From Rathayibacter oskolensis (lineage in GTDB: Bacteria; Actinomycetota; Actinomycetes; Actinomycetales; Microbacteriaceae): a stretch of 64,000 bases of DNA. The notes beneath the pieces are model-generated. The model ran no database searches and was not told where the DNA came from. It worked only from the letters and a program-made list of their open reading frames with translations. Positions 1-64,000 of the stretch are shown here, piece after piece (the first letter of the stretch is position 1; the number at the start of each line of letters is the position of its first letter). The stretch lies in the NCBI RefSeq assembly GCF_900177245.1, contig NZ_FXBM01000002.1, positions 62,001-126,000 on the forward strand, written 5' to 3'. The position numbers and the translations under genes are program-made.

Positions 1-539
1 CCGCGGAGGTTGACGGCGGCCAGGAGCACGACGAAGAGGATCGCGAGCTCGACCCGCAGTGGCGCGAGCTCGGGGATGGCCGAGATGATGTTGTCGACTC
101 CGGAGGCGACAGAGACGGCGACCGTGAGGACGTAGTCGACGAGGAGCGCGGCCGCGACGGTCAGCCCGGCCGTCTCGCCGATGTTGGTGCGCGCGACCTC
201 GTAGTCGCCGCCTCCCGAGGGGTAGGCCTTGATGAGCTGCCGGTAGCTGAGGACGACGACCACGAGGAGCACGACCACGCAGGCGGCGACCCACGGAGCG
301 AAGGTGAGGAAGGAGAGTCCGCCGAGCAGCAGGATCATCAGCAGCTCCTGCGGCGCGTAGGCCACGGAGGAGAGCGGATCGCTCGCGAAGATGGGGAGCG
401 CGAGGCGCTTCTGCAGCAGCTGTCCCTCGAGCTTGTCGCTCGGCAGCGGCTCACCGATGAAGAAGTGCTTCGCGGTGCGGAGCTCGTTGGGATCGGTGGG
501 TAATTCCTCCGCGTCGGACGGGGGGACCTCGTGTGTCAC
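1..539 (-). CDS. APC-family amino-acid permease, N-terminal part (cut by window edge)
   Basis: The reverse complement of 539-1 reads as about 179 codons with no stop and runs off the window. It opens with a polar stretch (THEVPPSDAEELPTDPNEL), then ASDPLSSVAYAPQELLMIL, which is the first helix of actinobacterial APC-superfamily amino-acid permeases, followed by the loop SYRQLIKAYPSGGGDYEVAR and further hydrophobic segments. It should be an integral membrane transporter; the substrate cannot be told. The GTG at 539 is chosen; another in-frame GTG lies at 554 and neither has a well-spaced ribosome site. A second permease of this superfamily lies at 45752-47737. Confidence 0.85.
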   Translation of the reverse strand, partial: MTHEVPPSDAEELPTDPNELRTAKHFFIGEPLPSDKLEGQLLQKRLALPIFASDPLSSVAYAPQELLMILLLGGLSFLTFAPWVAACVVVLLVVVVLSYRQLIKAYPSGGGDYEVARTNIGETAGLTVAAALLVDYVLTVAVSVASGVDNIISAIPELAPLRVELAILFVVLLAAVNLR

Positions 540-945
540 GAGCGACGACACTACTCCGTGGCAAGGGCGAGTCAAGCCGCGTGGACGCTGGGCGAGAGGC
601 CCCTGAACCCGCGCTGTGACCGGGGCTTCCTCCGGGTGGGCCGGGGTGTCTCCGTTCGGGTCACCGAAAAGGGGACATCGAGGGTAATCACCCCCGTACT
701 GGGTACGCTCCCGATGCTGTGAAATCACCCGAAGTCTGTTGAAGTCGGGAGTGAGTCACTCCGATGGGGGGAGCCGGCGGCGCTCAGGCCCGTCGACGCT
801 CGGTGCGATTCGACCGCCACGCCGCCTCCCGGCCCGTACCCGAGCCCCGCAGCAGCGGCGCGGGCGCCCGTTCGAGGCGTCCGCTCCTGGCCAGAACCGC
901 ACCACCGACCCGTCGGCCCAGACGCCGACAGAATCGACGGAACCC
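540..945. other. Intergenic region between divergent permease and protease genes
   Basis: About 400 bases with no convincing gene. It must hold the divergent promoters of the permease and the secreted protease. The protease frame stays open upstream to a TTG at 739, but that stretch encodes only a basic, proline-rich, low-complexity sequence ahead of an obvious signal peptide, so I treat it as non-coding. No strong inverted repeat was found. Confidence 0.5.
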
Positions 946-2673
946 GTGTCCTCCCCTCGTACCGATCAGGCCACCGCGCCGCCGGCCCGATCCCTCCTCC
1001 GCCGTGCCGCGGCCCTCGTGACGGCGTTCGCCGTCGTCGGCGGCCTCGCGCTCGCCGGCTCCGCCCCGGCCCAGGCCGCCACCTCCGGCCGCTACCTCGT
1101 GACGGTCGACTCGAAGTCGGTCTCGCAGCAGCTCGTCGACGCGCTCGGCATCGCCGACGAGATCCAGTACGAGGGAGGCGTCGCCGGCTTCACCGCGACC
1201 CTCACCGAGCGCCAGAAGGCGATCCTCGAGTCCGACTCCCGCATCCTCGGCGTCGCCGCCGCGGATCAGGTCGTCGAGGGCCAGGCGCAGACCATCCCCT
1301 CGCACGTGCTCACCGCCGAGGCCGACAAGGCCCCCGTGCGCGCCGGCGACGGGGTCTCGAACTACAACGGCCCCGCGGTCGCCGTGATCGACTCGGGCGT
1401 CAGCGCCCACCCCGACTACAACCTGGCCAAGCAGGTCAACTGCTTCGGCTCCGGATCGGCGGAGGACGCCAACGGCCACGGCACCGGAGTGTCGGGCTAC
1501 ATGGCGGCGCTCGACAACAGCGTCGGCTCCGTCGGCATCGCGCCCGGTGCGCCGATCTACTCGGTGCGTGCGCTCGACAAGAACAACCGCGGCGACACCT
1601 CCACCCTGATGTGCGCCCTCGACTGGGTGTCGGCGAACGCGAAGACCTACAACATCAAGGTCGTCAACATGTCGCTCGCCACCTACGGCACCGACGACGG
1701 CAACTGCGGCCGCTCGAACGGCGACGTGATCCACCAGGCGATCTGCGAGCTCGAGAGCAAGGGCATCGTCACTGTCGGCTCGGCCGGCAACACGACCGAG
1801 GACCTCGCGGGCTGGATCCCCGCCGCGTACAACGAGACGCTGGCCGTGACCAACATCGCGAACTACGACGGCAAGCCCGGCGGGCTCGGCTCGGCGCCCT
1901 GCGGCGTCCAGACCCGCGACGACACCCCCTCGAACACCAGCAACTTCGCGGCGTCGGCCTCCGACCAGGCCCACACCATCGCCGCTCCCGGCATGTGCCC
2001 GTACACCACCAAGAAGGGTGGCGGGTTCGCCTACATCCAGTCGGGCACCAGCATGGCGGCCGCTGCGGTCTCCGGCGTCGTCCTCGACTGCCTGAGCTCC
2101 GGCGGATCGTGCGTCGGCAAGAGCCCGGCCCAGGTGCGCGCCCAGGTCATCGCCCAGGCGAAGGCCGCGACCAACCGAGGCCGCACCTTCCAGGGCGACC
2201 CGACCCGCGGAACCGCCGGCCGCTACTTCGGCTACATGGTGAGCACCGTCCCGACCGGAAGCGCTCCGGAGCCCACGGCGACTCCGACCGCGTCGCCGAC
2301 GGCGACTCCGACGTCGACCCCGAAGCCCACGGCGACGCCGACGGCCACCCCGACGCCGACCCCGACCTCCACCGCGGTGAGGGACACGGAGAAGCCGACC
2401 GTGCGCATCACCTCGCCCGCGTCGGGCACGACGATCTCGGGCTCGATCCGACTCGTCGCCTCCGCGAGCGACAACGTGGGAGTGACGGCCGTCGCGTTCT
2501 ACGCGGGCTCGACCAAGCTCGGCAACGGAGTGAAGCAGTCGAACGGGACGTGGACGCTCTCGGCGAGCTCGGCCTCGTACCCGAACGGCAGCTACCAGGT
2601 GACGGCCAAGGCGCAGGACAAGGCGGCGAACGTGGGCACCAGCGCCGCGATCACGCTGCGCGTCGCGAACTAG
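946..2673 (+). CDS. Secreted S8 (subtilisin-like) serine protease with C-terminal Ig-like domain
   Basis: Counted from the GTG at 946, residues about 1-45 form an export signal (basic SLLRR, hydrophobic core, then APAQAA). A short I9-like propeptide region follows, then the S8 catalytic domain with Asp149 (VIDSG), His178 (NGHGTG), oxyanion Asn282 (SAGN) and Ser369 (SGTSMA). After about residue 440 comes a PT-rich linker of repeated ATPT units, then an Ig-like domain starting EKPTVRITSPASG, probably for substrate or wall contact. The catalytic triad is complete, so it should be an active extracellular endopeptidase. A TTG at 739 would add 69 low-complexity residues before the signal peptide and is unlikely. 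A strong terminator follows. Confidence 0.92.
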   Translation: MSSPRTDQATAPPARSLLRRAAALVTAFAVVGGLALAGSAPAQAATSGRYLVTVDSKSVSQQLVDALGIADEIQYEGGVAGFTATLTERQKAILESDSRILGVAAADQVVEGQAQTIPSHVLTAEADKAPVRAGDGVSNYNGPAVAVIDSGVSAHPDYNLAKQVNCFGSGSAEDANGHGTGVSGYMAALDNSVGSVGIAPGAPIYSVRALDKNNRGDTSTLMCALDWVSANAKTYNIKVVNMSLATYGTDDGNCGRSNGDVIHQAICELESKGIVTVGSAGNTTEDLAGWIPAAYNETLAVTNIANYDGKPGGLGSAPCGVQTRDDTPSNTSNFAASASDQAHTIAAPGMCPYTTKKGGGFAYIQSGTSMAAAAVSGVVLDCLSSGGSCVGKSPAQVRAQVIAQAKAATNRGRTFQGDPTRGTAGRYFGYMVSTVPTGSAPEPTATPTASPTATPTSTPKPTATPTATPTPTPTSTAVRDTEKPTVRITSPASGTTISGSIRLVASASDNVGVTAVAFYAGSTKLGNGVKQSNGTWTLSASSASYPNGSYQVTAKAQDKAANVGTSAAITLRVAN

Positions 2674-2698
2674 CGGTTCGCCGGTAGCAAGCACTGAC

Positions 2699-2743
2699 GA
2701 AGGGGAGTGAGGGTGTGCCGCGTGCACACCCTCACTCCCCTTC
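2699..2743. terminator. Bidirectional hairpin terminator between convergent protease and ohrR-like genes
   Basis: Perfect 19-bp arms (GAAGGGGAGTGAGGGTGTG and its complement) around a 7-base loop. The hairpin lies 26 bases after the protease stop and 10 bases from the end of the convergent regulator gene, so it can serve both. Confidence 0.85.
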
Positions 2744-2752
2744 TCGCGTGCG

Positions 2753-3187
2753 TCAGGCGCGCGTGGCCGCGCCGATCAGGTGCGACAGGCTGTCGCGGAG
2801 GGCGACGAGGTCGTCGAGGGGGAGGTCGAGCCGCTCGACGATCCGCGGGGGGACCAGCAGGGCCTGCTCGCGCAGGGCCGCCCCCTGGGCGGTGAGGGCG
2901 ACGTCGAGACGCCGCTCGTCGTCGGCGCTGCGGGTGCGGGTGACGTGGCCGCTCGCCTCCAGGCGCTTCACGAGCGGGCTGAGCGTCGCCGGCTCGAGGT
3001 GCAAGGCGGCGCCGAGATCGCCGAGAGAGCGCGGACTGCGCTCCCAGAGCGCCAGCATCACGAGGTACTGCGGGTGCGTGAGCCCCAGCGGCTCGAGGAC
3101 GGGCCGGTACAGCCCGATGACGGTGCGCGCCGCCACGGCGAGCGAGAAGCAGACCTGGTTCTGCAGGGCGAGCGGGTCGGGTTCCAC
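2753..3187 (-). CDS. MarR/OhrR-family peroxide-sensing repressor
   Basis: 144 aa, the usual MarR length. The N-terminus LQNQVCFSLAVAAR...LYRP closely matches OhrR, including the reactive cysteine (Cys13) that organic hydroperoxides oxidise in this subfamily; the winged helix follows (LTHPQYLVMLALWE, then the recognition region LEPATLSPLVKRLEASG). OhrR proteins normally repress the peroxiredoxin gene ohr, but no ohr gene is nearby. The divergent neighbours are a small zinc-ribbon protein (3240) and a quinone oxidoreductase (3513). The start is the GTG at 3187. Family is secure; the oxidation-sensing role rests on Cys13. Confidence 0.88.
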   Translation of the reverse strand: MEPDPLALQNQVCFSLAVAARTVIGLYRPVLEPLGLTHPQYLVMLALWERSPRSLGDLGAALHLEPATLSPLVKRLEASGHVTRTRSADDERRLDVALTAQGAALREQALLVPPRIVERLDLPLDDLVALRDSLSHLIGAATRA

Positions 3188-3215
3188 GCGATCATCCTCT
3201 CACTCCCATCGAGCG

Positions 3216-3232
3216 CTAATCATTAGTACTAT
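3216..3232. promoter_or_regulatory. Candidate OhrR operator overlapping a -10 element
   Basis: CTAATCATTAG (3216-3226) is an 11-bp palindrome in the AT-rich gap between the divergent regulator and the small gene at 3240. It abuts TACTAT (3227-3232), a plausible -10 placed 7 bases before the ATG at 3240. OhrR operators are AT-rich palindromes, so binding here is a reasonable inference. Confidence 0.5.
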
Positions 3233-3239
3233 AATCAAT

Positions 3240-3449
3240 ATGCGCAAGAAGCCGGGCTCCCTCTACCAGCGCTTCAACGCGCGCCTCTTCCCCTGGATCG
3301 GCCCGCCGCCGCTCGGTCCCTACGACCAGCCCGAACCCGAGGCGCCCGCCGGCCGCGCGTGCCCGCTCTGCGGTCGCCCGATGTCCGAGCACTCGATCGA
3401 CCGCTCAGGCCCGCGCACGCAGCTCTACTGCCCGACCGACCCGGCCTGA
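3240..3449 (+). CDS. Small zinc-ribbon-like conserved hypothetical protein
   Basis: 69 aa starting MRKKPGSLYQRFNARL. A proline-rich middle leads to CPLCGRPM, with a third cysteine near the end (LYCPTDPA): two or three possible metal ligands, like a half zinc ribbon. The function is unknown. The ATG at 3240 lies 7 bases after TACTAT with no room for a ribosome site, so the message is probably leaderless. It is divergent from the OhrR-like gene and may be its target. The longer frame upstream of this ATG overlaps the regulator on the other strand and is unlikely to be coding. Confidence 0.7.
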   Translation: MRKKPGSLYQRFNARLFPWIGPPPLGPYDQPEPEAPAGRACPLCGRPMSEHSIDRSGPRTQLYCPTDPA

Positions 3450-3512
3450 CCCTCGCCGCACGTCCCCTTTCGAGGGCCACCACTTCGCGGGGCGCTGGGC
3501 AGAGGATGAGGC

Positions 3513-4508
3513 ATGAACCGTCTGCGCTCCGACTCCAGCCGTGTCGTCCAGTACTCCCGTTTCGGCGGTGTGGACGTGCTCGAGATCGCCGAGGTCGAGA
3601 GGCCGAGGCCCGGGAGGGGCGAGGTGCTCGTCGAGGTGCTCTCGGCAGGGGTGAACCACATGGAGGCGTTCATCCGGCAGGGGATGTTCGACTCCGATCA
3701 CTCGGCGGTCTTCCCGATGCGCCAGGGGACCGACTTCGCCGGGATCGTCGTCGGCCTCGGCGAGGGCGTGGGCGACCTGCGCCTGCGCAGCGAGGTCGTC
3801 GGCCACGCCCTGGTCGGCTCGCACGGCACGCACGTCGTCGTCCCCCGCGAGAACCTGGTGGCCAAGCCGGCGTCGGTCAGCTGGGAGGTGGGCGGGGCCC
3901 TCTTCCTCGCCGGAGTCACCGCCTGGCGCGCCCTCGAGGCGACCCGCGTCCGCGAGGGCGACACCGTCGTGGTCTCGGCCGCGGCGGGAGGCGTCGGGAG
4001 TCTCGAGATCCAGCTCGCGAAGCTCCGCGGCGCCACCGTCCTCGGCACCTGCGGGGAGCGCAACTTCGACTACCTGCGGCAGATCGGCGTGAAGCCGATC
4101 GTCTACGGCGACGGGATCGCCGACCGCATCCGGGCCGCGGCGCCGGGCGGCGCGACCGTGTTCCTCGACAACTTCGGCGGGGACAACGCCGCGCTCGCGG
4201 AGGAGCTCGGCGTCGAGGAGGGCCGGTTCCACTCCAGCGACGACCGCAAGGAGATCGAGCTGCGCGCCGTCTGGCCGGCGCCCGAGACCGCCCGGCGCGA
4301 CACCGAGATCCTCGGCGAGCTGGTCGGGCTCGTCGGCGCGCAGAAGCTGCGGGTCCTCGTGTCGGGCTTCCACCCGTTCGACCACGTGCAGGACGCGTTC
4401 GACGACCTCGAGAAGCGGCACTCGCGCGGCAAGATCGTGCTCGGGATGAACCCGGTCGACTCCGCTCGGGTGACCAAGGCGCGCGATATCCACGAGGCGC
4501 GCGCGTAG
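3513..4508 (+). CDS. Medium-chain (zinc-independent) NADP-dependent quinone oxidoreductase
   Basis: 331 aa of the MDR superfamily: an N-terminal GroES-like domain (VQYSRFGGVDVLEIAEVERP, then GTDFAGIV) and a Rossmann domain with VSAAAGGVGSLEIQLAKL, the nucleotide-binding loop of the quinone oxidoreductase branch. No catalytic zinc cysteines or structural zinc lobe are visible, as expected for NADPH:quinone or enone reductases. The C-terminus (SRGKIVLGM) is typical. It follows the OhrR-like gene and the small zinc-ribbon gene in the same direction as the latter, so a redox-stress role is plausible. The substrate is unknown. Confidence 0.85.
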   Translation: MNRLRSDSSRVVQYSRFGGVDVLEIAEVERPRPGRGEVLVEVLSAGVNHMEAFIRQGMFDSDHSAVFPMRQGTDFAGIVVGLGEGVGDLRLRSEVVGHALVGSHGTHVVVPRENLVAKPASVSWEVGGALFLAGVTAWRALEATRVREGDTVVVSAAAGGVGSLEIQLAKLRGATVLGTCGERNFDYLRQIGVKPIVYGDGIADRIRAAAPGGATVFLDNFGGDNAALAEELGVEEGRFHSSDDRKEIELRAVWPAPETARRDTEILGELVGLVGAQKLRVLVSGFHPFDHVQDAFDDLEKRHSRGKIVLGMNPVDSARVTKARDIHEARA

Positions 4509-4565
4509 CCGCCGCCAGAATGGACCCCGGAGGCGCGGCGTGCGCGCCCCGGGGAGGGGAGCGCG

Positions 4566-6131
4566 GTGGAGGAACCCGTCGTCGCGATCATCTGGATCGT
4601 CTCGTTCGTCGTCGTCACCGTCATCGTGACAGGCCTGTCGGGGCGGGCGAACTGGTCGGCTCCGGTCGCGCTCGTGCTCGTGGGGGCGCTCGCCTCCTTC
4701 GTCCCCGGGATCCCCGAGGTCGTGGTGGAGCCGGACGTCGTGCTCTACGGGATCCTGCCGCCGCTGCTCTACGCGGCGGCGATCCGCACCTCGGTCCTCG
4801 ACGTCCGCGCCCGCGGCGACAGCATCCTCCTGCTCTCGGTCGGCCTCGTGGTCTTCACGGTGCTCGTGGTCGGCTCGGTGGCCTGGGCCGTCGTGCCCGC
4901 GATCTCGATCGCGGCGGCGCTCGCGTTCGGGGCGATCGTGGCGCCGACCGACGCGGTGGCGGTGACCGCGATCGCGGGGCGGCTGCGCCTCCCGAGACGC
5001 ATGCTGACCGTGCTCGAGGGCGAGAGCCTGCTCAACGACGCGACCGCGCTGGTGGCGCTGAACGCCTCCCTCCTCGCGATCGTGAGCACCGTGACGCCAG
5101 GGCGGATCGCGCTCGACTTCGTGCTGGCCGTGGTGGTCGGCGGAGGCGTCGGCGTGATCGTCGCCGTCGTGCTCGGCTTCGTGCGCAAGCAGGTCTCGTC
5201 GTCGGTGCTCGACACGAGCCTCTCGCTGGTGACGCCCTACATCGCCTTCATCCCGGCGCAGCTGCTGCACGGCTCCGGTGTCCTCGCCGTCGTCGTCGCG
5301 GGGCTCGCCCTCGGCTTCCGCTCGCCGGTGATCCAGTCGGCGCAGGCACGCATCGCGGAGTCGCTGAACTGGCGCACGATCCAGTTCCTGCTCGAGAACG
5401 CGGTGTTCCTCTTCATCGGGCTGAGCCTCTCGTCGGTCGTCGAGGCGACGGCCGACTCGGGCATCGGCGTCTGGGACACGGTCGGCATCAGCGCGGCGGT
5501 CCTCGCGGCGCTCATCGGCAGCCGCGTGCTGTGGATGTGCATGACGACGCTGCTGTTCCGGCACGGGCCGCAGAGGCTGCAGCAGCGCGGCTGGACCTGG
5601 CCGACGGCGATCGGCGTCTCGTTCGCGGGGATCCGCGGCGTGGTCACGCTCGCGGCGGCCTTCCTCCTCCCCGAGGAGACCCCGCAGAGGGCCTTCCTGC
5701 AGTTCCTCGCGTTCGTCGTCGTGGCGGGAACGCTGATCGAGGGGCTCGCGCTGCCGCGCCTGGTCCGCGCACTCAAGCTCCCGCCTCCGAACGAGATGCA
5801 GGAGCACGTCGAGAAGCAGATGCTGCTGGCCGAGGCGCAGACGGCGGGCCTCGCGCGGCTCGACGAGGAGCCCCAGGACGGGATCGAGGAGCGAGTCCTC
5901 GATCGGCTGCGGCGCAACGCCACGTTCCTCGCCGACGCGCTCGAGAACCCGCCGGCCGACGGGGAGCCGCTCACCCGCTCCTACAACCGGCTGCGCCGGG
6001 TCATGATCGCGGCCGAGAGGGAGGCGGTGCTCAAGGCGCGCGCGGAGGGCCGGTACCAGGAGCCGGCCGTGGTCAGCGCCCTCGCGTTCCTCGACGTCGA
6101 GGAGGAGGCGCTCGCGGTCGGTCGGCAGTAG
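4566..6131 (+). CDS. Na+/H+ antiporter, CPA1 family
   Basis: 521 aa with about 12 membrane segments in the first 410 residues and a polar cytoplasmic tail of about 110 residues. Hallmarks are APTDAVAVTAIAGRL and EGESLLNDATALVAL (the ND pair of the CPA1 ion-binding core), then SFAGIRGVVTLAAAF. Such proteins exchange cytoplasmic Na+ (or K+) for H+ for pH and sodium homeostasis. The GTG at 4566 follows the purine-rich GGGGAGGGGAGC ribosome site. It is transcribed alone; the next gene has its own operator. Confidence 0.92.
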   Translation: MEEPVVAIIWIVSFVVVTVIVTGLSGRANWSAPVALVLVGALASFVPGIPEVVVEPDVVLYGILPPLLYAAAIRTSVLDVRARGDSILLLSVGLVVFTVLVVGSVAWAVVPAISIAAALAFGAIVAPTDAVAVTAIAGRLRLPRRMLTVLEGESLLNDATALVALNASLLAIVSTVTPGRIALDFVLAVVVGGGVGVIVAVVLGFVRKQVSSSVLDTSLSLVTPYIAFIPAQLLHGSGVLAVVVAGLALGFRSPVIQSAQARIAESLNWRTIQFLLENAVFLFIGLSLSSVVEATADSGIGVWDTVGISAAVLAALIGSRVLWMCMTTLLFRHGPQRLQQRGWTWPTAIGVSFAGIRGVVTLAAAFLLPEETPQRAFLQFLAFVVVAGTLIEGLALPRLVRALKLPPPNEMQEHVEKQMLLAEAQTAGLARLDEEPQDGIEERVLDRLRRNATFLADALENPPADGEPLTRSYNRLRRVMIAAEREAVLKARAEGRYQEPAVVSALAFLDVEEEALAVGRQ

Positions 6132-6145
6132 CTCGCGGAAGCAGA

Positions 6146-6157
6146 ATCCTATAGGAT
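6146..6157. promoter_or_regulatory. Palindromic operator ATCCTATAGGAT (left arm of the sugar island)
   Basis: A perfect 12-bp palindrome 54 bases upstream of the kinase ATG, nested in AGAATC...GATTCT. The same core TCCTATAGGA occurs at 13675-13684 before the opposing operon. Short central-TATA palindromes suit FCD-type GntR dimers, and such a regulator is encoded at 8532. Assignment to that regulator is inference. Confidence 0.7.
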
Positions 6158-6210
6158 CGATTCTGTTCGGCGGAAGCGCCGCACGACTCGATGATGAGGA
6201 GCCGACGAGC

Positions 6211-7965
6211 ATGACCCGTCTCTGGAACGAACCGGCGGACTTCGCCGACGACATGGTGGACGGCTTCGTCCGCGCCAACGGCCGCTGGGTCCGCAAGGTC
6301 GCCGGAGGCGTCTCGCGCTCCACCCGCTCGGAGGAGCCGGAGGTCGCCGTCGTCATCGGAGGCGGCTCCGGCCACTACCCCGCCTTCGCCGGACTGGTCG
6401 GGCCGGGCCTCGCGCACGGCGCCGCGATGGGCAACCTCTTCGCCTCGCCCTCGGCACACCAGGTCGAGTCCGTGATCCGGGCGAGCGAGCAGGGCCGGGG
6501 CGTCCTGCTCAGCTACGGCAACTACGCGGGCGACGTGCTGCACTTCACCGCCGCTCAGGACGTGGTGCGCGCCGAGGGCATCGACTGCCGCACGGTCACC
6601 GTCACCGACGACATCTTCAGCGCCCCTCCCGCCGAGGCGCACAAGCGCCGCGGCATCGCGGGCGACCTCACCGTCTTCAAGGTCGCGGGCGCGGCGGCCG
6701 CGGCCGGCTACGGCATCGACGACGTCGAGCGCGTCGCCGTCGCGACGAACGACCGCACCCGCTCGCTCGGTGTCGCCTTCACCGGCTGCACCCTGCCCGG
6801 TGCCGACGAGCCGCTGTTCACCGTCCCGGAGGGCCGCATGGCGGTCGGGCTCGGCATCCACGGCGAGCCGGGGATCGACGAGGTCGACATCCCGAGCGCC
6901 GCCGAGCTGGGCGAGCTGTTCGTCACCCACCTGCTCGCCGAGGCCGAGATCCCCGAGGGGGTCACGGTCGAGGGCGCCCGGGTCGTGCCGGTCCTGAACG
7001 GGCTCGGCTCGGTCAAGAGCGAGGAGCTCTTCGTCGTCTACAGCACGATCGCCGATCGGCTGGAGGAGCGCGGAGTCACCCTGGTCGACCCGCAGGTCGG
7101 CGAGTTCTGCACCAGCTTCGACATGGCCGGCGTCTCGCTCACCCTGTTCTGGGTCGACGACGAGCTCGAGACGCTCTGGACGGCTCCGAGCGACACGCCC
7201 GCCTACCGCACCGGCTCGGTCGACGGCGGCGCGCTCGTCGCCGTGGCCGCCTCCTCGGACGAGGTCGAGGAGGAGGAGCTGCCCGAGGCGAGCGAGGAGT
7301 CGCGCGCCGCCGCGTCCCGCCTCGCCGACGCGCTCGACACCGTGCGCGGGGTCATCGACGCGAACGCCGACGAGCTCGGACGCCTCGACGCCATCGCCGG
7401 CGACGGCGACCACGGCATCGGCATGAAGCGCGGCGCACGCGCGGCGGCCGAGGAGGCCGCGGCCGTCCGCGACCGCGGGGCCGGCGCCGCCTCGCTGCTG
7501 GCCCGCGCGGGCGACGCCTGGTCGGACCGGGCGGGCGGCACCTCCGGAGCGCTCTGGGGCGTGATCCTGAACAAGCTCGGCGGCGCGCTCGGCGACGATC
7601 GTGCCGTGACCGCCCAGGACGTCAGCGCCGGCGCGACCGCCGCCTCCGACGCGGTGCGCGCCTACGGCAAGGCGACGGTGGGCGACAAGACCATGGTCGA
7701 CGCGCTCGTGCCGTTCGTGGACACGCTGGCCGAGCGGGTCGCGGCGGGCGACGGCCTCGCCGACGCCTGGACCGCCGCGGCCGGTGCCGCGCGCACGGCC
7801 GCGGACGCCACCTCCGAGCTGATGCCCGGACTCGGACGCGCGCGCTCGCACGGCGAGAAGTCGCTCGGCACGCCCGATCCCGGAGCCGTCTCGTTCGCGC
7901 TGATCGTCGAGGCGATCGCCCCCCTGCTGACCACCACTGCGAAGACGACGAAGGAGACACCGTGA
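6211..7965 (+). CDS. DhaK-DhaL-type sugar kinase (dihydroxyacetone / erythrulose kinase family)
   Basis: 584 aa fusing a DhaK domain (about 1-335) and a DhaL domain (about 370-584). DhaK shows [14 protein letters not shown] and [11 protein letters not shown], whose His covalently binds the ketose in this family. DhaL shows [15 protein letters not shown], the Mg-ATP aspartates. These ATP-dependent kinases act on dihydroxyacetone; in mycobacteria close relatives phosphorylate D- or L-erythrulose. The RpiB-type gene overlapping its stop by 4 bases fits an erythrulose-type C4 substrate better than dihydroxyacetone. It is first in the left arm and preceded by the ATCCTATAGGAT operator. Kinase class is sure; exact substrate is not. 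Confidence 0.9.
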
Positions 7966-8423
7966 GCACCACCTGGAGGATCGTCATCGGCTCGGACGAT
8001 GCCGGCTACGACTACAAGGAGATCCTGAAGCGCGATCTCGAGGGCGACGACCGCGTCGTCTCGGTGGTCGACGTCGGAGTCGACGCCGACGGGCACACCG
8101 CCTACCCGACCGTCGCGACGACGGCGGCCGAGATGGTGGCGCGCGGCGAGGCCGACCGCGCCCTGCTGATCTGCGGCACCGGCCTCGGCGTCGCGATCGC
8201 GGCGAACAAGGTCGAGGGGATCCGCGCCGCGACGGCCCACGACAGCTACTCGGTCGAGCGCAGCGTGCTCTCGAACGACGCGCAGGTGCTCTGCATGGGG
8301 CAGCGGGTGGTCGGCATCGAGCTCGCGCGCCGCAACGTGCGCGAGTGGCTCGGCTACGTGTTCGACACGTCGAGCGCCTCGGCCGAGAAGGTCGCCGAGA
8401 TCGTCGCCTACGAGAAGGCCTAG
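7962..8423 (+). CDS. RpiB/LacAB-family sugar-phosphate isomerase
   Basis: 153 aa with the RpiB signature [20 protein letters not shown], which includes the catalytic-base cysteine. The N-terminal motif reads [11 protein letters not shown] where canonical RpiB has SDHAG, so the usual His is Asp; this points to a substrate other than ribose 5-phosphate. In mycobacterial tetritol pathways RpiB homologues isomerise erythrulose 4-phosphate to erythrose 4-phosphate, and the adjoining kinase fits that. The GTG start overlaps the kinase stop (GTGA), so the two are probably translationally coupled. A hairpin terminator follows at once. Confidence 0.9.
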
Positions 8424-8434
8424 CCGGGGGAGCC

Positions 8435-8461
8435 GAGGGGGCCCCGTTCCGGGGCGCCCTC
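8435..8461 (+). terminator. Terminator after the kinase-isomerase pair
   Basis: GAGGGGGCCCCG, a 3-base loop, then CGGGGCGCCCTC: 12-bp arms with one mismatch, 11 bases after the isomerase stop. It separates the enzyme pair from the regulator gene. Confidence 0.65.
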
Positions 8462-8531
8462 ACCGGGGGCTGTCCTATGCTTTCGAGCGGGCCCGCCAGC
8501 CCCTCTGCCGTTCGAATCCGCGAGGCCCCTG

Positions 8532-9245
8532 ATGACCGACCCCGTGTTCCGACTGACCGGCTCGGAGTCGATCGAGCGGCGCGGTCTGCGCGACCACGTC
8601 TACGACCGCGTGCTCGACGTGCTCCTCGGGCCCGACATCGAACCGGGCATGCGCCTGTCGATCGATGCGGTGTCGCGCGAGCTCGGCGTCTCGCCGACGC
8701 CCGTGCGGGAGGCGCTCGTGCAGCTCGAGCGCACCGGCCTGGTCACCCGCGTGGCCAACAAGGGCTACCGCGTCGCGCCTCCGCTCGCCGACGACCAGCT
8801 CGACGCGCTCTTCGACGCGCGCCTGGTGCTCGAGAGCGGAGCGGCCGCACTGGCCTCGGCCCACGAGGCGGCGCTGGTGCCGCGGCTGCAGGCGGCGCTC
8901 GCCGAGCACGAGGCGATGACCGCCGTGGTGCGCGCCGCGTCGACGACGGGGGAGCTGCCGGTCGCGCTGCTGCGCGAGTACTTCACGGTCGACTGGAACT
9001 TCCACCACCTGATCTTCGAGGGGACGCACAACCCGTTCCTCATCGACATGTCCGAGGCGATCTCGACCCGCGTGCACCGCATGCGGCAGACGGTGCAGAC
9101 CGGCGTGAGCGACGCCGACGAGGCGGTGCTCGAGCACCGGGCGATCGTGGACGCGTTCGCGTCGGGCCCGGAGGCGGCGGCCGCGGCGATGCGGGCGCAC
9201 ATCGAGCGGGTGCGCGAGCGCTCGCGGCGCGACTCCGTGCGCTGA
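8532..9245 (+). CDS. GntR-family transcriptional regulator, FCD (FadR-like) subfamily
   Basis: 237 aa. The N-terminal winged helix (about 18-80) includes DAVSRELGVSPTPVREALVQ and LERTGLVTRVANKGYRVAPP, the GntR recognition signature. The C-terminal all-helical FCD domain carries FDARLVLE...WNFHHLIF...LEHRAIVDAF, whose Asp/His residues usually bind metal or a carboxylate ligand. It is the only regulator inside the 6.1-13.7 kb island and is placed between the two converging arms, so it is the likely binder of the ATCCTATAGGAT sites. FCD regulators of sugar-acid pathways are mostly repressors released by a pathway intermediate. Confidence 0.9.
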   Translation: MTDPVFRLTGSESIERRGLRDHVYDRVLDVLLGPDIEPGMRLSIDAVSRELGVSPTPVREALVQLERTGLVTRVANKGYRVAPPLADDQLDALFDARLVLESGAAALASAHEAALVPRLQAALAEHEAMTAVVRAASTTGELPVALLREYFTVDWNFHHLIFEGTHNPFLIDMSEAISTRVHRMRQTVQTGVSDADEAVLEHRAIVDAFASGPEAAAAAMRAHIERVRERSRRDSVR

Positions 9246-9249
9246 GACC

Positions 9250-9288
9250 GAGAAGGGCCCGGCCGCGGGGAGCGACCGGGCCCTTCTC
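9250..9288. terminator. Bidirectional terminator where the two arms of the island meet
   Basis: Perfect 13-bp arms GAGAAGGGCCCGG / CCGGGCCCTTCTC with a 13-base loop, 5 bases after the regulator stop and 14 bases before the permease stop on the other strand. Confidence 0.85.
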
Positions 9289-9302
9289 GAGGGATCAGCG
9301 GG

Positions 9303-10679
9303 TCAGTGCTGCGCCTGCACGCTCGTGGTCTCGAGCAGCTCGTCCGCCTTGGCGCCGCGGAAGAACTTGGTGCTGAACATCATCGCCGAGGCGAGGAACG
9401 CGAAGACGCCGAGCGAGACGATGCCCCAGACCCCGCTGTCGGTCGGGATCGCCTCGTTGAAGCCGTTGCGCATCAGCGGCGCGACGAATCCGCCCAGGTT
9501 TCCGAGCGAGTTGATCAGGCCGATGCCGGCCGCTGCGGCCGCACCCGTGAGGAACGCGGTCGGGTAGGCCCAGGTGATCGGTCCGACCGAGAGGAAGCTC
9601 GCCACCGCCAGAGTGATGAACAGCAGGCCGATGATCGGCTGCTCCGTCGCTCCGGCCCAGGCCGAGCCGAAGATCGACAGGCCGGTGAAGATGTAGAACA
9701 TCGCACCCCAGGAGCGACGACGGCGGATGGTGTTCGCGTGCTGGCCCACGAAGTAGCAGGCGAACAGGCCGACGAGCCACGGGATGGCCGAGACGAGACC
9801 GACCTGGAATCCCACGTCCTGGCCGATCAGGTTCGCGACCTGCTGCGGGAGGTAGAAGGTCGTGCCGTAGACCGCGATCTGCAGGCAGAAGTAGATGATC
9901 GTGAAGTACCAGACCTTCCAGCTGGCCATCGCGCGCCAGATGCCCGTCGGGCCGTCGGCCTGGCGCACGGTGTCCTCGCGCTCCATCGCCGCCGTCAACG
10001 AGTCCTTCTCGCCCTGCGTCAGCCACTTCGCCTTCTGCGGATGGTTCGTCAGGAACTTCAGCGCCGCGAATCCGGCGATCACCGCCAGCAGACCCTCGGT
10101 GAAGAACATGACCTGCCACCCCTCCCACGGGGTGATCTGGTTGCCGATGCTGATCAGGCCACCGCTGAGGGGTGCGCCGAGCATCTGCGAGAACGGCTGC
10201 GCCAGGTAGAAGATCGCGAACATCTGCACGCGGACCTTGTTGGGGAACCACTCCGACAGGAACATGATGACGCCCGGGAACAGGCCCGCCTCGGTCACGC
10301 CGAGGAGGAAGCGCAGGATGATGAACATCGTGTCGCCGGTCGTGAACGCGAACGCGGCCGCCACGATGCCCCAGGTCACCGCGATGCGGGCGAGCCAGAA
10401 CCTCGCGCCGAAGCGCTTGAGCAGCAGGTTGCTCGGGATCTCGAAGATCGCGTAGCCGATGAAGAAGATGCCGGCGCCGAGGGCGAAGGCTCCGTCCGAG
10501 ATGCCGCGGTCGACCGACAGCGCCTCCTCGGCGAACCCGACGTTGGTGCGATCGAGGAACGCGACGAAGTAGAGGATGACGAGCATCGGCATGAGATGCC
10601 GGGACGCCTTGGAGATGGCGGACTTCAGGGCTGGATCACGAGTGGATCCGAGAGCCGCGGACGGCGAGGGGTTGGACAA
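9303..10679 (-). CDS. MFS permease, anion:cation symporter (ACS)-like
   Basis: 458 aa with about 12 membrane helices. The start resembles ACS-family permeases (tartrate, glucarate, phthalate type): LVILYFVAFLDRTNVGFA in helix 1, then EIPSNLLLKRFGARFWLAR and RFLLGVTEAGLFPGVIMFLS. ACS permeases usually import organic or sugar acids with protons, so the island substrate may be an aldonic acid rather than a neutral polyol. It is the last gene of the leftward operon, after the 36-aa membrane protein. The start is the ATG at 10679, with GGAG-type purines upstream. Confidence 0.88.
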   Translation of the reverse strand: MSNPSPSAALGSTRDPALKSAISKASRHLMPMLVILYFVAFLDRTNVGFAEEALSVDRGISDGAFALGAGIFFIGYAIFEIPSNLLLKRFGARFWLARIAVTWGIVAAAFAFTTGDTMFIILRFLLGVTEAGLFPGVIMFLSEWFPNKVRVQMFAIFYLAQPFSQMLGAPLSGGLISIGNQITPWEGWQVMFFTEGLLAVIAGFAALKFLTNHPQKAKWLTQGEKDSLTAAMEREDTVRQADGPTGIWRAMASWKVWYFTIIYFCLQIAVYGTTFYLPQQVANLIGQDVGFQVGLVSAIPWLVGLFACYFVGQHANTIRRRRSWGAMFYIFTGLSIFGSAWAGATEQPIIGLLFITLAVASFLSVGPITWAYPTAFLTGAAAAAGIGLINSLGNLGGFVAPLMRNGFNEAIPTDSGVWGIVSLGVFAFLASAMMFSTKFFRGAKADELLETTSVQAQH

Positions 10680-10724
10680 GGCACTCTCCTTTGAGGGTTG
10701 ACCGGGGGACGCAGGGAAGGGAGG

Positions 10725-10835
10725 TCAGGGGCCCAGTGCGGGCAGGATCTGGGCGGCGCCGACTCCGACGAGGAGGACGCCGACGGCGAGGAAGAGGATG
10801 CGGCCGATCGACCACGTTCCGACGAGCTTGTTCAT
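10725..10835 (-). CDS. 36-aa single-pass membrane microprotein upstream of the MFS permease
   Basis: A short gene reading MNKLVGTWSIGR, then one hydrophobic helix (ILFLAVGVLLVGVGAAQ) and the tail ILPALGP. ATG at 10835 is preceded by CGGAACCCTC as ribosome site; the stop is at 10725. It lies 25 bases after the SDR stop and 45 bases before the permease start, within an operon that otherwise has short gaps. Tiny helices called MFS transporter small subunit occur next to some bacterial MFS genes, and this looks like one (from memory). An accessory role in assembly or regulation of the permease is inference. Confidence 0.7.
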   Translation of the reverse strand: MNKLVGTWSIGRILFLAVGVLLVGVGAAQILPALGP

Positions 10836-10860
10836 GAGGGTTCCGATCCGGGGCTGGGTG

Positions 10861-11622
10861 TCAGTGCATGTAGAGGCCGCCGTCGACGTTCAGGGTCTGG
10901 CCCGTCACGAATCCGGCGTCCTCGCTGATGAGGTAGGCGATGGCCGCGGCGATGTCGCGCGGGGTCCCGATGCGGGGGAGGACGCCGTCGGCGGCCATGG
11001 CCGTCTTCCGCTCCTCGCTGAGGGTGCCGCCCATGATGTCGGTGTCGATCGGGCCGGGGGAGACGGCGTTGACCGTGATCCCCTGGTGTCCGAGCTCACG
11101 GGCGACGCTGCGGGTGAAGCCGATGACTCCGGCCTTCGCCGCCGAGTAGGCGGTCTTGCTGAAGGTGCCGCCGCCGCGCTGGGCCGAGACGGAGGAGAGG
11201 CTGACGACCCGCCCGACTCCGCGGGTCACCATCGACTCGACCGCGCGGCGGGTGCTGAAGTGCACGCCGTTGAGGTTGACGTCGATGACGCGCTGCCACT
11301 CCTCGGGAGTGACCTCGAGGTACGAGACCGGCGAGGCGATCCCGGCGAGGTTGACCAGGGCGACGACGGGAGGCAGCGCCGCCTCGAGCGCGTCGAAGGC
11401 GGCGCGGACCTGGGCGTCGTCGGCGACGTTCGCCCCGGCTCCGGCGGCCTGCACGCCGTGCTGCTCGGCGATCTCGGCCGCCACCTCCTGCGCGGCCTCG
11501 GCCTGCAGATCGATGACGCCGACGTTCCAGCCCTGCTCGGCGAGGTGGTGGGCGGTGTAGCGGCCGATGCCGCGGGGCGAGGCGGCGCCGGTGAGGACGA
11601 CGGTGCGCGATTCGGGGAACAT
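10861..11622 (-). CDS. Short-chain dehydrogenase/reductase (polyol or sugar dehydrogenase-like)
   Basis: 253 aa classical SDR: TGAASPRGIG cofactor loop near the N-terminus, NLAGIASP (NAG-like) strand, catalytic Ser/Tyr/Lys in SLSSVSAQRGGG...YSAAKAG, and SPGPIDTDIM after them. The acidic residue closing strand 2 (VIDLQ) favours NAD over NADP. The third gene of the leftward operon, it probably oxidises a hydroxyl of the imported sugar or acid. Relatives in tetritol pathways are threitol or erythritol dehydrogenases; the exact substrate cannot be read here. Confidence 0.88.
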   Translation of the reverse strand: MFPESRTVVLTGAASPRGIGRYTAHHLAEQGWNVGVIDLQAEAAQEVAAEIAEQHGVQAAGAGANVADDAQVRAAFDALEAALPPVVALVNLAGIASPVSYLEVTPEEWQRVIDVNLNGVHFSTRRAVESMVTRGVGRVVSLSSVSAQRGGGTFSKTAYSAAKAGVIGFTRSVARELGHQGITVNAVSPGPIDTDIMGGTLSEERKTAMAADGVLPRIGTPRDIAAAIAYLISEDAGFVTGQTLNVDGGLYMH

Positions 11623-11664
11623 GGGTGCCTTTCTGACGACGGTGTCGGAGGGGGTGCGCTGAGC

Positions 11665-12618
11665 TCAGGCGATCGGGGCGGGGCCCAGCTCGTCCATGAG
11701 CTTCTTGATCGCGACGTAGGCGCGGTTGCGGTAGGCGATGAGCTCGGAGGTCCGATCGGCGGGCACGTCGAGGTAGCCGGCGCCCGACTTGGTGCCGAAC
11801 TTGCCGGCGTCGACCAGCGCGGCCAGCGACTCCGGAGTCGCGAAGCGCTCGGGCCAGCGGGTCTGCAGCGAGGCGTAGCAGAAGGCGTAGACGTCGAGCC
11901 CGGCCATGTCGGCGATCGCGAACGGACCGAAGACCGGGAGGCGGAAGCCGAAGGTGGTGCGGACGATCGTGTCGATGTCCTCGGGGGTCGCGATGCCCTC
12001 CTCGACGATCTGCGTCGCCTCGTGGAACAGCGCGTACTGCAGGCGGTTGAGCACGAAGCCGGTCGAGTCCTTGACCCGCGCGGTCTCCTTGCCGGTAGCC
12101 GCGACGATCTCCTCGGCCAGCGCGATCGCGCTCTCGGAGGTGCCGGCGTGCGGGATGAGCTCGACCCCGGGGATGAACGGCGCCGGGTTCGAGAAGTGCA
12201 CGCCCAGGAAGCGCTCGGGGCCGGTGACCGCCTCGGCGAGCGAGCCGATCAGGATGGTGGAGGTGTTCGATCCGATGACCGCGTCGGCGCGGGCCGCCGC
12301 GCTGATGCGGCGGAGGGTCTCGTGCTTGATCTCGATCTTCTCGGGCACCGCCTCCTCGATGAAGTCGGCGTCAGCGACGGCCTCCTCGATCGAGACGGCG
12401 GGCGAGAGGTTCGCGCGGATGCGCTCGACGGCGTCCTCGGGGAACAGGCCGTCGGCGACGAACTGGGCGGTCTCGGTGAGGAGGCGCTCGTAGTTGCTGC
12501 GGGCGATCTCCTCGGAGATGTCGGCGATGACGACGGTGGCGCCAGAGAGCGCGAGCACCTGGGCCATGCCTCCGCCCATGTATCCGGAGCCGACGACGGC
12601 GATTCTGCGTTCGGTCAT
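11665..12618 (-). CDS. 3-hydroxyacyl-CoA dehydrogenase-like NAD-dependent hydroxyacid dehydrogenase
   Basis: 317 aa with the two domains of the family: N-terminal Rossmann fold (VVGSGYMGGGMAQVLALSG, then DADFIEEAVPE and GSNTSTI) and helical C-terminal domain (FVLNRLQYALFHEA...GFRLPVFGPFAIADMAGLD). The catalytic His stands in GVHFSNPAPF. Besides fatty-acid enzymes the family contains L-gulonate and carnitine dehydrogenases, and the sugar context favours such a small hydroxyacid substrate. It lies 12 bases after the TIM-barrel gene stop and has GGAAG as ribosome site. Confidence 0.87.
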   Translation of the reverse strand: MTERRIAVVGSGYMGGGMAQVLALSGATVVIADISEEIARSNYERLLTETAQFVADGLFPEDAVERIRANLSPAVSIEEAVADADFIEEAVPEKIEIKHETLRRISAAARADAVIGSNTSTILIGSLAEAVTGPERFLGVHFSNPAPFIPGVELIPHAGTSESAIALAEEIVAATGKETARVKDSTGFVLNRLQYALFHEATQIVEEGIATPEDIDTIVRTTFGFRLPVFGPFAIADMAGLDVYAFCYASLQTRWPERFATPESLAALVDAGKFGTKSGAGYLDVPADRTSELIAYRNRAYVAIKKLMDELGPAPIA

Positions 12619-12630
12619 GACAGAGCTTCC

Positions 12631-13629
12631 TTACTTCGAGGTCCGCGCTGCGCGGGGCAGCAGCGAGCGGATGTAGGTCTGGTTGGTGCCGCACATGCCG
12701 AGGCTGTCGCCTCCGTAGTGCTCGGCGAGGATGATGCCGCGGAAGCCGCCCTCTACCGCGTCGCGCATCACCTGGCGGTAGTTGATGAGACCGGCCTCCA
12801 TGGTCGAGGGGACCGAGGTCGCCCACGAGCCGTCGGCCGACTCGTCGCGCGTGTAGTTCTTCACGTGCATGTAGTTGGCGTAGGGGAGCGTCTTGGCGAA
12901 CAGCTCGCGCCAGTTCTCGACGGGGCGGTGCAGCCGGATGAGGTTCGCGACGTCGGGGTTGAGGCCGACGTTGTCCAGCCCCACCTCCTCGACGAAGCGG
13001 ACCGCGCTGTCGGCGGTGCCGAGGTAGGTGTCCTCGTAGAGCTCGAGGGCGAGCGGCAGCCCGACGTCGGCGGCGTGCTTGCCGAGCTCGCGGATGCGGC
13101 TGACGGCGGCGTTCCACACGTCGGGGTCGTCGGGGTCCTTCGGGCCCTCGGCGGTCCAGAACCACAGCGCGCGCTTCTGCGCCTCGCTGAACGGCTGGTG
13201 CAGGCCGGTCGAGAAGACCTGCATGCCCCACTCCGCGGCGGCGTCGATCGTGCGGTGCGCGTAGGCGAGGTTCTTCTCCTCGTGGCCCGGCATGATCACG
13301 CTCTGGCGCTGCAGGTGCACCGAGGGGATGCCGATCCCGTGCGAGCGGGCGATGCTCAGGAACTCGTCGCGTCGCGAGGGCTCCAGGTCGGCGGGCCGCA
13401 CGTGGCTGTCGGCCAGCTCGGCGAGGGTGAAGCCGACCTGCTCGACCTGGGCGAACATGTCGTCCCAGACCTCGGGGGCCGCGTCGTGCAGGGCGACGCC
13501 CTCCCGCGAGACGGGAGGGATGCCGTGCAGGCAGGTGGCGATCGGCCAGGTCTCGGCCGTCCAGGTGTCGGGGTTCCAGTCGACGGTGTCCCAGGTCTGG
13601 GCTCCGCCACCGATCGTGCGTTCGGTCAT
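12631..13629 (-). CDS. Sugar-phosphate isomerase/epimerase-like TIM-barrel protein
   Basis: 332 aa from the ATG at 13629 (ribosome site AAGGGAGC). It belongs to the xylose-isomerase-like TIM-barrel superfamily, with candidate metal ligands in order: Glu in LALELYEDTYLGT, Asp in GLNPDVANLIRLH, His in YMHVKNYTRD and Glu in IILAEHYGGDS. Members isomerise, epimerise or decarboxylate sugar derivatives. One known use is decarboxylation of 3-oxo-isoapionate to erythrulose (OiaC), which would link neatly to the kinase and isomerase at 6.2-8.4 kb, but I cannot prove that here. It is first in the leftward operon, behind the second TCCTATAGGA operator. Confidence 0.85.
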   Translation of the reverse strand: MTERTIGGGAQTWDTVDWNPDTWTAETWPIATCLHGIPPVSREGVALHDAAPEVWDDMFAQVEQVGFTLAELADSHVRPADLEPSRRDEFLSIARSHGIGIPSVHLQRQSVIMPGHEEKNLAYAHRTIDAAAEWGMQVFSTGLHQPFSEAQKRALWFWTAEGPKDPDDPDVWNAAVSRIRELGKHAADVGLPLALELYEDTYLGTADSAVRFVEEVGLDNVGLNPDVANLIRLHRPVENWRELFAKTLPYANYMHVKNYTRDESADGSWATSVPSTMEAGLINYRQVMRDAVEGGFRGIILAEHYGGDSLGMCGTNQTYIRSLLPRAARTSK

Positions 13630-13673
13630 CGTGCTCCCTTGCACTCGGGCGTCCCACTCTGGACGCACAAAAG

Positions 13674-13685
13674 ATCCTATAGGAA
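13674..13685. promoter_or_regulatory. Palindromic operator ATCCTATAGGAA (right arm of the sugar island)
   Basis: Matches the left operator at 11 of 12 bases and keeps the perfect 10-bp core TCCTATAGGA. It lies about 45 bases upstream of the TIM-barrel ATG, where it would overlap or adjoin the leftward promoter. Confidence 0.7.
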
Positions 13686-13747
13686 ATATAGTCCGGATCT
13701 CGCGAAGCGCAAGGGGATGGGCGAAGGCGCGGCGGTGGCGCCCGGAC

Positions 13748-13789
13748 GCGCCGATGGCGAGGGCCCCGGGGGATCCTCGCCATCGGCGC
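13748..13789 (-). terminator. Terminator of the DUF4097-PadR operon
   Basis: Perfect 15-bp arms GCGCCGATGGCGAGG / CCTCGCCATCGGCGC with a 12-base loop, 13 bases past the PadR stop codon. Confidence 0.8.
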
Positions 13790-13802
13790 TGGTGGAGCGG
13801 TG

Positions 13803-14465
13803 TCAGTCGAGCGTCGAGCGGACCGCCGCACGAGCCTGCTCGAGCGCGTCGCGCAGCGAGTCGACGCTGGCCTGCGACACGGCACCCTGCGATGCCGCTG
13901 TGCGCAGCTCCGCACGCAGCTCGTCGCGGAACTCGGTGAGGAGCACCTCCGCGTCGCGCAGCGCGAGTCGCGAGGCCGTGCGCGCATCGGCCGCGGCCGG
14001 AGCGCGCGGCGCCTCGGGGGCCGCCTGCACGGGCGGCTCCTCGCTCGAGTGCTCGGGCGTGCGGGAGTCGAACGTGCCGCGGGCGTCGCGGGCGGCGCTC
14101 GCCAGATCGGCGCGCAGGCTCTTCATCGCCTCGGCGACGCCGAGCCTGACCTCGTCGGCCAGCCGGCGCACGGAGTCGGTGAGCTCGTCCTCGATGTCGC
14201 CCAGGTCGGTCGCGCGGTTTGCGAGCTCGGCGCGGCCGGCGTCGGTGATGGAGTAGACGGTCTTGCGGCCGTCGGCCTCCTTGGTGACGAGTCCCTCCTC
14301 CTCGAGCTTGGCGAGGCGCGGGTAGACCGTGCCGGCGCTCGGGGCGTAGGTGCCGCCGAAGCGGTCGCTGAGCGCCTGGATGAGCTCGTAGCCGTGCTTC
14401 GGGGCCTCGGCGAGGAGGCTGAGCAGGTAGAGACGCAGGCGTCCGTGCGCGAAGACGGGGCTCAC
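13803..14465 (-). CDS. PadR-family transcriptional repressor
   Basis: 220 aa. Residues about 1-100 are the PadR winged helix (LYLLSLLAEAPKHGYELIQA, then SAGTVYPRLAKLEEEGLV and the wing region KTVYSITDAGRAELA). The remaining half is helical and acidic-basic, with an alanine/proline linker, longer than minimal PadR proteins. The GTG at 14465 overlaps the stop of the DUF4097 gene (GTGA), so the two are co-translated. PadR proteins usually repress their own operon until a ligand or membrane stress releases them; the two CGATATA palindromes at 15401-15441 are probably its operators. Confidence 0.88.
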   Translation of the reverse strand: MSPVFAHGRLRLYLLSLLAEAPKHGYELIQALSDRFGGTYAPSAGTVYPRLAKLEEEGLVTKEADGRKTVYSITDAGRAELANRATDLGDIEDELTDSVRRLADEVRLGVAEAMKSLRADLASAARDARGTFDSRTPEHSSEEPPVQAAPEAPRAPAAADARTASRLALRDAEVLLTEFRDELRAELRTAASQGAVSQASVDSLRDALEQARAAVRSTLD

Positions 14466-15364
14466 AGTGCGCCCCCGTCCATCGGGCGCTGATCGCCCGA
14501 GGGCGAGCCCGCGTCGGGCGATCCCCAGCCGGCGTGCTCGTCGACGCGAGCCGGCGCGGCCGCGCGGCGGACGACGGTGACGTCTCCCGAGACCGAGTTG
14601 GCTGCGACGTCGACCCACTTCGAGTCGAGCGAGCCGGTGGTCGAGGTGTAGCCGCGGCCGAAGGTGCCGCGCACGACGGCGCCGTCGAGCTGCAGGGTGC
14701 CCGAGACGGTGTTGATGCGGTAGCGGGCGCCGAGGCCCTCGTCGATCCTGACGGTCAGGTCGCCGCCGACGGTGTTCGCCTGGATCTGGTCGGGGGTGCC
14801 CTCGGCGTCGACGAAGACGCTGCCCGAGACTCCGTCGACCGAGAAGCGCGTGAGGGCGCCGGCCGCGGTGACGTCGCCCGAGACGGTGTGCGCCGAGACG
14901 CGACCGGTGTGGTTGCGCACCGAGAGCTCGCCGTGGACGGTGTTCACCACGATGTCGCCGTGCAGCCCGTCGATGACGACGTCGCCGCCGACGGTCGAGA
15001 CGCGGGCGTCGCTGTGCAGGCCCGACACGAGGCCGTCGGCCGAGACGGTGTCGAACGCCAGGGCCACGCCGCGGGGGACGAGCACGCTGACGTCGGCGCG
15101 GTCGCCGCGACGGCCGAGGCCCTTCACCACGTCGACGACGGTGTCCCAGCGCAGCTGGATGTGGTCGATCTCGAGACGGTCGCCGTCCATCGAGATCTTC
15201 AGGGGGCGTCCGCTGACGCTGTGGACCTCGATGCGGGCGGTCGGCTCGTCGTGGCCGATGACGTCGATCTGCCCGCCGACCAGGGCGATCTTGACCGAGC
15301 GGACGACGTCGAGATCGACGACCTTCGATTCGCCCGCTTGCACGAGCCATTTCTCGAGAGACAT
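14462..15364 (-). CDS. DUF4097-family beta-helix protein (LiaF/adhesin-like fold)
   Basis: 300 aa with no signal peptide or membrane helix. The body is a long run of short beta repeats with the recurring theme V(S/N)TVxGDVxVxGxxG, for example SADGLVSGLHSDARVSTVGG and NTVHGELSVRN, as in DUF4097/DUF2807 right-handed beta-helix proteins. Biochemical function is unknown; in Firmicutes relatives take part in sensing envelope stress with a downstream regulator. Here the partner is the overlapping PadR gene. Start ATG at 15364 with a GGAGAGGAGGAG ribosome site. Confidence 0.82.
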   Translation of the reverse strand: MSLEKWLVQAGESKVVDLDVVRSVKIALVGGQIDVIGHDEPTARIEVHSVSGRPLKISMDGDRLEIDHIQLRWDTVVDVVKGLGRRGDRADVSVLVPRGVALAFDTVSADGLVSGLHSDARVSTVGGDVVIDGLHGDIVVNTVHGELSVRNHTGRVSAHTVSGDVTAAGALTRFSVDGVSGSVFVDAEGTPDQIQANTVGGDLTVRIDEGLGARYRINTVSGTLQLDGAVVRGTFGRGYTSTTGSLDSKWVDVAANSVSGDVTVVRRAAAPARVDEHAGWGSPDAGSPSGDQRPMDGGAL

Positions 15365-15400
15365 GTGCTCCTCCTCTCCGCCCGTAGGGGCGGTCTGACA

Positions 15401-15441
15401 CGCGATATAGCGCGAGTTGATGGAAGTCACGATATATCGCG
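15401..15441. promoter_or_regulatory. Twin PadR operator candidates before the DUF4097-PadR operon
   Basis: CGCGATATAGCGCG (15401-15414) and ACGATATATCGCG (15429-15441) share an AT-centred CGATATA core flanked by CG, spaced 28 bases apart, 37-77 bases upstream of the DUF4097 ATG. PadR-family sites commonly have such AT-centred palindromes. Autoregulation is inference. Confidence 0.65.
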
Positions 15442-15571
15442 TTCGACCGGTCGGCAAGGGCGCCCAGCATCTCGGGAGGAGGCGCTCGACCCTGACGCTG
15501 CGTCGACGCCTACGGTCGGAGCCGTCGCCGGCACCCGCGGAGGACCCCGGTCGCTCTGGTAGACCGGGGGC

Positions 15572-16561
15572 ATGGATCCGATCGAGGCGCTGAACGAGAT
15601 CGCCGCTCTGCTCGAGCGCGAACGGGCGTCGAAGTACCGGGCGAAGGCGTTCCGGCGCGCGATCGCGGTGCTCGAGGCGATGCCCGCGGCCGAGCGGAGC
15701 GACCTGGCGGCCGTGCGCCGCGCGGCGGGCATCGGCGACACCACCTTCACCGTGATCAGCCAGGCGCAGGACGGCCGCGTCCCCGACTACCTCGCCGACC
15801 TGCGCGGGACCGCGTCGCTGCCGCAGAGCGCGCTGCGCAGCCGCCTCCGGGGCGATCTGCACAGCCACAGCGAGTGGTCGGACGGGGCGACCCCCGTCGC
15901 CGCGATGGTGGAGGCGGCGCTGGCGCTCGGGCACCAGTACCTCGCCCTCACCGACCACTCCCCGCGCCTGCGGGTCGCGCGGGGGCTGAGCGCGGAGCGG
16001 CTCGAGGAGCAGCTCGAGCACCTCGCGACCCTCGAGACGGGCTCGCTGCGCCTGCTCAGCGGGATCGAGGTCGACGTGCTCGACGACGGCGCCCTCGACC
16101 AGACCGACGACCTGCTCGACCGCCTCGACGTCGTGGTCGCGAGCGCCCACTCCACCCTGCGGATGCCGAGCCGGGAGATGACGGCGCGGCTCGTCGCGGC
16201 CGCGTCCGACCCGCGGACGGACGTGCTCGGTCACGTCACCGGGCGGCTCGTGAGCGGGGAGCGGGGCACCCGGCCCCCCTCGACGTTCGACGCGGGCGCG
16301 GTGTTCAGGGCGTGCGCCGATCACGGCACCGCGGTCGAGATCAACTCCCGCCCCGAACGGGAGGACCCGCCGGACGAGCTGATCGCCCTCGCCCTCGAGG
16401 CGGGCTGCCTGTTCGCGATCGACAGCGACGCCCACGCTCCCGGCCAGCTCGGGCTCCTCGACTACGGGGCCGAGCGTGCGGAGCGGCTCGGGGTGCCCGA
16501 GGAGCGCATCGTGACGACGTGGCCGCTGGACCGACTGCTGGCCTGGACGCGCAGCGAATGA
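15572..16561 (+). CDS. PHP-domain phosphoesterase with N-terminal helix-hairpin-helix region
   Basis: 329 aa. Residues 1-85 resemble the HHH part of bacterial PolX (KYRAKAFRRAIAVLEAMP). The PHP domain follows: GDLHSHSEWSDG (His97, His99), LALTDHS, GIEVDVL, SAHSTL, EINSRPERED and FAIDSDAH, the metal-ligand set of PHP phosphoesterases. There is no polymerase palm between the two parts, so this is the PolX-like arrangement minus nucleotidyl transfer. A likely job is phosphate-ester hydrolysis on a nucleic acid or small metabolite. The ATG lies 6 bases after TAGACC and may be leaderless. Confidence 0.85.
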   Translation: MDPIEALNEIAALLERERASKYRAKAFRRAIAVLEAMPAAERSDLAAVRRAAGIGDTTFTVISQAQDGRVPDYLADLRGTASLPQSALRSRLRGDLHSHSEWSDGATPVAAMVEAALALGHQYLALTDHSPRLRVARGLSAERLEEQLEHLATLETGSLRLLSGIEVDVLDDGALDQTDDLLDRLDVVVASAHSTLRMPSREMTARLVAAASDPRTDVLGHVTGRLVSGERGTRPPSTFDAGAVFRACADHGTAVEINSRPEREDPPDELIALALEAGCLFAIDSDAHAPGQLGLLDYGAERAERLGVPEERIVTTWPLDRLLAWTRSE

Positions 16562-16686
16562 TCGGCGCGAGGTGCTTGACAAGCGGGTGTACCGCGGGGA
16601 ACGTGCGCGCGCAAGTGGTGAAATCACAGGCACCGCCTTGGCAAGCTCGGAGCCGCTCCCTCCCTTCCGACAGATCCAGGTGAACC

Positions 16687-18819
16687 GTGGCCACGCAGAC
16701 CGTCCTCGATGCCGTGCGCAGTGCTCCGACCCTCCTCGAGGCGATCCGGGCGGCCGACGAGCTCACCATCGCGGCGGTGAGCGACGGAGGCGGCCGCGCG
16801 GTGCGCCTGCTCACCCGGGCGGCGCTCGACCCCTCCGATCAGCTGACGGCCATCGCCGCGGTGCACTCCCTCGCCCAGGTCTTCGACGAGGAGGCGGACC
16901 TCGCGCTCCTCGCGCTCCTCGCCGACGACCGAGCGTTCATCCGCGAGCACGCGGCCTGGGCCTTCGGCGGACGCCTGCCGCGAGCGGGCGCGATCGGGCC
17001 CCTCGTCGAGATGCTCGGAGACGGCGGCTTCGCGGGCATGCTCGCGCAGCGCACCCTCCTGCTCTGGGCGTCGTCGACGCCCGACCTCCTCGCCCTCGCG
17101 CTCGAGGGCGCGCTGATCGGCGAGCGCGAGCCCAGTCGCCGCGCCCGGTACGTCGAGACGATCGGTCTCGTCCCGGGGGCGATCGCCGAGCGCACCCTCC
17201 TCCGCGTCGCCGCCGCCGGCAGCGAGGCCTTCGAGACCCGGGCCGCCGCCACCGACGCGCTGGGCGAGCGCACCTCTGACGAGGCGACCATGCTGCTCGC
17301 CCGCCTCGCCGACGAGCGCGGCGCTCTCGCTCCGATCGCCCGCCTGGCACTCGACGACCGCTCCACCGCGACTCCGGACGCGGGCGCCACCGTCGCCCAG
17401 CTGTTCGTGCACGCCGACATCGACGGCACCCTCACCCGGGTGGGCGCGGGCGACAACGGCGGCATCGCGACCCTCCTCGTCCGCCTCGGCGACGCCCTCG
17501 GCGATGAGGTCGGGATCGACCGCGTGCTCACCCTCTCGCGCGGCACCCCGGCCGAGGCGGAGCGCGCGCTCGCCGAGCTCCCCGCCTCCGGGCACGGGTT
17601 CGCCCCGGTGCCGTTCGCCGGCCCGCCCGTGCCGATGCCCGAGGCCTGGCCCCGTCGGATCGCCGCCGAGCGCGGGATCCGCCGCATCCTCCGCGCGGCC
17701 GGCCGCGTCGACGTCCTGCATCTGCGCATGGCCGACGTGGGCTCGCTCGCGGCCGCGGCCGTCGCGCGAGAGCTCGACATCCCCGTCGTCTTCACGGTCG
17801 CGCCCGACCCGCACGCGCTGATCGCGGGACTCGACGCCGCGGGCACCCTCTCGCGGGCCGACTTCGGCGACCGCGACAGCGCCGAGCACTTCTGGTTCCG
17901 GGTGCGGCTCGTGCAGCGCCTCGCCGCCGACGCGGCGCACACCGTGCTCTTCCCCCGGGCGGATCTCGCGACGAGCATGCGCGAGCTGATCGGCATCGAC
18001 ATCACCGCGCACCCCGAGCGCCACACCATCGTCCCCGAGGGGATCGACGTGCGCCTCGTCGAGCGCGGCGAGGAGGCGGCGCGCGCCGCCGCCGCCGGGG
18101 AGCCGGTCGCGCTCGACGAGGGCGGCGACCTCGCCTCGCTCGACCGCGTCCTGGCCGCGCTCCCCGAGGAGCGGCGCGGACTCCCGCTGCTGCTCAGTGT
18201 CGGACGACTGCACAGGGTGAAGGGCATGGCGAGCCTCGCGGAGGCCTGGGCCGGCGACCCGGCGCTGCGGACGCGCGCGAACCTCCTGCTCGTGGGCGGC
18301 GATCTCGAGGACCCGAGCCCCGACGAGCGCGAGCAGCTCGACCGCATCGAGGCCGTCGCCTCCGACGGGCTCCTCCTCGCGGGTCACCGGCCCAACGGCA
18401 CCGTCGCCCGCTGGCTCGGCGCCGTCCGCCACGGCCGCCCCGGCTTCGCGGCGCCGTCCGGCGCCTACGTGTGCGCGAGCGTCAAGGAGGAGTTCGGCAT
18501 CGCGCTCCTGGAGGCGCTCGCCGCGGGTCTCGTCGTCGTCGCCCCCGACGCGGGCGGCCCGGTCACCTACGTCGAGGACGGCGTCACCGGCTTCCTCGTC
18601 GACACCTCCGACCGAGACGCGCTCGCCGGTGCGGCTGCCGACGCCCTCGACCTCGCCGGCGGCCCGCTGGGCGAGCACGCCGCGGCCCGCGGCAGGGCGA
18701 TGGTCCGCGAGCGCTACACCGTCCAGGCGATGGCGCACGCGCTCTCGGGCGTCTACGCCCGCGCGACGGCCGAGCAGGAGCGGCCCCTCCGCTCCGGACT
18801 CGTCCTGGGCGCCTCATGA
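16687..18819 (+). CDS. HEAT-repeat / GT4 glycosyltransferase fusion
   Basis: 710 aa. The first about 240 residues are alanine/leucine-rich helix pairs of HEAT type (FIREHAAWAFGGRLPRAGAI and similar). From about 260 comes a GT-B glycosyltransferase: LFVHADIDGTLTRVGAG, ILRAAGRVDVLHLRMADVG, LLLSVGRLHRVKGM, and the GT4 donor-site signature KEEFGIALLEALAAGLVVV...GGPVTYVEDGVTGFLVD. It should transfer a sugar from a nucleotide donor in the cytoplasm, with the HEAT part perhaps docking a partner. GTG start at 16687. Its stop overlaps the next glycosyltransferase start (ATGA), so the two are coupled. Confidence 0.87.
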   Translation: MATQTVLDAVRSAPTLLEAIRAADELTIAAVSDGGGRAVRLLTRAALDPSDQLTAIAAVHSLAQVFDEEADLALLALLADDRAFIREHAAWAFGGRLPRAGAIGPLVEMLGDGGFAGMLAQRTLLLWASSTPDLLALALEGALIGEREPSRRARYVETIGLVPGAIAERTLLRVAAAGSEAFETRAAATDALGERTSDEATMLLARLADERGALAPIARLALDDRSTATPDAGATVAQLFVHADIDGTLTRVGAGDNGGIATLLVRLGDALGDEVGIDRVLTLSRGTPAEAERALAELPASGHGFAPVPFAGPPVPMPEAWPRRIAAERGIRRILRAAGRVDVLHLRMADVGSLAAAAVARELDIPVVFTVAPDPHALIAGLDAAGTLSRADFGDRDSAEHFWFRVRLVQRLAADAAHTVLFPRADLATSMRELIGIDITAHPERHTIVPEGIDVRLVERGEEAARAAAAGEPVALDEGGDLASLDRVLAALPEERRGLPLLLSVGRLHRVKGMASLAEAWAGDPALRTRANLLLVGGDLEDPSPDEREQLDRIEAVASDGLLLAGHRPNGTVARWLGAVRHGRPGFAAPSGAYVCASVKEEFGIALLEALAAGLVVVAPDAGGPVTYVEDGVTGFLVDTSDRDALAGAAADALDLAGGPLGEHAAARGRAMVRERYTVQAMAHALSGVYARATAEQERPLRSGLVLGAS

Positions 18820-20144
18820 CCCTGCTGATCGTCAGCCCCGACTACGCCTCGCACCTGCTCCCGCTCGCGACGCTCGGCACGGCGTGGCGCGACGCCGGCG
18901 AGCGCGTGGTGGTGGCGACGGGCGACGCGACCCGCGCGATCGTCGACGGGTTCGGGTTCGACCACGTCCCGCTCCGGCTGGGCCGCGGCTCGAACGCGGG
19001 CACGATCCGCGCCGAGGAGCAGGCGCCCGACGAGGGGGCGTCGCTCCGCGGCTTCTTCGACGCGACCCGCCTCGGCATGGTGCCGACACTGCGCTACCAG
19101 GCCCGGGAGCGGCTCACCGACCTGCTCTGGGATCCGGCCGGTGTCTCCTCGCGACTCCGCGAGATCCTCGACGAGGTGCAGCCGGACGCGATCGTGGTCG
19201 ACCACCTCGCCTTCACCGCTCGCGTCGCGCTGCGTGCTCTCGGGGTGCCCTACGGCGACGTCGTGCTCGGGCACCCGAGCGCGCTCACCGTCCCCGGGGA
19301 GGTCTACGGGTTCCCGCCGATCTGGCCCGACGCCTTCGCCCCGTCGCCCGAGGATCTCGCCGAGCTGCGGGCGCTCTGCGAGGAGGTCCGCGACTCCTTC
19401 ACGACCGAGTGGAACGCGGCGCTCGCCGCACTGGACCCGTCGGTGGAGCGCAGCGCCGACGCCTTCGCCGAGACGGGTGACGTCCTGCTGCTGAACTACC
19501 CGGGCGAGCTGCACGACCCTGCACGCACGGCGCAGCTGCCTCCGCACGCCTTCCTCGGCTCGGCCGTGCGGGAGGAGCCGGCCGACAGCGAGGTCGAGGA
19601 GTGGCTCGCCGCCTCCGACGACCCGCTCGTGTACGTGAGCTTCGGCAGCTTCCTGTCGGTCCGCGACGACGTGCTCGAGCGCGTGGTCGCCGCGCTGTCG
19701 TCGGTCGAGGTGGCCGGGCGGCCGGTGCGGGTCGCACTCGCCTCGGGAGCCTCCCCGGTCTCGTCCCTCGGCGACGTGCCCGCCGGCTGGCTCGTGCGCG
19801 GATTCCTCCCGCAGGTCACGCTGCTCCGCCACGCCGACCTCGCGATCACGCACGGCGGCAACAACAGCGTCACGGAGTCGATGGCGGCGGGGGTGCCGCT
19901 GGTCGTGCTCCCCTTCTCGACCGACCAGTTCGCGGGAGCCGCCGCGCTCGAGGACTCGGGCTTCGCCGAGGTGCTCGACCCGAACTCCGCGGGAGCCGAC
20001 GAGCTCGCCGCCGCCGCCCGCCGGATGCTGGCGCTCGACGGCGACGCCCGACGACGCCTCCGTGCCCTCTCTGCCGATCTGCGCGAGGCACCGGGGCCGG
20101 AGCGCGCCTTCCGCGCCCTCTCGGGCAGCATCGCGCGCCGCTGA
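18816..20144 (+). CDS. GT1 (UGT/MGT-type) glycosyltransferase
   Basis: 442 aa GT-B enzyme. The N-terminal acceptor domain starts LLIVSPDYASHLLPLATLG; the C-terminal donor domain carries YVSFGSF and the family signature AITHGGNNSVTESMAAGVP then FSTDQFAGA. Enzymes of this type decorate lipids, carotenoids or small metabolites. Translationally coupled to the preceding HEAT-GT4 gene through an ATGA overlap, which suggests the two act in sequence on one glycoconjugate. No transporter or acceptor biosynthesis gene lies alongside, so the product cannot be named. Confidence 0.88.
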   Translation: MTLLIVSPDYASHLLPLATLGTAWRDAGERVVVATGDATRAIVDGFGFDHVPLRLGRGSNAGTIRAEEQAPDEGASLRGFFDATRLGMVPTLRYQARERLTDLLWDPAGVSSRLREILDEVQPDAIVVDHLAFTARVALRALGVPYGDVVLGHPSALTVPGEVYGFPPIWPDAFAPSPEDLAELRALCEEVRDSFTTEWNAALAALDPSVERSADAFAETGDVLLLNYPGELHDPARTAQLPPHAFLGSAVREEPADSEVEEWLAASDDPLVYVSFGSFLSVRDDVLERVVAALSSVEVAGRPVRVALASGASPVSSLGDVPAGWLVRGFLPQVTLLRHADLAITHGGNNSVTESMAAGVPLVVLPFSTDQFAGAAALEDSGFAEVLDPNSAGADELAAAARRMLALDGDARRRLRALSADLREAPGPERAFRALSGSIARR

Positions 20145-20159
20145 CCGGAGCCGCAGCGG

Positions 20160-20462
20160 ATGCCGGAGGACGACGAGCGCTGGCTGGTCATCGGGGGGCG
20201 CCGGTGGCGGCGCACCGACCCCAGCCTCCCCGACGAGCTCGTGGCGGCGCTGACCTCGCACCTCGGCCGGGGCCGCTCGGGGGTGCGCGCCGCGAAGGGC
20301 GACCCGGAGGCGGTCGCCGCTGCCCGGCGGCGCGTCGGCCTCGCGAAGCACGGCCTCGGCGAGCGCGGCCCGGCCTGGTGGGACGAGCCGGAGCGGGACA
20401 GGCTCGACCGGGCGCGCTCGGCGCTGCGCGATCTCGAGGCCCTCGACGCGCCTGACGCCTAG
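20160..20462 (+). CDS. Conserved actinobacterial hypothetical protein
   Basis: 100 aa, soluble, with RWLVIGGRRWRRTDPSLPDEL at the start, a helical arginine/alanine-rich middle and WWDEP near the end. I recognise this layout from actinobacterial proteins that automated pipelines sometimes call biopolymer transporter Tol; nothing in the sequence supports transport. It starts 15 bases after the glycosyltransferase and its TAG overlaps the stop of the convergent lectin gene in the palindrome CTAG (20459-20462). Confidence 0.7.
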   Translation: MPEDDERWLVIGGRRWRRTDPSLPDELVAALTSHLGRGRSGVRAAKGDPEAVAAARRRVGLAKHGLGERGPAWWDEPERDRLDRARSALRDLEALDAPDA

Positions 20463-20944
20463 CGCGTCCCCGTCCACCAGAGGGCGGTGGAGGTGCCGTC
20501 GCCCACGCCGTAGAGGACGAGGTTGCCGTCGGTCTGCATCGCCAGGGTGGTGTCGTTCCAGCGCTTCCCGGAGCCGGTGTTCGAGGCCCACAGGGCTGCT
20601 CCGCCGTTGTAGACGACGAGGTTGCTGTCGCCCTGCAGGGCGATCTTGCTCGCCCCTCTGCCCGCCGTCCCGCTGCTCCAGGTCGCGGTCGAGCTGCGGT
20701 AGACGACGAGGTTGCCGTCCGTCTGGTAGACGGCCTTGTAGCGCCCGTTCACGAGGCAGAGTCCGCCGTTGGGGAAGTCCCGGCTCGAGACCGAGGTCGA
20801 CACCGTGGAGCGACCCGCCGAGCACGAGAGGGTGTCGGCTGCCGCGCTGGAGGCGACCGCGCCGCTGAGCAGAGTCGCCGCCAGCATCGACGCGCCCAGC
20901 AGTGAGGCGCCGCGCCGCCCCGGTCGAGTGCTTCTCTTCGTCAT
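20459..20944 (-). CDS. Secreted bulb-type (B-) lectin domain protein
   Basis: 161 aa. Residues 1-37 are a signal peptide (basic MTKRSTRPGRRGA, hydrophobic core, ASSAAA). The mature part holds three mannose-type Q-D-N-V-Y motifs: YQTDGNLVVY, LQGDSNLVVY and MQTDGNLVLY, the three sugar sites of a complete B-lectin prism. Two cysteines at the mature N-terminus could pair. It should bind mannose-type or related glycans outside the cell. Placement beside glycosyltransferases and an LCP ligase suggests envelope glycan biology. Start ATG at 20944. Confidence 0.85.
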   Translation of the reverse strand: MTKRSTRPGRRGASLLGASMLAATLLSGAVASSAAADTLSCSAGRSTVSTSVSSRDFPNGGLCLVNGRYKAVYQTDGNLVVYRSSTATWSSGTAGRGASKIALQGDSNLVVYNGGAALWASNTGSGKRWNDTTLAMQTDGNLVLYGVGDGTSTALWWTGTR

Positions 20945-21085
20945 CGTCCGTGTCCTTCGCTGTCTTCGCACGCGAGCAGTTCTCACGTTCGAGTGACCAT
21001 ACCGATATGGCACACTGGCGGACGGCGGTGGCGTGGCCCGTCCCGCACGGGACGAAGAGGAGTACCGGATGCGAGAGGTCCTGCG

Positions 21086-22450
21086 GTGACGACGACGGCG
21101 CTGCCGATGCGGTACCCCGACTCCGGATCGAGCGCCGTGATGACGCGCCGGGGCTGGTGGCTCCTCGTCCTCGCCGTCGTCCTTCCCGGCTCCGCCCAGG
21201 TGCTCGCCGGGTCGAGGCGCCTCGGTCGCCTCGGCGTGGCGGCGACCCTCGCGCTCTGGGCGGCGCTCGCCCTCCTGGCGGGCGCAGCCCTCGTCCTCCC
21301 GACCGCTCTCCTCACCCTCCTCACCTCTGACGTCCCGCTCCTCGTCCTCCAGGCGCTCCTCGTCTTCTACGGACTGCTCTGGGCGATCCTGACCCTCGAC
21401 ACCCTGCGGCTCGTCTGCCTGATCAGGGTCGGGCCGACCGCGCGACCGCTGATCGCGGCCGCCGCGGCCCTGGCGATCGTCCTCTCCGCGGGGTCGACCG
21501 GGTACACCGCGCACCTGGTGGGAGTGTCGAGGGGGCTGCTCTCGACCGTCTTCGGCGACAGTGCGGCGGTCGCGCCGGTCGACGGGCGCTCCACGGTCCT
21601 GCTGCTCGGGGGCGACGCCGGAGAGGATCGCGACGGGCTGCGCCCCGACAGCATCTCGGTGGTGTCGATCGATGAGCAGACCGGGGAGGCGGTCGTCATC
21701 GGCCTGCCCCGCGACCTCCAGAAGTTCCCGTTCCCCGCCGACTCCCCGCTGGCGGAGCTCTATCCCGACGGCTATCCGGCGGAGGACTGCGCCGTCGACA
21801 CCTGCCAGCTCAACTCCGTCTACACCGAGGTGCAGCTGAAGGAGCCGGAGCTCTACCCGGACGCCGAGGCGAGGGGGAGCTCACCGGGCATCGAGGGCAT
21901 GCGCGACGCGGTGAGCGGCGTGCTCGGTGTGCCGGTGCAGTACTTCGTGCTCATCGACATGCAGGGCTTCGCCGATCTGATCGACGCCCTCGGAGGAGTG
22001 GACATCACCTACACCGGGTCGGAGGACCTCCCCTTCGGCGGTGTGCTGGACGAGGAGGGGCGGCTGCAGGGGGTCAACGCCTGGCTCACCCCCGGGGCGC
22101 ACCACCTCGACGGCTCCAACGCTCTCGCCTACGCCCGCTCGCGGTACGGCAGCGGCGGCGGCGACTACGACCGGATGCTGCGCCAGCGCGAGGTGCAGAA
22201 CGCGATCCTCGAGCGCCTCGATCCGCTGAACGTCCTCGCGAGGTTCCCGGCGCTCGCGCGGACCGCCTCGAGCGTCCTCACGACCGATGTGCCGCGGGGC
22301 GCGCTGGGCTCCCTCCTCGCGCTCGCCCTCCGAGCGAGCGCGCAGCCCGTCGGCACGCTCGAACTGGTGCCGCCCCTGGTGATCCCGAGCGACCCCGACT
22401 ACGACGCCATCCGGGCCGACGTCGCGGCGCTCCTGTCGGGTGCGCGGTGA
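21086..22450 (+). CDS. LytR-CpsA-Psr (LCP) family wall glycopolymer ligase
   Basis: About 454 aa from the GTG at 21086 (GAGAGG ribosome site). Three or four membrane helices fill the first about 150 residues, more than the single helix of most LCP proteins. The extracellular catalytic domain shows STVLLLGGDAG, LRPDSISVVSID, VIGLPRDLQKFP, VQYFVLIDMQGFADLIDALG and ALAYARSRYG...DRMLRQREVQNAI, carrying the Asp/Arg residues that bind lipid-linked substrate. LCP enzymes move polyprenyl-phosphate-linked glycopolymers onto peptidoglycan. An alternative start would be further upstream in the same frame, without a ribosome site. Confidence 0.88.
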   Translation: MTTTALPMRYPDSGSSAVMTRRGWWLLVLAVVLPGSAQVLAGSRRLGRLGVAATLALWAALALLAGAALVLPTALLTLLTSDVPLLVLQALLVFYGLLWAILTLDTLRLVCLIRVGPTARPLIAAAAALAIVLSAGSTGYTAHLVGVSRGLLSTVFGDSAAVAPVDGRSTVLLLGGDAGEDRDGLRPDSISVVSIDEQTGEAVVIGLPRDLQKFPFPADSPLAELYPDGYPAEDCAVDTCQLNSVYTEVQLKEPELYPDAEARGSSPGIEGMRDAVSGVLGVPVQYFVLIDMQGFADLIDALGGVDITYTGSEDLPFGGVLDEEGRLQGVNAWLTPGAHHLDGSNALAYARSRYGSGGGDYDRMLRQREVQNAILERLDPLNVLARFPALARTASSVLTTDVPRGALGSLLALALRASAQPVGTLELVPPLVIPSDPDYDAIRADVAALLSGAR

Positions 22451-22476
22451 CGGGCCCCTCGCGGACGTCGCCCGTC

Positions 22477-22524
22477 TCAGTGCAGGAGAGGCTCAGCGCA
22501 GGAGACGCTCAGTGCAGGAGCGAC
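22477..22524. repeat. Three 16-bp tandem repeats across the end of the ROK kinase gene
   Basis: Units TCAGTGCAGGAGAGGC, TCAGCGCAGGAGACGC and TCAGTGCAGGAGCGAC lie head to tail. The last unit contains the ROK stop codon (TCA on the plus strand), so the stop-codon segment appears duplicated twice downstream. Confidence 0.8.
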
Positions 22525-23438
22525 TCGGCGAGCGAGACGGCGCCGCGCACGCCCGACTCGTCGCCGAGCGCCGGCCGCACGATGCGGAGGCGCCCGCCCG
22601 CCGTTCCTGTGGCGCCCGGTGCGCCCATGAGGCGCTCCACCTCGGCCTCGACCGCGGGCACCAGGCCGGGCGTCTTCGAGACTCCGCCGCCGAGGATCGC
22701 CAGGCGCACCCCGGTCACGTAGGCCAGCGTCGTCACGAGCTGCGCGAGGTAGTAGGAGCTGAAGCGGAGGTTCGCGGCCGCGTCGTCCGGATCGAGGCGC
22801 GAGCCGTCGACTCCCCAGCGCGCCGCGATCGCCGGGCCCGCGACGAGCCCCTCGACGCAGTCGCCGTGGAAGGGGCACGTGCCGGCGAAGCGGTCCTCCG
22901 GGTGCCGGCGGGGCAGCAGATGGGCGACCTCGGGCCAGCCGCTGCCCGCAAGGAGGCGGCCGTCGGCGATGATGCCGCCGCCGACTCCGGTGCCGACCGT
23001 GAGGTAGGCGAAGTCGGGCTCGCCCACGGCGGCGCCCCAGCGCGCCTCGCCGAGCGCCGCTCCGTTGACGTCGGTGACGAGGGCGAGCGGGGCGCCCGGA
23101 GCGGCCGCTCGGAGCGGGGCGAGCACGTCGGCCCCCTCCCACCCCCGCTTGGGCGTCGAGGTGAGGCGCCCGTAGCCGGGAGACGCGGGGTCGATGTCGA
23201 GGGGGCCGAAGGAGGCGACGCCGACGGCCGCGACCGTGCCGTCCGCTCCGTGGCCGCGCACGAACTCGGCGAGCTCGCCGAGCGTCTCCTCCGGGCCGCG
23301 CGTCGGGAGGGTCGTCGTCGCGAGGAGGCGATCGGGAGCGGCCGCGGCCGCCACGGCGGCGACGACCTTCGTCCCTCCGGTCTCGATGCCGACGAGGAGG
23401 GCGCGGCCCGAGGTGCTCGCGAGGCCTGAGGTGCTCAC
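22509..23438 (-). CDS. ROK-family fructokinase-like sugar kinase
   Basis: 309 aa. The ATP loop GIETGGTKVVAAV, TDVNGAALGEARWG with the catalytic Asp, TVGTGVGGGI, and the zinc-binding segment RRHPEDRFAGTCPFHGDCVEG match bacterial ROK fructokinases (the RHPED and CPFHGDC pattern is characteristic of that branch). It should phosphorylate fructose with ATP in the cytoplasm. The GTG start lies 4 bases after the stop of the upstream cell wall-binding repeat gene, so it is probably read from that promoter, an odd functional pairing. Confidence 0.88.
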   Translation of the reverse strand: MSTSGLASTSGRALLVGIETGGTKVVAAVAAAAAPDRLLATTTLPTRGPEETLGELAEFVRGHGADGTVAAVGVASFGPLDIDPASPGYGRLTSTPKRGWEGADVLAPLRAAAPGAPLALVTDVNGAALGEARWGAAVGEPDFAYLTVGTGVGGGIIADGRLLAGSGWPEVAHLLPRRHPEDRFAGTCPFHGDCVEGLVAGPAIAARWGVDGSRLDPDDAAANLRFSSYYLAQLVTTLAYVTGVRLAILGGGVSKTPGLVPAVEAEVERLMGAPGATGTAGGRLRIVRPALGDESGVRGAVSLAESLLH

Positions 23439-23442
23439 GTGA

Positions 23443-24813
23443 TCAGCAGGCGGTGACGGTGCTCACCGCGCGCGACAGGGTCAGCTCGCTGCCGAGCACG
23501 AACGCGGTGTCGACGTGCAGGCGCTTCAGCGAGTCGACCGTCTCGCCGGGGACGCAGGCCGGGTAGCTCAGCGAGATCGGGTAGCCCTGCGCCGCCGCGA
23601 CCGTCGCTCCCGAGAGGGCGTCGGCGAAGCCCTCGCCCGAGGCGAGGTAGGTGGTGTCGACGAGCGGGGCCGGCGGGTACGCCTCGTTCACCAGGCGGCT
23701 CGTCGCGTAGCGGCTCGGTCCGCCGATGCGCGTCGTCTCGTCGACGGCACCGGAGGAGACCAGGTCGGCCTCGATGCCGGCCGAGATCGACGGCTCCTGG
23801 CCGATGACGACGGCGGTCGTCGCGTCGAGGCGTTCCACCGCATCCGTTGTCGCGGCGTCGAGGCCGTCCTTCGCGCCGTCGACGAGGAGCACCGCCGAAC
23901 CGGACCGGCCGGCGACGGGAGCGACCGAGAGGGCGTCGGGGAAGTTGCCCCCGGTGGCCAGGAAGACCTCGTCGGCCGTCGAGAACGGGAACGCCCCGGC
24001 GACCAGCTGTCGCGAGGTGTCGTAGCGGTCGGTGCCGCCGACGCGATCGATCTCGCCGACGAGGGCCTCGATCTGGGAGTAGACCGCGGTCGACACCGTC
24101 AGCGCGCTGCCGACGACGACCGTCTTCAGCGGCGCGAGGCGCGTGATCTCGCTCGCGACCGCGGCCGGCAGCACGTCGGGGTCGGTCAGCAGGAGCGCGC
24201 CGCCCTGGACGGCGGCGGCCGGTCCGGCGCTCAGCGCGTCGGCCCAGCCCGCGCCACTGGCGATGTAGAGCACGGGCACGCCGGGCTCGAAGGCCTGCGT
24301 GGTCGCGACGGAGGTGCCGTAGCGGTCGCTGCCCTGCACGCGCTGCGACGAGAAGAAGTAGGGGCTCGGCGTGAAGTCGATGCCTGAGACGGCGCTCTCG
24401 CCCACCTCGACGTCCTGGGCGGAGCCGACCCAGTCGGTGTCCTGCCAGAACTCGTCGCCGACGGAGGGGACGCCGGAGCCGGCGGGCTGCTCGAGGACGC
24501 GGACGACGTAGGAGCCGGACGGGAGGGTGGGGAGGGTGTAGTCGCCGGTGGCTCCGGCGTCGACGGTCGTGGTCGTCGAGGCGGCGAGGACGGAGTCCTC
24601 GAGATCGGCGTCGATCGACCACGCCTGCACGACGTAGCGGTGGCTGCCGGGCACGCTCGCGGGCGAGGTGATCCTTCCGGTGACCTGCGCGGAGGCGGCC
24701 TCGGCGGCGACGGCCGGAGCGGCGAGCCCGGTCACGGCGAGCGCTCCGATCGCGAGCGAGGAGAGGGAGAGCGCGAGCAGTCGGGCAGCGGGCCGACGGC
24801 GGAGAGGAGTCAC
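23443..24813 (-). CDS. Cell wall-binding repeat 2 (CWB2) surface protein, paralogue 1
   Basis: 456 aa. Signal peptide (RRRPAARLLALSLSSLAIGA to AAPAVAA), then a beta domain of about 110 residues of carboxypeptidase-regulatory type (GRITSPASVPGSHRYVVQAW, SGSYVVRVLE), then three CWB2 repeats. Typical repeat parts are RVQGSDRYGTSVATTQAF, YIASGAGWADALSAGPAAA, GALLLTDPDVLP and RVGGTDRYDTSRQLVAGAF. CWB2 modules bind wall glycopolymers, so the protein is held on the envelope without sortase. No enzyme domain is visible. It ends in a conserved cysteine (TVTAC), as do its two neighbours (LTTC, LTVC). Confidence 0.9.
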   Translation of the reverse strand: MTPLRRRPAARLLALSLSSLAIGALAVTGLAAPAVAAEAASAQVTGRITSPASVPGSHRYVVQAWSIDADLEDSVLAASTTTTVDAGATGDYTLPTLPSGSYVVRVLEQPAGSGVPSVGDEFWQDTDWVGSAQDVEVGESAVSGIDFTPSPYFFSSQRVQGSDRYGTSVATTQAFEPGVPVLYIASGAGWADALSAGPAAAVQGGALLLTDPDVLPAAVASEITRLAPLKTVVVGSALTVSTAVYSQIEALVGEIDRVGGTDRYDTSRQLVAGAFPFSTADEVFLATGGNFPDALSVAPVAGRSGSAVLLVDGAKDGLDAATTDAVERLDATTAVVIGQEPSISAGIEADLVSSGAVDETTRIGGPSRYATSRLVNEAYPPAPLVDTTYLASGEGFADALSGATVAAAQGYPISLSYPACVPGETVDSLKRLHVDTAFVLGSELTLSRAVSTVTAC

Positions 24814-24860
24814 AGGGGTGCTTTCTGGTCGTCGCGGCGGGCCGCGGAGGACACGATGTT

Positions 24861-24871
24861 CTGAATGCTAA
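24861..24871 (-). promoter_or_regulatory. Shared leader motif upstream of CWB2 paralogue 1
   Basis: Minus strand reads TTAGCATTCAG about 48-58 bases before the GTG start. TAGCAT fits a -10 hexamer (TANNNT). The same word precedes the two other CWB2 genes, and the following GC-rich leader (CCGCGGCCCGCCGCG) resembles that of paralogue 3. Confidence 0.55.
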
Positions 24872-24919
24872 TGGGCGGGGACTCGGGCCCCGTCCCCCGT
24901 CCGGGTGGGATCGGCTGGG

Positions 24920-26590
24920 TCAGCAGGTGGTCAGTCGAGCGACGGCCGGCGAGAGGGTGGGCGTGCCGCCGAGCAGCGTCACGTCGTCCAGGTAGAGCGA
25001 CTGGAGCTGCACCCGGGTGGCACGCGGGACGCATCCGGGCTCGCTGAGGTACAGCCTCGCTCCCCAGCCGGACACGACGGGTCCGGCCGCCAGGGCGTCG
25101 GCGAAACCCGTTGCGGAGGCGAGATAGACCCTGTTGTTGCCGAGGCTCGACGGGTAGCGGGCGTTGAGGAGCCTGCTCGTGTCGTGACGGTCCGCGCCGC
25201 CGATGCGGTCGACGCGATCGACGAGCCCCGACTCCGTCAGGTCGGATTCGATCCCGGCCGAGATCGAGGGGGTGCTCCCCAGCAGCTGGCCGACTCCGGG
25301 AGACAGGCGCTCGAGGGCCCGTCGTGTCGGTTCGTCGAGGGATCCGCGAGCGCCGTCGACCAGGAGCACGGGTTCACTGCGGCTCCCGGCGATCGGGGCG
25401 ACCGAGAGGGCGTCGGGGAACGCGGTGCCGGTCGCGAGGAACACGGTGTCGTACTCGCCCTCGAAGGCGTCCTCGACGAGGAGCCGCGAGGTCTCGTAGC
25501 GGTCGGCGCCGGCGATGCGCTCGACCGGTGCGTCCGTGAGAGCGTCGACGCTCCTCCGAACGGCCTCGCTCACCGACCCGGGGCCGCCGACGACGACGAT
25601 GCGGTCGGGTTCGAGGCGGGTGATCTCGTCGGCGACCACCGCGGGCAGGGTCCTCGGATCGGTGAGCAGCAGCGCGCCGCTCTGGTGGCTGGCCGCGGGC
25701 CCGGCGCTCAGCGCATCGGGCCAGTTCTCTCCGCTGGCGAGGTACAGCACGGGCATGTAGCCCGGGCCGTAGTCGGATCGCGTCAGCTCGACCGCGGTCG
25801 CGTAGCGATCACCGCCGGCGATCCGCTCGACGTGCGAATCGTAGGCCGTCGGCGTGAAGTCGATGTCGGCGAGCCCGTCCACGTCGAGGAAGGTGTTCGA
25901 GTACTTGTCCGCCGAGTTCGTCTCGGGGTAGTACTCGGCGTCGTAGTCCGGATACCCGGCTCCGACGATGCGGAACACGTAGGTGCCGACGGGCAGCTGC
26001 TCCGCTCCGGCGAACGACCAGGGCGTGGCGACCCCGGGAGTCGCCCGGACCCGGGCGGTGGCGAGACGGTACACCTCGGTCTCGCCCAGCCACCAGGCTT
26101 CGACGACGAACTCGGGGGCGGTGACACCCGGGATCGCTGCCGCGGTCACGTCGCCCGAGATCGGGGCCGTGCGTCCGAGGAAGAGGGAGAGGTCGTCGTC
26201 GCCGGCCTCGAGGCGGTAGGCGTCCTCCTCGATCGGAGTGCTGCCCGACCAGGTCGGATACCAGGTCGGGTCGTCGACGACCTCGGCTCGGAGGGCGTAG
26301 CTGTGCCCGCCGGGCAGGCTCATCGAGTACTCCGCTCCCGTCACGATCTGCTTCACGACGACCGAGTCCTCGTTCACGGCCTGCACTCGGTAGGCCTCGC
26401 CGCTCGGCTCGGGGTGCGCCTCGTCGGCGTCATCGACGTAGATGGTGCCCGAGAGCACGATCGAGTCGGCGGCAGCGGCAGCGGCGGGAGAGCCCGCCGA
26501 GAAGCCCCCGAGCAGCGCGAGGGCAACTGCGGCGGCGCCTCCGGCCGCGGGGAGGAACGGGCGTCGCGAACGGCGGCGGTCGGTGTGCAC
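24920..26590 (-). CDS. Cell wall-binding repeat 2 (CWB2) surface protein, paralogue 2
   Basis: 556 aa from the GTG at 26590 (ribosome site GAGAGGT). Signal peptide (RRRSRRPFLPAAGG, long Ala/Leu core, SPAAAAAA). Then two beta modules of about 100 residues each (SIVLSGTIYVDDADEAHPEP and PISGDVTAAAIPGVTAPEF), and three CWB2 repeats (RIAGGDRYATAVELTRSDYG, LYLASGENWPDALSAGPAAS, VVVGGPGSVSEAV). Compared with paralogue 1 it has an extra beta module. It should sit on the wall; the ligand of the beta modules is unknown. The frame is open further upstream to 26719, but the signal peptide marks the true start. Confidence 0.88.
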   Translation of the reverse strand: MHTDRRRSRRPFLPAAGGAAAVALALLGGFSAGSPAAAAAADSIVLSGTIYVDDADEAHPEPSGEAYRVQAVNEDSVVVKQIVTGAEYSMSLPGGHSYALRAEVVDDPTWYPTWSGSTPIEEDAYRLEAGDDDLSLFLGRTAPISGDVTAAAIPGVTAPEFVVEAWWLGETEVYRLATARVRATPGVATPWSFAGAEQLPVGTYVFRIVGAGYPDYDAEYYPETNSADKYSNTFLDVDGLADIDFTPTAYDSHVERIAGGDRYATAVELTRSDYGPGYMPVLYLASGENWPDALSAGPAASHQSGALLLTDPRTLPAVVADEITRLEPDRIVVVGGPGSVSEAVRRSVDALTDAPVERIAGADRYETSRLLVEDAFEGEYDTVFLATGTAFPDALSVAPIAGSRSEPVLLVDGARGSLDEPTRRALERLSPGVGQLLGSTPSISAGIESDLTESGLVDRVDRIGGADRHDTSRLLNARYPSSLGNNRVYLASATGFADALAAGPVVSGWGARLYLSEPGCVPRATRVQLQSLYLDDVTLLGGTPTLSPAVARLTTC

Positions 26591-26657
26591 GGGAGACCTC
26601 TCGTGGTCCTGGTCGGAGCCTGGCGGTGCGCCGGCGGCGGAGGGCCTCTCGACTGCT

Positions 26658-26668
26658 CCGAATGCTAG
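26658..26668 (-). promoter_or_regulatory. Shared leader motif upstream of CWB2 paralogue 2
   Basis: Minus strand reads CTAGCATTCGG about 68-78 bases before the GTG at 26590, the same TAGCATTC word as before paralogues 1 and 3; a likely -10 element. Confidence 0.55.
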
Positions 26669-26744
26669 CCGCGGCCTCCCGCGGCCGCCCGCTTCCCGGC
26701 TGCGACTGAGCAGAACCACTCCGTGCCGGCGGAGCCTGCCGCGA

Positions 26745-28490
26745 TCAGCAGACCGTGAGCGACTCCAGAGCCGCCGACAGCGTGAGCCTGCTGCCCAGCA
26801 GCGTCACGTAGTCGAGGTCGTGGTCCTGCATCTCGGCGCGGGTGGCGCGCGGGAGGCAGGTCGACTCGCTCAGGTAGAGCGGAGCGCCGACCGCCGCGGC
26901 GACCGGGCCGACGGCGAGGGCGTCGGCGAAGCCTCCGGCCGCGGCGAGGAACACCTCGTCGGTGAGGGGAGACGGAGGATAGGCGTCGTTGAGCAGGCGG
27001 CTCGTGTCGTGCCGGTCGGTGCCCGCGATGCGCGCGACGTTCTGCACGAGACTCGACGCCTCCAGGCTGGTCTGGACGCCCTGCGAGATCGAGGGCGTGC
27101 CGCCGAGGAGGCGCCCATCGGTCGCGCCGAGCGCGGCCAGGGCCGCCCTGGTCGGCTCGTCGAGCGACCCCTTCGCGCCGTCGACCAGGAGCACCGGCTG
27201 CTTCAGACGGCCGGCGATCGGGGCGACCGACAGCGCATCGGGGAAGTTCGTGCCGGTGGCGAGGAACACGGTGTCGTAGGAGCCGTCGGGGAAGGCGTCG
27301 GCGACCAGCTTGCGCGAGGTGTCGTAGCGGTCGGAGCCCGCGATGCGCTCGACCTCGGCGTCCGTCAGAGCGTCGATCTCGGCGAGGACGGCGTCGCTCA
27401 CCGAGAGCGAGCTGCCCACGACGACGATGCGCTGCGGCTCGAGGCGCACGATCTCGGCGGCCACCACCTCGGGCAGCTCGTCGGGATCGGTCAGCAGCAG
27501 CGCTCCGTTCTGGACGGCAGCGGCCGGGCCGGCGCTGAGCGCGTCGGGCCAGTTGCCGCCGCTGGCGACGTAGAGGACGGGCACCGTGTCGAACGTCGAC
27601 GTCGTGACCGCGACTCCGGTCGCGTACCGGTCGGAGCCCGAGAGGCGCGTGACGGCCGACCCGTAGGTCCTCGGCGCGAAGTCGACTCCCGTGCGCCCGG
27701 CGACGGGGACCGTCGTGAGCGCCCTCTCGTCGAGGCGGGGGAGGTTCGAGTAGTACTGGTCGTCGTAGCTCGGGTAGCCGTCCTCGGCCGAGCGGAACAC
27801 ATAGGTCCCGGTGGGGAGGGCGGAGTCGCCGTCGAGCGCCCAGGGCACCGCGGTGCCCGGAGCGCCGGCGGCCGACGTCTCGTCGAACGGGTAGAAGGCG
27901 CCGCCGTCGGCCTCGTACCACCAGGCCTCGACCTCGAGGGCCGTGGTCGAGACTCCCGCGATCGCCGCAGCGGTCACGGCGCCCGACACCGGCGCCGTGC
28001 GCGGGAGGGTGATCGTGATCCCCGCCGTGCTGACGGCCAGGGGATCCGCCTCGAGGTCGATCGGGGTGTCGTCGCCGAACCAGACGGGGTACCAGGCGGA
28101 GGCGCCGACCACCTCGGCGCGGAGGTAGTAGTTCTCGCCTCCCGGCAGGGTGATCGAGAACGCCGACTCCGTCGTGACCGTCTGCACGGTCTCGAACGCG
28201 TCGTTCTCGACCCGGATGCTGTAGGCCGCCCCGACGGGGGCGGGGTGCGCGTCGTCGACGCCCTCGAGCGCGATCGTGCCCGACAGGACGACCTCGGCGG
28301 CCGCGTCGTCGGCCGTCACGGTCTCGCGGGCGACCTTCTGCCCCGCCGAGAGGGAGTCGCGGTCGGCGATCGGGGCGGGAGCCGGCGCGGCCGACGCGGG
28401 ACCGGCGGCGAGTCCGGTCGCGAGCAGTGCGGCGACGAGGCCGAGTGCGGAGGTGAGGGGGGCGAGGGGCCGGCGGCGGCGTGTGGTCAC
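26745..28490 (-). CDS. Cell wall-binding repeat 2 (CWB2) surface protein, paralogue 3
   Basis: 581 aa. Signal peptide (TTRRRRPLAPLTSALGLVAA to GPASAAPAPA), two beta modules (VVLSGTIALEGVDDAHPAPV; PVSGAVTAAAIAGVSTTALE) and three CWB2 repeats (RLSGSDRYATGVAVTTSTFD, YVASGGNWPDALSAGPAAAV, GALLLTDPDELPEVVAAEI). Domain order equals paralogue 2, and many phrases are shared (DDAHPAPVG against DEAHPEPSG), so the pair arose by duplication. All three genes point the same way, each with its own leader motif. A wall-associated structural or adhesive role is inferred from CWB2 only. GTG start at 28490 with a weak ribosome site. Confidence 0.88.
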   Translation of the reverse strand: MTTRRRRPLAPLTSALGLVAALLATGLAAGPASAAPAPAPIADRDSLSAGQKVARETVTADDAAAEVVLSGTIALEGVDDAHPAPVGAAYSIRVENDAFETVQTVTTESAFSITLPGGENYYLRAEVVGASAWYPVWFGDDTPIDLEADPLAVSTAGITITLPRTAPVSGAVTAAAIAGVSTTALEVEAWWYEADGGAFYPFDETSAAGAPGTAVPWALDGDSALPTGTYVFRSAEDGYPSYDDQYYSNLPRLDERALTTVPVAGRTGVDFAPRTYGSAVTRLSGSDRYATGVAVTTSTFDTVPVLYVASGGNWPDALSAGPAAAVQNGALLLTDPDELPEVVAAEIVRLEPQRIVVVGSSLSVSDAVLAEIDALTDAEVERIAGSDRYDTSRKLVADAFPDGSYDTVFLATGTNFPDALSVAPIAGRLKQPVLLVDGAKGSLDEPTRAALAALGATDGRLLGGTPSISQGVQTSLEASSLVQNVARIAGTDRHDTSRLLNDAYPPSPLTDEVFLAAAGGFADALAVGPVAAAVGAPLYLSESTCLPRATRAEMQDHDLDYVTLLGSRLTLSAALESLTVC

Positions 28491-28538
28491 AGCAGATCTT
28501 TCGAGAGGATCCGCGGCGGACCGCGGCGGACACGGTGC

Positions 28539-28549
28539 CTGAATGCTAG
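28539..28549 (-). promoter_or_regulatory. Shared leader motif upstream of CWB2 paralogue 3
   Basis: Minus strand reads CTAGCATTCAG about 50 bases before the start. It overlaps the final codons of the upstream MarR gene, so the promoter is embedded in that gene end. Confidence 0.55.
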
Positions 28550-29079
28550 CCGTCGATGTCCTTCGAGGTCGCCCGCCGAGACGCCGTCCCGCCCCCCATC
28601 AGGGGCACGCTGCCGGTCGGGCGGATGGAGCGCTGGATGCGGGCGCTGATCTCCCTCAGCTGGCGGCGCTGGGCGTTCGTGAGGGGGTCGAGGACGAGCC
28701 TCCTGACCGTCTGCTCGTGCACGGGGGTCGCGCGGGCGAAGACGGCGTGACCGTCGTCAGTGAGGCCCGCCAGGGTGGACCGCCCGTCGTCCGGGTCGGG
28801 GCGCCGCGCCACCCACCCGCGCCCCTCGAGCCGGGACACCGCCCTCGACAGCCGCGACAGCGAGCTGTTCGAGTACTCGGCGAGCGTGCTCATGCGCAGA
28901 GCGCGGCCGGGTGCGCCGGCCAGCGCATAGAGGATCCCGTATTCGAAGTGCGTCAGATCGACCTCACGGGCGAGGGCGGCGTCGAGCGCCGGCGGGAGCC
29001 ACTCCAGCACCGTCGCGAAGGCGGTCCAGCTCTCGAGGTCGGCGCCGTCGAGTGCTCGGTGATCGTCAGGTCCAGCCAT
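28546..29079 (-). CDS. MarR-family transcriptional regulator
   Basis: 177 aa. Central winged helix: TLAEYSNSSLSRLSRAVSRL as helix-turn-helix and GWVARRPDPDDGRSTLAGLT as wing with the family DxDDxR motif. Helical ends give the MarR dimer; the last 20 residues are basic and disordered. Divergent from an SDR gene (29184), with two CTTG-N6-CAAG palindromes between them, the usual plan of an autoregulated MarR/target pair. The ATG lies 6 bases after TATCCT, so the transcript may be leaderless. The ligand is unknown. Confidence 0.87.
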   Translation of the reverse strand: MAGPDDHRALDGADLESWTAFATVLEWLPPALDAALAREVDLTHFEYGILYALAGAPGRALRMSTLAEYSNSSLSRLSRAVSRLEGRGWVARRPDPDDGRSTLAGLTDDGHAVFARATPVHEQTVRRLVLDPLTNAQRRQLREISARIQRSIRPTGSVPLMGGGTASRRATSKDIDG

Positions 29080-29098
29080 CCTCCGAGGATACCGGTTG

Positions 29099-29146
29099 CT
29101 TGACTGAGCAAGGAACGGCCGTTAGCGTTCTGCTTGCTCAGGCAAG
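29099..29146. promoter_or_regulatory. Twin MarR operators CTTG-N6-CAAG
   Basis: CTTGACTGAGCAAG (29099-29112) and CTTGCTCAGGCAAG (29133-29146) have identical 4-bp half sites and spacing, 34 bases apart start to start, in the divergent MarR-SDR gap. The first lies 8 bases upstream of the MarR -10 candidate. Confidence 0.75.
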
Positions 29147-29183
29147 TAAGCGACGACACTTTCCGACAGAACGGAACACCTCC

Positions 29184-29975
29184 ATGGATCTCCAGCTCGC
29201 GGCCTCCCGCGTCTTCATCAGCGGCTCCACGCAGGGGATCGGCTTCGCGATCGCGCGGGCTTTCCTCCGGGAGGGCGCCGAGGTGGTGGTCAACGGCCGG
29301 GACGAGCGCAGGGTCGAGGAGTCGGTGCAGAGGCTCGGGCGGGAGGTCACGGGCGCCGTCGTGTCGGGGATCGCGGCCGACCTCGCGGACGCCTCCGAGA
29401 CCGGGCGCCTGATCGGTGCGATCGGCGACGTCGACGTGCTCGTGAACAACGCCGGGCTCTTCGAGGTGGCGCCGTTCGCCGACATCACCGACGCCGACTG
29501 GTCGCGGTTCTTCGACGTCAACGTGATGAGCGGGGTGCGCCTGTCGCGGGCGCTGCTCCCGCGGATGATCGATGCCGGTCGGGGCCGCGTCCTGTTCGTC
29601 GGGAGCGAGTCGGGCGTGAACGTCCCGGGCGACATGACGCACTACGGAGTGACGAAGGCGGCCGTGCTCGCTCTGGGCAACGGTCTCGCGAAGCTCACCC
29701 GGGGGACGGGCGTGACGGTGAACACGATCCTCGGTGGACCGACCTACTCCGACGGCGTGGCCGACGCCGTCCGGCACCTCGCCTCGGCGAACGGGCTGCC
29801 GGAGGAGCAGATGAGGGCGGCGATCATCGCCGCGAACCGCACATCGCTCCTCGAGCGGTTCATCGAGCCGGAGGAGATCGCGAGCCTCGCCGTCTATCTC
29901 GCGAGCCCGCTCGCCTCGGCGACGAACGGGGCGGCGATCCGCGCCGATGGGGGCGTGCTGACGGCGATGCTCTGA
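29184..29975 (+). CDS. Short-chain dehydrogenase/reductase controlled by the adjacent MarR
   Basis: 263 aa classical SDR: FISGSTQGIGFAIARAF cofactor loop, VLVNNAGLFEVAPF, catalytic Ser in FVGSES and Tyr/Lys in HYGVTKAAV. The Arg after strand 2 (VVNGRDERR) suggests NADPH. The C-terminus ADGGVLTAML has the standard closing DGG motif. Start ATG at 29184. Probably reduces a carbonyl compound that also induces the MarR regulator; the substrate is not evident. Confidence 0.87.
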   Translation: MDLQLAASRVFISGSTQGIGFAIARAFLREGAEVVVNGRDERRVEESVQRLGREVTGAVVSGIAADLADASETGRLIGAIGDVDVLVNNAGLFEVAPFADITDADWSRFFDVNVMSGVRLSRALLPRMIDAGRGRVLFVGSESGVNVPGDMTHYGVTKAAVLALGNGLAKLTRGTGVTVNTILGGPTYSDGVADAVRHLASANGLPEEQMRAAIIAANRTSLLERFIEPEEIASLAVYLASPLASATNGAAIRADGGVLTAML

Positions 29976-30070
29976 CCTGCGTGTGCGGCTTCCGGGGTGC
30001 AGCTTCCGATGCGGGCGTGCCCTTGGACACCGGGGGAGATCGGGCATGCGGCCGACGTTCGTCGAGAGGT

Positions 30071-30195
30071 GGGTCCCGATACGCCGCCGGCGGCGGCTAC
30101 TCGACCAGCAGGCGGGGCGGGCGACGAGCGACGAGCGCTTCCCCTCCGCTGCCTGCTGGTCGAGTAAGCGGGCGCGCAGCGGCGTATCGAGACCC
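30071..30195. repeat. Long imperfect hairpin repeat (CGATACGCC...CTCGACCAGCAGGC family, copy 1)
   Basis: The left arm (30071-30113) reads GGGTCCCGATACGCC...CTACTCGACCAGCAGGC; the right arm (30151-30195) is its near complement, ending GGCGTATCGAGACCC. Loop about 37 bases. Related arms occur at 40757-40793 and 53084-53210. No coding capacity; it looks like a dispersed REP-like intergenic element. The flanks (29976-30070, 30196-30211) hold nothing else recognisable. Confidence 0.75.
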
Positions 30196-30211
30196 GCGTC
30201 GCGCGGGTGGC

Positions 30212-31552
30212 TCAGAAGGGTGGTGGGTCGTCGAAGTGTGGGCGTGGGGGTGGTTCGGGTGGTCGGCCGGGGAGGGCGGGTGGCCGGGTGGTGACGCGGC
30301 GTCCGGTGGGGGTGGTCCATTCGGCGGTGCCGTCGGGGTGGAGGGTGTAGGTCCAGCGGTCGCCGTGGCGGACGTGGTGGTGGGCGACGCAGAGGCTCGC
30401 GAGGTTGTGGAGGGTGGTGGGGCCGCCGTTGCGCCATTCGATCGTGTGGTCGGCTTCGGCGCGGGAGGCGGGGCGGGTGCAGCCGGGGAAGCGACAGGTC
30501 TGATCGCGCAGCTGGAGGTGGAGCCGCATCCGCGGGGGCGGAAGGCGGTGGGTGCGTCCGACGGAGTTGACGGTGCCGGTCTGCGGGTCGGTGAGGACCC
30601 GGGTGAAGGAGGCGCCAGCGGCGACCAGCTCGCGGGCGAGGTCGGCGGGGACGGGTCCGTAGCCGTCGAGGTCCGCGGCGGTGTCGTCGAGTCCCGCCGC
30701 GGTGCTCGCGGGCAGGGTCAACCGGATCTCAGCGCGCACTCCGGGCACGAAGGCGGGCGCCGGGCGGTCGGCGTCGCGGTCGACGGGGGTCGTGCCGGTG
30801 ACGTCGCCATCGCAGAGGAGGTCGGTCAGCGCGTCGGCGCGCAGTTGCGCGAGGGTGCGCTCCTCGCCTCCGCTGCTGCCGGTGCTGCCGTCATCACTGC
30901 CGTCGCGGAGGAGGCGTGCGATCCGGTCGAGGCGGTCGAACGCGCCGAGCGCGGCCGGCGCCGGGAGGTGGGCGCAGAGCGTGGCCATCCCGTCCACCTC
31001 CGCACCGACCCAGACGGCGCGGTCTCGGCGCGCGAGGGAGTGCCGCTCGGTGAGGGGCTGCTCGTGCAGCTCCTCCCGCCATCGCGCCAGGGCGCGTCGC
31101 AGCTGGGTCGGCGTCATTCCGAGCGCAGCCTCCGCGGCGCGCGTGTCGAGTGCGGCTCGCGAGGTGACGGGGAGGGTGGCCGCGATGGCGCAGATCAGCC
31201 GGCCGGAGTCTCAGTGGATCCGGGCTTCGGCGAGAGCGGCGCGGGTCGCCGGCAGGTCTTCGAGGAGCAGTTGCGCCTGCTCGAGCCGGCGCGACGCGAC
31301 CGGCTCCGACACTCCGAGAGCGACCGCGAACTCGGCGCGGATGGACCGCTCGACCAGATCACGCGACTCGCTGCGCGTGCGGCCCCGAGCGAACGCCTCC
31401 GGGCACGCGAGCGCCGCCCGGTACGCCGCGTGGAGCTCCTCCGCGGCCTGCAGGAGGATCGGTGCGATCGAGCGCGAGAGCACGCCCGCGCGGTCGCTGT
31501 GCTCGCGCACGCCGGCGAGCGCCGCCTCCGCCGCTCCTGCATCGTCCGTCAT
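30212..31552 (-). pseudogene. DUF222 / HNH endonuclease gene interrupted by an in-frame TGA
   Basis: One frame of 447 codons runs from ATG 31552 to 30212 but carries a TGA at 31213-31211. Upstream is the DUF222 start (113 aa, ending LAEARIH). Downstream, in the same frame and without any shift, it continues DSGRLICAIAATLPVTSRAA into DUF222, then the HNH domain (CRFPGCTRPASRAEADHTIE, NLASLCVAHHHVRH). Intact relatives read straight through this point, so a single base change (probably CGA to TGA) broke it. The 301-aa HNH half could restart at the ATG 31117. These 13E12-type proteins are multi-copy in actinobacteria; their function is poorly known. Confidence 0.85.
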
Positions 31553-31708
31553 ACACGTATTGAACCAGGGACCACCGACACCAGGAGGCTCGTGGCCACC
31601 CTCCCGGACACGACGTCACCGATCCGCCCCTGTGGAGGAGTGGACGAGCGGTGCAGAAGCGCCCGCCGCCGCACAGCACCCCACGCCGCACAGCGCCCGC
31701 ACCGCCCC

Positions 31709-32632
31709 TCAGCCCGTGAAGCGGCTCCCCACCAGGCTCTCCGAGACCTCCCACAGCCGGCGCGCGTCGTCCGCGCTGCGCATCGGAGCCCACAGCTCCC
31801 GACGGGCGGCCGGCCCTCCGATCACGCGGGTCGGGCCGTAGAACCCGCCGCCCTCCGCGGCGATCGCCGCCAGCAGGGCAGGCTGCGCCGCACTCTCGAC
31901 GGTGCCCGCGACGCCGATCCGCGCGAGGCCCCGGATCAACCGGCGGCTGCCCATTTCCTTCCGGCGCCCGAGGCCCGGCTGCGCGGCCAGCAGATTCGTC
32001 GGCGACACCCCGGGGTGCGCGAGAGTGCTGGTGATCCCCCAGCCGGCCGCGCGGCTCCGGGCGTCGAGCTCGAGTGCGAAGAGGGCGACCGCGATCTTCG
32101 ACTGCACGTACGCCGTCATCACGCGGTAGTCCTTCTCGGAGTTCAGGTCGTCCCAGACGATCGAGCCGCTGCGTGCGGCGATGCTCGTCTGGTGCACGAC
32201 CCGCGCGCCGCCGTCGCGCAGGAGCGGCAGCAGCCCCAGGGTCAGCGCGAAGTGCCCGACATGGTTGGTCCCGAACTGCAGCTCGAAGCCGTCCTCGGTC
32301 ACCTGCCGCTCGGGCGGCTGCATCACTCCGGCGTTGTTGATCAGCAGGTCGACGGGGCGACCCTCCTCGAGGAGGCGCTCGACCAGCGCCGAGACGGAGC
32401 GGAGCGAGGACAGGTCGAGCGAGCGCGTGCTCACCGTCGCCCCCGGGGCCGCACGGCGGATCCCCTCGACGGCCGCCTCGCCCTTCGCGGCCGACCGGAC
32501 GGGGAGGACGACCTCGGCTCCGGCGCGGGCGAGGCGGGTGGCGATGACCCGCCCGATGCCGTCGCTCGCGCCGGTGACGACGGCGAGCCTCCCGGTCAGA
32601 TCGGGCAGGGTGATCTCGGCGGTGCGTGACAT
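31709..32632 (-). CDS. SDR oxidoreductase, retinol-dehydrogenase/WW-oxidoreductase-like
   Basis: 307 aa from the ATG at 32632 (ribosome site GAGGAG). Long-type [23 protein letters not shown] loop, VLPVRS (Arg for NADP), [20 protein letters not shown], then [12 protein letters not shown] and the catalytic Tyr/Lys in [11 protein letters not shown]. The [13 protein letters not shown] phrase is typical of the retinol dehydrogenase-like subgroup widespread in actinobacteria. It lies just downstream of the XRE regulator gene on the same strand, the same partner types as the 55019/55802 pair. Confidence 0.88.
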
Positions 32633-32755
32633 GGCGACTCCTCGGTCGGTGGCTGCGGTCGGCCGCTGGGGCCGTCTGATCCCATGCTCGGCCGGTCCGC
32701 CGAGCGGAGGCAGGGCCCGCCGATCCGTGGATCCGCGATCCACCGGTCGCGACGC

Positions 32756-33589
32756 TCAGACCAGCGATCCGACCACCGAGAGCAGCTCGAGCTTCTCGGC
32801 GCTCTCGCTGCCGGGCACCGCCGTGTAGACGAGGAGCCGGTGCGACTGCTCCGGATCGAGCAGCGTCTGGCACTCGAGCTCGATCAGCCCCACCGACGGG
32901 TGCACGAAGCGCTTCGTCGCCGGCGGCCGGAGTCCGGCCTCGTGCGCGTCCCACAGCGTGCGGAACTCCTCGCTCCTCGCCGCCACGAGCTCGACGAGCT
33001 GCGCCGCCCGGGAGCCCGGTCCGCGCAGGGTGGCGATCTCGCGGAGGCCCGCGACGTAGACCCGGGAGAGGAGCGCCCGATCCTCCTCGGCGTACGACTC
33101 CCGCACCGCCGGGTCGGTGAACCAGCGGTAGCCGATGCTGCGCGCGGGCCCGGTGCGCTCGGACGCGTCTCCGGTGAGCGCCGCGCCGAGCGGTGTCTGC
33201 CTCAGGGTCTCGCCGAGCTCGGTGATGATCTCGGCGGGGGTGTCCTGCAGGCGGTCGAGGATCCGCAGCAGCCCCGGCGCGATGTGGTCGCCGGCGACTC
33301 CGCGCGGCGGGGGAGTGTGGCCGGCGAGGCGGAAGACGTGGTCGCGCTCACCGAGCGAGAGGTGCAGGCCCTGCGCGATCGACGCGATCATCTGCTCCGA
33401 CGGCTGCGGCCCCGTGCCGCGTTCGAGGCGCGCGTAGTAGTCGGTCGACATGTGGCAGAGGCCTGCCGCCTCCTCGCGTCGGAGCCCCGCGGTGCGGCGG
33501 CGCTGCCCGCGGGTGAGCCCCACGTCCTCGGGCTGCAGCGACTCGCGCCTGCGTCGGAGGAACGTCGCCAGTCCGTCGCGATCGATCAC
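32756..33589 (-). CDS. XRE-family regulator with MmyB-like C-terminal domain
   Basis: 277 aa. N-terminal helix-turn-helix (FLRRRRESLQPEDVGL, RTAGLRREEAAGLCHMSTDY then YARLERGTGPQPS), followed by the PAS-like MmyB ligand domain (RWFTDPAVRESYAEED, LVYTAVPGSESAEKLELL). This architecture is common in actinobacteria and usually regulates an adjacent oxidoreductase. Start GTG at 33589 with GAGGTGG upstream. The downstream SDR (31709) is the likely target. A paralogue of the same plan is at 55802. Confidence 0.88.
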   Translation of the reverse strand: MIDRDGLATFLRRRRESLQPEDVGLTRGQRRRTAGLRREEAAGLCHMSTDYYARLERGTGPQPSEQMIASIAQGLHLSLGERDHVFRLAGHTPPPRGVAGDHIAPGLLRILDRLQDTPAEIITELGETLRQTPLGAALTGDASERTGPARSIGYRWFTDPAVRESYAEEDRALLSRVYVAGLREIATLRGPGSRAAQLVELVAARSEEFRTLWDAHEAGLRPPATKRFVHPSVGLIELECQTLLDPEQSHRLLVYTAVPGSESAEKLELLSVVGSLV

Positions 33590-33695
33590 GGGTCCACCTC
33601 TCGTCGGGGCCGAGGGCGGCCCCCTCCGTTTCTACCGCGGCGGCCGCTGGGCTGCCACGGCCCGGCGATCCACCCCTCCGGAGGCGCCGCCCCGC

Positions 33696-34622
33696 TCAGA
33701 GCGAGCGCGCCAGCAGCAGCGCCGCCCGCCGCAGGGCCGCCACGTCGGCGGGTGCGCCCCGATGCTGCGACTCCCAGTAGTACGACGACACGAACCGGGC
33801 GAACGACAGGGCCTGGGCGAGCGAGTGGTCGACGCCCGCCGCCTCGGTGAAGCGACGGGCCCAGTCGCCGAGGAGCCGGAGCGGATCCTCCGCCTCGATG
33901 GCGGTGGGGAGGAGGCCGCGGACGACCGTGTGCGCCTCGTTCGCCGCCGTCCCGACGAGGAGCGCCGGGTCGACGGCCACCCACCGATCGGGGGCCGCCT
34001 GCAGGATGTTCGACAGGCTGAGATCGCCGTGGGTGAGGGTCGTCGTGCCGTCGGCGGCGAGCTGCCGGATGATCTCGGTCGCCAGCTTCAGGTGCTGCTC
34101 CGGCAGAGCGGTGCCCGCTCGTCGCGCGTCCTCGTGCTGAGCGCGCAGCTGCCTGATCCAGCCGGAGGTCTGCCCGGCGAGACGGGGAGCGCCGGACGGT
34201 GGGGTCGCGGCCGCCAGTTCCGTGGTGAGCCGTCCGGCGATCGACATCGCCGCGCCCCTGTCCGCCGTCTCGGCGAGCGAGGGGCCGTCGATCCACTCCA
34301 GCAGCACGGCCCGCCGAGCGGAGTCGGCCTCGAGGAGGGTCACCGCTCCCCGGCCGCCGAACGCGCTCAGCGCCGCCGCCTCGGCGTCCATCGACATCAC
34401 GGGGCTCACCAGCTTGAGGGCGGCCCGGACGCCGCTGGGAGTGACGACGGGCACCACGAGCGAGGTCGCGCCCGCCCTCGCCGTGCCGACCGCCTCCAGG
34501 TGCCACTCGGCGGACAGCTCCGTCCACACGCCGGGGAGGCGCTCGAGCCACTCGGCCGCCGAGGGGTCCCGTCGGGTGATCTCCGCCCGGAACCTCGCAC
34601 CGACCGCCCGGGGGATCTCCAT
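33696..34622 (-). CDS. APH(6)/hydroxyurea-kinase-like aminoglycoside phosphotransferase
   Basis: 308 aa from the ATG at 34622 (GGAGG 8 bases upstream); an in-frame ATG at 34640 is also possible. The kinase fold shows Lys70 (ALKL), the catalytic loop LTHGDLSLSN (His198, Asp200, Asn205) and the metal Asp218 (VDPA). The N-terminal half resembles streptomycin 6-phosphotransferase and hydroxyurea-resistance kinases. It may phosphorylate streptomycin-like compounds, but chromosomal homologues often lack resistance activity. It follows the TetR gene by 47 bases on the same strand and may share its promoter. Confidence 0.82.
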   Translation of the reverse strand: MEIPRAVGARFRAEITRRDPSAAEWLERLPGVWTELSAEWHLEAVGTARAGATSLVVPVVTPSGVRAALKLVSPVMSMDAEAAALSAFGGRGAVTLLEADSARRAVLLEWIDGPSLAETADRGAAMSIAGRLTTELAAATPPSGAPRLAGQTSGWIRQLRAQHEDARRAGTALPEQHLKLATEIIRQLAADGTTTLTHGDLSLSNILQAAPDRWVAVDPALLVGTAANEAHTVVRGLLPTAIEAEDPLRLLGDWARRFTEAAGVDHSLAQALSFARFVSSYYWESQHRGAPADVAALRRAALLLARSL

Positions 34623-34669
34623 ACCGGCATCCTCCCGCATCACCCGCTCCCGACGCTGCGGCCCGAGCG

Positions 34670-35236
34670 TCAGGAGCGCAGGCGCAGCCCGTCGAGCAGC
34701 AGGCGCACCATTGGGTTGGGCGAGCCGTCGGCCGACGGCGCGCGGTGGCTCAGGTCGCCGATCGCCTGGAGCAGCTCGAGCGGGTCGACGCCGGCGCGGA
34801 TGGCGCCCTCCTCCTCCGCCGCCTCGAGGAGCGAGCGGATCGCGGGGCCGAGCGTGGACGTGAAGGCGGCGGGGAGGCTGTCGAACGCCGGGTCGCCCGA
34901 GCGCAGCGCGGCCGAGAGGCCCTGCTTGGTCGCGACGAACTCCGTGAAGCGGGTGACCCACAGGTCGAGTGCCGTCCCGGCGTCGTGCTCGGTCAGGAGG
35001 TCGGCGGCAGCGGCCGCGGTCGCGTCGATCTCGCTGGTGAACACGGCCGCGACGAGTGCCGCCCGGTTCGGGAAGTGCCGGTAGAGGGTGCCCACGCCCA
35101 CCCCCGCCTCCGCGGCGATCTCGCGCGCCGGCGCGTCGACTCCCGAGCGCGCGAAGACGGTGCGGGCGGCGACGATCAGCGTGCTCAGGTTCTGCAGGGC
35201 GTCGGCGCGGGTCGGACGCGGGGCGGCGGCGTTCAC
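34670..35236 (-). CDS. TetR-family repressor (controls the divergent aldo/keto reductase)
   Basis: 188 aa from the GTG at 35236 (AAGGAC upstream). Helix-turn-helix: AREIAAEAGVGVGTLYRHFP, the typical TetR signature, after VFARSGVDAP. The C-terminal ligand domain is helical and unspecific. The frame stays open upstream to 35305 but that stretch covers the operators and is not expected to be translated. It is divergent from the AKR gene, with two CGGAAC-N3-GTTCCG palindromes between. Confidence 0.88.
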   Translation of the reverse strand: MNAAAPRPTRADALQNLSTLIVAARTVFARSGVDAPAREIAAEAGVGVGTLYRHFPNRAALVAAVFTSEIDATAAAAADLLTEHDAGTALDLWVTRFTEFVATKQGLSAALRSGDPAFDSLPAAFTSTLGPAIRSLLEAAEEEGAIRAGVDPLELLQAIGDLSHRAPSADGSPNPMVRLLLDGLRLRS

Positions 35237-35257
35237 GGAGGCGTGTCCTTGCCTTTC

Positions 35258-35302
35258 CGGAACAATGTTCCGTATAGTCGGTGAGAGCGGAACGGTGTTC
35301 CG
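35258..35302. promoter_or_regulatory. Twin TetR operators CGGAAC-N3-GTTCCG
   Basis: CGGAACAATGTTCCG (35258-35272) and CGGAACGGTGTTCCG (35288-35302) are perfect 6+3+6 palindromes 30 bases apart (about three helix turns) in the divergent TetR-AKR gap. Confidence 0.85.
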
Positions 35303-35326
35303 CAACGGACTCTACCGGAGGAACTC

Positions 35327-36349
35327 ATGCAGTACCGCACTCTCGGCCGCACCGGCATCAAGGTGACCCCCTACGCCCTCGGGGCGATGATGCTCGGCTC
35401 GTTCGGCAACCCCGAGCGCTCGGAGGGCGTGCGGATCATCCACCGCGCTCTCGACGCCGGGATCACCGTCATCGACACCGCCGACCGCTACGGCGACTCC
35501 GAGGAGGTCGTGGGCGAGGCGCTGGTCGGCCGTCGCGACCAGGTCGTGCTCGCGACGAAGTTCTGGGGGCCCGTCGACGACGATGTGAACCACCGCGGTG
35601 CGTCCCGCCGGTGGATCATGCAGGCCGTCGAGCGCTCGCTGCGGAACCTCCGGACCGACCACATCGACCTCTACCAGCTGCACCGGCCCGACACCGAGAC
35701 CGACGTCGAGGAGACGCTCTCGGCCCTCACCGATCTGGTCCGGCAGGGCAAGGTCCGCGCGATCGGCACCTCCTCCATGCGCGGCTCCGAGATCGTCGAG
35801 GCGCAGTGGGCGTCCGAGCGCCGCGGGTTCGAGCGCTTCCGCACCGAGCAGCCGAACTACTCGATCCTCGACCGTGAGATCGAGCGCGAGATCCTCCCCA
35901 CCCTCCAGCGCTACGGGATGGGCGCCCTCGTCTACAGCCCGCTCGCCGGCGGCGCGCTCTCCGGCCGGTACCGCGCGGGGCAGGCGAACGACAACTTCCG
36001 CGCGAGCACGGGGATGACCCACTTCCGCGACGATCGCCGACTCGCCGCGATCGAGCAGCTGATCGCGCTGTCGGAGGAGGTCGGCATCCCCCTCACGCAC
36101 CTGGCGATGGCCTTCACCGTCGCGCACCCGGGAGTCACCTCGGCGATCGCCGGACCCCGCACGATGGAGCAGCTGGAGGACACGCTCGCCGGCGCCGAGG
36201 TGTCGCTGTCGGACGAGATCCTCGACCGCATCGACGCGATCGTCGCGCCCGGCGAGAGCATCGGCGCGATGGACATGGTCTACCGCGGACCCGAGGTCGC
36301 CGATGCGTCCCTCCGGCGCCGACCCGCAGCGGACCGCAGCGCGCGGTGA
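35327..36349 (+). CDS. Aldo/keto reductase
   Basis: 340 aa (beta/alpha)8 reductase with the complete tetrad Asp50 and Tyr55 (VIDTADRYGDSE), Lys78 (LATKFWG) and His119 (DLYQLHRPD). The C-terminal NADPH clamp (TSAIAGPRTMEQLEDTL) is present. Members reduce aldehydes and ketones with NADPH. Start ATG at 35327 with CGGAGGA. Expression is probably released when the divergent TetR binds a carbonyl-type inducer. The last about 25 residues are a polar extension. Confidence 0.9.
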   Translation: MQYRTLGRTGIKVTPYALGAMMLGSFGNPERSEGVRIIHRALDAGITVIDTADRYGDSEEVVGEALVGRRDQVVLATKFWGPVDDDVNHRGASRRWIMQAVERSLRNLRTDHIDLYQLHRPDTETDVEETLSALTDLVRQGKVRAIGTSSMRGSEIVEAQWASERRGFERFRTEQPNYSILDREIEREILPTLQRYGMGALVYSPLAGGALSGRYRAGQANDNFRASTGMTHFRDDRRLAAIEQLIALSEEVGIPLTHLAMAFTVAHPGVTSAIAGPRTMEQLEDTLAGAEVSLSDEILDRIDAIVAPGESIGAMDMVYRGPEVADASLRRRPAADRSAR

Positions 36350-36549
36350 CCCTCGCGGGACGGCCTTCGAGCACGAGGCGTGCGCGCGGGCCGTCCCCTA
36401 CGCGGCGATGATGCGCCCGACGGCGGGTATCGCAGGATCCGCGCGTGCCAGACTGGGGCCGAGCGTGCTCCACCCCGCATGATCCTCCGCGGGGCCCGGA
36501 GCCACTGGACCCGGTCCGCTCATCCGAACCCTTCCGCAGGAGGACTCGA
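36350..36549. other. Promoter region of the arginine-catabolism pair
   Basis: 200 bases without a gene. It presumably carries the promoter of 36550; CAGGAGGA precedes the start. No strong palindrome was noticed. Confidence 0.4.
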
Positions 36550-37386
36550 ATGACCGAAACCGCTGTGCTCTCCACCGCACCCGGCCGAACCCCCGTCGCC
36601 AAGTCGATCCTGATGTGCCGCCCCGAGCACTTCACCGTCGTCTACCGGATCAATCCGTGGATGGACCCGGCGATCCCCACCGACACCGCGCTCGCGCTCC
36701 GCCAGTGGCAGACGCTGTACGACACCTACGTGGGCCTGGGCTTCGACGTGCAGCTGATCGACCCGGAGCCGGGCCTGCCCGACATGGTCTACGCGGCGAA
36801 CGGCGGCTTCGTGATCGACGGCATCGCCTACGGCGCCTCCTTCACCTATCCCGAGCGCCAGCCGGAGGGCCCCACCTACATGCGCTGGTTCGGCGAGGCC
36901 GGCTTCGACGTGCGCGTCCCCGAGGAGGTCAACGAGGGCGAGGGAGACTTCCTCCTCGTCGGCGAGCGCATCCTCGCGGGCACCGGATTCCGCTCCGCCT
37001 CGGACTCGCACGCCGAGGTGGCGCGGGTCTTCGGCCGCGAGGTGGTGACCCTCGAGCTCGTGAATCCGTCGTTCTACCACCTCGACACGGCGATCGCGGT
37101 GCTCGACGACACGACCATCGCCTACCTCCCGAGCGCGTTCAGCGACGAGGGCAACCGCGTCCTCCGCGAGCTCTACCCCGACGCGATCCTCGTCTCGGAG
37201 GAGGACGCCTCGGTGCTCGGGCTCAACTCGTTCTCGGACGGACTCAACGTGGTCATCGCCGCCCGGGCGACCGGCTTCGAGCGCCAGCTGCGCGAGCGCG
37301 GCTACAACCCGATCGGCGTCGACCTCTCCGAGCTGCTGCTCGGAGGCGGCGGCGTCAAGTGCTGCACGCTCGAGCTGCGGCGCTGA
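36550..37386 (+). CDS. Guanidino-modifying enzyme: dimethylargininase-like, probably arginine dihydrolase-type
   Basis: 278 aa pentein-fold hydrolase. Visible parts: CRPEHFTVVYRINPWM (with INPWM, residues 34-38), LPDMVYAANGG (Asn84), EGEGDF, His177 (SFYHLDT) and the C-terminal nucleophile cysteine (VKCC, 271-272). Pipelines often call this dimethylarginine dimethylaminohydrolase. The INPWM and AANG asparagines, however, are the pattern I associate with the arginine dihydrolase domain (ArgZ/AgrE), which makes ornithine plus two ammonia. The ornithine aminotransferase gene 28 bases downstream favours ornithine over citrulline as product. The reaction should be treated as unproven. Confidence 0.82.
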   Translation: MTETAVLSTAPGRTPVAKSILMCRPEHFTVVYRINPWMDPAIPTDTALALRQWQTLYDTYVGLGFDVQLIDPEPGLPDMVYAANGGFVIDGIAYGASFTYPERQPEGPTYMRWFGEAGFDVRVPEEVNEGEGDFLLVGERILAGTGFRSASDSHAEVARVFGREVVTLELVNPSFYHLDTAIAVLDDTTIAYLPSAFSDEGNRVLRELYPDAILVSEEDASVLGLNSFSDGLNVVIAARATGFERQLRERGYNPIGVDLSELLLGGGGVKCCTLELRR

Positions 37387-37414
37387 CGCCGAGATCGTCC
37401 GGAGGAGGAACGAC

Positions 37415-38641
37415 ATGAGCATCACCGACACCGCGAACCGCTCCGCCACCCTCATCGCCGAGGAGGAGGCGCACGCCGCGCACAACTACCACCCGCTGCC
37501 GGTCGTCGCCGCGACCGGCGAGGGCGCCTGGATCACCGACGTCGAGGGGCGCCGCTACCTCGACTGCCTGGCCGCCTACTCCGCCGTCAACTTCGGGCAC
37601 TCGCACCCGGTGCTGCTGGAGGCGGCGCGCGCGCAGCTCGCGCGCGTCACCCTGACGAGCCGCGCGTTCCACAACGACAGACTCGGCCCGTTCGTGACGG
37701 CGCTCGCCGCCCTCGCGGGCAAGGACATGGTCCTCCCGATGAACACCGGCGCGGAGGCGGTGGAGTCGGGCATCAAGGTCGCCCGCGCCTGGGGCTACCG
37801 CGTGAAGGGCGTCACTCCCGGCCGCGCGAACATCATCGTCGCGGCGGGCAACTTCCACGGCCGCACGACCACGATCATCTCGTTCAGCGACGACGCGGAG
37901 GCGCGCGAGGGCTTCGCGCCCTTCACCCCCGGGTTCCGCACCGTCCCGTTCGGTGACGCGGAGGCGCTCGAGGCCGCGATCGACGACGACACCGTCGCCG
38001 TGCTGATCGAGCCGATCCAGGGCGAGGCCGGCATCGTCGTGCCGCCCGCCGGCTACCTGCCCGCCGTGCGCGAGATCACCTCGCGACGGGGCGTCCTCTT
38101 CATCGCCGACGAGATCCAGTCCGGCCTCGGCCGCACCGGCGCGACCTTCGCCTGCGACCTGGTCGGCGTCGTCCCCGACGTGTACCTGCTGGGCAAGGCC
38201 CTCGGCGGCGGCATCGTCCCCGTCTCGGCCGTCGTCGCGAACGCCGACGTGCTGGGCGTCCTGCAGCCCGGGCAGCACGGCTCGACCTTCGGAGGCAATC
38301 CGCTCGCCGCCGCCGTGGGCCTCGCGGTCGTCGAGATGCTCGCCACGGGCGAGTACCAGGCGATGGCCCGAGCGCGGGGAGAGCAGCTGCATGCGCGGCT
38401 GACGAAGCTGGTCGGCCGGGGGGTCGTCGCCGTCCGCGGCGCGGGCCTCTGGGCAGGCATCGACATCGACCCGTCGCTCGCCTCGGGCCGCGAGGTCTGC
38501 GAGGCGCTGATGGCACGCGGCGTGCTGGCGAAGGACACCCACGGCTCCACGATCCGCCTCGCGCCCCCGCTGGTCGTCACCGCCGACGAGATCGACTTCG
38601 CCGTCGACGAGCTCGAGGCCGTGCTGGCCTCCCTGCGCTGA
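37415..38641 (+). CDS. rocD: Ornithine--oxo-acid aminotransferase
   Basis: 408 aa class-III PLP aminotransferase. PLP site: Lys261 in LLGKALGGGIVPVSA, Asp232 in FIADEIQSGLGRTG, and MNTGAEAVESGIKVARAWGY, a phrase diagnostic for ornithine aminotransferases. It converts ornithine and 2-oxoglutarate into glutamate 5-semialdehyde and glutamate. Follows the guanidino-enzyme gene closely with ribosome site GGAGGAGG, so the two form an operon taking arginine toward glutamate. Confidence 0.93.
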   Translation: MSITDTANRSATLIAEEEAHAAHNYHPLPVVAATGEGAWITDVEGRRYLDCLAAYSAVNFGHSHPVLLEAARAQLARVTLTSRAFHNDRLGPFVTALAALAGKDMVLPMNTGAEAVESGIKVARAWGYRVKGVTPGRANIIVAAGNFHGRTTTIISFSDDAEAREGFAPFTPGFRTVPFGDAEALEAAIDDDTVAVLIEPIQGEAGIVVPPAGYLPAVREITSRRGVLFIADEIQSGLGRTGATFACDLVGVVPDVYLLGKALGGGIVPVSAVVANADVLGVLQPGQHGSTFGGNPLAAAVGLAVVEMLATGEYQAMARARGEQLHARLTKLVGRGVVAVRGAGLWAGIDIDPSLASGREVCEALMARGVLAKDTHGSTIRLAPPLVVTADEIDFAVDELEAVLASLR

Positions 38642-38662
38642 CGCCGCAGCAGGTCCGTGTGA

Positions 38663-38740
38663 ACAATTCAGGATGGATTCGCGACCGCGGGCCGGGATCC
38701 GCGTGATTCCGGTCGCGGTCTCGCATCCATCCTGAATTGT
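38663..38740. repeat. 78-bp near-perfect palindromic hairpin after rocD
   Basis: Outer arms ACAATTCAGGATGGAT (38663-38678) and ATCCATCCTGAATTGT (38725-38740) are exact complements; inner arms CGCGACCG (38680-38687) and CGGTCGCG (38710-38717) are too. Only the 22-base centre and short spacers are unpaired. It could end rocD transcription or be a mobile intergenic palindrome. The rest of the gap to 39003 shows no gene and should hold the RNase J promoter. Confidence 0.85.
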
Positions 38741-39003
38741 CGACACGGAGGAACCTGGTCGTCCCGTCGGACCTCGATATCGGCGTCTCGTCGGTCGGTC
38801 CCAGCGAACGCTGCCATGCTAGGAGCAGCAGCCGCGGACGACAGATCGTTCCGCGCACCCCGATCGCCCTCGCGACCACCCGCACCGCCTCTTCCGCGCA
38901 CGTCCGCCGGAGGGGCACGGCGGGCGCGAGACACCTCTACCGAGAACTCCGCAGCACCGCGCACTCCGCACGCCCCGGACTCCTCCCTCACCGGAAAGCA
39001 CTC

Positions 39004-40710
39004 ATGAGAAACACCCGAACCGCCAAGCCCGCACGCCACCACCTCGAACTCCCCACCCCGAAGCCGCTCGAGAAGGGCGGGATGCGCATCACCCCGCTCG
39101 GTGGCCTCGGCGAGATCGGTCGCAACATGACCGTCTTCGAGCACAAGGGCAAGCTGCTCATCGTCGACTGCGGCGTCCTCTTCCCCGAGGAGAACCAGCC
39201 CGGCATCGACGTGATCCTGCCCGACTTCGCCGCGATCCGCTCGCGTCTGAAGGACGTCGAGGCGATCGTCCTCACCCACGGCCACGAGGACCACATCGGA
39301 GGCGTCCCCTACCTCCTGAAGGAGCGGGGCGACATCCCGATCATCGCCTCCACCTTCACGCTCGCGCTCATCAGCGCCAAGCTCCAGGAGCACCGCATCA
39401 CTCCGCGCACCCGCCCGGTGCGCGAGGGCGACCGCATCGACGCCGGCGTCTTCGACCTCGAGTTCCTCGCGGTGAACCACTCGATCCCCGACGGCCTCGC
39501 CGTCGCGATCCGCACCGAGGCCGGCCTCGTGCTGCACACGGGCGACTTCAAGATGGACCAGTTCCCGCTCGACGGTCGCACCACCGACCTGCCCGGCTTC
39601 GCCCGGCTGGGCGACGAGGGAGTCGACCTCTTCCTCGTCGACTCCACGAACGCCGACGTGCCCGGGTTCGCGATCTCGGAGGGGGACCTCGCCCCCGCGA
39701 TCGACCAGGTGTTCCGCACCGCCCCGCGCCGCATCGTCGTCTCGAGCTTCGCCAGCCACGTGCACCGCATCCAGCAGGTGCTCGACGCCGCGCAGAAGCA
39801 CGGGCGCAAGGTCGCCTTCGTCGGGCGCTCGATGGTGCGCAACATGGGCATCGCCGCCGAGCTCGGCTACCTCAAGATCCCGGCCGGCCTCGTGGTCGAC
39901 ATGAAGGTGCTCGAGAAGCTGCCCGCGACCGAGATCGTCATGATCTGCACCGGTTCGCAGGGCGAGCCGATGGCCGCGCTCTCGCGGATGGCCAACAAGG
40001 ACCACATCATCGACATCGGCCCGGGCGACACCGTGCTGCTCGCCAGCTCGCTGATCCCCGGCAACGAGAACGCGATCTACCGCATCATCAACGCGTTCAC
40101 CCGCTGGGGTGCGACCGTCGTGCACAAGGGCAACGCCAAGGTGCACGTCTCGGGTCACGCCAGCGCGGGCGAGCTCGCCTACTGCTACAACATCCTCCGT
40201 CCCACCGCGGTGCTGCCCGTGCACGGCGAGTGGCGCCACCTCACGGCGAACGCCGCGATCGCGACACGCACCGGGATCGACGAGAAGAACGTCTTCGTCA
40301 TCGAGGACGGCGTCTCGATCGACCTCGTGAAGGGGAGCTCGCGCGTCAGCGGCCGCATCCCGGCCGACCAGATCCTCGTCGACGGCACCACGATGGGCGT
40401 CGCCACCGAGGACGCCATGATCGACCGCCGCGTGCTCGCGGAGGAGGGGGCCATCACGGTCCTCGCGATCGTCGACCTCGACCGCGGCACGCTCGGCGAG
40501 CCGGTCGAGTTCTTCACCCGCGGCTTCGTCGAGGAGCCGGGCTGGAAGGACAACGCGAGCAAGGCGATCGACGACGCCGTCCTGCAGGCGGCCGGCAAGC
40601 CGACCGACCGCGAGGCCATCGAGGCGCTGATCACCCGCACCCTGGGCCGCTGGCTGACCCGTCGCCACCGCCGGAACCCGGTCATCACGACCATCGTCGT
40701 CGAGGAGTGA
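39004..40710 (+). CDS. rnj: Ribonuclease J
   Basis: 568 aa metallo-beta-lactamase/beta-CASP nuclease. Zinc motif LTHGHEDHIGG (His92, His94, Asp96, His97), VNHSIPDG, LHTGDFK, then beta-CASP motifs SSFASHVHRIQQV, STNAD and VHGEWRHL; the C-terminal domain ends RHRRNPVITTIVVEE. RNase J does 5'-3' exonuclease and endonuclease work in rRNA maturation and mRNA decay. The ATG at 39004 has GGAAAG upstream and gives the usual length. In many actinobacteria dapA precedes rnj; here rocD and a palindrome do. Confidence 0.95.
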   Translation: MRNTRTAKPARHHLELPTPKPLEKGGMRITPLGGLGEIGRNMTVFEHKGKLLIVDCGVLFPEENQPGIDVILPDFAAIRSRLKDVEAIVLTHGHEDHIGGVPYLLKERGDIPIIASTFTLALISAKLQEHRITPRTRPVREGDRIDAGVFDLEFLAVNHSIPDGLAVAIRTEAGLVLHTGDFKMDQFPLDGRTTDLPGFARLGDEGVDLFLVDSTNADVPGFAISEGDLAPAIDQVFRTAPRRIVVSSFASHVHRIQQVLDAAQKHGRKVAFVGRSMVRNMGIAAELGYLKIPAGLVVDMKVLEKLPATEIVMICTGSQGEPMAALSRMANKDHIIDIGPGDTVLLASSLIPGNENAIYRIINAFTRWGATVVHKGNAKVHVSGHASAGELAYCYNILRPTAVLPVHGEWRHLTANAAIATRTGIDEKNVFVIEDGVSIDLVKGSSRVSGRIPADQILVDGTTMGVATEDAMIDRRVLAEEGAITVLAIVDLDRGTLGEPVEFFTRGFVEEPGWKDNASKAIDDAVLQAAGKPTDREAIEALITRTLGRWLTRRHRRNPVITTIVVEE

Positions 40711-40716
40711 GCCGTC

Positions 40717-40741
40717 GGGCGGGAGCATCGCGCTCCCGCCC
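40717..40741 (+). terminator. Terminator after RNase J
   Basis: Perfect 10-bp arms GGGCGGGAGC / GCTCCCGCCC around a 5-base loop, 7 bases past the stop codon. Confidence 0.8.
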
Positions 40742-40756
40742 GCTGTGGTTCGGGCA

Positions 40757-40793
40757 GGTCTGGATGCGCCGTCTTCGGCGGCTACTCGACCAG
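40757..40793. repeat. Half copy of the CGATACGCC...CTCGACCAG repeat (copy 2)
   Basis: GGTCTGGATGCGCC...CGGCTACTCGACCAG matches the left arm of the 30071 hairpin. The matching right arm is missing, so this is a remnant or single-arm copy. Confidence 0.6.
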
Positions 40794-40846
40794 GGAGGCT
40801 CCGCTGGCTGCGTGCGCCCACAGGTGCGCTCGGTAAACTCGCAGGG

Positions 40847-41008
40847 ATGTCTCCGAACCCGCTCCGGCGCGCCCTCGCGCGTGCCGCTGCGGCGTTCCCG
40901 AACCGGCTGCTCCTCACGAAGCGCGCCTCGGGCACGAACGGCTGGCTGAGCTCGTGGGGCACCAACGCCCACGGCGAGATCGCCGGCTGCCCGCCGCCAC
41001 GGGTCTGA
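40847..41008 (+). CDS. Small hypothetical protein, leaderless
   Basis: 53 aa: a basic amphipathic start ([20 protein letters not shown]), then [20 protein letters not shown] and a short tail with one cysteine. No known domain. TAAACT (40834-40839) lies exactly 7 bases before the ATG, so the start coincides with a predicted transcription start. That and codon use typical of the neighbours argue it is real. Function unknown. Confidence 0.6.
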
Positions 41009-41075
41009 TCCGCGCCCGCCCCTCTCCGGAGCCAGCGGTCGCGTCTCCCGACTCCCCTCCCTCCGGAAGAGACCC

Positions 41076-42356
41076 ATGACGCATCCGCACACCCCCCTGC
41101 CCGCCGATCAGGCACCGCACGCCATCTGGCGCGGCCTCCACCAGACCCTGCAGAAGGACACCGTCGGCGGGGCCTTCCTCCTCACCGCGACGCTGCTCGC
41201 GCTGATCATCGCCAACAGCCCGGCCTCGGGGCTCTACGACGCCGTCCGCGACTTCTCCTTCGGCCCCGAGTCGCTGCACCTGAACCTCAGCGTCGGCGCG
41301 TGGGCGGCCGACGGGCTCCTGGCGATCTTCTTCTTCGTGGTCGGCCTCGAGCTCAAGGAGGAGTTCGTCGCCGGCTCGCTCCGCAACCCCCGCACCGCGG
41401 TCGTCCCGATCGTCGCGGCCGTCGGCGGCGTAGCGGTCCCCGCACTGATCTTCGTCCTGGTCAACCTGCCCCGCGGAGGCGCCGCGCTCGACGGCTGGGC
41501 GATCCCCGCGGCGACCGACATCGCGTTCGCGGTGGCCGTCATCGCCGTGGTGGGCAAGTTCCTGCCTCCGGCGCTGCGGACGTTCCTGCTGACCCTCGCG
41601 GTCGTCGACGACCTGCTCGCGATCACGATCATCGCCGTCTTCTACACCGCGGGGATCGACGCGCTCATGCTCGGGCTCGCACTGATCCCGCTCGCTGTCT
41701 TCGCGGTCTGCGTGCAGCGGGGCGTCCGCGCCTGGTGGGTCCTCATCCCGCTGGCCGTGGCGACCTGGGCGCTCGTCCACGCCTCCGGGGTGCACGCGAC
41801 CGTCGCCGGGGTGCTGCTCGGGTTCACGGTGCCGGTCGTCGCGAAGGCCCGCGCGCGGGTCGAGGCGGGCACCGACTCCGAGGGCCGCCCCCTCTACGAC
41901 GGTCTCGCCGCGCACTTCGCCGACCGCTGGAGCGTGCTCTCGACCGCCTTCGCGGTGCCGGTGTTCGCGTTCTTCTCGGCCGGAGTCACGGTGGGCGGCC
42001 TCTCGGGTCTGGCGGAGTCGTTCCAGGACTCCATCGCGCTCGGCATCGTCGCCGGCCTCGTCCTCGGCAAGGCGATCGGCATCACGGGCAGCACGTTCCT
42101 GCTCACGCGGTTCCGCGGGATCGTGATCGACCCCTCCCTCCGCTGGATCGACATGATCGGGATGTCGTTCGTCGCGGGGATCGGCTTCACGGTCTCGCTC
42201 CTCGTCGGCGAGCTGTCGTACGGCGCCGGCAGCGAGGCCGACGACCACGTCAAGGTCGGGGTCCTCGCCGGTTCGCTCCTCGCCGCGATCATCGGAGGCG
42301 CGATCCTCACGATCCGCAACCGCCACTACCGCCGCGCGGGAGCCGTCGCGAGCTGA
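41076..42356 (+). CDS. nhaA: Na+/H+ antiporter NhaA
   Basis: 426 aa, about 12 membrane segments. NhaA landmarks: [33 protein letters not shown] (substrate-site Asp), and [18 protein letters not shown] with the essential Asp pair, then [15 protein letters not shown]. Exchanges two protons for one sodium ion, active at alkaline pH. Preceded by GGAAGAG ribosome site. Followed on the same strand by LtrA, 82 bases later, so possibly one transcript. Confidence 0.95.
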
Positions 42357-42438
42357 CCCGCTCCCCGCCTCCCGGCGGAGCCTTCCACGCCGGACCGCGG
42401 CGGGCCATACTCGCCTCCGAGAGGAAGGCGGCTGCGGG

Positions 42439-43770
42439 ATGACGAGCACGGTGTCGCAACTCCGACACGAGCTGCGGCACCGCGTGCGGCCGATGCCGGG
42501 GCGGGATCCGGCCGAGAAGGGCCGGACCACCACTCCTCTCGAGCTGCTCTACGACCTCACCTACGTCGTGGCGTTCGGTGCGGCGGCGGATCTCCTCGCC
42601 GAGCACCTGGCGGAGGGCACGGTGTGGCCGGCGCTCGGTGCGTACGCGTTCGCCGTGTGGGCCGTGAGCTGGGCCTGGCTCAACTCGACCTGGTTCGCCT
42701 CCGCCTACGGGAACGACGACCTGCTCGTGCGGCTCGCCACGATCGTGCAGATGATCGGGGTCGTCGTCCTGACGTTCGGGCTCCCGATGAGCTTCGAGCT
42801 GGCGGCGCACGGCGAGAGCCCCAACAACCTCCTCCTCGTCGTCGGCTACCTCGTGATGCGACTGCCGCTGATCGCGCTCTGGCTGCGAGCGGGGGCCCAG
42901 GACCGGGAGCACCGCCGGAACGCTCTCTCGTACATCGCGATCATCGGAACGGCGCAGGTCGGCTGGCTGCTGACCACGCTGGTGCCCGGTCCCGTCGCGC
43001 TGACAGTGGTCGCGCTGGTCGTCCTCGCCCTCGCCGAGATGATCGCTCCGGTGATCGCCGCGAAGCGGTACGGCTTCTCCCCCTGGAACGCCGGGCATCT
43101 CGCGGAACGGTTCTCGCTCCTCACCCTGATCACGATCGGCGAGGTCGTCGCCGGTACCACTGCGGCCGTCGGCGCGCTGACTCAGGAGCAGGGCTGGACC
43201 GTCGAGGCGGTGCTGATCGTGGCCTCCGGGCTCGTCATCGCGGCCTGCGTCTGGTGGACGTACTTCCTGGTCCCCTCGCGCCTCGTGCTCGAGAACCGAC
43301 CAGAGCGCACCGTCGCCTGGCGATACGCGCACCTGCCGCTGTTCGGCTCGATCGCCGCGATCGGCGCGGGACTGCACCTGACGACGATCGCGGTGGAGCG
43401 GGGCGGAGTCTCGCTCCTGGGGATCGCGCTCGCCCTCGCCGCGCCGCTAGCGGTGACCATCGTGCTCGTCTTCTCGACCTGGAGCGTGCTGCTCCGCTCC
43501 TACGACCTCGCGCACCTGCCGCTGCTGGTGCTCACGCTCACGCCGCTCGTGGTGGCCGTGATCGTGGGTGCGAGCGTCCGCCCGGGGGAGGCGCTCGATC
43601 TCGACGAGCGCGGCGGCCTCACCTCGCTGAGCGTGGTCGTCGCGCTCGTGGCTCTGGCTGCGGTGATCGAGGTCGTCGGACACGAGGCCGTCGGGTACAG
43701 GCACACTCTCGCGGCGCTGGAGCGGCATCCGCTGCACCCGTCAGTCCGGGAGGGAGTCGACTCGGTATGA
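42439..43770 (+). CDS. ltrA: Low temperature requirement protein A (LtrA) family membrane protein
   Basis: 443 aa with about 11-12 hydrophobic segments. The family signature appears after a basic N-terminus: TTPLELLYDLTYVVAFGAAA, then WLNSTWFASAYGNDD, and later AERFSLLTLITIGEVVAGTT. LtrA was named from a Listeria mutant unable to grow in the cold; the molecular role is unknown. ATG at 42439 with GAGAGGAAGG upstream. Confidence 0.88.
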   Translation: MTSTVSQLRHELRHRVRPMPGRDPAEKGRTTTPLELLYDLTYVVAFGAAADLLAEHLAEGTVWPALGAYAFAVWAVSWAWLNSTWFASAYGNDDLLVRLATIVQMIGVVVLTFGLPMSFELAAHGESPNNLLLVVGYLVMRLPLIALWLRAGAQDREHRRNALSYIAIIGTAQVGWLLTTLVPGPVALTVVALVVLALAEMIAPVIAAKRYGFSPWNAGHLAERFSLLTLITIGEVVAGTTAAVGALTQEQGWTVEAVLIVASGLVIAACVWWTYFLVPSRLVLENRPERTVAWRYAHLPLFGSIAAIGAGLHLTTIAVERGGVSLLGIALALAAPLAVTIVLVFSTWSVLLRSYDLAHLPLLVLTLTPLVVAVIVGASVRPGEALDLDERGGLTSLSVVVALVALAAVIEVVGHEAVGYRHTLAALERHPLHPSVREGVDSV

Positions 43771-43807
43771 GCCCGCGCCTGCCGACGATCACGTCGTCGG
43801 GGCGGGC
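43771..43807. terminator. Convergent terminator between ltrA and the hydrolase
   Basis: GCCCGC...CCGACGA, loop TCACG, TCGTCGG...GGCGGGC: a stem of 7 perfect inner pairs extended by GC-rich outer pairs, starting directly at the ltrA stop. Confidence 0.65.
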
Positions 43808-43830
43808 CGCTCGTTCCGAGGCATCCTCCC

Positions 43831-44574
43831 TCAGACGTCGACCGACCGGCGCACCGGCGCGAAGGTCGGCGGCTTGTCCGGGCGGAGGAACTCCGCGATC
43901 AGGTCGTGGCAGAGCCGGGGCTTCTCGACGAGCACGCCGTGAGAGGCGTGCGGCACGACCGCGAGCTCGCCGAGCGGCAGGGCTCGGTAGAGCTCGAGGA
44001 TGTGCTCGAGCGGCATGTCGTCGTCGTCACCCACGAGCACCAGGACGGGGAGGCGGATCGAGGCGAGGTCGGTGAGGGTGAGGGTCGGGCCGAGCTCGTG
44101 CATCCGCCGCAGCTTCTCGAGGACGACCGGGTAGTGGTCGAGGCCGTCGGGCGAGACCTCGGCGTACGCCTCCGCCAGGAACGCCGGGACCTCGGAGTCG
44201 AGAGTCTCGGCGGGCCAGCCGTCGAGCGAGAAGACCCCCGAGACGAACACCAGCTGCGACACCAGATCGGGCCGTCGATGCGCGACGAGGAGGGCCACGA
44301 CCGCACCGTCGCTGTAGCCGAGGAGGGGGGACGGCCCTGTGCCGTGCTCCTCGAGGAACGCGATCGTCTCGTCGGCCATCCCCTCGAAGGTCATCGGCGC
44401 CTCGGTGTCGGGCGTGCGGCCGTGGCCGCGTCGATCCGGGGTCAGCACGCGGTACGAGTCGGCGAAGGAGGCGGCGATCGCCGTCAGCGCCCGCGAGTCG
44501 GTTCCTCCGGGGTGCAGCATCGCGAACAGCGGTCCTGCTCCGTACTCCGAGAAGGCCGGCGCCGCGTCGTCCAC
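43831..44574 (-). CDS. Alpha/beta hydrolase
   Basis: 247 aa from the GTG at 44574 (GAGGATGAG upstream). Motifs: LHPGGTDSRAL near the oxyanion site, PDRRGHGRTPD, nucleophile elbow LLGYSDGAVVALLV (Ser in GYSDG), acid strand LVLVGDDDDMP, and catalytic His in VVPHASHGVLVEKP. All triad residues are present. The frame open upstream is low-complexity and not included. Substrate unknown; it is flanked by unrelated genes. Confidence 0.85.
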   Translation of the reverse strand: MDDAAPAFSEYGAGPLFAMLHPGGTDSRALTAIAASFADSYRVLTPDRRGHGRTPDTEAPMTFEGMADETIAFLEEHGTGPSPLLGYSDGAVVALLVAHRRPDLVSQLVFVSGVFSLDGWPAETLDSEVPAFLAEAYAEVSPDGLDHYPVVLEKLRRMHELGPTLTLTDLASIRLPVLVLVGDDDDMPLEHILELYRALPLGELAVVPHASHGVLVEKPRLCHDLIAEFLRPDKPPTFAPVRRSVDV

Positions 44575-44712
44575 GCTCTCATCCTCATCGCACCTGTCAC
44601 CACGCGCAACGGCCGGACGTGACCGGGCAGGTGCCGCTTGTCGCGGCGGGCCGGGTGCGAGAGGCTGACCGGGGGTCGCCGGAGGTGCCGGTGCACGGGA
44701 GGGAGGCAGGCC

Positions 44713-45261
44713 GTGCGCACGCTCACCGCAGGACTCTTCATGTCGGTCGACGGGGTCGTCGAATCGCCGAACCTCTTCCAGTTCGACAGCTTCGACGCCG
44801 AGCTGGGCGCGATGATGGGGCGGATGATCGGGTCGGTCGAGACCGCGGTGCTCGGTCGCGCCGGCTACGAGGAGTGGTCGGAGTACTGGCCCACCGTGGC
44901 CGCAGACGACCCGTTCGGCGCGTTCATCAACCCGATCGAGAAGTACGTGGCGTCGACGACGCTCACCGGCCCGCTCGGCTGGAACGCCACCCTGATCGAG
45001 GGCGACGCCGCCGCGTTCCTCACTCGGCTGAAGCAGACCGACGGAGGCGACATCTCGCTCTTCTCGAGCATCTCGCTCACGCGGGAGCTGCTCTTCGCCG
45101 GGGTCCTCGACGAGCTGACCCTGATGATGCACCCCGTGGTGGCGGGCGCCGGCCGCCGCCTCTTCGAGGAGGGCGACCCGATGACGAGGCTCGAACTGCG
45201 CGACTCCCTGGTCACCAGCGCCGGCAACGCGGTGCTGACCTACGCGGTCCGCGACTTCTGA
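44713..45261 (+). CDS. Dihydrofolate reductase/RibD C-terminal-like protein
   Basis: 182 aa from GTG 44713 (GGGAGG upstream). Matches the RibD_C/DHFR-like family: TAGLFMSVDGVVESPNLF at the start, LGRAGYEEWSEYWP, and the NADPH-side FSSISLTRELL...DELTLMMHPVVAGAGRRLFE. Such stand-alone proteins are NADPH-dependent reductases of unknown substrate and are not the essential folate enzyme. It is followed 35 bases later by the DUF1801 gene, likely co-transcribed. Confidence 0.87.
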   Translation: MRTLTAGLFMSVDGVVESPNLFQFDSFDAELGAMMGRMIGSVETAVLGRAGYEEWSEYWPTVAADDPFGAFINPIEKYVASTTLTGPLGWNATLIEGDAAAFLTRLKQTDGGDISLFSSISLTRELLFAGVLDELTLMMHPVVAGAGRRLFEEGDPMTRLELRDSLVTSAGNAVLTYAVRDF

Positions 45262-45296
45262 ACGACACCCCGGACCACGACCTCGAGGAGACGACC

Positions 45297-45635
45297 ATGA
45301 CCGCGATCGACGACTACATCGCCGCGCAGCCCGAGGCGATGCGCCCGGTCTGCACCGCCCTCGCCGCCGTGCTCGACGGGAGCCTCGAGCGCGCAGAGGG
45401 GACGCTCTGGCACGGTCACCCGGTGTGGATGATCGGCAAGACCCCCGTCGCCGGCTTCAAGGCAGCGTCGAAGGCCGTCACCGTGATGCTGTGGCGCGGT
45501 CAGGACATCGATGCGCCCGGTCTGGCGCCCGCAGGGTCCTTCCGGATGGCGAACGCGAAGATCGCGACCGTCGACCAGGTCGACGCCGAGCAGCTCGGCG
45601 CGTGGCTCCGGGAAGCGGAGGCGCTCGAGCAGTAG
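45297..45635 (+). CDS. DUF1801-family protein
   Basis: 112 aa, small soluble alpha/beta protein. TAIDDYIAAQPEAMRPVCTA at the start, then TLWHGHPVWMIGKTPVAGFK, FRMANAKIATVDQVDAEQLG. The family (related to iron chaperone frataxin-like folds) has no firm function. Ribosome site GAGGAGA precedes ATG 45297. Confidence 0.8.
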   Translation: MTAIDDYIAAQPEAMRPVCTALAAVLDGSLERAEGTLWHGHPVWMIGKTPVAGFKAASKAVTVMLWRGQDIDAPGLAPAGSFRMANAKIATVDQVDAEQLGAWLREAEALEQ

Positions 45636-45751
45636 CGGTCGCTGGTCTGGTGCCGGAGCGCAGTGCGCCCCGAAGCGATCGGCCGTTAGGGAACCGTAAG
45701 GATGTCGGTGTTCCGGGCCTCCGGGACGCGTGGGGCGAGTAGAAACGTCCA

Positions 45752-47737
45752 GTGACCTCCTCCGTAGTCCGCGGCGACGCCGACGCCCTCGAACCCTCGC
45801 CGCTGCGTTCCGCGCGCCCCGGAGGCCTGCGGGCGTGGCTGCTCGAGGGGCTCCGCGACAACGCGGGCACGCACCCCGGGCCGCACTCCTCCGCCGAGAA
45901 GACGCACTCGTGGTGGCGGGTGATGTGCCTGACCGGCGTCGACTACTTCTCGACCCTCGGCTACCAGCCGGCGATCGCGGCGCTCGCCGCGGGGCTGCTC
46001 TCGCCGCTCGCGACGATCGTGCTGGTGCTGCTCACCCTCTTCGGCGCGCTGCCCGTCTACCGCCGCGTGGCGAAGGAGAGCTTCCGCGGCGAGGGCTCGA
46101 TCGCGATGCTCGAGCGGCTCCTGCCCTGGTGGGGCGGCAAGCTCTTCGTGCTGGTGCTGCTGGGCTTCGCGGCCACCGACTTCATGATCACCATCACCCT
46201 GAGCGCGGCCGACGCGACCGCGCACGCGGTCGAGAACCCCTTCGCTCCGGAGTGGTTCCACGGCGCGGAGGTGCCGCTCACCCTGGGCCTGATCACCCTG
46301 CTCGCCGTCGTGTTCCTCCGCGGCTTCAAGGAGGCGATCTCGATCGCGGTCGTGCTCGTCGCCGCGTTCCTCGTGCTCAACGCCGTCGTCATCGTCGTGG
46401 CTCTCGGGCACGTCGCCGAGAACCCGGTCGTCGTCAGCGACTGGTGGTCGGCGCTCAACGCGCAGCACGGCAATCCGCTGATCATGGTCGGCATCGCGCT
46501 GATCGTGTTCCCCAAGCTCGCGCTGGGTCTCTCGGGCTTCGAGACCGGGGTGGCGGTGATGCCGCAGATCCGCGGCGAGGCGGGCGACACCGAGGCGAAC
46601 CCGGCCGGCCGGATCCGCGGCGCCAAGCGGCTGCTGATCACCGCCGCGATCACGATGTCGGCGTTCCTGATCACGTCGAGCTTCGTGACCACGCTGCTGA
46701 TCCCGCAGGCCGAGTTCCGGTCGGGAGGCGAGGCGAACGGCCGCGCCCTCGCCTACCTCGCGCACGAGTACCTCGGCGAGGCGTTCGGCACCGTCTACGA
46801 CATCAGCACGATCTGCATCCTCTGGTTCGCGGGCGCCTCGGCGATGGCGGGGCTGCTGAACATCGTTCCGCGCTACCTCCCCCGCTACGGGATGGCGCCG
46901 CAGTGGGCGGCCGCCGTGCGACCGCTGGTGCTCGTGTTCACGGCCGTGGCGTTCATCATCACGATCCTGTTCGAGGCCGACGTCGACGCCCAGGGCGGCG
47001 CCTACGCGACCGGTGTGCTCGTGCTGATCACCTCCGCCTCCGTCGCCGTGTTCCTGTCGGCCAAGCGCAAGCGGCAGCGCAAGCGCGCGATCGGCTTCGC
47101 GGTCATCGCGCTGGTCTTCGTCTACACGACGGTCGTCAACGTCGTCGAGCGGCCGGACGGCGTGCGGATCGCGGGGGTCTTCATCCTCGGCATCCTCGTC
47201 GTCTCGCTCGTCTCGCGGGTGCACCGCTCGTTCCAGCTGCGCGCCACCTCGGTGACCTTCGACGCCGCCGCGCTCGACTTCGTCACGTCCGACGCCGACG
47301 ACTACGGCGTGATCCGCGTCCTCGCGAACGAGCCCGACGACGGGTCCGAGAGCGAGTACCGGCAGAAGCTCGCCGAGGAGCACCGGCACAGCAACCTGCC
47401 GATGCGCTCCCCCGTGCTGTTCCTCGAGGTGCAGGCGACCGACTCGTCCGACTTCGAGGAGGATCTGCTGGTGCGCGGCGAGGTGCGGCACGGGTTCCGG
47501 GTGCTGACGGTCACCTCCGGCAACATCCCGAACACGATCGCGACGGTGATGCTCGAGATCCGCGACCTGACCGGAGTGATCCCCGAGGTCTACTTCGAGT
47601 GGACGGAGGGCGACCCGCTGACCAACATGTTCCGGTTCCTGATCACCGGCACCGGCGAGGTCGCGCCCGTCACCCGCGAGGTGCTCCGCCGCTCCGAGCC
47701 GCGCCGTTCGCGCCGGCCGGGCGTGCACGTCGGCTGA
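45752..47737 (+). CDS. APC-superfamily amino-acid permease
   Basis: 661 aa. About 12 membrane helices (residues 60-450) beginning [20 protein letters not shown], with [19 protein letters not shown] in the middle; then a cytoplasmic domain of about 190 residues ([19 protein letters not shown] onward). This long-tailed form is common in actinobacteria and the transported amino acid is unknown. The GTG at 45752 overlaps the TGA of a possible 17-codon upstream reading frame (45702-45755). Same superfamily as the partial gene at 1-539. Confidence 0.87.
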
Positions 47738-47741
47738 CGCT

Positions 47742-47787
47742 GGGCCGGCCTCGGGGCGGGTCCGGCTCGTCGGACCCGGGCCGGCCC
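47742..47787. terminator. Convergent terminator between the permease and MFS genes
   Basis: Nested stem: inner GGGTCCG / CGGACCC with a 6-base loop, outer GGGCCGGCC / GGCCGGCCC. It fills the 65-base gap between two converging genes. Confidence 0.75.
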
Positions 47788-47802
47788 GCCCGACCGGAGG
47801 CG

Positions 47803-49260
47803 TCAGTCGCGCACCGTCGACAGCGGCTCGGTGATGCTCTCGAGGCTGCGGCGCTCGGCGTCGACGCCGAAGACCAGGGCGACGACTCCGCCGACGACCA
47901 TCACCGCGGCTCCGACGAAGTAGCCGACGGTGAGAGGTCCGCGGTCGCTGCCGTCGCCGATCAGCACGCCGTAGAGGGTCGGCGCGACCGCGCCGGCGAT
48001 CTGGCCGAGGGTGAAGAAGTACGAGATGGCCTGGCTGCGCAGCTCGAGCGGGAAGATCTCGCTGACGGTCAGGTAGGCGCTCGAGGCGCCGGCGGAGGCG
48101 AAGAAGAACGAGACGCACCAGAGCACGACCTGCGTCGTCGCCGTCAGCACGTCCATGCTGAACAGCAGCGCCGAGAGGGCGAGCACCGCGCCCGAGGCGC
48201 CGTAGGTGAGGAAGATCATCTTCCGCCGGCCCCACACGTCGAACAGGTGGCCGAGCACCAGCGGTCCGACCAGGTTGCCGATCGCGAACGGGAAGAAGAA
48301 GTACGAGACCGCGCTCTGCTCCACTCCGTAGAAGTTCTCGAGCACCAGGGCGTAGGTGAAGAAGATCGCGTTGTAGAGGAACGACTGCGTGATCATCATG
48401 GTCGCGCCCACCAGCGTCCGCTTCGGGTACTGCCTGATCAGCACGCGCGCGATGGTGCGGAACGGGATGTTCTCGGTGGCCTTCACGGTGATCGCCTTCG
48501 AGTCGTCGACCGGCTCGATGGTGCCGCCCTCGGCCTTCACCCGGCGCTCGATCTCGTCGACCGTCCGCTCCGCCTCCTCCTCGCGCCCGTGCGTCATCAG
48601 CCAGCGCGGGCTCTCGGGGATGTGCCGGCGGAGGTAGATGATCGCGAGGCCGAGGATCGGCCCCAGGAAGAACCCGAGCCGCCAGCCGATGTTCTCGGCG
48701 AAGATCTGGTCGTTGAGGAAGAACAGGTTCGCCGCGGAGCCCAGCGCCGCGCCTCCCCAGTAGGTGCCGTTGATCGCGATGTCGACGCGGCCGCGGTACT
48801 TCGAGGGGATCAGCTCGTCGATCGCGGAGTTGATCGCGGCGTACTCACCGCCGATGCCCATGCCCGCGAAGAAGCGGAACACGGCGAGGAACAGGTAGTT
48901 CGGCGCGAGCCCGGCGAGGCCGCTCGCGACGAGGTAGATCACGAGAGTGAGGATGAAGAGCTTGCGGCGGCCGAGCCTGTCGCTGAGCCGCCCGAAGATC
49001 AGGGCGCCGACGATCTGGCCGACCAGGTACACCGTGCCGAGCACGCCGACCTGGGCGGCGTCGAGGTCGAACTCCTTCGCGAAGCCGGCGGAGGCGACGA
49101 TCTGGATCTCGAGTCCGTCGAGGACCCACGAGAAGCCCAGCCCCACCACGATCGACCAGTGGAAGCGCGTCCACGGGAGCCGGTCGATGCGGGCCGGGAC
49201 GAGACTGCGCACGGGACCTTTCGCCTCCGACTCGCGCGAGTCGGTCGTACCTGTCGACAT
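47803..49260 (-). CDS. MFS transporter (sugar porter / metabolite:H+ symporter type)
   Basis: 485 aa from ATG 49260 (ribosome site CAGGAGGG). 12 helices with GRLSDRLGRRKLF after helix 2 and the repeat GHLFDVWGRRKMIF after helix 8, plus ESPRWLM and FFAGMGIGGEYAAINSAI. A cytoplasmic loop of about 60 residues separates the halves. These features fit sugar-porter-like or aromatic-acid-type symporters; the substrate is open. No catabolic gene is linked in its operon. Confidence 0.87.
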   Translation of the reverse strand: MSTGTTDSRESEAKGPVRSLVPARIDRLPWTRFHWSIVVGLGFSWVLDGLEIQIVASAGFAKEFDLDAAQVGVLGTVYLVGQIVGALIFGRLSDRLGRRKLFILTLVIYLVASGLAGLAPNYLFLAVFRFFAGMGIGGEYAAINSAIDELIPSKYRGRVDIAINGTYWGGAALGSAANLFFLNDQIFAENIGWRLGFFLGPILGLAIIYLRRHIPESPRWLMTHGREEEAERTVDEIERRVKAEGGTIEPVDDSKAITVKATENIPFRTIARVLIRQYPKRTLVGATMMITQSFLYNAIFFTYALVLENFYGVEQSAVSYFFFPFAIGNLVGPLVLGHLFDVWGRRKMIFLTYGASGAVLALSALLFSMDVLTATTQVVLWCVSFFFASAGASSAYLTVSEIFPLELRSQAISYFFTLGQIAGAVAPTLYGVLIGDGSDRGPLTVGYFVGAAVMVVGGVVALVFGVDAERRSLESITEPLSTVRD

Positions 49261-49426
49261 GAGAACGCCCTCCTGTCGCCCCGGCGTCGCCCTGGAGGAA
49301 CGCGGTCCCGGTCGCGGCGAGACGACGATAATCCCGCGAGGCCGTGAATATCGACGGGCTATGAACCCCTTGTCTGAGAAAGCGCGCGGGTGTATTCGCA
49401 CGCAGCGCCGGGGTACTGTCGCCGGC

Positions 49427-51178
49427 ATGGTGACGTCCCTCCGTGCTCACCTCGACGCTCAGCTGCCCGGGCCGGAGGCGGCGGATCTCGAGCGCACGCT
49501 CCACGAGCTGCGGAAGGGGGTCGCCCGGGTGCTCGGCGACGAGCTGACCGGCCTCTACCTCACCGGGTCGTTCGCGCTCGGCTGCGGCGACGAGGCGAGC
49601 GACGTCGACGTGATCGTCGTGAGCCGCAGAGCCCTCACGCCGGGGGAGAGCGCGGCGGCGCGCGCCCTCCACTCCGCCCTGCCCGACCTGCCCCTGCGCG
49701 CGGCGGGGCGACTCGAGGTCGGCTGGACCACCGCCTCCGCCCTGCGTCGGCCGCCCGGCGCCACCGGCTCGTGGCTGTACGTCGACAACGGCTCGCGCGA
49801 GCTCGTGGAGTCCTCGCACGACGACTCCTGGAACACGCGATGGCTGCTGCGGCACCGCGGGATCGCGCTGGCGGGTCCGCCCGCCGCGGCGCTCGTGCCC
49901 GAGCCCGATCCCCGCGAGCTGCGCAGGGAGGCGCTCCGTCAGGCGGAGTCGCGTGCCGCATGGATCCGCGACGAGCCCGAGGTGCTGCTCGACGGCTGGG
50001 CGCAGCCGTACGCGGTGCTGACCGTCGCGAGGCTGATGTGGACGGCGACGACGGGCTCGATCGCGGGCAAGGAGGAGGCGGCGCGGTGGCTCGGCAGCGA
50101 GGCCCCCGGATTCCGCCGGGTGCTCGACGCCTCGGTCGGCTACCGGCGGCGCCCCTTCGATCCGGGGGCGAACCGGGCGGATCCGGCGCTCGCGGTGCCC
50201 GCCGCCGCCTTCATCGCCTGGGCCCTGGCCGAGGTGCGCACACGCGTCGAGACCCCGCCGTCAACCGCCCCGCGCGATCCTGCCGCCCTTGGCTACGGTG
50301 GGCGGATGATCGACGCGACGCCTGCGGGCACCCCTTCCTACATCCTCAGCGAGGGTCCCGTCTGGGACGGCGGGACCAGCCGCCTCACCTGGGTCGACAT
50401 CGAGGCGGGCGCGGTGCTCTCGGCGCCGCTCACGGCCGAGGGAGTGGGCGCGATCACGCGCTCGGACGTGGGCGAGCAGGTCGGCTGCGCCCTCCCGCTC
50501 GGCGACGGACGCGTGCTCGTCGCCCTGACCCGCCGGCTCGCGATCCTCGAGGTCGACGGATCGCTGACGCGGGGGTCGGAGCTGCTGCCGGAGGGGCACC
50601 GCTTCAACGACGGCTCGATCGACCCGCAGGGCCGGCTGGTCGTGGGATCGCTCACGCTGGGCGAGTCCGTGGGTGACGACGTCCTCCTCCGGATCGAGCA
50701 CGACGGCTCGGTGACCGTGCTCGATCACGACCTGAAGCTCTCGAACGGGTTGGCCTGGTCGCCCGACGGCTCGGTGATGTACTCGGTCGACACGGAGTCG
50801 GGTGTCGTCTACCGCCGCCCCTACCCCGACGGGGCGCGCGAGACCTTCCTCGAACTCGAGGAGGGCGTGTTCGTCGACGGGATGACCGTCGACTCCGAGG
50901 GTCGGCTCTGGTGCGCGATCTGGGGTGGCAGCGGCGTGCGCGTGTACGACGCGGAGGGGCGACGCGTCGAGGGCGAGGGAATCGCGGTCGACGCCCCGCA
51001 CGTCTCGAGCATCGCCTTCGCGGGGGAGTCGCTCGACGTCGCCGTCCTCTCGTCGGCCTCGCGCGACCTGTCGGCCGAGGAGCGAGCCGCGCATCCGTCG
51101 GCCGGGGCGCTGTGGCTCGCGCGACCGGGCGCCCGGGGGCTTCCCGCGACGCGGTGGGTCGAGACGCGGCTGCCCTGA
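49427..51178 (+). CDS. ANT(3'')-like nucleotidyltransferase fused in frame to an SMP-30/gluconolactonase domain
   Basis: 584 codons with no stop. Residues 1-290: nucleotidyltransferase with LTGSFALGCGDEASDVDVIV (Gly47-Ser48, Asp59, Asp61) and a helical C-terminal part as in aminoglycoside adenylyltransferases. From residue 294: six-bladed SMP-30 propeller (ILSEGPVWDGGTSRLTWVDI, GHRFNDGSIDPQGRLVVGSL, LSNGLAWSPDGSVMYSVDT). The two families are not normally joined. A promoter-like TACGGT and ATG sit exactly at the junction (50306). Either the first gene lost its stop or the pair is a real fusion. The ATG at 49427 follows TACTGT by 7 bases (leaderless). Confidence 0.75.
   Translation: MVTSLRAHLDAQLPGPEAADLERTLHELRKGVARVLGDELTGLYLTGSFALGCGDEASDVDVIVVSRRALTPGESAAARALHSALPDLPLRAAGRLEVGWTTASALRRPPGATGSWLYVDNGSRELVESSHDDSWNTRWLLRHRGIALAGPPAAALVPEPDPRELRREALRQAESRAAWIRDEPEVLLDGWAQPYAVLTVARLMWTATTGSIAGKEEAARWLGSEAPGFRRVLDASVGYRRRPFDPGANRADPALAVPAAAFIAWALAEVRTRVETPPSTAPRDPAALGYGGRMIDATPAGTPSYILSEGPVWDGGTSRLTWVDIEAGAVLSAPLTAEGVGAITRSDVGEQVGCALPLGDGRVLVALTRRLAILEVDGSLTRGSELLPEGHRFNDGSIDPQGRLVVGSLTLGESVGDDVLLRIEHDGSVTVLDHDLKLSNGLAWSPDGSVMYSVDTESGVVYRRPYPDGARETFLELEEGVFVDGMTVDSEGRLWCAIWGGSGVRVYDAEGRRVEGEGIAVDAPHVSSIAFAGESLDVAVLSSASRDLSAEERAAHPSAGALWLARPGARGLPATRWVETRLP
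50306..51178 (+). CDS. SMP-30/gluconolactonase part, probable independent internal start
   Basis: 290 aa when read from the ATG at 50306: MIDATPAGTPSYILSEGPVW starts exactly where SMP-30 proteins usually begin. TACGGT (50294-50299) lies 6 bases upstream, the same spacing and hexamer as before the response regulator at 61983. Metal-ligand positions visible: Glu in SEGPVW, Asn in NDGSID/SNGLAW and Asp in FVDGMTVD. These enzymes hydrolyse sugar lactones with a divalent metal. It may be made both alone and as the tail of the 49427 product. Confidence 0.7.
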   Translation: MIDATPAGTPSYILSEGPVWDGGTSRLTWVDIEAGAVLSAPLTAEGVGAITRSDVGEQVGCALPLGDGRVLVALTRRLAILEVDGSLTRGSELLPEGHRFNDGSIDPQGRLVVGSLTLGESVGDDVLLRIEHDGSVTVLDHDLKLSNGLAWSPDGSVMYSVDTESGVVYRRPYPDGARETFLELEEGVFVDGMTVDSEGRLWCAIWGGSGVRVYDAEGRRVEGEGIAVDAPHVSSIAFAGESLDVAVLSSASRDLSAEERAAHPSAGALWLARPGARGLPATRWVETRLP

Positions 51179-51231
51179 GGCGCGCGCCCGGGGCGGCGGG
51201 CTCTCCCGGGCCGGTACGTCGAGTGCGCGAA

Positions 51232-51264
51232 AGTTGTCGTACTCGGGCGTCGAGTACGACAACT
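51232..51264. terminator. Convergent hairpin terminator
   Basis: Perfect 14-bp arms AGTTGTCGTACTCG / CGAGTACGACAACT with loop GGCGT, between the SMP-30 and GH13 gene ends. Confidence 0.8.
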
Positions 51265-51290
51265 CGTGAGCAGTGGGGTGCCCGGAGCCG

Positions 51291-52940
51291 TCAGACCAGA
51301 CGGCGGGACGACTCCGTCAGCAGCCGGAACCAGCGGGCACCGTAGCCGTCGATGCCGAGCGTCACCGTGCCGTCGGCGCCCGGCGTCACCGACTCCCCGC
51401 CGAGGGAGTCGACGAGATGGGCGCCCCGCGAGGCGTCCGGGAGTCGCAGCGTGACCGTGCGCGGAGTCGACGCGAAGTTGTGGACGGCGACGGTCGTCCC
51501 CGTCGATGCCGACACGAGGTGCGCGAAGACCGACGGCTCCGCCGAGGGCAGGTGGGTGTACTCGCCCCAGCCGATCTCCGGCGAGCGGCGGTAGAGCCAC
51601 GCGAGCGCCTGCACGTGCGCGAGCAGCGAATCCGGCGACTTCCGCTGATCGGCGACGTTCACGTGCTCGGGCGAGAAACCGCCCTCGGTGACCGCGGCGA
51701 CCAGCTCCGACGCGTCGGCGCGCGAGAAGCCGCCGTTGCGGGCGCCGCTCCACTGCATCGGCGTGCGCACACCGCTCCGCCCGGGGATCGCCGCGTTCTC
51801 GCCCATCCCGATCTCCTCGCCGTAGTAGAGAACCGGCGCGCCGGGCAGCGAGAACAGGAGGCTGTAGACCATCCGGATCCGTCGCGGGTCGCCGTCGAGC
51901 ATCGGCGGGAGTCGGCGGACGATGCCGCGCCCGTGGATCCGCTGCGACGCCTCCGGAGCGAACGCCGCGAAGACCTCGTCGCGCTCGTCGTCGGCGAGCT
52001 GATCGAGGGTCAGCTCGTCGTGATTGCGGACGAAGTTCGCCCACTGGCTGCCGACGGCGATCGCGGGGCGGCTCGCGAGGGCCTCGACGAGCGGCGCCGC
52101 CTCCTCGCGGGCGAGGGCGAGGTAGAGCCGCTGGTTGCCGATGAAGTCGAACTGCATCGACAGCTCGTCGGCGTCCTGCCCGCCGAAGAACGCGAGCTGC
52201 TGGTCGCGCGAGACGTTCACCTCGCCCAGCATCATCGCGTCGCCGGAGCGGCGCGACAGGCAGCCGCGCAGTTGGCGGAGCCACTCGTGCTCGTCGGCGG
52301 CTCCGGGAGTGATCAGGAACGGGACCGCGTCGACCCGGAAGCCGTCGATGCCCAGCTGGAGCCAGAACCCGATCAGCTTCGCGATCTCGTCGCGCACCCG
52401 CGGGTTGTCGGTGTTCAGATCGGGCTGGTGCCGGTAGAAGCTGTGCAGGTAGTACTGGCCGGCCTGCTCGTCGAAGAACCAGACGCCGTCCTCGGCGTCG
52501 GGGAACACGTTGGCGGGCTGATCCGCCGGCGGCTCGTCGCGCCAGAGGTAGTAGTCGCGGTAGGGGCTGTCCGGGGAGGATCGCGCCGCCTGGAACCACG
52601 GGTGCTGGTCGCTGGTGTGGTTGACGACCAGATCGACGATCACGCGCATCCCGCGGTCGCGGGCGGTGCGGACGACCTCGACGACGTCTCCGTGGTGGCC
52701 GTAGCGCCGGTCGACCCCGAAGAAGTCGCTGATGTCGTAGCCGTTGTCCCTGCCGGGCGACGGGTAGAACGGCGCGAGCCACAGGCAGCTGACACCGAGC
52801 TCGGCGAGGTGGTCGATGCGGTGCGCCAGGCCCTCCAGGTCGCCGACGCCGTCGTCGTCCCAGTCCATGAAGGTCTTGACGTCGAGGTTGTAGTAGACGG
52901 CGGAGCGCCACCACAGGTCGCTGGTGTCGGTGACCCTCAT
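51291..52940 (-). CDS. GH13 alpha-amylase-family enzyme, trehalose-synthase-like
   Basis: 549 aa. (beta/alpha)8 barrel with the GH13 set: VVNHTS, GIDGFRVDAV (nucleophile Asp204), MMLGEVN (acid/base Glu240) and FVRNHDEL (Asp308), then a C-terminal beta domain. The start WWRSAVYYNLDVKTFMDWDD and DGVGDLEGL resemble maltose-trehalose glucosyltransferases (TreS) and related glucosidases. It should rearrange or hydrolyse alpha-glucosides in the cytoplasm (no signal peptide). No other trehalose gene is nearby, so the specific activity is uncertain. Start ATG 52940 with GGAGG. Confidence 0.88.
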   Translation of the reverse strand: MRVTDTSDLWWRSAVYYNLDVKTFMDWDDDGVGDLEGLAHRIDHLAELGVSCLWLAPFYPSPGRDNGYDISDFFGVDRRYGHHGDVVEVVRTARDRGMRVIVDLVVNHTSDQHPWFQAARSSPDSPYRDYYLWRDEPPADQPANVFPDAEDGVWFFDEQAGQYYLHSFYRHQPDLNTDNPRVRDEIAKLIGFWLQLGIDGFRVDAVPFLITPGAADEHEWLRQLRGCLSRRSGDAMMLGEVNVSRDQQLAFFGGQDADELSMQFDFIGNQRLYLALAREEAAPLVEALASRPAIAVGSQWANFVRNHDELTLDQLADDERDEVFAAFAPEASQRIHGRGIVRRLPPMLDGDPRRIRMVYSLLFSLPGAPVLYYGEEIGMGENAAIPGRSGVRTPMQWSGARNGGFSRADASELVAAVTEGGFSPEHVNVADQRKSPDSLLAHVQALAWLYRRSPEIGWGEYTHLPSAEPSVFAHLVSASTGTTVAVHNFASTPRTVTLRLPDASRGAHLVDSLGGESVTPGADGTVTLGIDGYGARWFRLLTESSRRLV

Positions 52941-53250
52941 GCGGTCGCCTCCGCGGTCTGCTGCGGGAGGTGGGGGGCGTGGGTCACGGGGCGGCTCCGG
53001 GGGTCGGGGGCGGTCGTCCTCCGTCGAAGATAGGTGGGTGCGGCATCGGCGTCTCCTCGTTGACTTCTCAGGTTCGGGCCGGTGCCGCGATACGCCCTTG
53101 GAGGTTGCACCACCAGCGGGGGCAGGCGGGGATCCGTCCTCGGAGACCGGCCGGTGCCGGTGCGTCGGTCCTGCTGTCCGAGTAGCCCGCCGAGCGGGCG
53201 TATCGAGATCCCCTGCCGCCGGCGGTGGGGCTGCCGCGCTGGAGCCGCCC
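52941..53250. other. Intergenic region with dispersed hairpin repeat (copy 3)
   Basis: 310 bases without a convincing gene. At 53084-53210 lie diverged arms of the 30071 repeat family: CGATACGCC near 53088 and, on the right, TCCGAGTAGCCC then GGGCGTATCGAGATC ending at 53210. The GH13 promoter must be near 52950-53060. Confidence 0.55.
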
Positions 53251-53658
53251 TCAGCGGGCCGCGCGGGTGCGGCGGGTGTTCTCGCGCTGCAGGGCCTCGA
53301 CGAGCTCGGGCTTCGTCATGCGCGAGCGGCCCGAGATGTCGAGGCGCTTGGCGAGATCGAGCAGGTGCGCCTTCGTGGCGGTGGCGTCGACTCCGCCCGC
53401 CGTCTCGCCCCGGCCGTCGGGACCGCCCTCGGCCGCACGGGAGTCGGACGGGCCGTTCTCGGCCTTGCGCTCCCAGTGGTCGCCGACCTTCTCGTACTCG
53501 TGCTTCAGCGCGGCGAAGGCGGTGCGGTGGGCGCGTTCACCCTCCCCGTAGCTCTCGACGGCCGAGTCGTGCGCGGCCGACCAGAGGGCCTGCGCGTGCT
53601 CGTCCGACCGCTCGATCGTCGACGGGATCTCTTCTCCGGAACCGGATGTGCGGGGCAC
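53251..53658 (-). CDS. ChaB-family protein with C-terminal Rho-N/SAP-like domain
   Basis: 135 aa. Residues 8-62 are ChaB (IPSTIERSDEHAQALWSAAH...VESYGEGERAHRTAFAALKH...YEKVGDHW). After an acidic disordered linker the last 40 residues read ATKAHLLDLAKRLDISGRS...LVEALQREN, like a Rho N-terminal/SAP helix-extended-helix used for nucleic-acid binding. ChaB was linked to a cation antiporter gene in E. coli, but its role is unclear. GTG start at 53658. The same fusion occurs in other actinobacteria from memory. Confidence 0.83.
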   Translation of the reverse strand: MPRTSGSGEEIPSTIERSDEHAQALWSAAHDSAVESYGEGERAHRTAFAALKHEYEKVGDHWERKAENGPSDSRAAEGGPDGRGETAGGVDATATKAHLLDLAKRLDISGRSRMTKPELVEALQRENTRRTRAAR

Positions 53659-53688
53659 GGCGCGCCTCCTTCTCGTGGCCGCGGGGCG

Positions 53689-54945
53689 TCAGCCCAGCAG
53701 GCGCTCCTGGACGAAGTCGCTGGCGAACTTGCCGGCCGGGTCCCACGCCGAGCGCAGCGAGCGCCAGTCGGCGAGGTGGGGGTAGAGCGGGGCGATCCGG
53801 TCGGCGCGGGCGAGGAAGTGCTTGCCCCAGTGCGGGCGGGCGCCGAGCGGCAGCAGCGCGCCCTCGACCGCGGGCAGCACGGCGTCGACTCCGGCGCGGT
53901 CCTTGGCGAACGTGAAGTGCACGCCGACGCTGTCGCGACCCTGCGCGGGGGAGAGCCACTGGACGTCGCCGGCCATGGTGCGGAGCTCCGTGATCAGCAG
54001 CACCTCGTCGATCCGCTCGCCGATCGCGCGGAGCGCCACGATCGCCTCGCGGATGTTCTCGCGCGGCACCATGTACTCGCTCTGGATCTCGTCGCCGGCG
54101 CTCGGCTCGCGGTCGAGCCGGAAGTGCGGGAGCCGCTCGGACCACGGTCCGACGGACCCGCCGAAGGGGTTGAGGTTCGAGTCGACGCCCTCCGACACCG
54201 CGAAGAGGCTGGCGGAGGCGGCGATCGCGCCGAGATGCGTCGCGTCGACGTCCGCCACCGACCCGTTCTCGACCTTGGTCTTCAGCCACAGCTGCTCGAC
54301 GGTCGGGCTCGACCAGTGCGTCATGAGGCTGACGCTGTAGGCGGAGGAGGTGATCGCGTCGAAGTCGTCGAGCACGCGGTCCCAGGGCAGGTCGACGAAG
54401 GCGTCCTGGCGCACGTCGAACGTCGGCTGGATGTCGAGGGTCACGCGGGTGACGATGCCGAAGGCTCCGAGTCCGACGACGAGCCCCTCGAATCCGGGCT
54501 CGCCGCGGCGGATGGTGCGCAGCGAGCCGTCGGAGGTGACGAGCTCGAGGGCGGAGACGGCCGAGGAGAGGTTCGCGTTGCGGTCACCCGACCCGTGGGT
54601 TCCGGTCGAGATCGCGCCGGCCACCGAGATGTGCGGCAGCGAGCCCATGTTGTGCAGGGCGTAGCCGTTCGCGTGCAGGTGCGAGGCGACGATGCCGTAG
54701 CGGGTGGCGCCCGGGACGGTGATCGTGTTCGCCTCGGCGTCGATGACCGGCTCGAAGGCCAGCCGGCCGAGGTGCAGCAGGGCGCCGGGGGTGTCGGGGA
54801 GGGAGTTGAAGGAGTGCCGCGTGCCGAGGGCGCGCACGCGGTCATTCTCGCGGACGAGGCGCTGCACCTCCTCGATCGACTCGGGCTCGATGATGTCGGC
54901 GGCGCGGTACTCGTAGGTGCCCGCCCAGTTGCTCCGTTGCGTCAT
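53689..54945 (-). CDS. FAD-dependent alditol/xylitol oxidase (AldO/VAO family)
   Basis: 418 aa from ATG 54945. Vanillyl-alcohol-oxidase fold: RALGTRHSFN at 38-47 (His44 is the position that covalently holds FAD in AldO), GSLPHISVAGAISTGTHGSG, and C-terminal GARPHWGKHFLARADRIAP. AldO-type enzymes oxidise xylitol, sorbitol or related alditols at C1 with O2, producing H2O2. CAGAAT lies 6 bases before the ATG, so the message is probably leaderless. No sugar transporter is next to it. Confidence 0.87.
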   Translation of the reverse strand: MTQRSNWAGTYEYRAADIIEPESIEEVQRLVRENDRVRALGTRHSFNSLPDTPGALLHLGRLAFEPVIDAEANTITVPGATRYGIVASHLHANGYALHNMGSLPHISVAGAISTGTHGSGDRNANLSSAVSALELVTSDGSLRTIRRGEPGFEGLVVGLGAFGIVTRVTLDIQPTFDVRQDAFVDLPWDRVLDDFDAITSSAYSVSLMTHWSSPTVEQLWLKTKVENGSVADVDATHLGAIAASASLFAVSEGVDSNLNPFGGSVGPWSERLPHFRLDREPSAGDEIQSEYMVPRENIREAIVALRAIGERIDEVLLITELRTMAGDVQWLSPAQGRDSVGVHFTFAKDRAGVDAVLPAVEGALLPLGARPHWGKHFLARADRIAPLYPHLADWRSLRSAWDPAGKFASDFVQERLLG

Positions 54946-55018
54946 CCCTCCATTCTGCCTCCTCCAGGCCCGGTTTGTTGCCATCCACAACGAATCCGGC
55001 ACCGGGCCCTCGGGTGCG

Positions 55019-55699
55019 TCAGTAGTCGATGCGGCCCTCGCGGTCGTGGAACTCGCCGGTGGGGCCGTCGGGACCCACGAGCGCGAGCGCGACGGTCGCG
55101 TCGGTGCCCTCGGTGACGGTCTGGTGCCCGCCGTGGCCGTTGAAGTCGGTCGCCGTGTAGCCGGGGTCGCTCGCGTTGATGCGGAATCCGGGCAGGTTCT
55201 TGGCGTACTGCACGGTCAGCGTGATGACCGCGGCCTTCGACGCCGCGTAGGGGATCGCCTGCACCGGGTACTCGTCGCGGCCCTCCGTCGCGAGCGCCCT
55301 GGGCCAGCCGACCCCGGAGGCGACGTTCACGACGACCGGAGCGGGCGACTCCCGGAGCAGCGGCAGGGCCGCCTGGGTGACGCGCACGATGCCGACGACG
55401 TTCGTCTCGAGGACCCTCGCCATCGCCTCCGGAGAGAGGTCGTCGACACCGAACGAGGTGCCGAGGATCCCCGCGTTGTTCACGAGGACGTCGAGGGCGG
55501 GAAGGGAGGCGAGGGCGGCGTCCACGCTCGCCTGGTCGGTGACGTCGAGCTGCACGACGTGGGCGCCGAGCGCCTCGACGGCCGCGCCCTTCCCGGGATC
55601 GCGCATCCCTGCGTAGACGGTGTGGCCGGCCTCGAGGAGGCGGCGGGCGGTCTCGAGTCCGAGGCTCTTGTTGGCCCCGGTGATCAGTGTCGTTGTCAT
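55019..55699 (-). CDS. SDR oxidoreductase paired with an XRE regulator
   Basis: 226 aa. LITGANKSLGLETARRLLEA cofactor loop, VYAGMRDPGKG (Arg for NADP), VLVNNAGILGTSF, and catalytic Tyr/Lys in AIPYAASKAAVITLT. Short tail compared with other SDRs here. Divergent from the XRE gene at 55802 with about 100 bases between. The ATG follows CAGCAT by 6 bases (likely leaderless). It probably reduces a small carbonyl; substrate unknown. Confidence 0.87.
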   Translation of the reverse strand: MTTTLITGANKSLGLETARRLLEAGHTVYAGMRDPGKGAAVEALGAHVVQLDVTDQASVDAALASLPALDVLVNNAGILGTSFGVDDLSPEAMARVLETNVVGIVRVTQAALPLLRESPAPVVVNVASGVGWPRALATEGRDEYPVQAIPYAASKAAVITLTVQYAKNLPGFRINASDPGYTATDFNGHGGHQTVTEGTDATVALALVGPDGPTGEFHDREGRIDY

Positions 55700-55733
55700 G
55701 CCTCCATGCTGTGCCTCCCGATCGCGATCGCCC

Positions 55734-55766
55734 AGGTACCGCTCGACAGGGGGACTGCCGGTACCA
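55734..55766. promoter_or_regulatory. Inverted AGGTACCG / CGGTACCA pair in the SDR-XRE gap
   Basis: Two GGTACC-centred octamers (55734-55741 and 55759-55766), 25 bases apart, in the divergent promoter region. A plausible XRE operator pair, but each half is short and could be chance. Confidence 0.35.
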
Positions 55767-55801
55767 GGACCGCGGCGGTGGGGAAGGAGGAGCATGGGGG
55801 C

Positions 55802-56644
55802 ATGAGCGAATTCGCGAGCGTGCTGAGATCGTGGCGCGAGCGCGTCCGACCCGCGGAGGTCGGGCTGCCCGCGGGGGCCGGCCGGCGCACGTCGGGACTG
55901 CGCCGCGAGGAGCTCGCCGCCCTCGCCGGCGTCAGCGTCGACTACATCGTGCGACTCGAGCAGGGCCGTGCGGTGAACCCCTCGGGGCAGCTGCTGGGCG
56001 CTCTGGCCATCGCCCTCCGGCTGACGCAGGACGAGCGCGACCACCTGTTCCGGGTCGCGGGAGTCGCCCCGCCGACCCGCGCGCAGGTGCCGCAGCACAT
56101 CACGGCCGGGGTGCAGCGCATCGTCGACCGTCTGGGTGACGTACCGCTCGCCGTCTTCACCGCAGCCCACGACATCCTGCTCTGGAACCCGCTCTGGGCC
56201 GCGATCAACGGCGACCCGTCGCGCGTCACCGGGCTCGACCGCAATCTCGTCTGGCGCCACTTCACGCAGGGGCACGAGGGCACCGACTTCGACGATCGGC
56301 ACGAGGAGGAGTTCGCGGCCGACCTCGTCGCCGACCTGCGCGCCGCCGTGGGCCGCTACCCCGACGATGCCGCGCTCGCCCACCTGGTCGTGCGGCTGCA
56401 GGCGGCCTCGCCCGACTTCGCCGCGCGCTGGTCGCAGGCGCACGTCGCCGAGCACCGCGCGAGCCGCAAGACGGTCACGAGCACGCCCGTCGGGCCGATC
56501 GCCGTCGACTGCGACGTGCTCTCGGTCCCCGGCGGCGACCTGCGGATCGTCGTCTACACGGTGGTGCCGGGCTCGGTCGACGAGGCGCGGCTCGATCTGC
56601 TGCGCGTCACGGGGCTGCAGGAGCTGACGCCCGCCCGGGGCTGA
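55802..56644 (+). CDS. XRE-family regulator with MmyB-like C-terminal domain (second copy)
   Basis: 280 aa. HTH region LRSWRERVRPAEVGLPAGAG, RTSGLRREELAALAGVSVDY, then IVRLEQGRAVNPSGQ; MmyB-like domain with AAHDILLWNPLWAAI and VVYTVVPGSVDEARLDLLRV. It matches the 32756 regulator in plan and in phrases (GLRREE, VPGS), so they are paralogues. Start ATG at 55802. Divergent SDR at 55019 is the presumed target. Confidence 0.88.
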   Translation: MSEFASVLRSWRERVRPAEVGLPAGAGRRTSGLRREELAALAGVSVDYIVRLEQGRAVNPSGQLLGALAIALRLTQDERDHLFRVAGVAPPTRAQVPQHITAGVQRIVDRLGDVPLAVFTAAHDILLWNPLWAAINGDPSRVTGLDRNLVWRHFTQGHEGTDFDDRHEEEFAADLVADLRAAVGRYPDDAALAHLVVRLQAASPDFAARWSQAHVAEHRASRKTVTSTPVGPIAVDCDVLSVPGGDLRIVVYTVVPGSVDEARLDLLRVTGLQELTPARG

Positions 56645-56676
56645 CCGGGTAGCCGCTGACTGCGCGGATCCGGCTC

Positions 56677-56721
56677 TTGCGGAACCGGCGGTTCGGTCGT
56701 AATGTGCAACAACATGGTTGT
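56677..56721 (+). promoter_or_regulatory. Leaderless promoter with ArsR operator over the start codon
   Basis: TTGCGG (56677-56682), a 17-base spacer and TAATGT (56700-56705) make a good -35/-10 pair that would start transcription at or next to the ATG 56714. The palindrome ACAAC-ATG-GTTGT (56709-56721) is centred on that ATG. Confidence 0.7.
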
Positions 56722-57076
56722 AGATGAACTCTCCGACGCCGACGTCAACCGGATGTTCCGGGCGCTGGCCGACGCGACCCGGCGCGACATCGTCCGGCGG
56801 ACACTCCGGGAAGAGGTCTCCGTCTCGGTGCTCGCCGACCGCTACGACATGTCGTTCGCGGCGGTGCAGAAGCACGTCGCCGTGCTCGAGGAGGCGATGC
56901 TCGTGACCAAGCGACCGCTCGGCCGCGAGCGCCTGGTGCGCGGCAATCCCGAGCGCCTCCGCGAGGCCCAGCGCCTGCTCGACGGGTTCGAGGCGATCTG
57001 GCGCGGTCGCATCGACCGCCTCGACGCGATGCTCGCGGGCGACGCCGACGACGCAACTCCGAACACCCCCGCCTGA
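56714..57076 (+). CDS. ArsR-family regulator of the SRPBCC operon
   Basis: 120 aa from the ATG at 56714. Winged helix: FRALADATRRDIVRRTLREE, VLADRYDMSFAAVQKHVAVL, then LVTKRPLGRERLV. No metal-binding cysteine motif (CVC) is visible, as usual for the ArsR subgroup that pairs with SRPBCC proteins. It is followed 23 bases later by the SRPBCC gene. An ATG at 56702 would add MCNN but lies inside the -10 hexamer. Confidence 0.88.
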   Translation: MVVDELSDADVNRMFRALADATRRDIVRRTLREEVSVSVLADRYDMSFAAVQKHVAVLEEAMLVTKRPLGRERLVRGNPERLREAQRLLDGFEAIWRGRIDRLDAMLAGDADDATPNTPA

Positions 57077-57099
57077 TCCCCTCCATCGAAAGGCCCGTC

Positions 57100-58089
57100 A
57101 TGCCCATCACCTCCGTCGAGAAGGATCTCGACCGCCTCACGCTCACGATCGTCGCCGACTTCGACGCCCCGCTCCAGCGTGTCTGGGACGCCTACGTCGA
57201 CCCGAGGCAGATCGAGCGCTTCTGGGGTCCGCCGACCTACCCGGCCACGTTCCTCCGCCACGACGCCGAAGTGGGCGGCCGCAGCGTCTACCGGATGACC
57301 GGGCCCGAGGGGGACCAGCACTACGGCTGCTGGGACTGGACCGCCCTCGACCGACCGCGCTCGTTCGAGGTGATCGACCGGTTCGCCGACGAGACGGGCG
57401 CACCGAACCCCGACCTGCCCGCCACGCGCGCAGTCTTCGCTTTCGATGAGACCCCGGGCGGCACCCGGCTCACCACGATCTCGTCCTTCGACTCGCTCGA
57501 CCAGCTCGAGCAGCTCGTCGCGATGGGGATGGTGGAGGGCACCCGCGAGGCGATGGACCAGATCGACGCGGTCGTCGCCGACCTCGCCGCCTTCGCGGCC
57601 GACCGCGTCGTCGAGGCGCAGATCCTGAGCGACACCCAGGTGCGGGTGTCGCGGGTGATCCGGGGCAGCGTCGAGCAGGTCTGGCGCGCGCACAACGATG
57701 CGGAGCTGATGCAGCGCTGGCTGCTCGGACCCGACGGCTGGTCGATGCCCGTCTGCGAGGTCGCCACCGAGGTCGGCCGGAGCTACCGCTATGAATGGCA
57801 GCGCGACGGCGGCGAGGAGCGGTTCGGCTTCACGGGCGAGCTCCTCGAGTCGGAGGAGCCCTTCAGGGCGGTCACCACCGAGGCGATGATCGGGACGGAC
57901 TTCCCCGCGACGCTCAACGAGATGACCCTGACCGCGACGGGCGACGGGACGCTGCTGACCCTGGTCATCACCTACGCCGACGCCGCCCAGCGCGACGCCG
58001 TTCTCGCGACCGGGATGACCGACGGCATGGAGACGAGCTACGCCCGCCTCGAGGGCCTGCTGGCCTCGACCCCCGTGACGGCCGGCTGA
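57100..58089 (+). CDS. Tandem two-domain SRPBCC (AHSA1-like) protein
   Basis: 329 aa made of two START-like domains. Domain 1 (about 1-160): TIVADFDAPLQRVWDAYVDP, RFWGPPTYPATF, RLTTISSFDSLDQLEQLV...MGMVEGTREAMDQ. Domain 2 (about 170-325): VSRVIRGSVEQVWRAHNDAE, MQRWLLGPDGWSMPVCEV, VLATGMTDGMETSYARLEGL. Each is a complete AHSA1 unit, usually a separate gene of about 150 aa; here they are fused. The fold binds hydrophobic ligands; the ligand is unknown. Co-transcribed with ArsR. Confidence 0.87.
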   Translation: MPITSVEKDLDRLTLTIVADFDAPLQRVWDAYVDPRQIERFWGPPTYPATFLRHDAEVGGRSVYRMTGPEGDQHYGCWDWTALDRPRSFEVIDRFADETGAPNPDLPATRAVFAFDETPGGTRLTTISSFDSLDQLEQLVAMGMVEGTREAMDQIDAVVADLAAFAADRVVEAQILSDTQVRVSRVIRGSVEQVWRAHNDAELMQRWLLGPDGWSMPVCEVATEVGRSYRYEWQRDGGEERFGFTGELLESEEPFRAVTTEAMIGTDFPATLNEMTLTATGDGTLLTLVITYADAAQRDAVLATGMTDGMETSYARLEGLLASTPVTAG

Positions 58090-58097
58090 GCCTCACC

Positions 58098-58171
58098 CTC
58101 CGCCGAGGGAACCCGTTTACGCCGAAACACCGCGCAGAACGCGGCACCTCGGCGAGAACGGGTTCCCTCGC
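58098..58171. repeat. 74-bp intergenic hairpin element, copy A
   Basis: Starts CTCCGCCGAGGGAACCCGTT and ends AACGGGTTCCCTCGC. The outer arms CGAGGGAACCCGTT / AACGGGTTCCCTCG are perfect 14-mers. It matches copy B (62691-62764) at 67 of 74 positions, differences being only in the middle. It sits between converging genes and may work as terminator for both. Confidence 0.85.
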
Positions 58172-58198
58172 GGGGGAGGGGGCTGTCAGGAGGCGGCG

Positions 58199-58819
58199 TC
58201 AGGAGGCGCGGCGCGCGGCCAGGCCCGCGACGATCGTCTCGACTCCCCAGTCGAACGCCGCGTCGGCTCCGTCGGTGAACGCCTCGCTGACGGCGTCGGT
58301 GAGCGGGAACCGCGCGGCGTCGATCCGCTGGTGCCGTCTCGCGGCGGTGTAGCGCTCGGGCGCCGACAGGCGGTGCTGCTCCTCGATCACGCTGCCGGTG
58401 ACGAACGCGGTGAGCGTCTGCATCGCCCGCAGCGCGTCGACGAGCTCGAACCCGGCCTCGGTGAGGCGGCGCAGCGGCACCTCCATCGAGCCGATCGCCT
58501 CGTCGTCGGTGAGGTAGGTGCCCGAGAAGAGCCTGGCCCCGTCGCGGTAACGGAGCAGGACCGCGCGCAGGTGGGCGGCGGTCGCGCGCAGGAATTCGGC
58601 CCAGTCGGTCGGCGACTCGTCGACTCCGACGATCTCGCGCATCATCACGGTCGCCATCTCGTCGGCCAGGGCCGACATGTCGGGCAGGTGGTAGTAGAGG
58701 GCGCCGGCGCGCACTCCGAGCCGCTCCGCGAGCGCGCGCGCGGTGATCGCGGCCAGCCCGCCCTCGGCGAGGAGGTCGAACGAGGCCTGGACGATCGCGT
58801 CCTTCGTGAGCTTCGCCAT
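58199..58819 (-). CDS. TetR-family repressor (controls the divergent oxidoreductase)
   Basis: 206 aa from ATG 58819 (AAGGAG). HTH: LAAITARALAERLGVRAGAL then YYHLPDMSAL; the C-terminal domain resembles the TetR_C class (LFSGTYLTDDEAIGSMEVPL). Divergent from the MDR gene at 58900 with two TTGAAC-N3-GTTCA palindromes between, so autorepression plus control of the oxidoreductase is likely. Confidence 0.88.
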   Translation of the reverse strand: MAKLTKDAIVQASFDLLAEGGLAAITARALAERLGVRAGALYYHLPDMSALADEMATVMMREIVGVDESPTDWAEFLRATAAHLRAVLLRYRDGARLFSGTYLTDDEAIGSMEVPLRRLTEAGFELVDALRAMQTLTAFVTGSVIEEQHRLSAPERYTAARRHQRIDAARFPLTDAVSEAFTDGADAAFDWGVETIVAGLAARRAS

Positions 58820-58834
58820 GGCGCTCCTTGACTT

Positions 58835-58885
58835 TTGAACGGTGTTCAGCAAAGGTAGCAGCAGTTCGAGTTGAACACCGTTCAA
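58835..58885. promoter_or_regulatory. Twin TetR operators TTGAAC-N3-GTTCAA
   Basis: TTGAACGGTGTTCAG (58835-58849) and TTGAACACCGTTCAA (58871-58885) share half sites TGAAC/GTTCA with 3-base centres that are complements of each other, 36 bases apart. Confidence 0.85.
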
Positions 58886-58899
58886 AACTAGGAGGAACC

Positions 58900-59841
58900 A
58901 TGAGAGCCGCCGTCGTCACCGACTTCGCCACTCCGCCCCGCTTCGCCGACTTCCGCGAGCCGGAGCCCCGCGAGGGCTTCGTCCCTGTGCGGATGCTCGC
59001 CGCCGGAGTGCACCGGATCGTCCGCTCGCTCGCTGCGGGCGCCCACTACGGCTCGGGGGACGAGCTGCCCTTCGTGCCCGGAGTCGACGGCGTCGGAGTC
59101 CTCGAGGACGGCACGCGCGTCTACACCGGCGGCTCGCCCGATCCCTTCGGGACCTTCGCCGAGCGGACCCTCGTCCCCGCCGGCTTCGCGGTGCCGGTGC
59201 CGGACGGGCTCAGCAGCGTCGACGCGGCGGGGATCGTGAACCCGGCGATGTCGGCCTGGATGCCCCTCGTGGGCGCGGCGGCGCTGCGGCCGGGGCAGAC
59301 GGTCCTCGTGCTCGGCGCGACCGGCGCCTCCGGCTCGCTCGCCGTGCGCATCGCGCTGCACCTGGGCGCCGGCCGGGTGATCGCGGCGGGCCGCAACGAG
59401 GAGGCGCTCGCGCGGGTCGCGGAGGACGACCGCGTCGTGCCCGTGCGCATCGGCGGCGACCTCGCCGCGAGCCTCCGCGGTGCCGCCCCCGACGGCATCG
59501 ACGTGGTACTCGACTACCTCTGGGGCCCCGTGGCCGAGGCGGCGCTCGAGGCGCTGCGCCGCACGGGCCTCGGGCACACTGCGGCGAGCACAACCTACGT
59601 CCAGCTCGGCGCCCTCGCGGGCACGCGGGTCTCGCTCGACGCGTCGCTGCTGCGCTCGTCCTCGCTCTCGATCACGGGCAGCGGCGCGGGATCGATCGAC
59701 CCGCGGCTCCTGCTGGCCGAACTGCCCGAGATCCTGGCGCTCGCCGCAGAGGGCGGCCTCGCGCTCCCCCTCCGCGCCGTCCCCCTCGCCGACCTCGAGG
59801 CGGCGTGGTCGTCGACCGACCGCCTCGTGGCCGTGATCTGA
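58900..59841 (+). CDS. Zinc-independent MDR-family quinone oxidoreductase-like protein
   Basis: 313 aa. GroES-like part RFADFREPEPREGFVPVRML, VPGVDGVGVLEDGTRVYTGG; Rossmann part VLVLGATGASGSLAVRIAL with the NADPH loop, then VIAAGRNEEAL. No zinc-ligand cysteines. Close in type to the 3513 enzyme but clearly a different subgroup (shorter N-terminus). Ribosome site GGAGGA before ATG 58900. Regulated by the divergent TetR; substrate unknown. Confidence 0.87.
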   Translation: MRAAVVTDFATPPRFADFREPEPREGFVPVRMLAAGVHRIVRSLAAGAHYGSGDELPFVPGVDGVGVLEDGTRVYTGGSPDPFGTFAERTLVPAGFAVPVPDGLSSVDAAGIVNPAMSAWMPLVGAAALRPGQTVLVLGATGASGSLAVRIALHLGAGRVIAAGRNEEALARVAEDDRVVPVRIGGDLAASLRGAAPDGIDVVLDYLWGPVAEAALEALRRTGLGHTAASTTYVQLGALAGTRVSLDASLLRSSSLSITGSGAGSIDPRLLLAELPEILALAAEGGLALPLRAVPLADLEAAWSSTDRLVAVI

Positions 59842-59875
59842 CCGCGCCGCGGCGAGCCGCTCCCGTCGAGTGCGG

Positions 59876-61318
59876 TCAGGCGGCGGGGAGCGCCAGCCGG
59901 AACCGGGCGCCGGGGCCACCCGTCAGGCAGACGAGGTCACCGCCGAGGGCGCGGGCGAGGCCGCGGGCGATCGGCAGGCCGAGCCCCGAGCCGCCGTCGG
60001 CGCGGTTGCGGGCGTCGTCGAGGCGGACGAGACGATCGAAGACCCGCTCGCGGTCCTCCTCCGCGATGCCGGGACCGTCGTCGTCCACGGTCAGCGCGAC
60101 CCGGCCGGCGTCGACCACCGCCGTCACCTCGATCCGCGAGCGGGCGAAGCGGGCGGCGTTCTCGAGCAGATTGCCGAGGATCTGCCCGAGCCGGTCGGCG
60201 TCCCCCAGCACGGGAGGCACCTCCCCGGCCCGGTGCAGCGCCACCGCGAGATCAGGGCGGTGCAGCTGAAGGCGCTCGATCGCCGCCTGCGCGACGGCGA
60301 GCGGGTCGAGAGGCCGCGGTTCGAGGGCGAGTCCTTCGTCGAGCCGTGCCATCAGCAGCATGTCCTGGATAAGCCGGCCCGCGCGGAGCGACTCGCGCAC
60401 CACGTGCGCCGACAGCCGCTCGCGATCCTCGCTCGAGCCGTCGGCTCTGACCAGGGCGTCGGCCGCGGCCTGGATCCCGGTGATCGGCGTGCGCAGCTCG
60501 TGGGCAGCGTCGGACACGAAGGCCCGCAGGCGCAGCTCGGCCGCCACGGCCGTGCGCTCGGCCTCCTCGAGGTCGTCGAGCATCTCGTCGAAGGCGGCGG
60601 CGGTGCGACCGAGCTCGGTGCTCGGTCGCGAGGGTCGGAGGCGGCGCCCGCGATCACCGTGGGCGATCGAGCGGGCGACCGCGGTCATCCGCTCGAGCGG
60701 TCTCAGGGTCGCGCGCACCACGACGGTCAGGGCGATCGCGGCGAGGAGGAGGAACGCGGCCGAGGACGCGAGGAGGATCCCGTTCAGCGACGCGAGGGTC
60801 GAGCTGACGGAGCTCGCGTCGCTCGTGAGGGTGAGCTCGGTGCCGTCGCTGAGCGTCGACTCCAGGGTGATCAGCTGGTCGTCGCCCGAGACGCTGCTCG
60901 AGAGGACCGTGACGGACGCGTCGGTCGCGGCCCGCGGTTCGGGAGTCGGTGCGCCGGAGGGCGGGCCAGGCGGGGCCTCGCCCAGCTGATCGGCCGCGGC
61001 CGGCCCGGCCCGCAACTGCTCCGGGCTCGGGCCGGCCACGACCGCCTCGCCCTCGGGACTCGTGATCCGCACCGAGACCCCCTGCGCCGACAGGCGGGAG
61101 GCGAGCTCGTCGTCGTCGATCGTGCCGACGAGCGCCGCAGCGGCCGCCGCCCGGTCGGCGAGCCGCTCCTCGATCTGGTCGCGCAGGCGGTCGCCGAGGA
61201 CCGCCTGGACCGTGGCCGTGAGGGCGAGCAGGAGCACGGCCAGCAGCGCGACGACGGCGACGACGGTGCGCAGTCGGAGGGAGCCCGTGCGGAGTGGAGC
61301 AGGCGCGCCGCCGGTCAC
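59876..61318 (-). CDS. Two-component sensor histidine kinase
   Basis: 480 aa from GTG 61318. First membrane helix about 15-38, extracytoplasmic domain with an acidic/proline-rich segment, second helix about 175-200, HAMP linker (RPLERMTAVARSIAHGDRG), HisKA with FVSDAAHELRTPITGI (phospho-His), and HATPase with LLENAARFARSRI, VDDDGPGIAEED and GGSGLGLPIARGLA. Complete kinase. Its GTG overlaps the regulator stop (GTGA), so it is translated with the regulator. The stimulus is unknown. Confidence 0.92.
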   Translation of the reverse strand: MTGGAPAPLRTGSLRLRTVVAVVALLAVLLLALTATVQAVLGDRLRDQIEERLADRAAAAAALVGTIDDDELASRLSAQGVSVRITSPEGEAVVAGPSPEQLRAGPAAADQLGEAPPGPPSGAPTPEPRAATDASVTVLSSSVSGDDQLITLESTLSDGTELTLTSDASSVSSTLASLNGILLASSAAFLLLAAIALTVVVRATLRPLERMTAVARSIAHGDRGRRLRPSRPSTELGRTAAAFDEMLDDLEEAERTAVAAELRLRAFVSDAAHELRTPITGIQAAADALVRADGSSEDRERLSAHVVRESLRAGRLIQDMLLMARLDEGLALEPRPLDPLAVAQAAIERLQLHRPDLAVALHRAGEVPPVLGDADRLGQILGNLLENAARFARSRIEVTAVVDAGRVALTVDDDGPGIAEEDRERVFDRLVRLDDARNRADGGSGLGLPIARGLARALGGDLVCLTGGPGARFRLALPAA

Positions 61319-61983
61319 GGGTCGACCCGGTAGCCGAGACCGCGCACGGTGTGGATGAGTCGCTCGCCGTGCGCCTCCATCTTCTTGCGGAGGGAGCTGA
61401 GGTGCACCTCGACGAGGTTCGGATCGACGTGGTCGTAGCCCCAGACCTGCGTCAGGATCTGCGTCTTGCTGAGGGTGCGGCCGCGGCTGCCGGCGAGGAA
61501 CGCGAGGAGCCTGAACTCCGTCGCGGTCAGGTCGAGCGGGGCGTCGCCGCGCCGGGCGCGTCCGGAGTCGGGATCGACGACGAGGTCGCCGATCTCGATG
61601 ACGGACGGGACCCTGCCGCGCCGCCGCAGGACGGCGGTCACCCGGGCGACCAGCTCGGCGAGCACGAACGGCTTGACCACGTAGTCGTCCACTCCCTCGT
61701 CGAACCCGCGGAGGCGGTCGTCGACCGCGTCGCGGGCGGTCAGCATGATCACGGCGGCATCGCTCGAGCGGCGGATGCGCTCGGCGAGCACGATTCCGCT
61801 CGGGCCGGGGAGCATCCAGTCGAGGATCACGAGGTCGGGGGAGAAGGCGAGGAGCTCGCGGGCGAGGTCCTCGCCGGTCGCCAGGCCGCGCACCGTGAAG
61901 CGCTCGCCGCGCAGGGCGGCCTCGACGGAAGCGCGGATGGCGTCGTCGTCCTCGATGAGGAGGACACGGGCGGGAGGCGGCAT
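61315..61983 (-). CDS. OmpR/PhoB-family response regulator
   Basis: 222 aa. Receiver domain: LLIEDDDAIRASVEAAL acidic pocket, phospho-Asp in LVILDWMLPGPSG, LTARDAVDD and VKPFVLAELVARV. C-terminal winged helix: LTATEFRLLAFLAGSRGRTL, ILTQVWGYDHVDPNLVEVHL, HTVRGLGYRVDP. ATG at 61983 lies 6 bases after TACGGT, so leaderless. The divergent proline-rich protein gene at 62142 is the obvious local target candidate. Confidence 0.93.
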   Translation of the reverse strand: MPPPARVLLIEDDDAIRASVEAALRGERFTVRGLATGEDLARELLAFSPDLVILDWMLPGPSGIVLAERIRRSSDAAVIMLTARDAVDDRLRGFDEGVDDYVVKPFVLAELVARVTAVLRRRGRVPSVIEIGDLVVDPDSGRARRGDAPLDLTATEFRLLAFLAGSRGRTLSKTQILTQVWGYDHVDPNLVEVHLSSLRKKMEAHGERLIHTVRGLGYRVDP

Positions 61984-62043
61984 GCTCCGACCGTAGGGGC
62001 GCGGTCTCGGCGTGCACCCCTCATCGGCTGTGCAGGGCCTGTT

Positions 62044-62060
62044 CTTAAGCGGCGCTTCAG
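62044..62060. promoter_or_regulatory. Imperfect dyad CTTAAGC-N3-GCTTCAG between regulator and proline-rich gene
   Basis: Arms agree at 6 of 7 positions. Located in the 158-base divergent gap, about 80 bases before the 62142 start. Candidate response-regulator site; support is only positional. Confidence 0.4.
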
Positions 62061-62141
62061 ACTCGGCTCCGACTCTCGAAGAGAACCGGCCGCACCCGAT
62101 CCCGAACGGGGTCGGCACCGGGCCGGACCGAGGAGAGAACC

Positions 62142-62687
62142 ATGAGCGAGACCACGACACCGAAGGGCTCGGGCTTCGGGCCGCGCCGCCTCCGGGGCCG
62201 CATGATCGCGGCTTGCATCGCCGCCGGAGCACTCGGGCTGGCGGGCCTCGGAGCGACCGCGGCGTTCGCCGACGGGACGGGGACGCCGACTCCGTCGGTG
62301 TCGGCCGGCGCGACGCCGCTCCAGACGCCGGGGGCGGGCGACGGCGCGCCTGGTGCGCGGGCGACCGGCGACGGCACGGCGCCGACCCCGCCCGGGCCGG
62401 CGGGATGCGGACCGGCCGGGCCGGGCGCGGCGGGGCTGCCGACGCCTCCGGCCGGCGGCGAGGCGCCGACTCCGCCTGCGGTGCCTAGTGAGGGCGAGGC
62501 GCCGACTCCGCCTGCGGCGCCTGCTGATGGCGAGGCGCCGACTCCGCCTGCGGTGCCTGGTGACGGCGAGGCGCCGACTCCGCCTGCTGCGCCCAGCGGC
62601 GACGAGGCTCCTACTCCTCCCGCCGACGGCGAGCTGCCCACGCCTCCGGCTGCACCCGCCGAGGGCGACGCCCCGACCGGCAGCTGA
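62142..62687 (+). CDS. Exported proline/threonine-rich repeat protein
   Basis: 181 aa. Residues 1-43: signal peptide with two arginine clusters (FGPRRLRGR, hydrophobic core, TAAFADG). The rest is low-complexity, dominated by GEAPTPPA(V/A)P repeats of 12 residues, with one cysteine at GCGPAG. Such acidic PT-rich chains usually span the wall. No anchor motif, so secreted or held non-covalently. Divergent from the two-component system that may control it. Ribosome site GAGGAGAG. Confidence 0.78.
   Translation: MSETTTPKGSGFGPRRLRGRMIAACIAAGALGLAGLGATAAFADGTGTPTPSVSAGATPLQTPGAGDGAPGARATGDGTAPTPPGPAGCGPAGPGAAGLPTPPAGGEAPTPPAVPSEGEAPTPPAAPADGEAPTPPAVPGDGEAPTPPAAPSGDEAPTPPADGELPTPPAAPAEGDAPTGS
62457..62627 (+). 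repeat. 36-bp tandem coding repeats
   Basis: Four full units (62457-62600), each encoding GEAPTPPA(V/A)P plus two variable residues, and a partial DEAPTPPAD unit. The DNA of the first three units is nearly identical, so copy number probably varies between strains. Confidence 0.85.
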
Positions 62688-62690
62688 CTC

Positions 62691-62764
62691 CTCCGCCGAG
62701 GGAACCCGTTCGCGTCGAGACACCGCGCCGGAAGCGGCACCTCGGCGAGAACGGGTTCCCTCGC
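62691..62764. repeat. 74-bp intergenic hairpin element, copy B
   Basis: CTCCGCCGAGGGAACCCGTT...AACGGGTTCCCTCGC, 67 of 74 bases identical to copy A at 58098. It begins 3 bases after the proline-rich gene stop. Confidence 0.85.
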
Positions 62765-62787
62765 AGGTGCGGCCCGGGACGGGTCGG

Positions 62788-62833
62788 CACGCACGGACGG
62801 CCCGGAGAACCGAGGTCCTCCGGGCCGTGCGTG
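62788..62833. terminator. Hairpin terminator before the anchored-protein gene end
   Basis: CACGCACGG-ACGG-CCCGGAG against CTCCGGGCCGTGCGTG: 16 paired bases with a 4-base bulge. It lies 43 bases past the stop of the leftward gene at 62876. Confidence 0.7.
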
Positions 62834-62875
62834 TCGTTCAGTCGATCAGCGTTCAGCGGATCAGCGGAGCAGCGG

Positions 62876-64000
62876 TCAGCGCGCGGTGCGGCGCCTGCGG
62901 GTGAGGCCGAGCGCGAGCGCTCCGCCGGCCATCAGCGCGAGGGCGGCCGCGGCGGCCCAGCCCGTCTCGACTCCGGTGCTCGCCAGTCCCGAGCCGGGGC
63001 GCGTCGGCGTGGTGCCGGCAGCGGGGGCTGCGGTCGCGGTCGGGTGCGCGGTCGGTGCGACGGTCGGCCCGGCGGTGGGCGCGGTCGTCGGCTCAACGGT
63101 CGGCTCCGCGGTCGGCGCGACGGTCGGCTCCGTGGTCGGCGTCGCGGTCGGCTCGACGGTCGGCGTGGCGGTGGGCTCCGGAGTCGCAGCGGACCCGAAC
63201 ACCTCCTCGGCCGATCCCAGCGAGGCGAACACCGTCTCGCCGTTGGCGTCGTCCACTCCGTCGTTGTCGGTCACCACGAACACCTCGCCCGACCCGGTGA
63301 TGCCGAGGCCCTCGAGCTTCTCCTGGGTCCAGCCGTTGCCGGCCTCGAGCACAGGCAGCACGTCGGCCGCGAGCGTCTTCTCGAGCACGGGGAGCTCCTC
63401 GCCGACGGCGGCACCGGCGGCGGTGGGCAGGTCGACCGTGTAGACGGCCTTGAGCGCCGCATCCGGGCCGTTGCGCTTGTCGCGCTCGATCACGGCGAGG
63501 GTGCCCGCCGGGGTCAGCGTGATCTCGGAGAGGCCGTTCCAGTCGCCCTCGGCGCCGGACGCCGGCTCGAGCGGGTAGCCGAAGAAGCTCCAGCTCTCGG
63601 CCGCGACGTCGTAGCGTCCGAGACGGACGACGCCGTCGGCGTCGGTCGAGGCCTCGCGCTGCAGCGCAGTCCAGACGATGTCGCCCTCGGCGCCGCTCTC
63701 GATGGTCACGCCCTCGAAGCCCTGCGAGCCGAGCGCGTCGGCCACCTCCGCGGGGAGGGTGATGCGCTGCTGCACGGCGCCGTCGGCGTCGAGCTCGAGC
63801 AGTGCGTTCTCGGGGCCGGTGGCGCCCTCGGTGACGGCCCAGAAGCCGCCCTCGGTGCGCGCCGCGATGCCCTCGAGGTCGAGGGCTGCGGGCTCACCCG
63901 CCTCCGTCACGGTGAACGACGAGTCGATCAGCGCGGGAGAGACGGAGGTGTCGATCGAGTAGACCTCGCTCGGCGCGTAGGCGCTGTCGCTGACCGCGAA
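62876..64000 (-). CDS. Sortase-anchored esterase-like (phytase-like) surface protein, C-terminal part
   Basis: At least 374 codons, open to the window edge (start outside). The N-terminal visible part reads like the esterase-like activity of phytase family: YSIDTSVSPALIDSSF, LEGIAARTEGGFWAVTEG, FEGVTIESGAEGDIVW, WNGLSEITLTPAGTLAVIER, LEGLGITGSGEVFVVTDNDG. Then a PT-rich linker (repeated PTVEPTATP units), the sorting signal LASTG, a hydrophobic helix and RRRRTAR. LAxTG is the signal used by class E sortases of high-GC actinobacteria. It should be fixed to the wall. The GTG at 63910 is internal. Confidence 0.85.
   Translation of the reverse strand, partial: FAVSDSAYAPSEVYSIDTSVSPALIDSSFTVTEAGEPAALDLEGIAARTEGGFWAVTEGATGPENALLELDADGAVQQRITLPAEVADALGSQGFEGVTIESGAEGDIVWTALQREASTDADGVVRLGRYDVAAESWSFFGYPLEPASGAEGDWNGLSEITLTPAGTLAVIERDKRNGPDAALKAVYTVDLPTAAGAAVGEELPVLEKTLAADVLPVLEAGNGWTQEKLEGLGITGSGEVFVVTDNDGVDDANGETVFASLGSAEEVFGSAATPEPTATPTVEPTATPTTEPTVAPTAEPTVEPTTAPTAGPTVAPTAHPTATAAPAAGTTPTRPGSGLASTGVETGWAAAAALALMAGGALALGLTRRRRTAR

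Follow-up and report, generated by a model that had tools for sequence, protein, structure and literature searches.

Two converging gene arms in Rathayibacter oskolensis, with the same palindromic operator at each outer end, appear to encode a single inducible pathway in which a C5 sugar acid would be oxidised at C3, decarboxylated to L-erythrulose and passed into a tetrulose-phosphate tail. We hold this reading, in which every reaction is predicted from sequence, to be somewhat better than an even bet. The last steps of the pathway resemble known routes; the first steps look new. If the reading is correct, then the island provides a third front end – for a sugar acid, beside those for polyols and apionate – into a common tetrulose-phosphate tail, and assigns a role to the family of TIM barrels to which the solved structure 5tnv belongs.

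Organization of the island

Coordinates are those of the window, a 64-kb stretch of contig NZ_FXBM01000002.1 (GCF_900177245.1; contig positions 62,001 to 126,000). All eight open reading frames of the island were found (8/8), three on the plus strand and five on the minus strand, in agreement with the gene content and face-to-face arms described in an earlier note on this DNA. The plus-strand arm opens with a fused DhaK-DhaL-type kinase (KIN; 6211..7965), predicted to be an L-erythrulose (tetrulose) 1-kinase; its gene end is overlapped by 4 bp by the start of the gene for an RpiB-type isomerase (RPIB; 7962..8423), and an FCD-domain GntR regulator follows (8532..9245; PF00392 and PF07729). The minus-strand arm encodes an AP_endonuc_2 TIM barrel of the 5tnv family (TIMB; 12631..13629), a predicted decarboxylase or ketose 3-epimerase; a predicted sugar-acid 3-dehydrogenase (HAD; 11665..12618); an SDR-family oxidoreductase (10861..11622; PF13561); a 36-aa single-span microprotein with the motif W[ST]xxxR..FL (10725..10835); and an ACS-family MFS permease (9303..10679), the predicted sugar-acid importer. 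The dehydrogenase had been called HAD-like, a label that holds only in the sense of the 3-hydroxyacyl-CoA-dehydrogenase (3HCDH) family (PF02737 and PF00725).

Where the arms meet, at about 9248..9288, lies a symmetric GC-rich hairpin of -47.4 kcal/mol (z -6.8), a value equalled by none of 200 shuffles. The hairpin is not followed by a T-run: of the shared terminator proposed previously the strong hairpin stands, and the role of terminator is plausible.

A two-site operator

The palindromic 10-mer TCCTATAGGA is found at each outer end of the island, where the left operator ATCCTATAGGAT (6146..6157) lies 54 bp before the kinase start and the right operator ATCCTATAGGAA (13674..13685) lies 44 bp before the TIM-barrel start. 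With up to two mismatches allowed, the operator 12-mer gave four strand matches at two places, the only ones in the 64 kb; the mean expected by chance is 0.35, and none of 100 shuffles reached four. The genomes of six of six relatives (five Rathayibacter and one Agreia) each contain TCCTATAGGA at exactly two places, and the reversed control at none. Once locus offsets were added, both places in each relative corresponded to the island ends, upstream of the TIM-barrel arm and of the kinase arm. The suggestion of one operator per outer end is thus borne out both by the window search and by the two-place pattern in six genomes.

The 12-mer (up to two mismatches) precedes the TIM-barrel match by no more than 250 bp in 76 of 85 loci; the corresponding fractions are 52/73 for KIN and 17/76 for the FCD gene, and it was found upstream of no RPIB (0/57), HAD (0/74), SDR (0/64) or MFS (0/62) gene. 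Three control motifs gave mean upstream counts of 0.67 for the TIM barrel, 1.33 for the kinase and 0 for all other genes. A palindromic operator upstream of each arm is the arrangement of a putative GntR/FCD regulon with a single regulator. The FCD protein, which occurs with the operator in relatives, is the predicted repressor of both arms: it would sit on the two outer operators and be released by a bound intermediate, effector and sign of regulation being part of the prediction.

Conservation of the two arms

The earlier note had staked its reading on relatives keeping both arms, and HAD and KIN are both present in 66 of the 85 loci, in several gene orders and on various strands. The genes of the set are kept near one another across the Actinomycetes, in various orders and usually with the same operator. 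Because the arms are conserved together and the operator has its two places, the likeliest reading is that the two arms serve a single pathway. What the sequences show directly are the genes, the operators, the conservation and the paralogy. In a sample of 296 genomes of the class Actinomycetes the TIM barrel was present in 13, accompanied by KIN in 11/13, RPIB in 10/13, HAD in 9/13, PdxA (PDXA) in 1/13 and the operator in 9/13; one of these 13 is the genome of a locus (L005) whose neighbours were taken from the locus comparison, and one contig is short.

Kinase and isomerases of the tail

The kinase has Dak1 and Dak2 domains and matches NF011049 at 742.6 bits (cutoff 492). It is 60-65% identical to the kinases of apionate-type operons (64-65% in L086-L089), whereas the DhaK of the separate split DhaK/DhaL genes that relatives encode elsewhere is 37-40% identical. 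In a tree, the apionate-type kinases fall among the island kinases in one 31-row set (support 100/99). By sequence the enzyme classes as a putative tetrulose-type fused DhaK-DhaL kinase of the L-erythrulose branch, the chain LerK-LerI-DerI known from passages of PMC10733421. RPIB (PF02502) scores above the cutoff of TIGR02133 (RPI_actino, named ribose-5-phosphate isomerase) and, at 141 bits, below the cutoff of 240 for the rhizobial DerI model NF051858. It is 79-80% identical to its second-locus paralogue in Rathayibacter and 73-79% to that of the apionate-type operon in L086-L089, as opposed to 30-33% for the housekeeping RpiB encoded elsewhere; most Curtobacterium islands lack it, as do 19 of the 76 loci with KIN. 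On these identities the island kinase and RPIB are paralogues of the apionate-type operon enzymes in the same genomes and are not themselves the housekeeping ones.

A TPI-like gene had no match in the 64-kb window. One is present in 66/85 loci, and relatives' genomes also contain one in the second locus, a copy at which no operator was found in the six relatives' genomes. In most relatives this gene is nearest to the TPI of the erythritol locus: the copy in one locus (L004) shares 40% identity with its counterpart in R. johnstonii 3841, and island-type and housekeeping-like TPIs are only 35-38% identical. Glaciibacter superstes (L016) and a Sinomonas (L041) are examples in which a single island contains 3HCDH-type enzyme, TIM barrel, kinase, TPI-like and RpiB-type genes together.

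Paralogy of kinase and RPIB, together with the TPI-like gene, points to a defined series of steps. The fused kinase would convert L-erythrulose to L-erythrulose 1-phosphate; a TPI-like isomerase, its gene outside the island and expected from the second locus, would yield D-erythrulose 4-phosphate; and the RpiB-type enzyme would form D-erythrose 4-phosphate, which enters the pentose phosphate pathway. The phosphorylation and subsequent isomerisation to erythrose 4-phosphate that had been proposed are thus predictions well supported by paralogy and neighbourhood. The "erythrulose-like ketose" retains its tetrulose tail and is corrected to likely L-erythrulose, the 1-phosphate of which needs a TPI-like isomerase of the LerI/EryH type. 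Against our reading count the island's missing TPI-like gene, the second-locus copy without an operator, and an RPIB that favours the ribose-5-phosphate isomerase model over DerI and is often absent.

The front end

The dehydrogenase and PdxA represent two families that oxidise beta-hydroxy acids, and PdxA stands in for the 3HCDH-type enzyme in 8/9 PdxA loci. The two rarely occur together (both in 1 locus, HAD only in 73, PDXA only in 8, neither in 3; Fisher p 3e-8, a statistic that ignores the relatedness of loci). Ten of the 74 loci with the dehydrogenase have no SDR, which hence is dispensable there. Transporters are also exchanged. The island permease (PF07690) has as its best model the D-galactonate transporter TIGR00893, below cutoff; a TTT transporter accompanies PdxA in 9/9 PdxA loci, and a GntP transporter is found in two loci (L025 and L115). 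Swapping among ACS-MFS, TTT and GntP suggests a carboxylate substrate; a sugar acid was one of the two imports previously supposed, the other being a branched sugar. An ORF for the microprotein is present in 44/61 SDR-MFS gaps (relatives and window; antisense control 1/61), and no curated family was found for it.

We propose a sugar acid as the substrate, with a C5 aldonate the likeliest; the ACS-type permease, possibly aided by the microprotein, would bring it in. The 3HCDH-type dehydrogenase would act at C3, oxidising the hydroxyl in beta position to the carboxylate, and the 3-oxo acid would then be split, probably on the TIM barrel, into CO2 and L-erythrulose. The TIM barrel matches 5tnv, its only close solved relative, in both sequence and fold; a literature search found no paper on that structure. 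Its model's next best solved folds are ketose 3-epimerases, including 5h1w, solved with L-erythrulose. Profile comparison aligned it with OiaX-like proteins over 227 columns (probability 98%, E 4.8e-14). By HMM bits it is no closer to OiaX-like proteins (24-43; none for Erwinia, L092) than to D-psicose 3-epimerases (29.5), a point against our reading. No OiaX-like protein was matched by tblastn at 1e-20 in 84 island loci.

Comparison with known systems

ApnO and OiaX act in the apionate pathway, and OiaC is a RuBisCO-like protein. A domain search detected no RuBisCO-like domain in the eight island proteins; the parallel with OiaC drawn in the earlier note is accordingly given up, and the relevant one is of the ApnO plus OiaX type. 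No PF16896-type protein, which we take to be an ApnO-like oxidoisomerase, is among the eight; such a protein occurs in L089 and, by tblastn, in L086-L088 and L092. The second operon of relatives (L086-L089) contains OiaX-like and PF16896 genes, and since this operon is separate, the island is distinct from the apionate operon. Apionate-type operons (ApnO, OiaX, L-erythrulose kinase, LerI, DerI and MFS; e.g., the Erwinia sp. E602 plasmid, L092, and Rathayibacter L086/L087) resemble the island in the fused kinase, the TPI-like and RpiB-type isomerases, the MFS transporter and the pairing of a dehydrogenase with an AP_endonuc_2 TIM barrel. They differ in that their dehydrogenase is of PF16896 rather than the 3HCDH family, and that the TIM barrel of the island is of the 5tnv family; the SDR, microprotein and FCD two-site control are extra in the island.

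With the Mycobacterium smegmatis tetritol system (EltD, LerK, LerI and DerI, as passages of PMC10733421 describe it) the island has in common the kinase and isomerase steps to erythrose 4-phosphate, but it is without such a polyol dehydrogenase and has an acid-type transporter and two extra enzymes. For the rhizobial/Brucella erythritol locus (EryA-B-C-H-I), island-type RPIB is 41% identical to EryI and the operon TPI 40% to EryH (R. johnstonii 3841). This locus also includes a TIM barrel; that of the island does not align with EryC (no match, in a weak test against a single EryC sequence). The island has no homologue of EryA or EryB: its DhaK-family kinase gave no match to EryA, and no EryB-type domain occurs in the eight proteins. 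A further related system is a rhizobial GntR-PdxA-TTT-TIM barrel-DhaK cluster (Shinella, Sinorhizobium and Pararhizobium; L001-L003), in which a TIM barrel about 50% identical adjoins a fused kinase. Where the island has 3HCDH, SDR and MFS, this cluster has PdxA and TTT, and no TPI or RpiB adjoins it; we know of no published function for it. No described system was found to match the front end of 3HCDH-type dehydrogenase plus TIM barrel.

Alternative pathways

PdxA-type enzymes usually decarboxylate by themselves, which would make a decarboxylating TIM barrel redundant in PdxA loci and so weighs against our preferred explanation. Yet the TIM barrel stays beside PdxA, as it would were the substrate a D-pentonate, the product of dehydrogenase or PdxA decarboxylating to D-erythrulose and the TIM barrel being a ketose 3-epimerase that forms L-erythrulose before the kinase acts. 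The 3-epimerases next to 5tnv among solved folds agree with this, and EryC makes an analogous change on a 1-phosphate (passages of PMC10733421). A common fold does not prove function, however, and both the profile match to OiaX-like proteins and, weakly, the failure to match EryC speak against it; we regard an epimerase as possible but rather unlikely. A tetronate pathway is improbable; in it, C3 oxidation of L-threonate or an erythronate would be followed by decarboxylation to dihydroxyacetone, from which the kinase would form DHAP. The kinase does belong to the DHA kinase family, there is a match to NF043037 (241-249 bits, below the cutoff of 350), and L-threonate-dehydrogenase-like (15) and DUF1537 (12) genes adjoin the island in 18/85 loci, both in 9. 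But these genes are optional, being absent from 67/85 loci within the sequence stretch examined; the RpiB/TPI-type pair shared with the apionate-type operon would be useless for DHAP alone; and relatives have their split kinases elsewhere. Neither the DUF1537 kinase nor the HIBDH-type dehydrogenase of the LtnD/OtnK pathway is among the eight island proteins.

For the D-threitol route of M. smegmatis an SDR, a kinase and RpiB would suffice. The island's SDR might likewise oxidise threitol or erythritol to erythrulose, with the tail enzymes fitting and the other genes accessory, yet it is the SDR that is lost from loci in which TIM barrel and dehydrogenase persist, the transporters are of acid type, and one Rathayibacter (L118) has a separate tetritol-like locus with an ABC transporter and an alcohol dehydrogenase. 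We consider this very unlikely. No more credit can be given to a D-apionate operon in other form, with the 3HCDH-type enzyme doing the job of ApnO: the tail is identical in kind and the TIM barrel distantly related to OiaX-like proteins, but an ApnO-like protein is absent from 83/84 island loci (only L053 has one), and the island-bearing genomes L086-L089 also carry a separate ApnO-like operon.

Returning to the C5 sugar acid and L-erythrulose, a more specific version can be offered tentatively. The island may represent a so far undescribed route of plant-associated Actinomycetes from an L-pentonate (e.g., L-xylonate or L-lyxonate from plant ascorbate breakdown) to L-erythrulose, by a 3HCDH-type or PdxA 3-dehydrogenase and a member of a new TIM-barrel enzyme family, that of 5tnv. 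Such a route would run beside those for apionate and tetritols and have a two-site FCD regulon of its own. Passages of PMC11066805 describe plants as a source of L-threonate, L-lyxonate and L-xylonate. A putative use of ascorbate breakdown products would agree with the plant association of the hosts and with the tetronate-type genes that flank the island in some relatives.

Gene content of the island

Both convergent arms described in the earlier note are present in the window, with all genes as it had them. The plus-strand arm carries a fused DhaK-DhaL kinase (6211-7965), an RpiB-family isomerase (7962-8423) whose gene overlaps that of the kinase by four bases, and a regulator of an ordinary type, FCD-GntR (8532-9245). 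On the minus strand are an AP_endonuc_2 TIM barrel (12631-13629), a 3-hydroxyacyl-CoA-dehydrogenase-family (3HCDH-type) enzyme (11665-12618), an SDR (10861-11622), a 36-aa ORF (10725-10835) and an ACS-type MFS permease (9303-10679). A terminator shared by the arms is plausible: there is a symmetric hairpin at the junction (z -6.8), but no T-run follows it.

Relatives were collected by a scan with the TIM barrel: the best 80 of 506 were kept, and four plasmid loci plus the window bring the set to 85 loci. The nearest found are from Rathayibacter (L005-L009), with TIM barrels 91-96% identical to that of the window. Within the stretches examined, the 85 loci contain the kinase in 76 instances, the RpiB-type isomerase in 57, a TPI-like gene in 66, the FCD regulator in 77, the dehydrogenase in 74, the SDR in 64, the MFS permease in 62 and PdxA in nine. 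Dehydrogenase and kinase are both present in 66/85 loci, and this neighbourhood comparison bears out the suggestion that the two arms belong together. Gene order is convergent in Rathayibacter, Plantibacter and Glaciibacter and co-directional in Agrococcus and Microbacterium; in Curtobacterium the regulator comes first, and in Arthrobacter sp. StoSoilB13 (L004) the whole set lies on a single strand of a megaplasmid.

Of the 61 gaps that separate SDR from permease genes, 44 encode a single-span microprotein (30-36 aa, W[ST]xxxR..FL..G), against 1/61 in the antisense control; the gaps without it belong to 16 Curtobacterium-type loci and L029. Searches of Pfam and NCBIfam found no family for it. 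It may act as a small permease partner.

Operators at the outer ends

A palindromic site, ATCCTATAGGAT/A, lies 54 bp ahead of the kinase and 44 bp ahead of the TIM-barrel start, and at no third place in the 64-kb window with up to two mismatches allowed. In six genomes, five of Rathayibacter and one of Agreia, the core, TCCTATAGGA, is found at exactly two places per genome, both island ends; the reversed control pattern has zero places in the same genomes. Counted over all 85 loci, of which 84 were fetched and one is the window, the site is upstream of the TIM barrel in 76/85, the kinase in 52/73 and the regulator in 17/76, and of none of the inner island genes. TIM barrels without it are those of the rhizobial loci L001-L003 and of L052, L053, L055, L069, L071 and L081. 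The L009 genome (L090, L091) retains both sites although ~17 kb of DNA, with genes for GH26, GH2 and GH5/CBM11 proteins and for an ABC binding protein, separates the arms.

To counter the bias of the best-80 set, a class-wide sample of 296 genomes was drawn. Thirteen contain the TIM barrel, with the kinase nearby in 11, the RpiB-type isomerase in 10 and the operator in nine; the kinase is absent in L110 and L112, the site in L110, L112, L113 and L114.

The front end: dehydrogenase and TIM barrel

No curated NCBIfam model scored above cutoff for either protein. Among solved chains, the dehydrogenase comes closest to 4om8 (E 1.5e-48) and the TIM barrel to 5tnv (E 2.2e-79), an M. smegmatis structure with magnesium for which our literature search found no paper. 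The dehydrogenase is absent in 8/9 loci with PdxA, which catalyses the oxidation of a beta-hydroxy acid, and PdxA is absent in 73/74 loci with the dehydrogenase (Fisher p 3e-8, uncorrected for kinship); L039 has both. Loci with PdxA have TTT as their transporter; in L069, L071, L074, L077, L080 and L001-L003, PdxA and TTT replace dehydrogenase, SDR and MFS permease, with kinase and TIM barrel kept, and two dehydrogenase loci tested (L025, L115) have a GntP permease. Given PdxA in the dehydrogenase's place and these transporter swaps, we read the step as a probable C3 oxidation of a sugar acid by the dehydrogenase (or PdxA).

Next, the TIM barrel would either remove CO2 or epimerise the ketose. 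It matches the profile of OiaX-like proteins well, and OiaX removes CO2; its constant presence beside PdxA favours a ketose epimerase, and HMM bits and folds lean to neither. Judged from sequence, a decarboxylase is narrowly the preferred reading, with the epimerase a close second.

The tail: kinase and isomerases

The proposed tail of the pathway is already known: L-erythrulose is converted to its 1-phosphate, to D-erythrulose 4-phosphate and on to erythrose 4-phosphate (PMC10733421). For a 3HCDH-type enzyme and a 5tnv-type TIM barrel on this tail, a search with most subscription journals outside its reach found no paper.

Relatives have a second, apionate-type operon (L086-L089), which occurs in genomes also carrying the island. 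It comprises an MFS permease, a kinase (64-65% identical to that of the island), an RpiB-type isomerase (73-79%), a TPI-like gene, an OiaX-like TIM barrel and a PF16896 protein, and the annotated gene order in Erwinia matches it. PF16896 proteins we take to be ApnO, D-apionate oxidoisomerase; among 84 island loci, L053 alone has an ApnO-like gene in the stretch examined. A third locus, in Rathayibacter sp. VKM Ac-2857 (L118), resembles tetritol loci, with an ABC transporter, an alcohol-dehydrogenase-like gene, a kinase (53%) and an RpiB-type isomerase (73%). The relatives also have a housekeeping RpiB (30-33%) and a split DhaK (37-40%), each encoded elsewhere in the genome.

In the kinase tree, apionate-type kinases and 26 island kinases form one 31-row set (support 100/99), outside which fall eight further island rows and the rhizobial kinases. 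Kinases seem, from this tree, to have been exchanged between the two kinds of operon, and such sharing suggests the same kinase substrate in both.

The island in the window lacks a TPI-like gene. Rathayibacter and Agreia genomes have TPI matches at 47-50% and at 36-38%, the former sitting in the second operon in the relatives' genomes checked (G001, G003, G005). In L004 the TPI-like gene shares 40% identity with an erythritol-locus TPI, and among the matches listed in a plasmid search with the TPI-like protein, erythritol-type Rhizobium TPIs stand above ordinary TPIs.

Candidate substrates

If a linear pentonate were oxidised at C3 and decarboxylated, the resulting erythrulose would keep the C4 configuration, so that L-erythrulose would follow directly from an L-pentonate. 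Plants offer L-lyxonate, L-xylonate and L-arabinonate as candidates. For the last, arabinofuranosidase-type genes lie downstream of the TIM-barrel and dehydrogenase genes in L081 and L113; L081 has an L-arabinose isomerase upstream as well. L-Lyxonate and L-xylonate arise from ascorbate (PMC11066805).

In 18/85 loci the island is flanked by L-threonate-dehydrogenase-like and/or DUF1537 kinase genes, for example in L013 (18613-20957) and in L021 (14300-16770), where they are directly 3' of the permease. In L060 and other Clavibacter loci, the TIM-barrel and dehydrogenase genes adjoin inositol-type genes (aldehyde dehydrogenase, KduI/IolB, TPP enzyme, PfkB).
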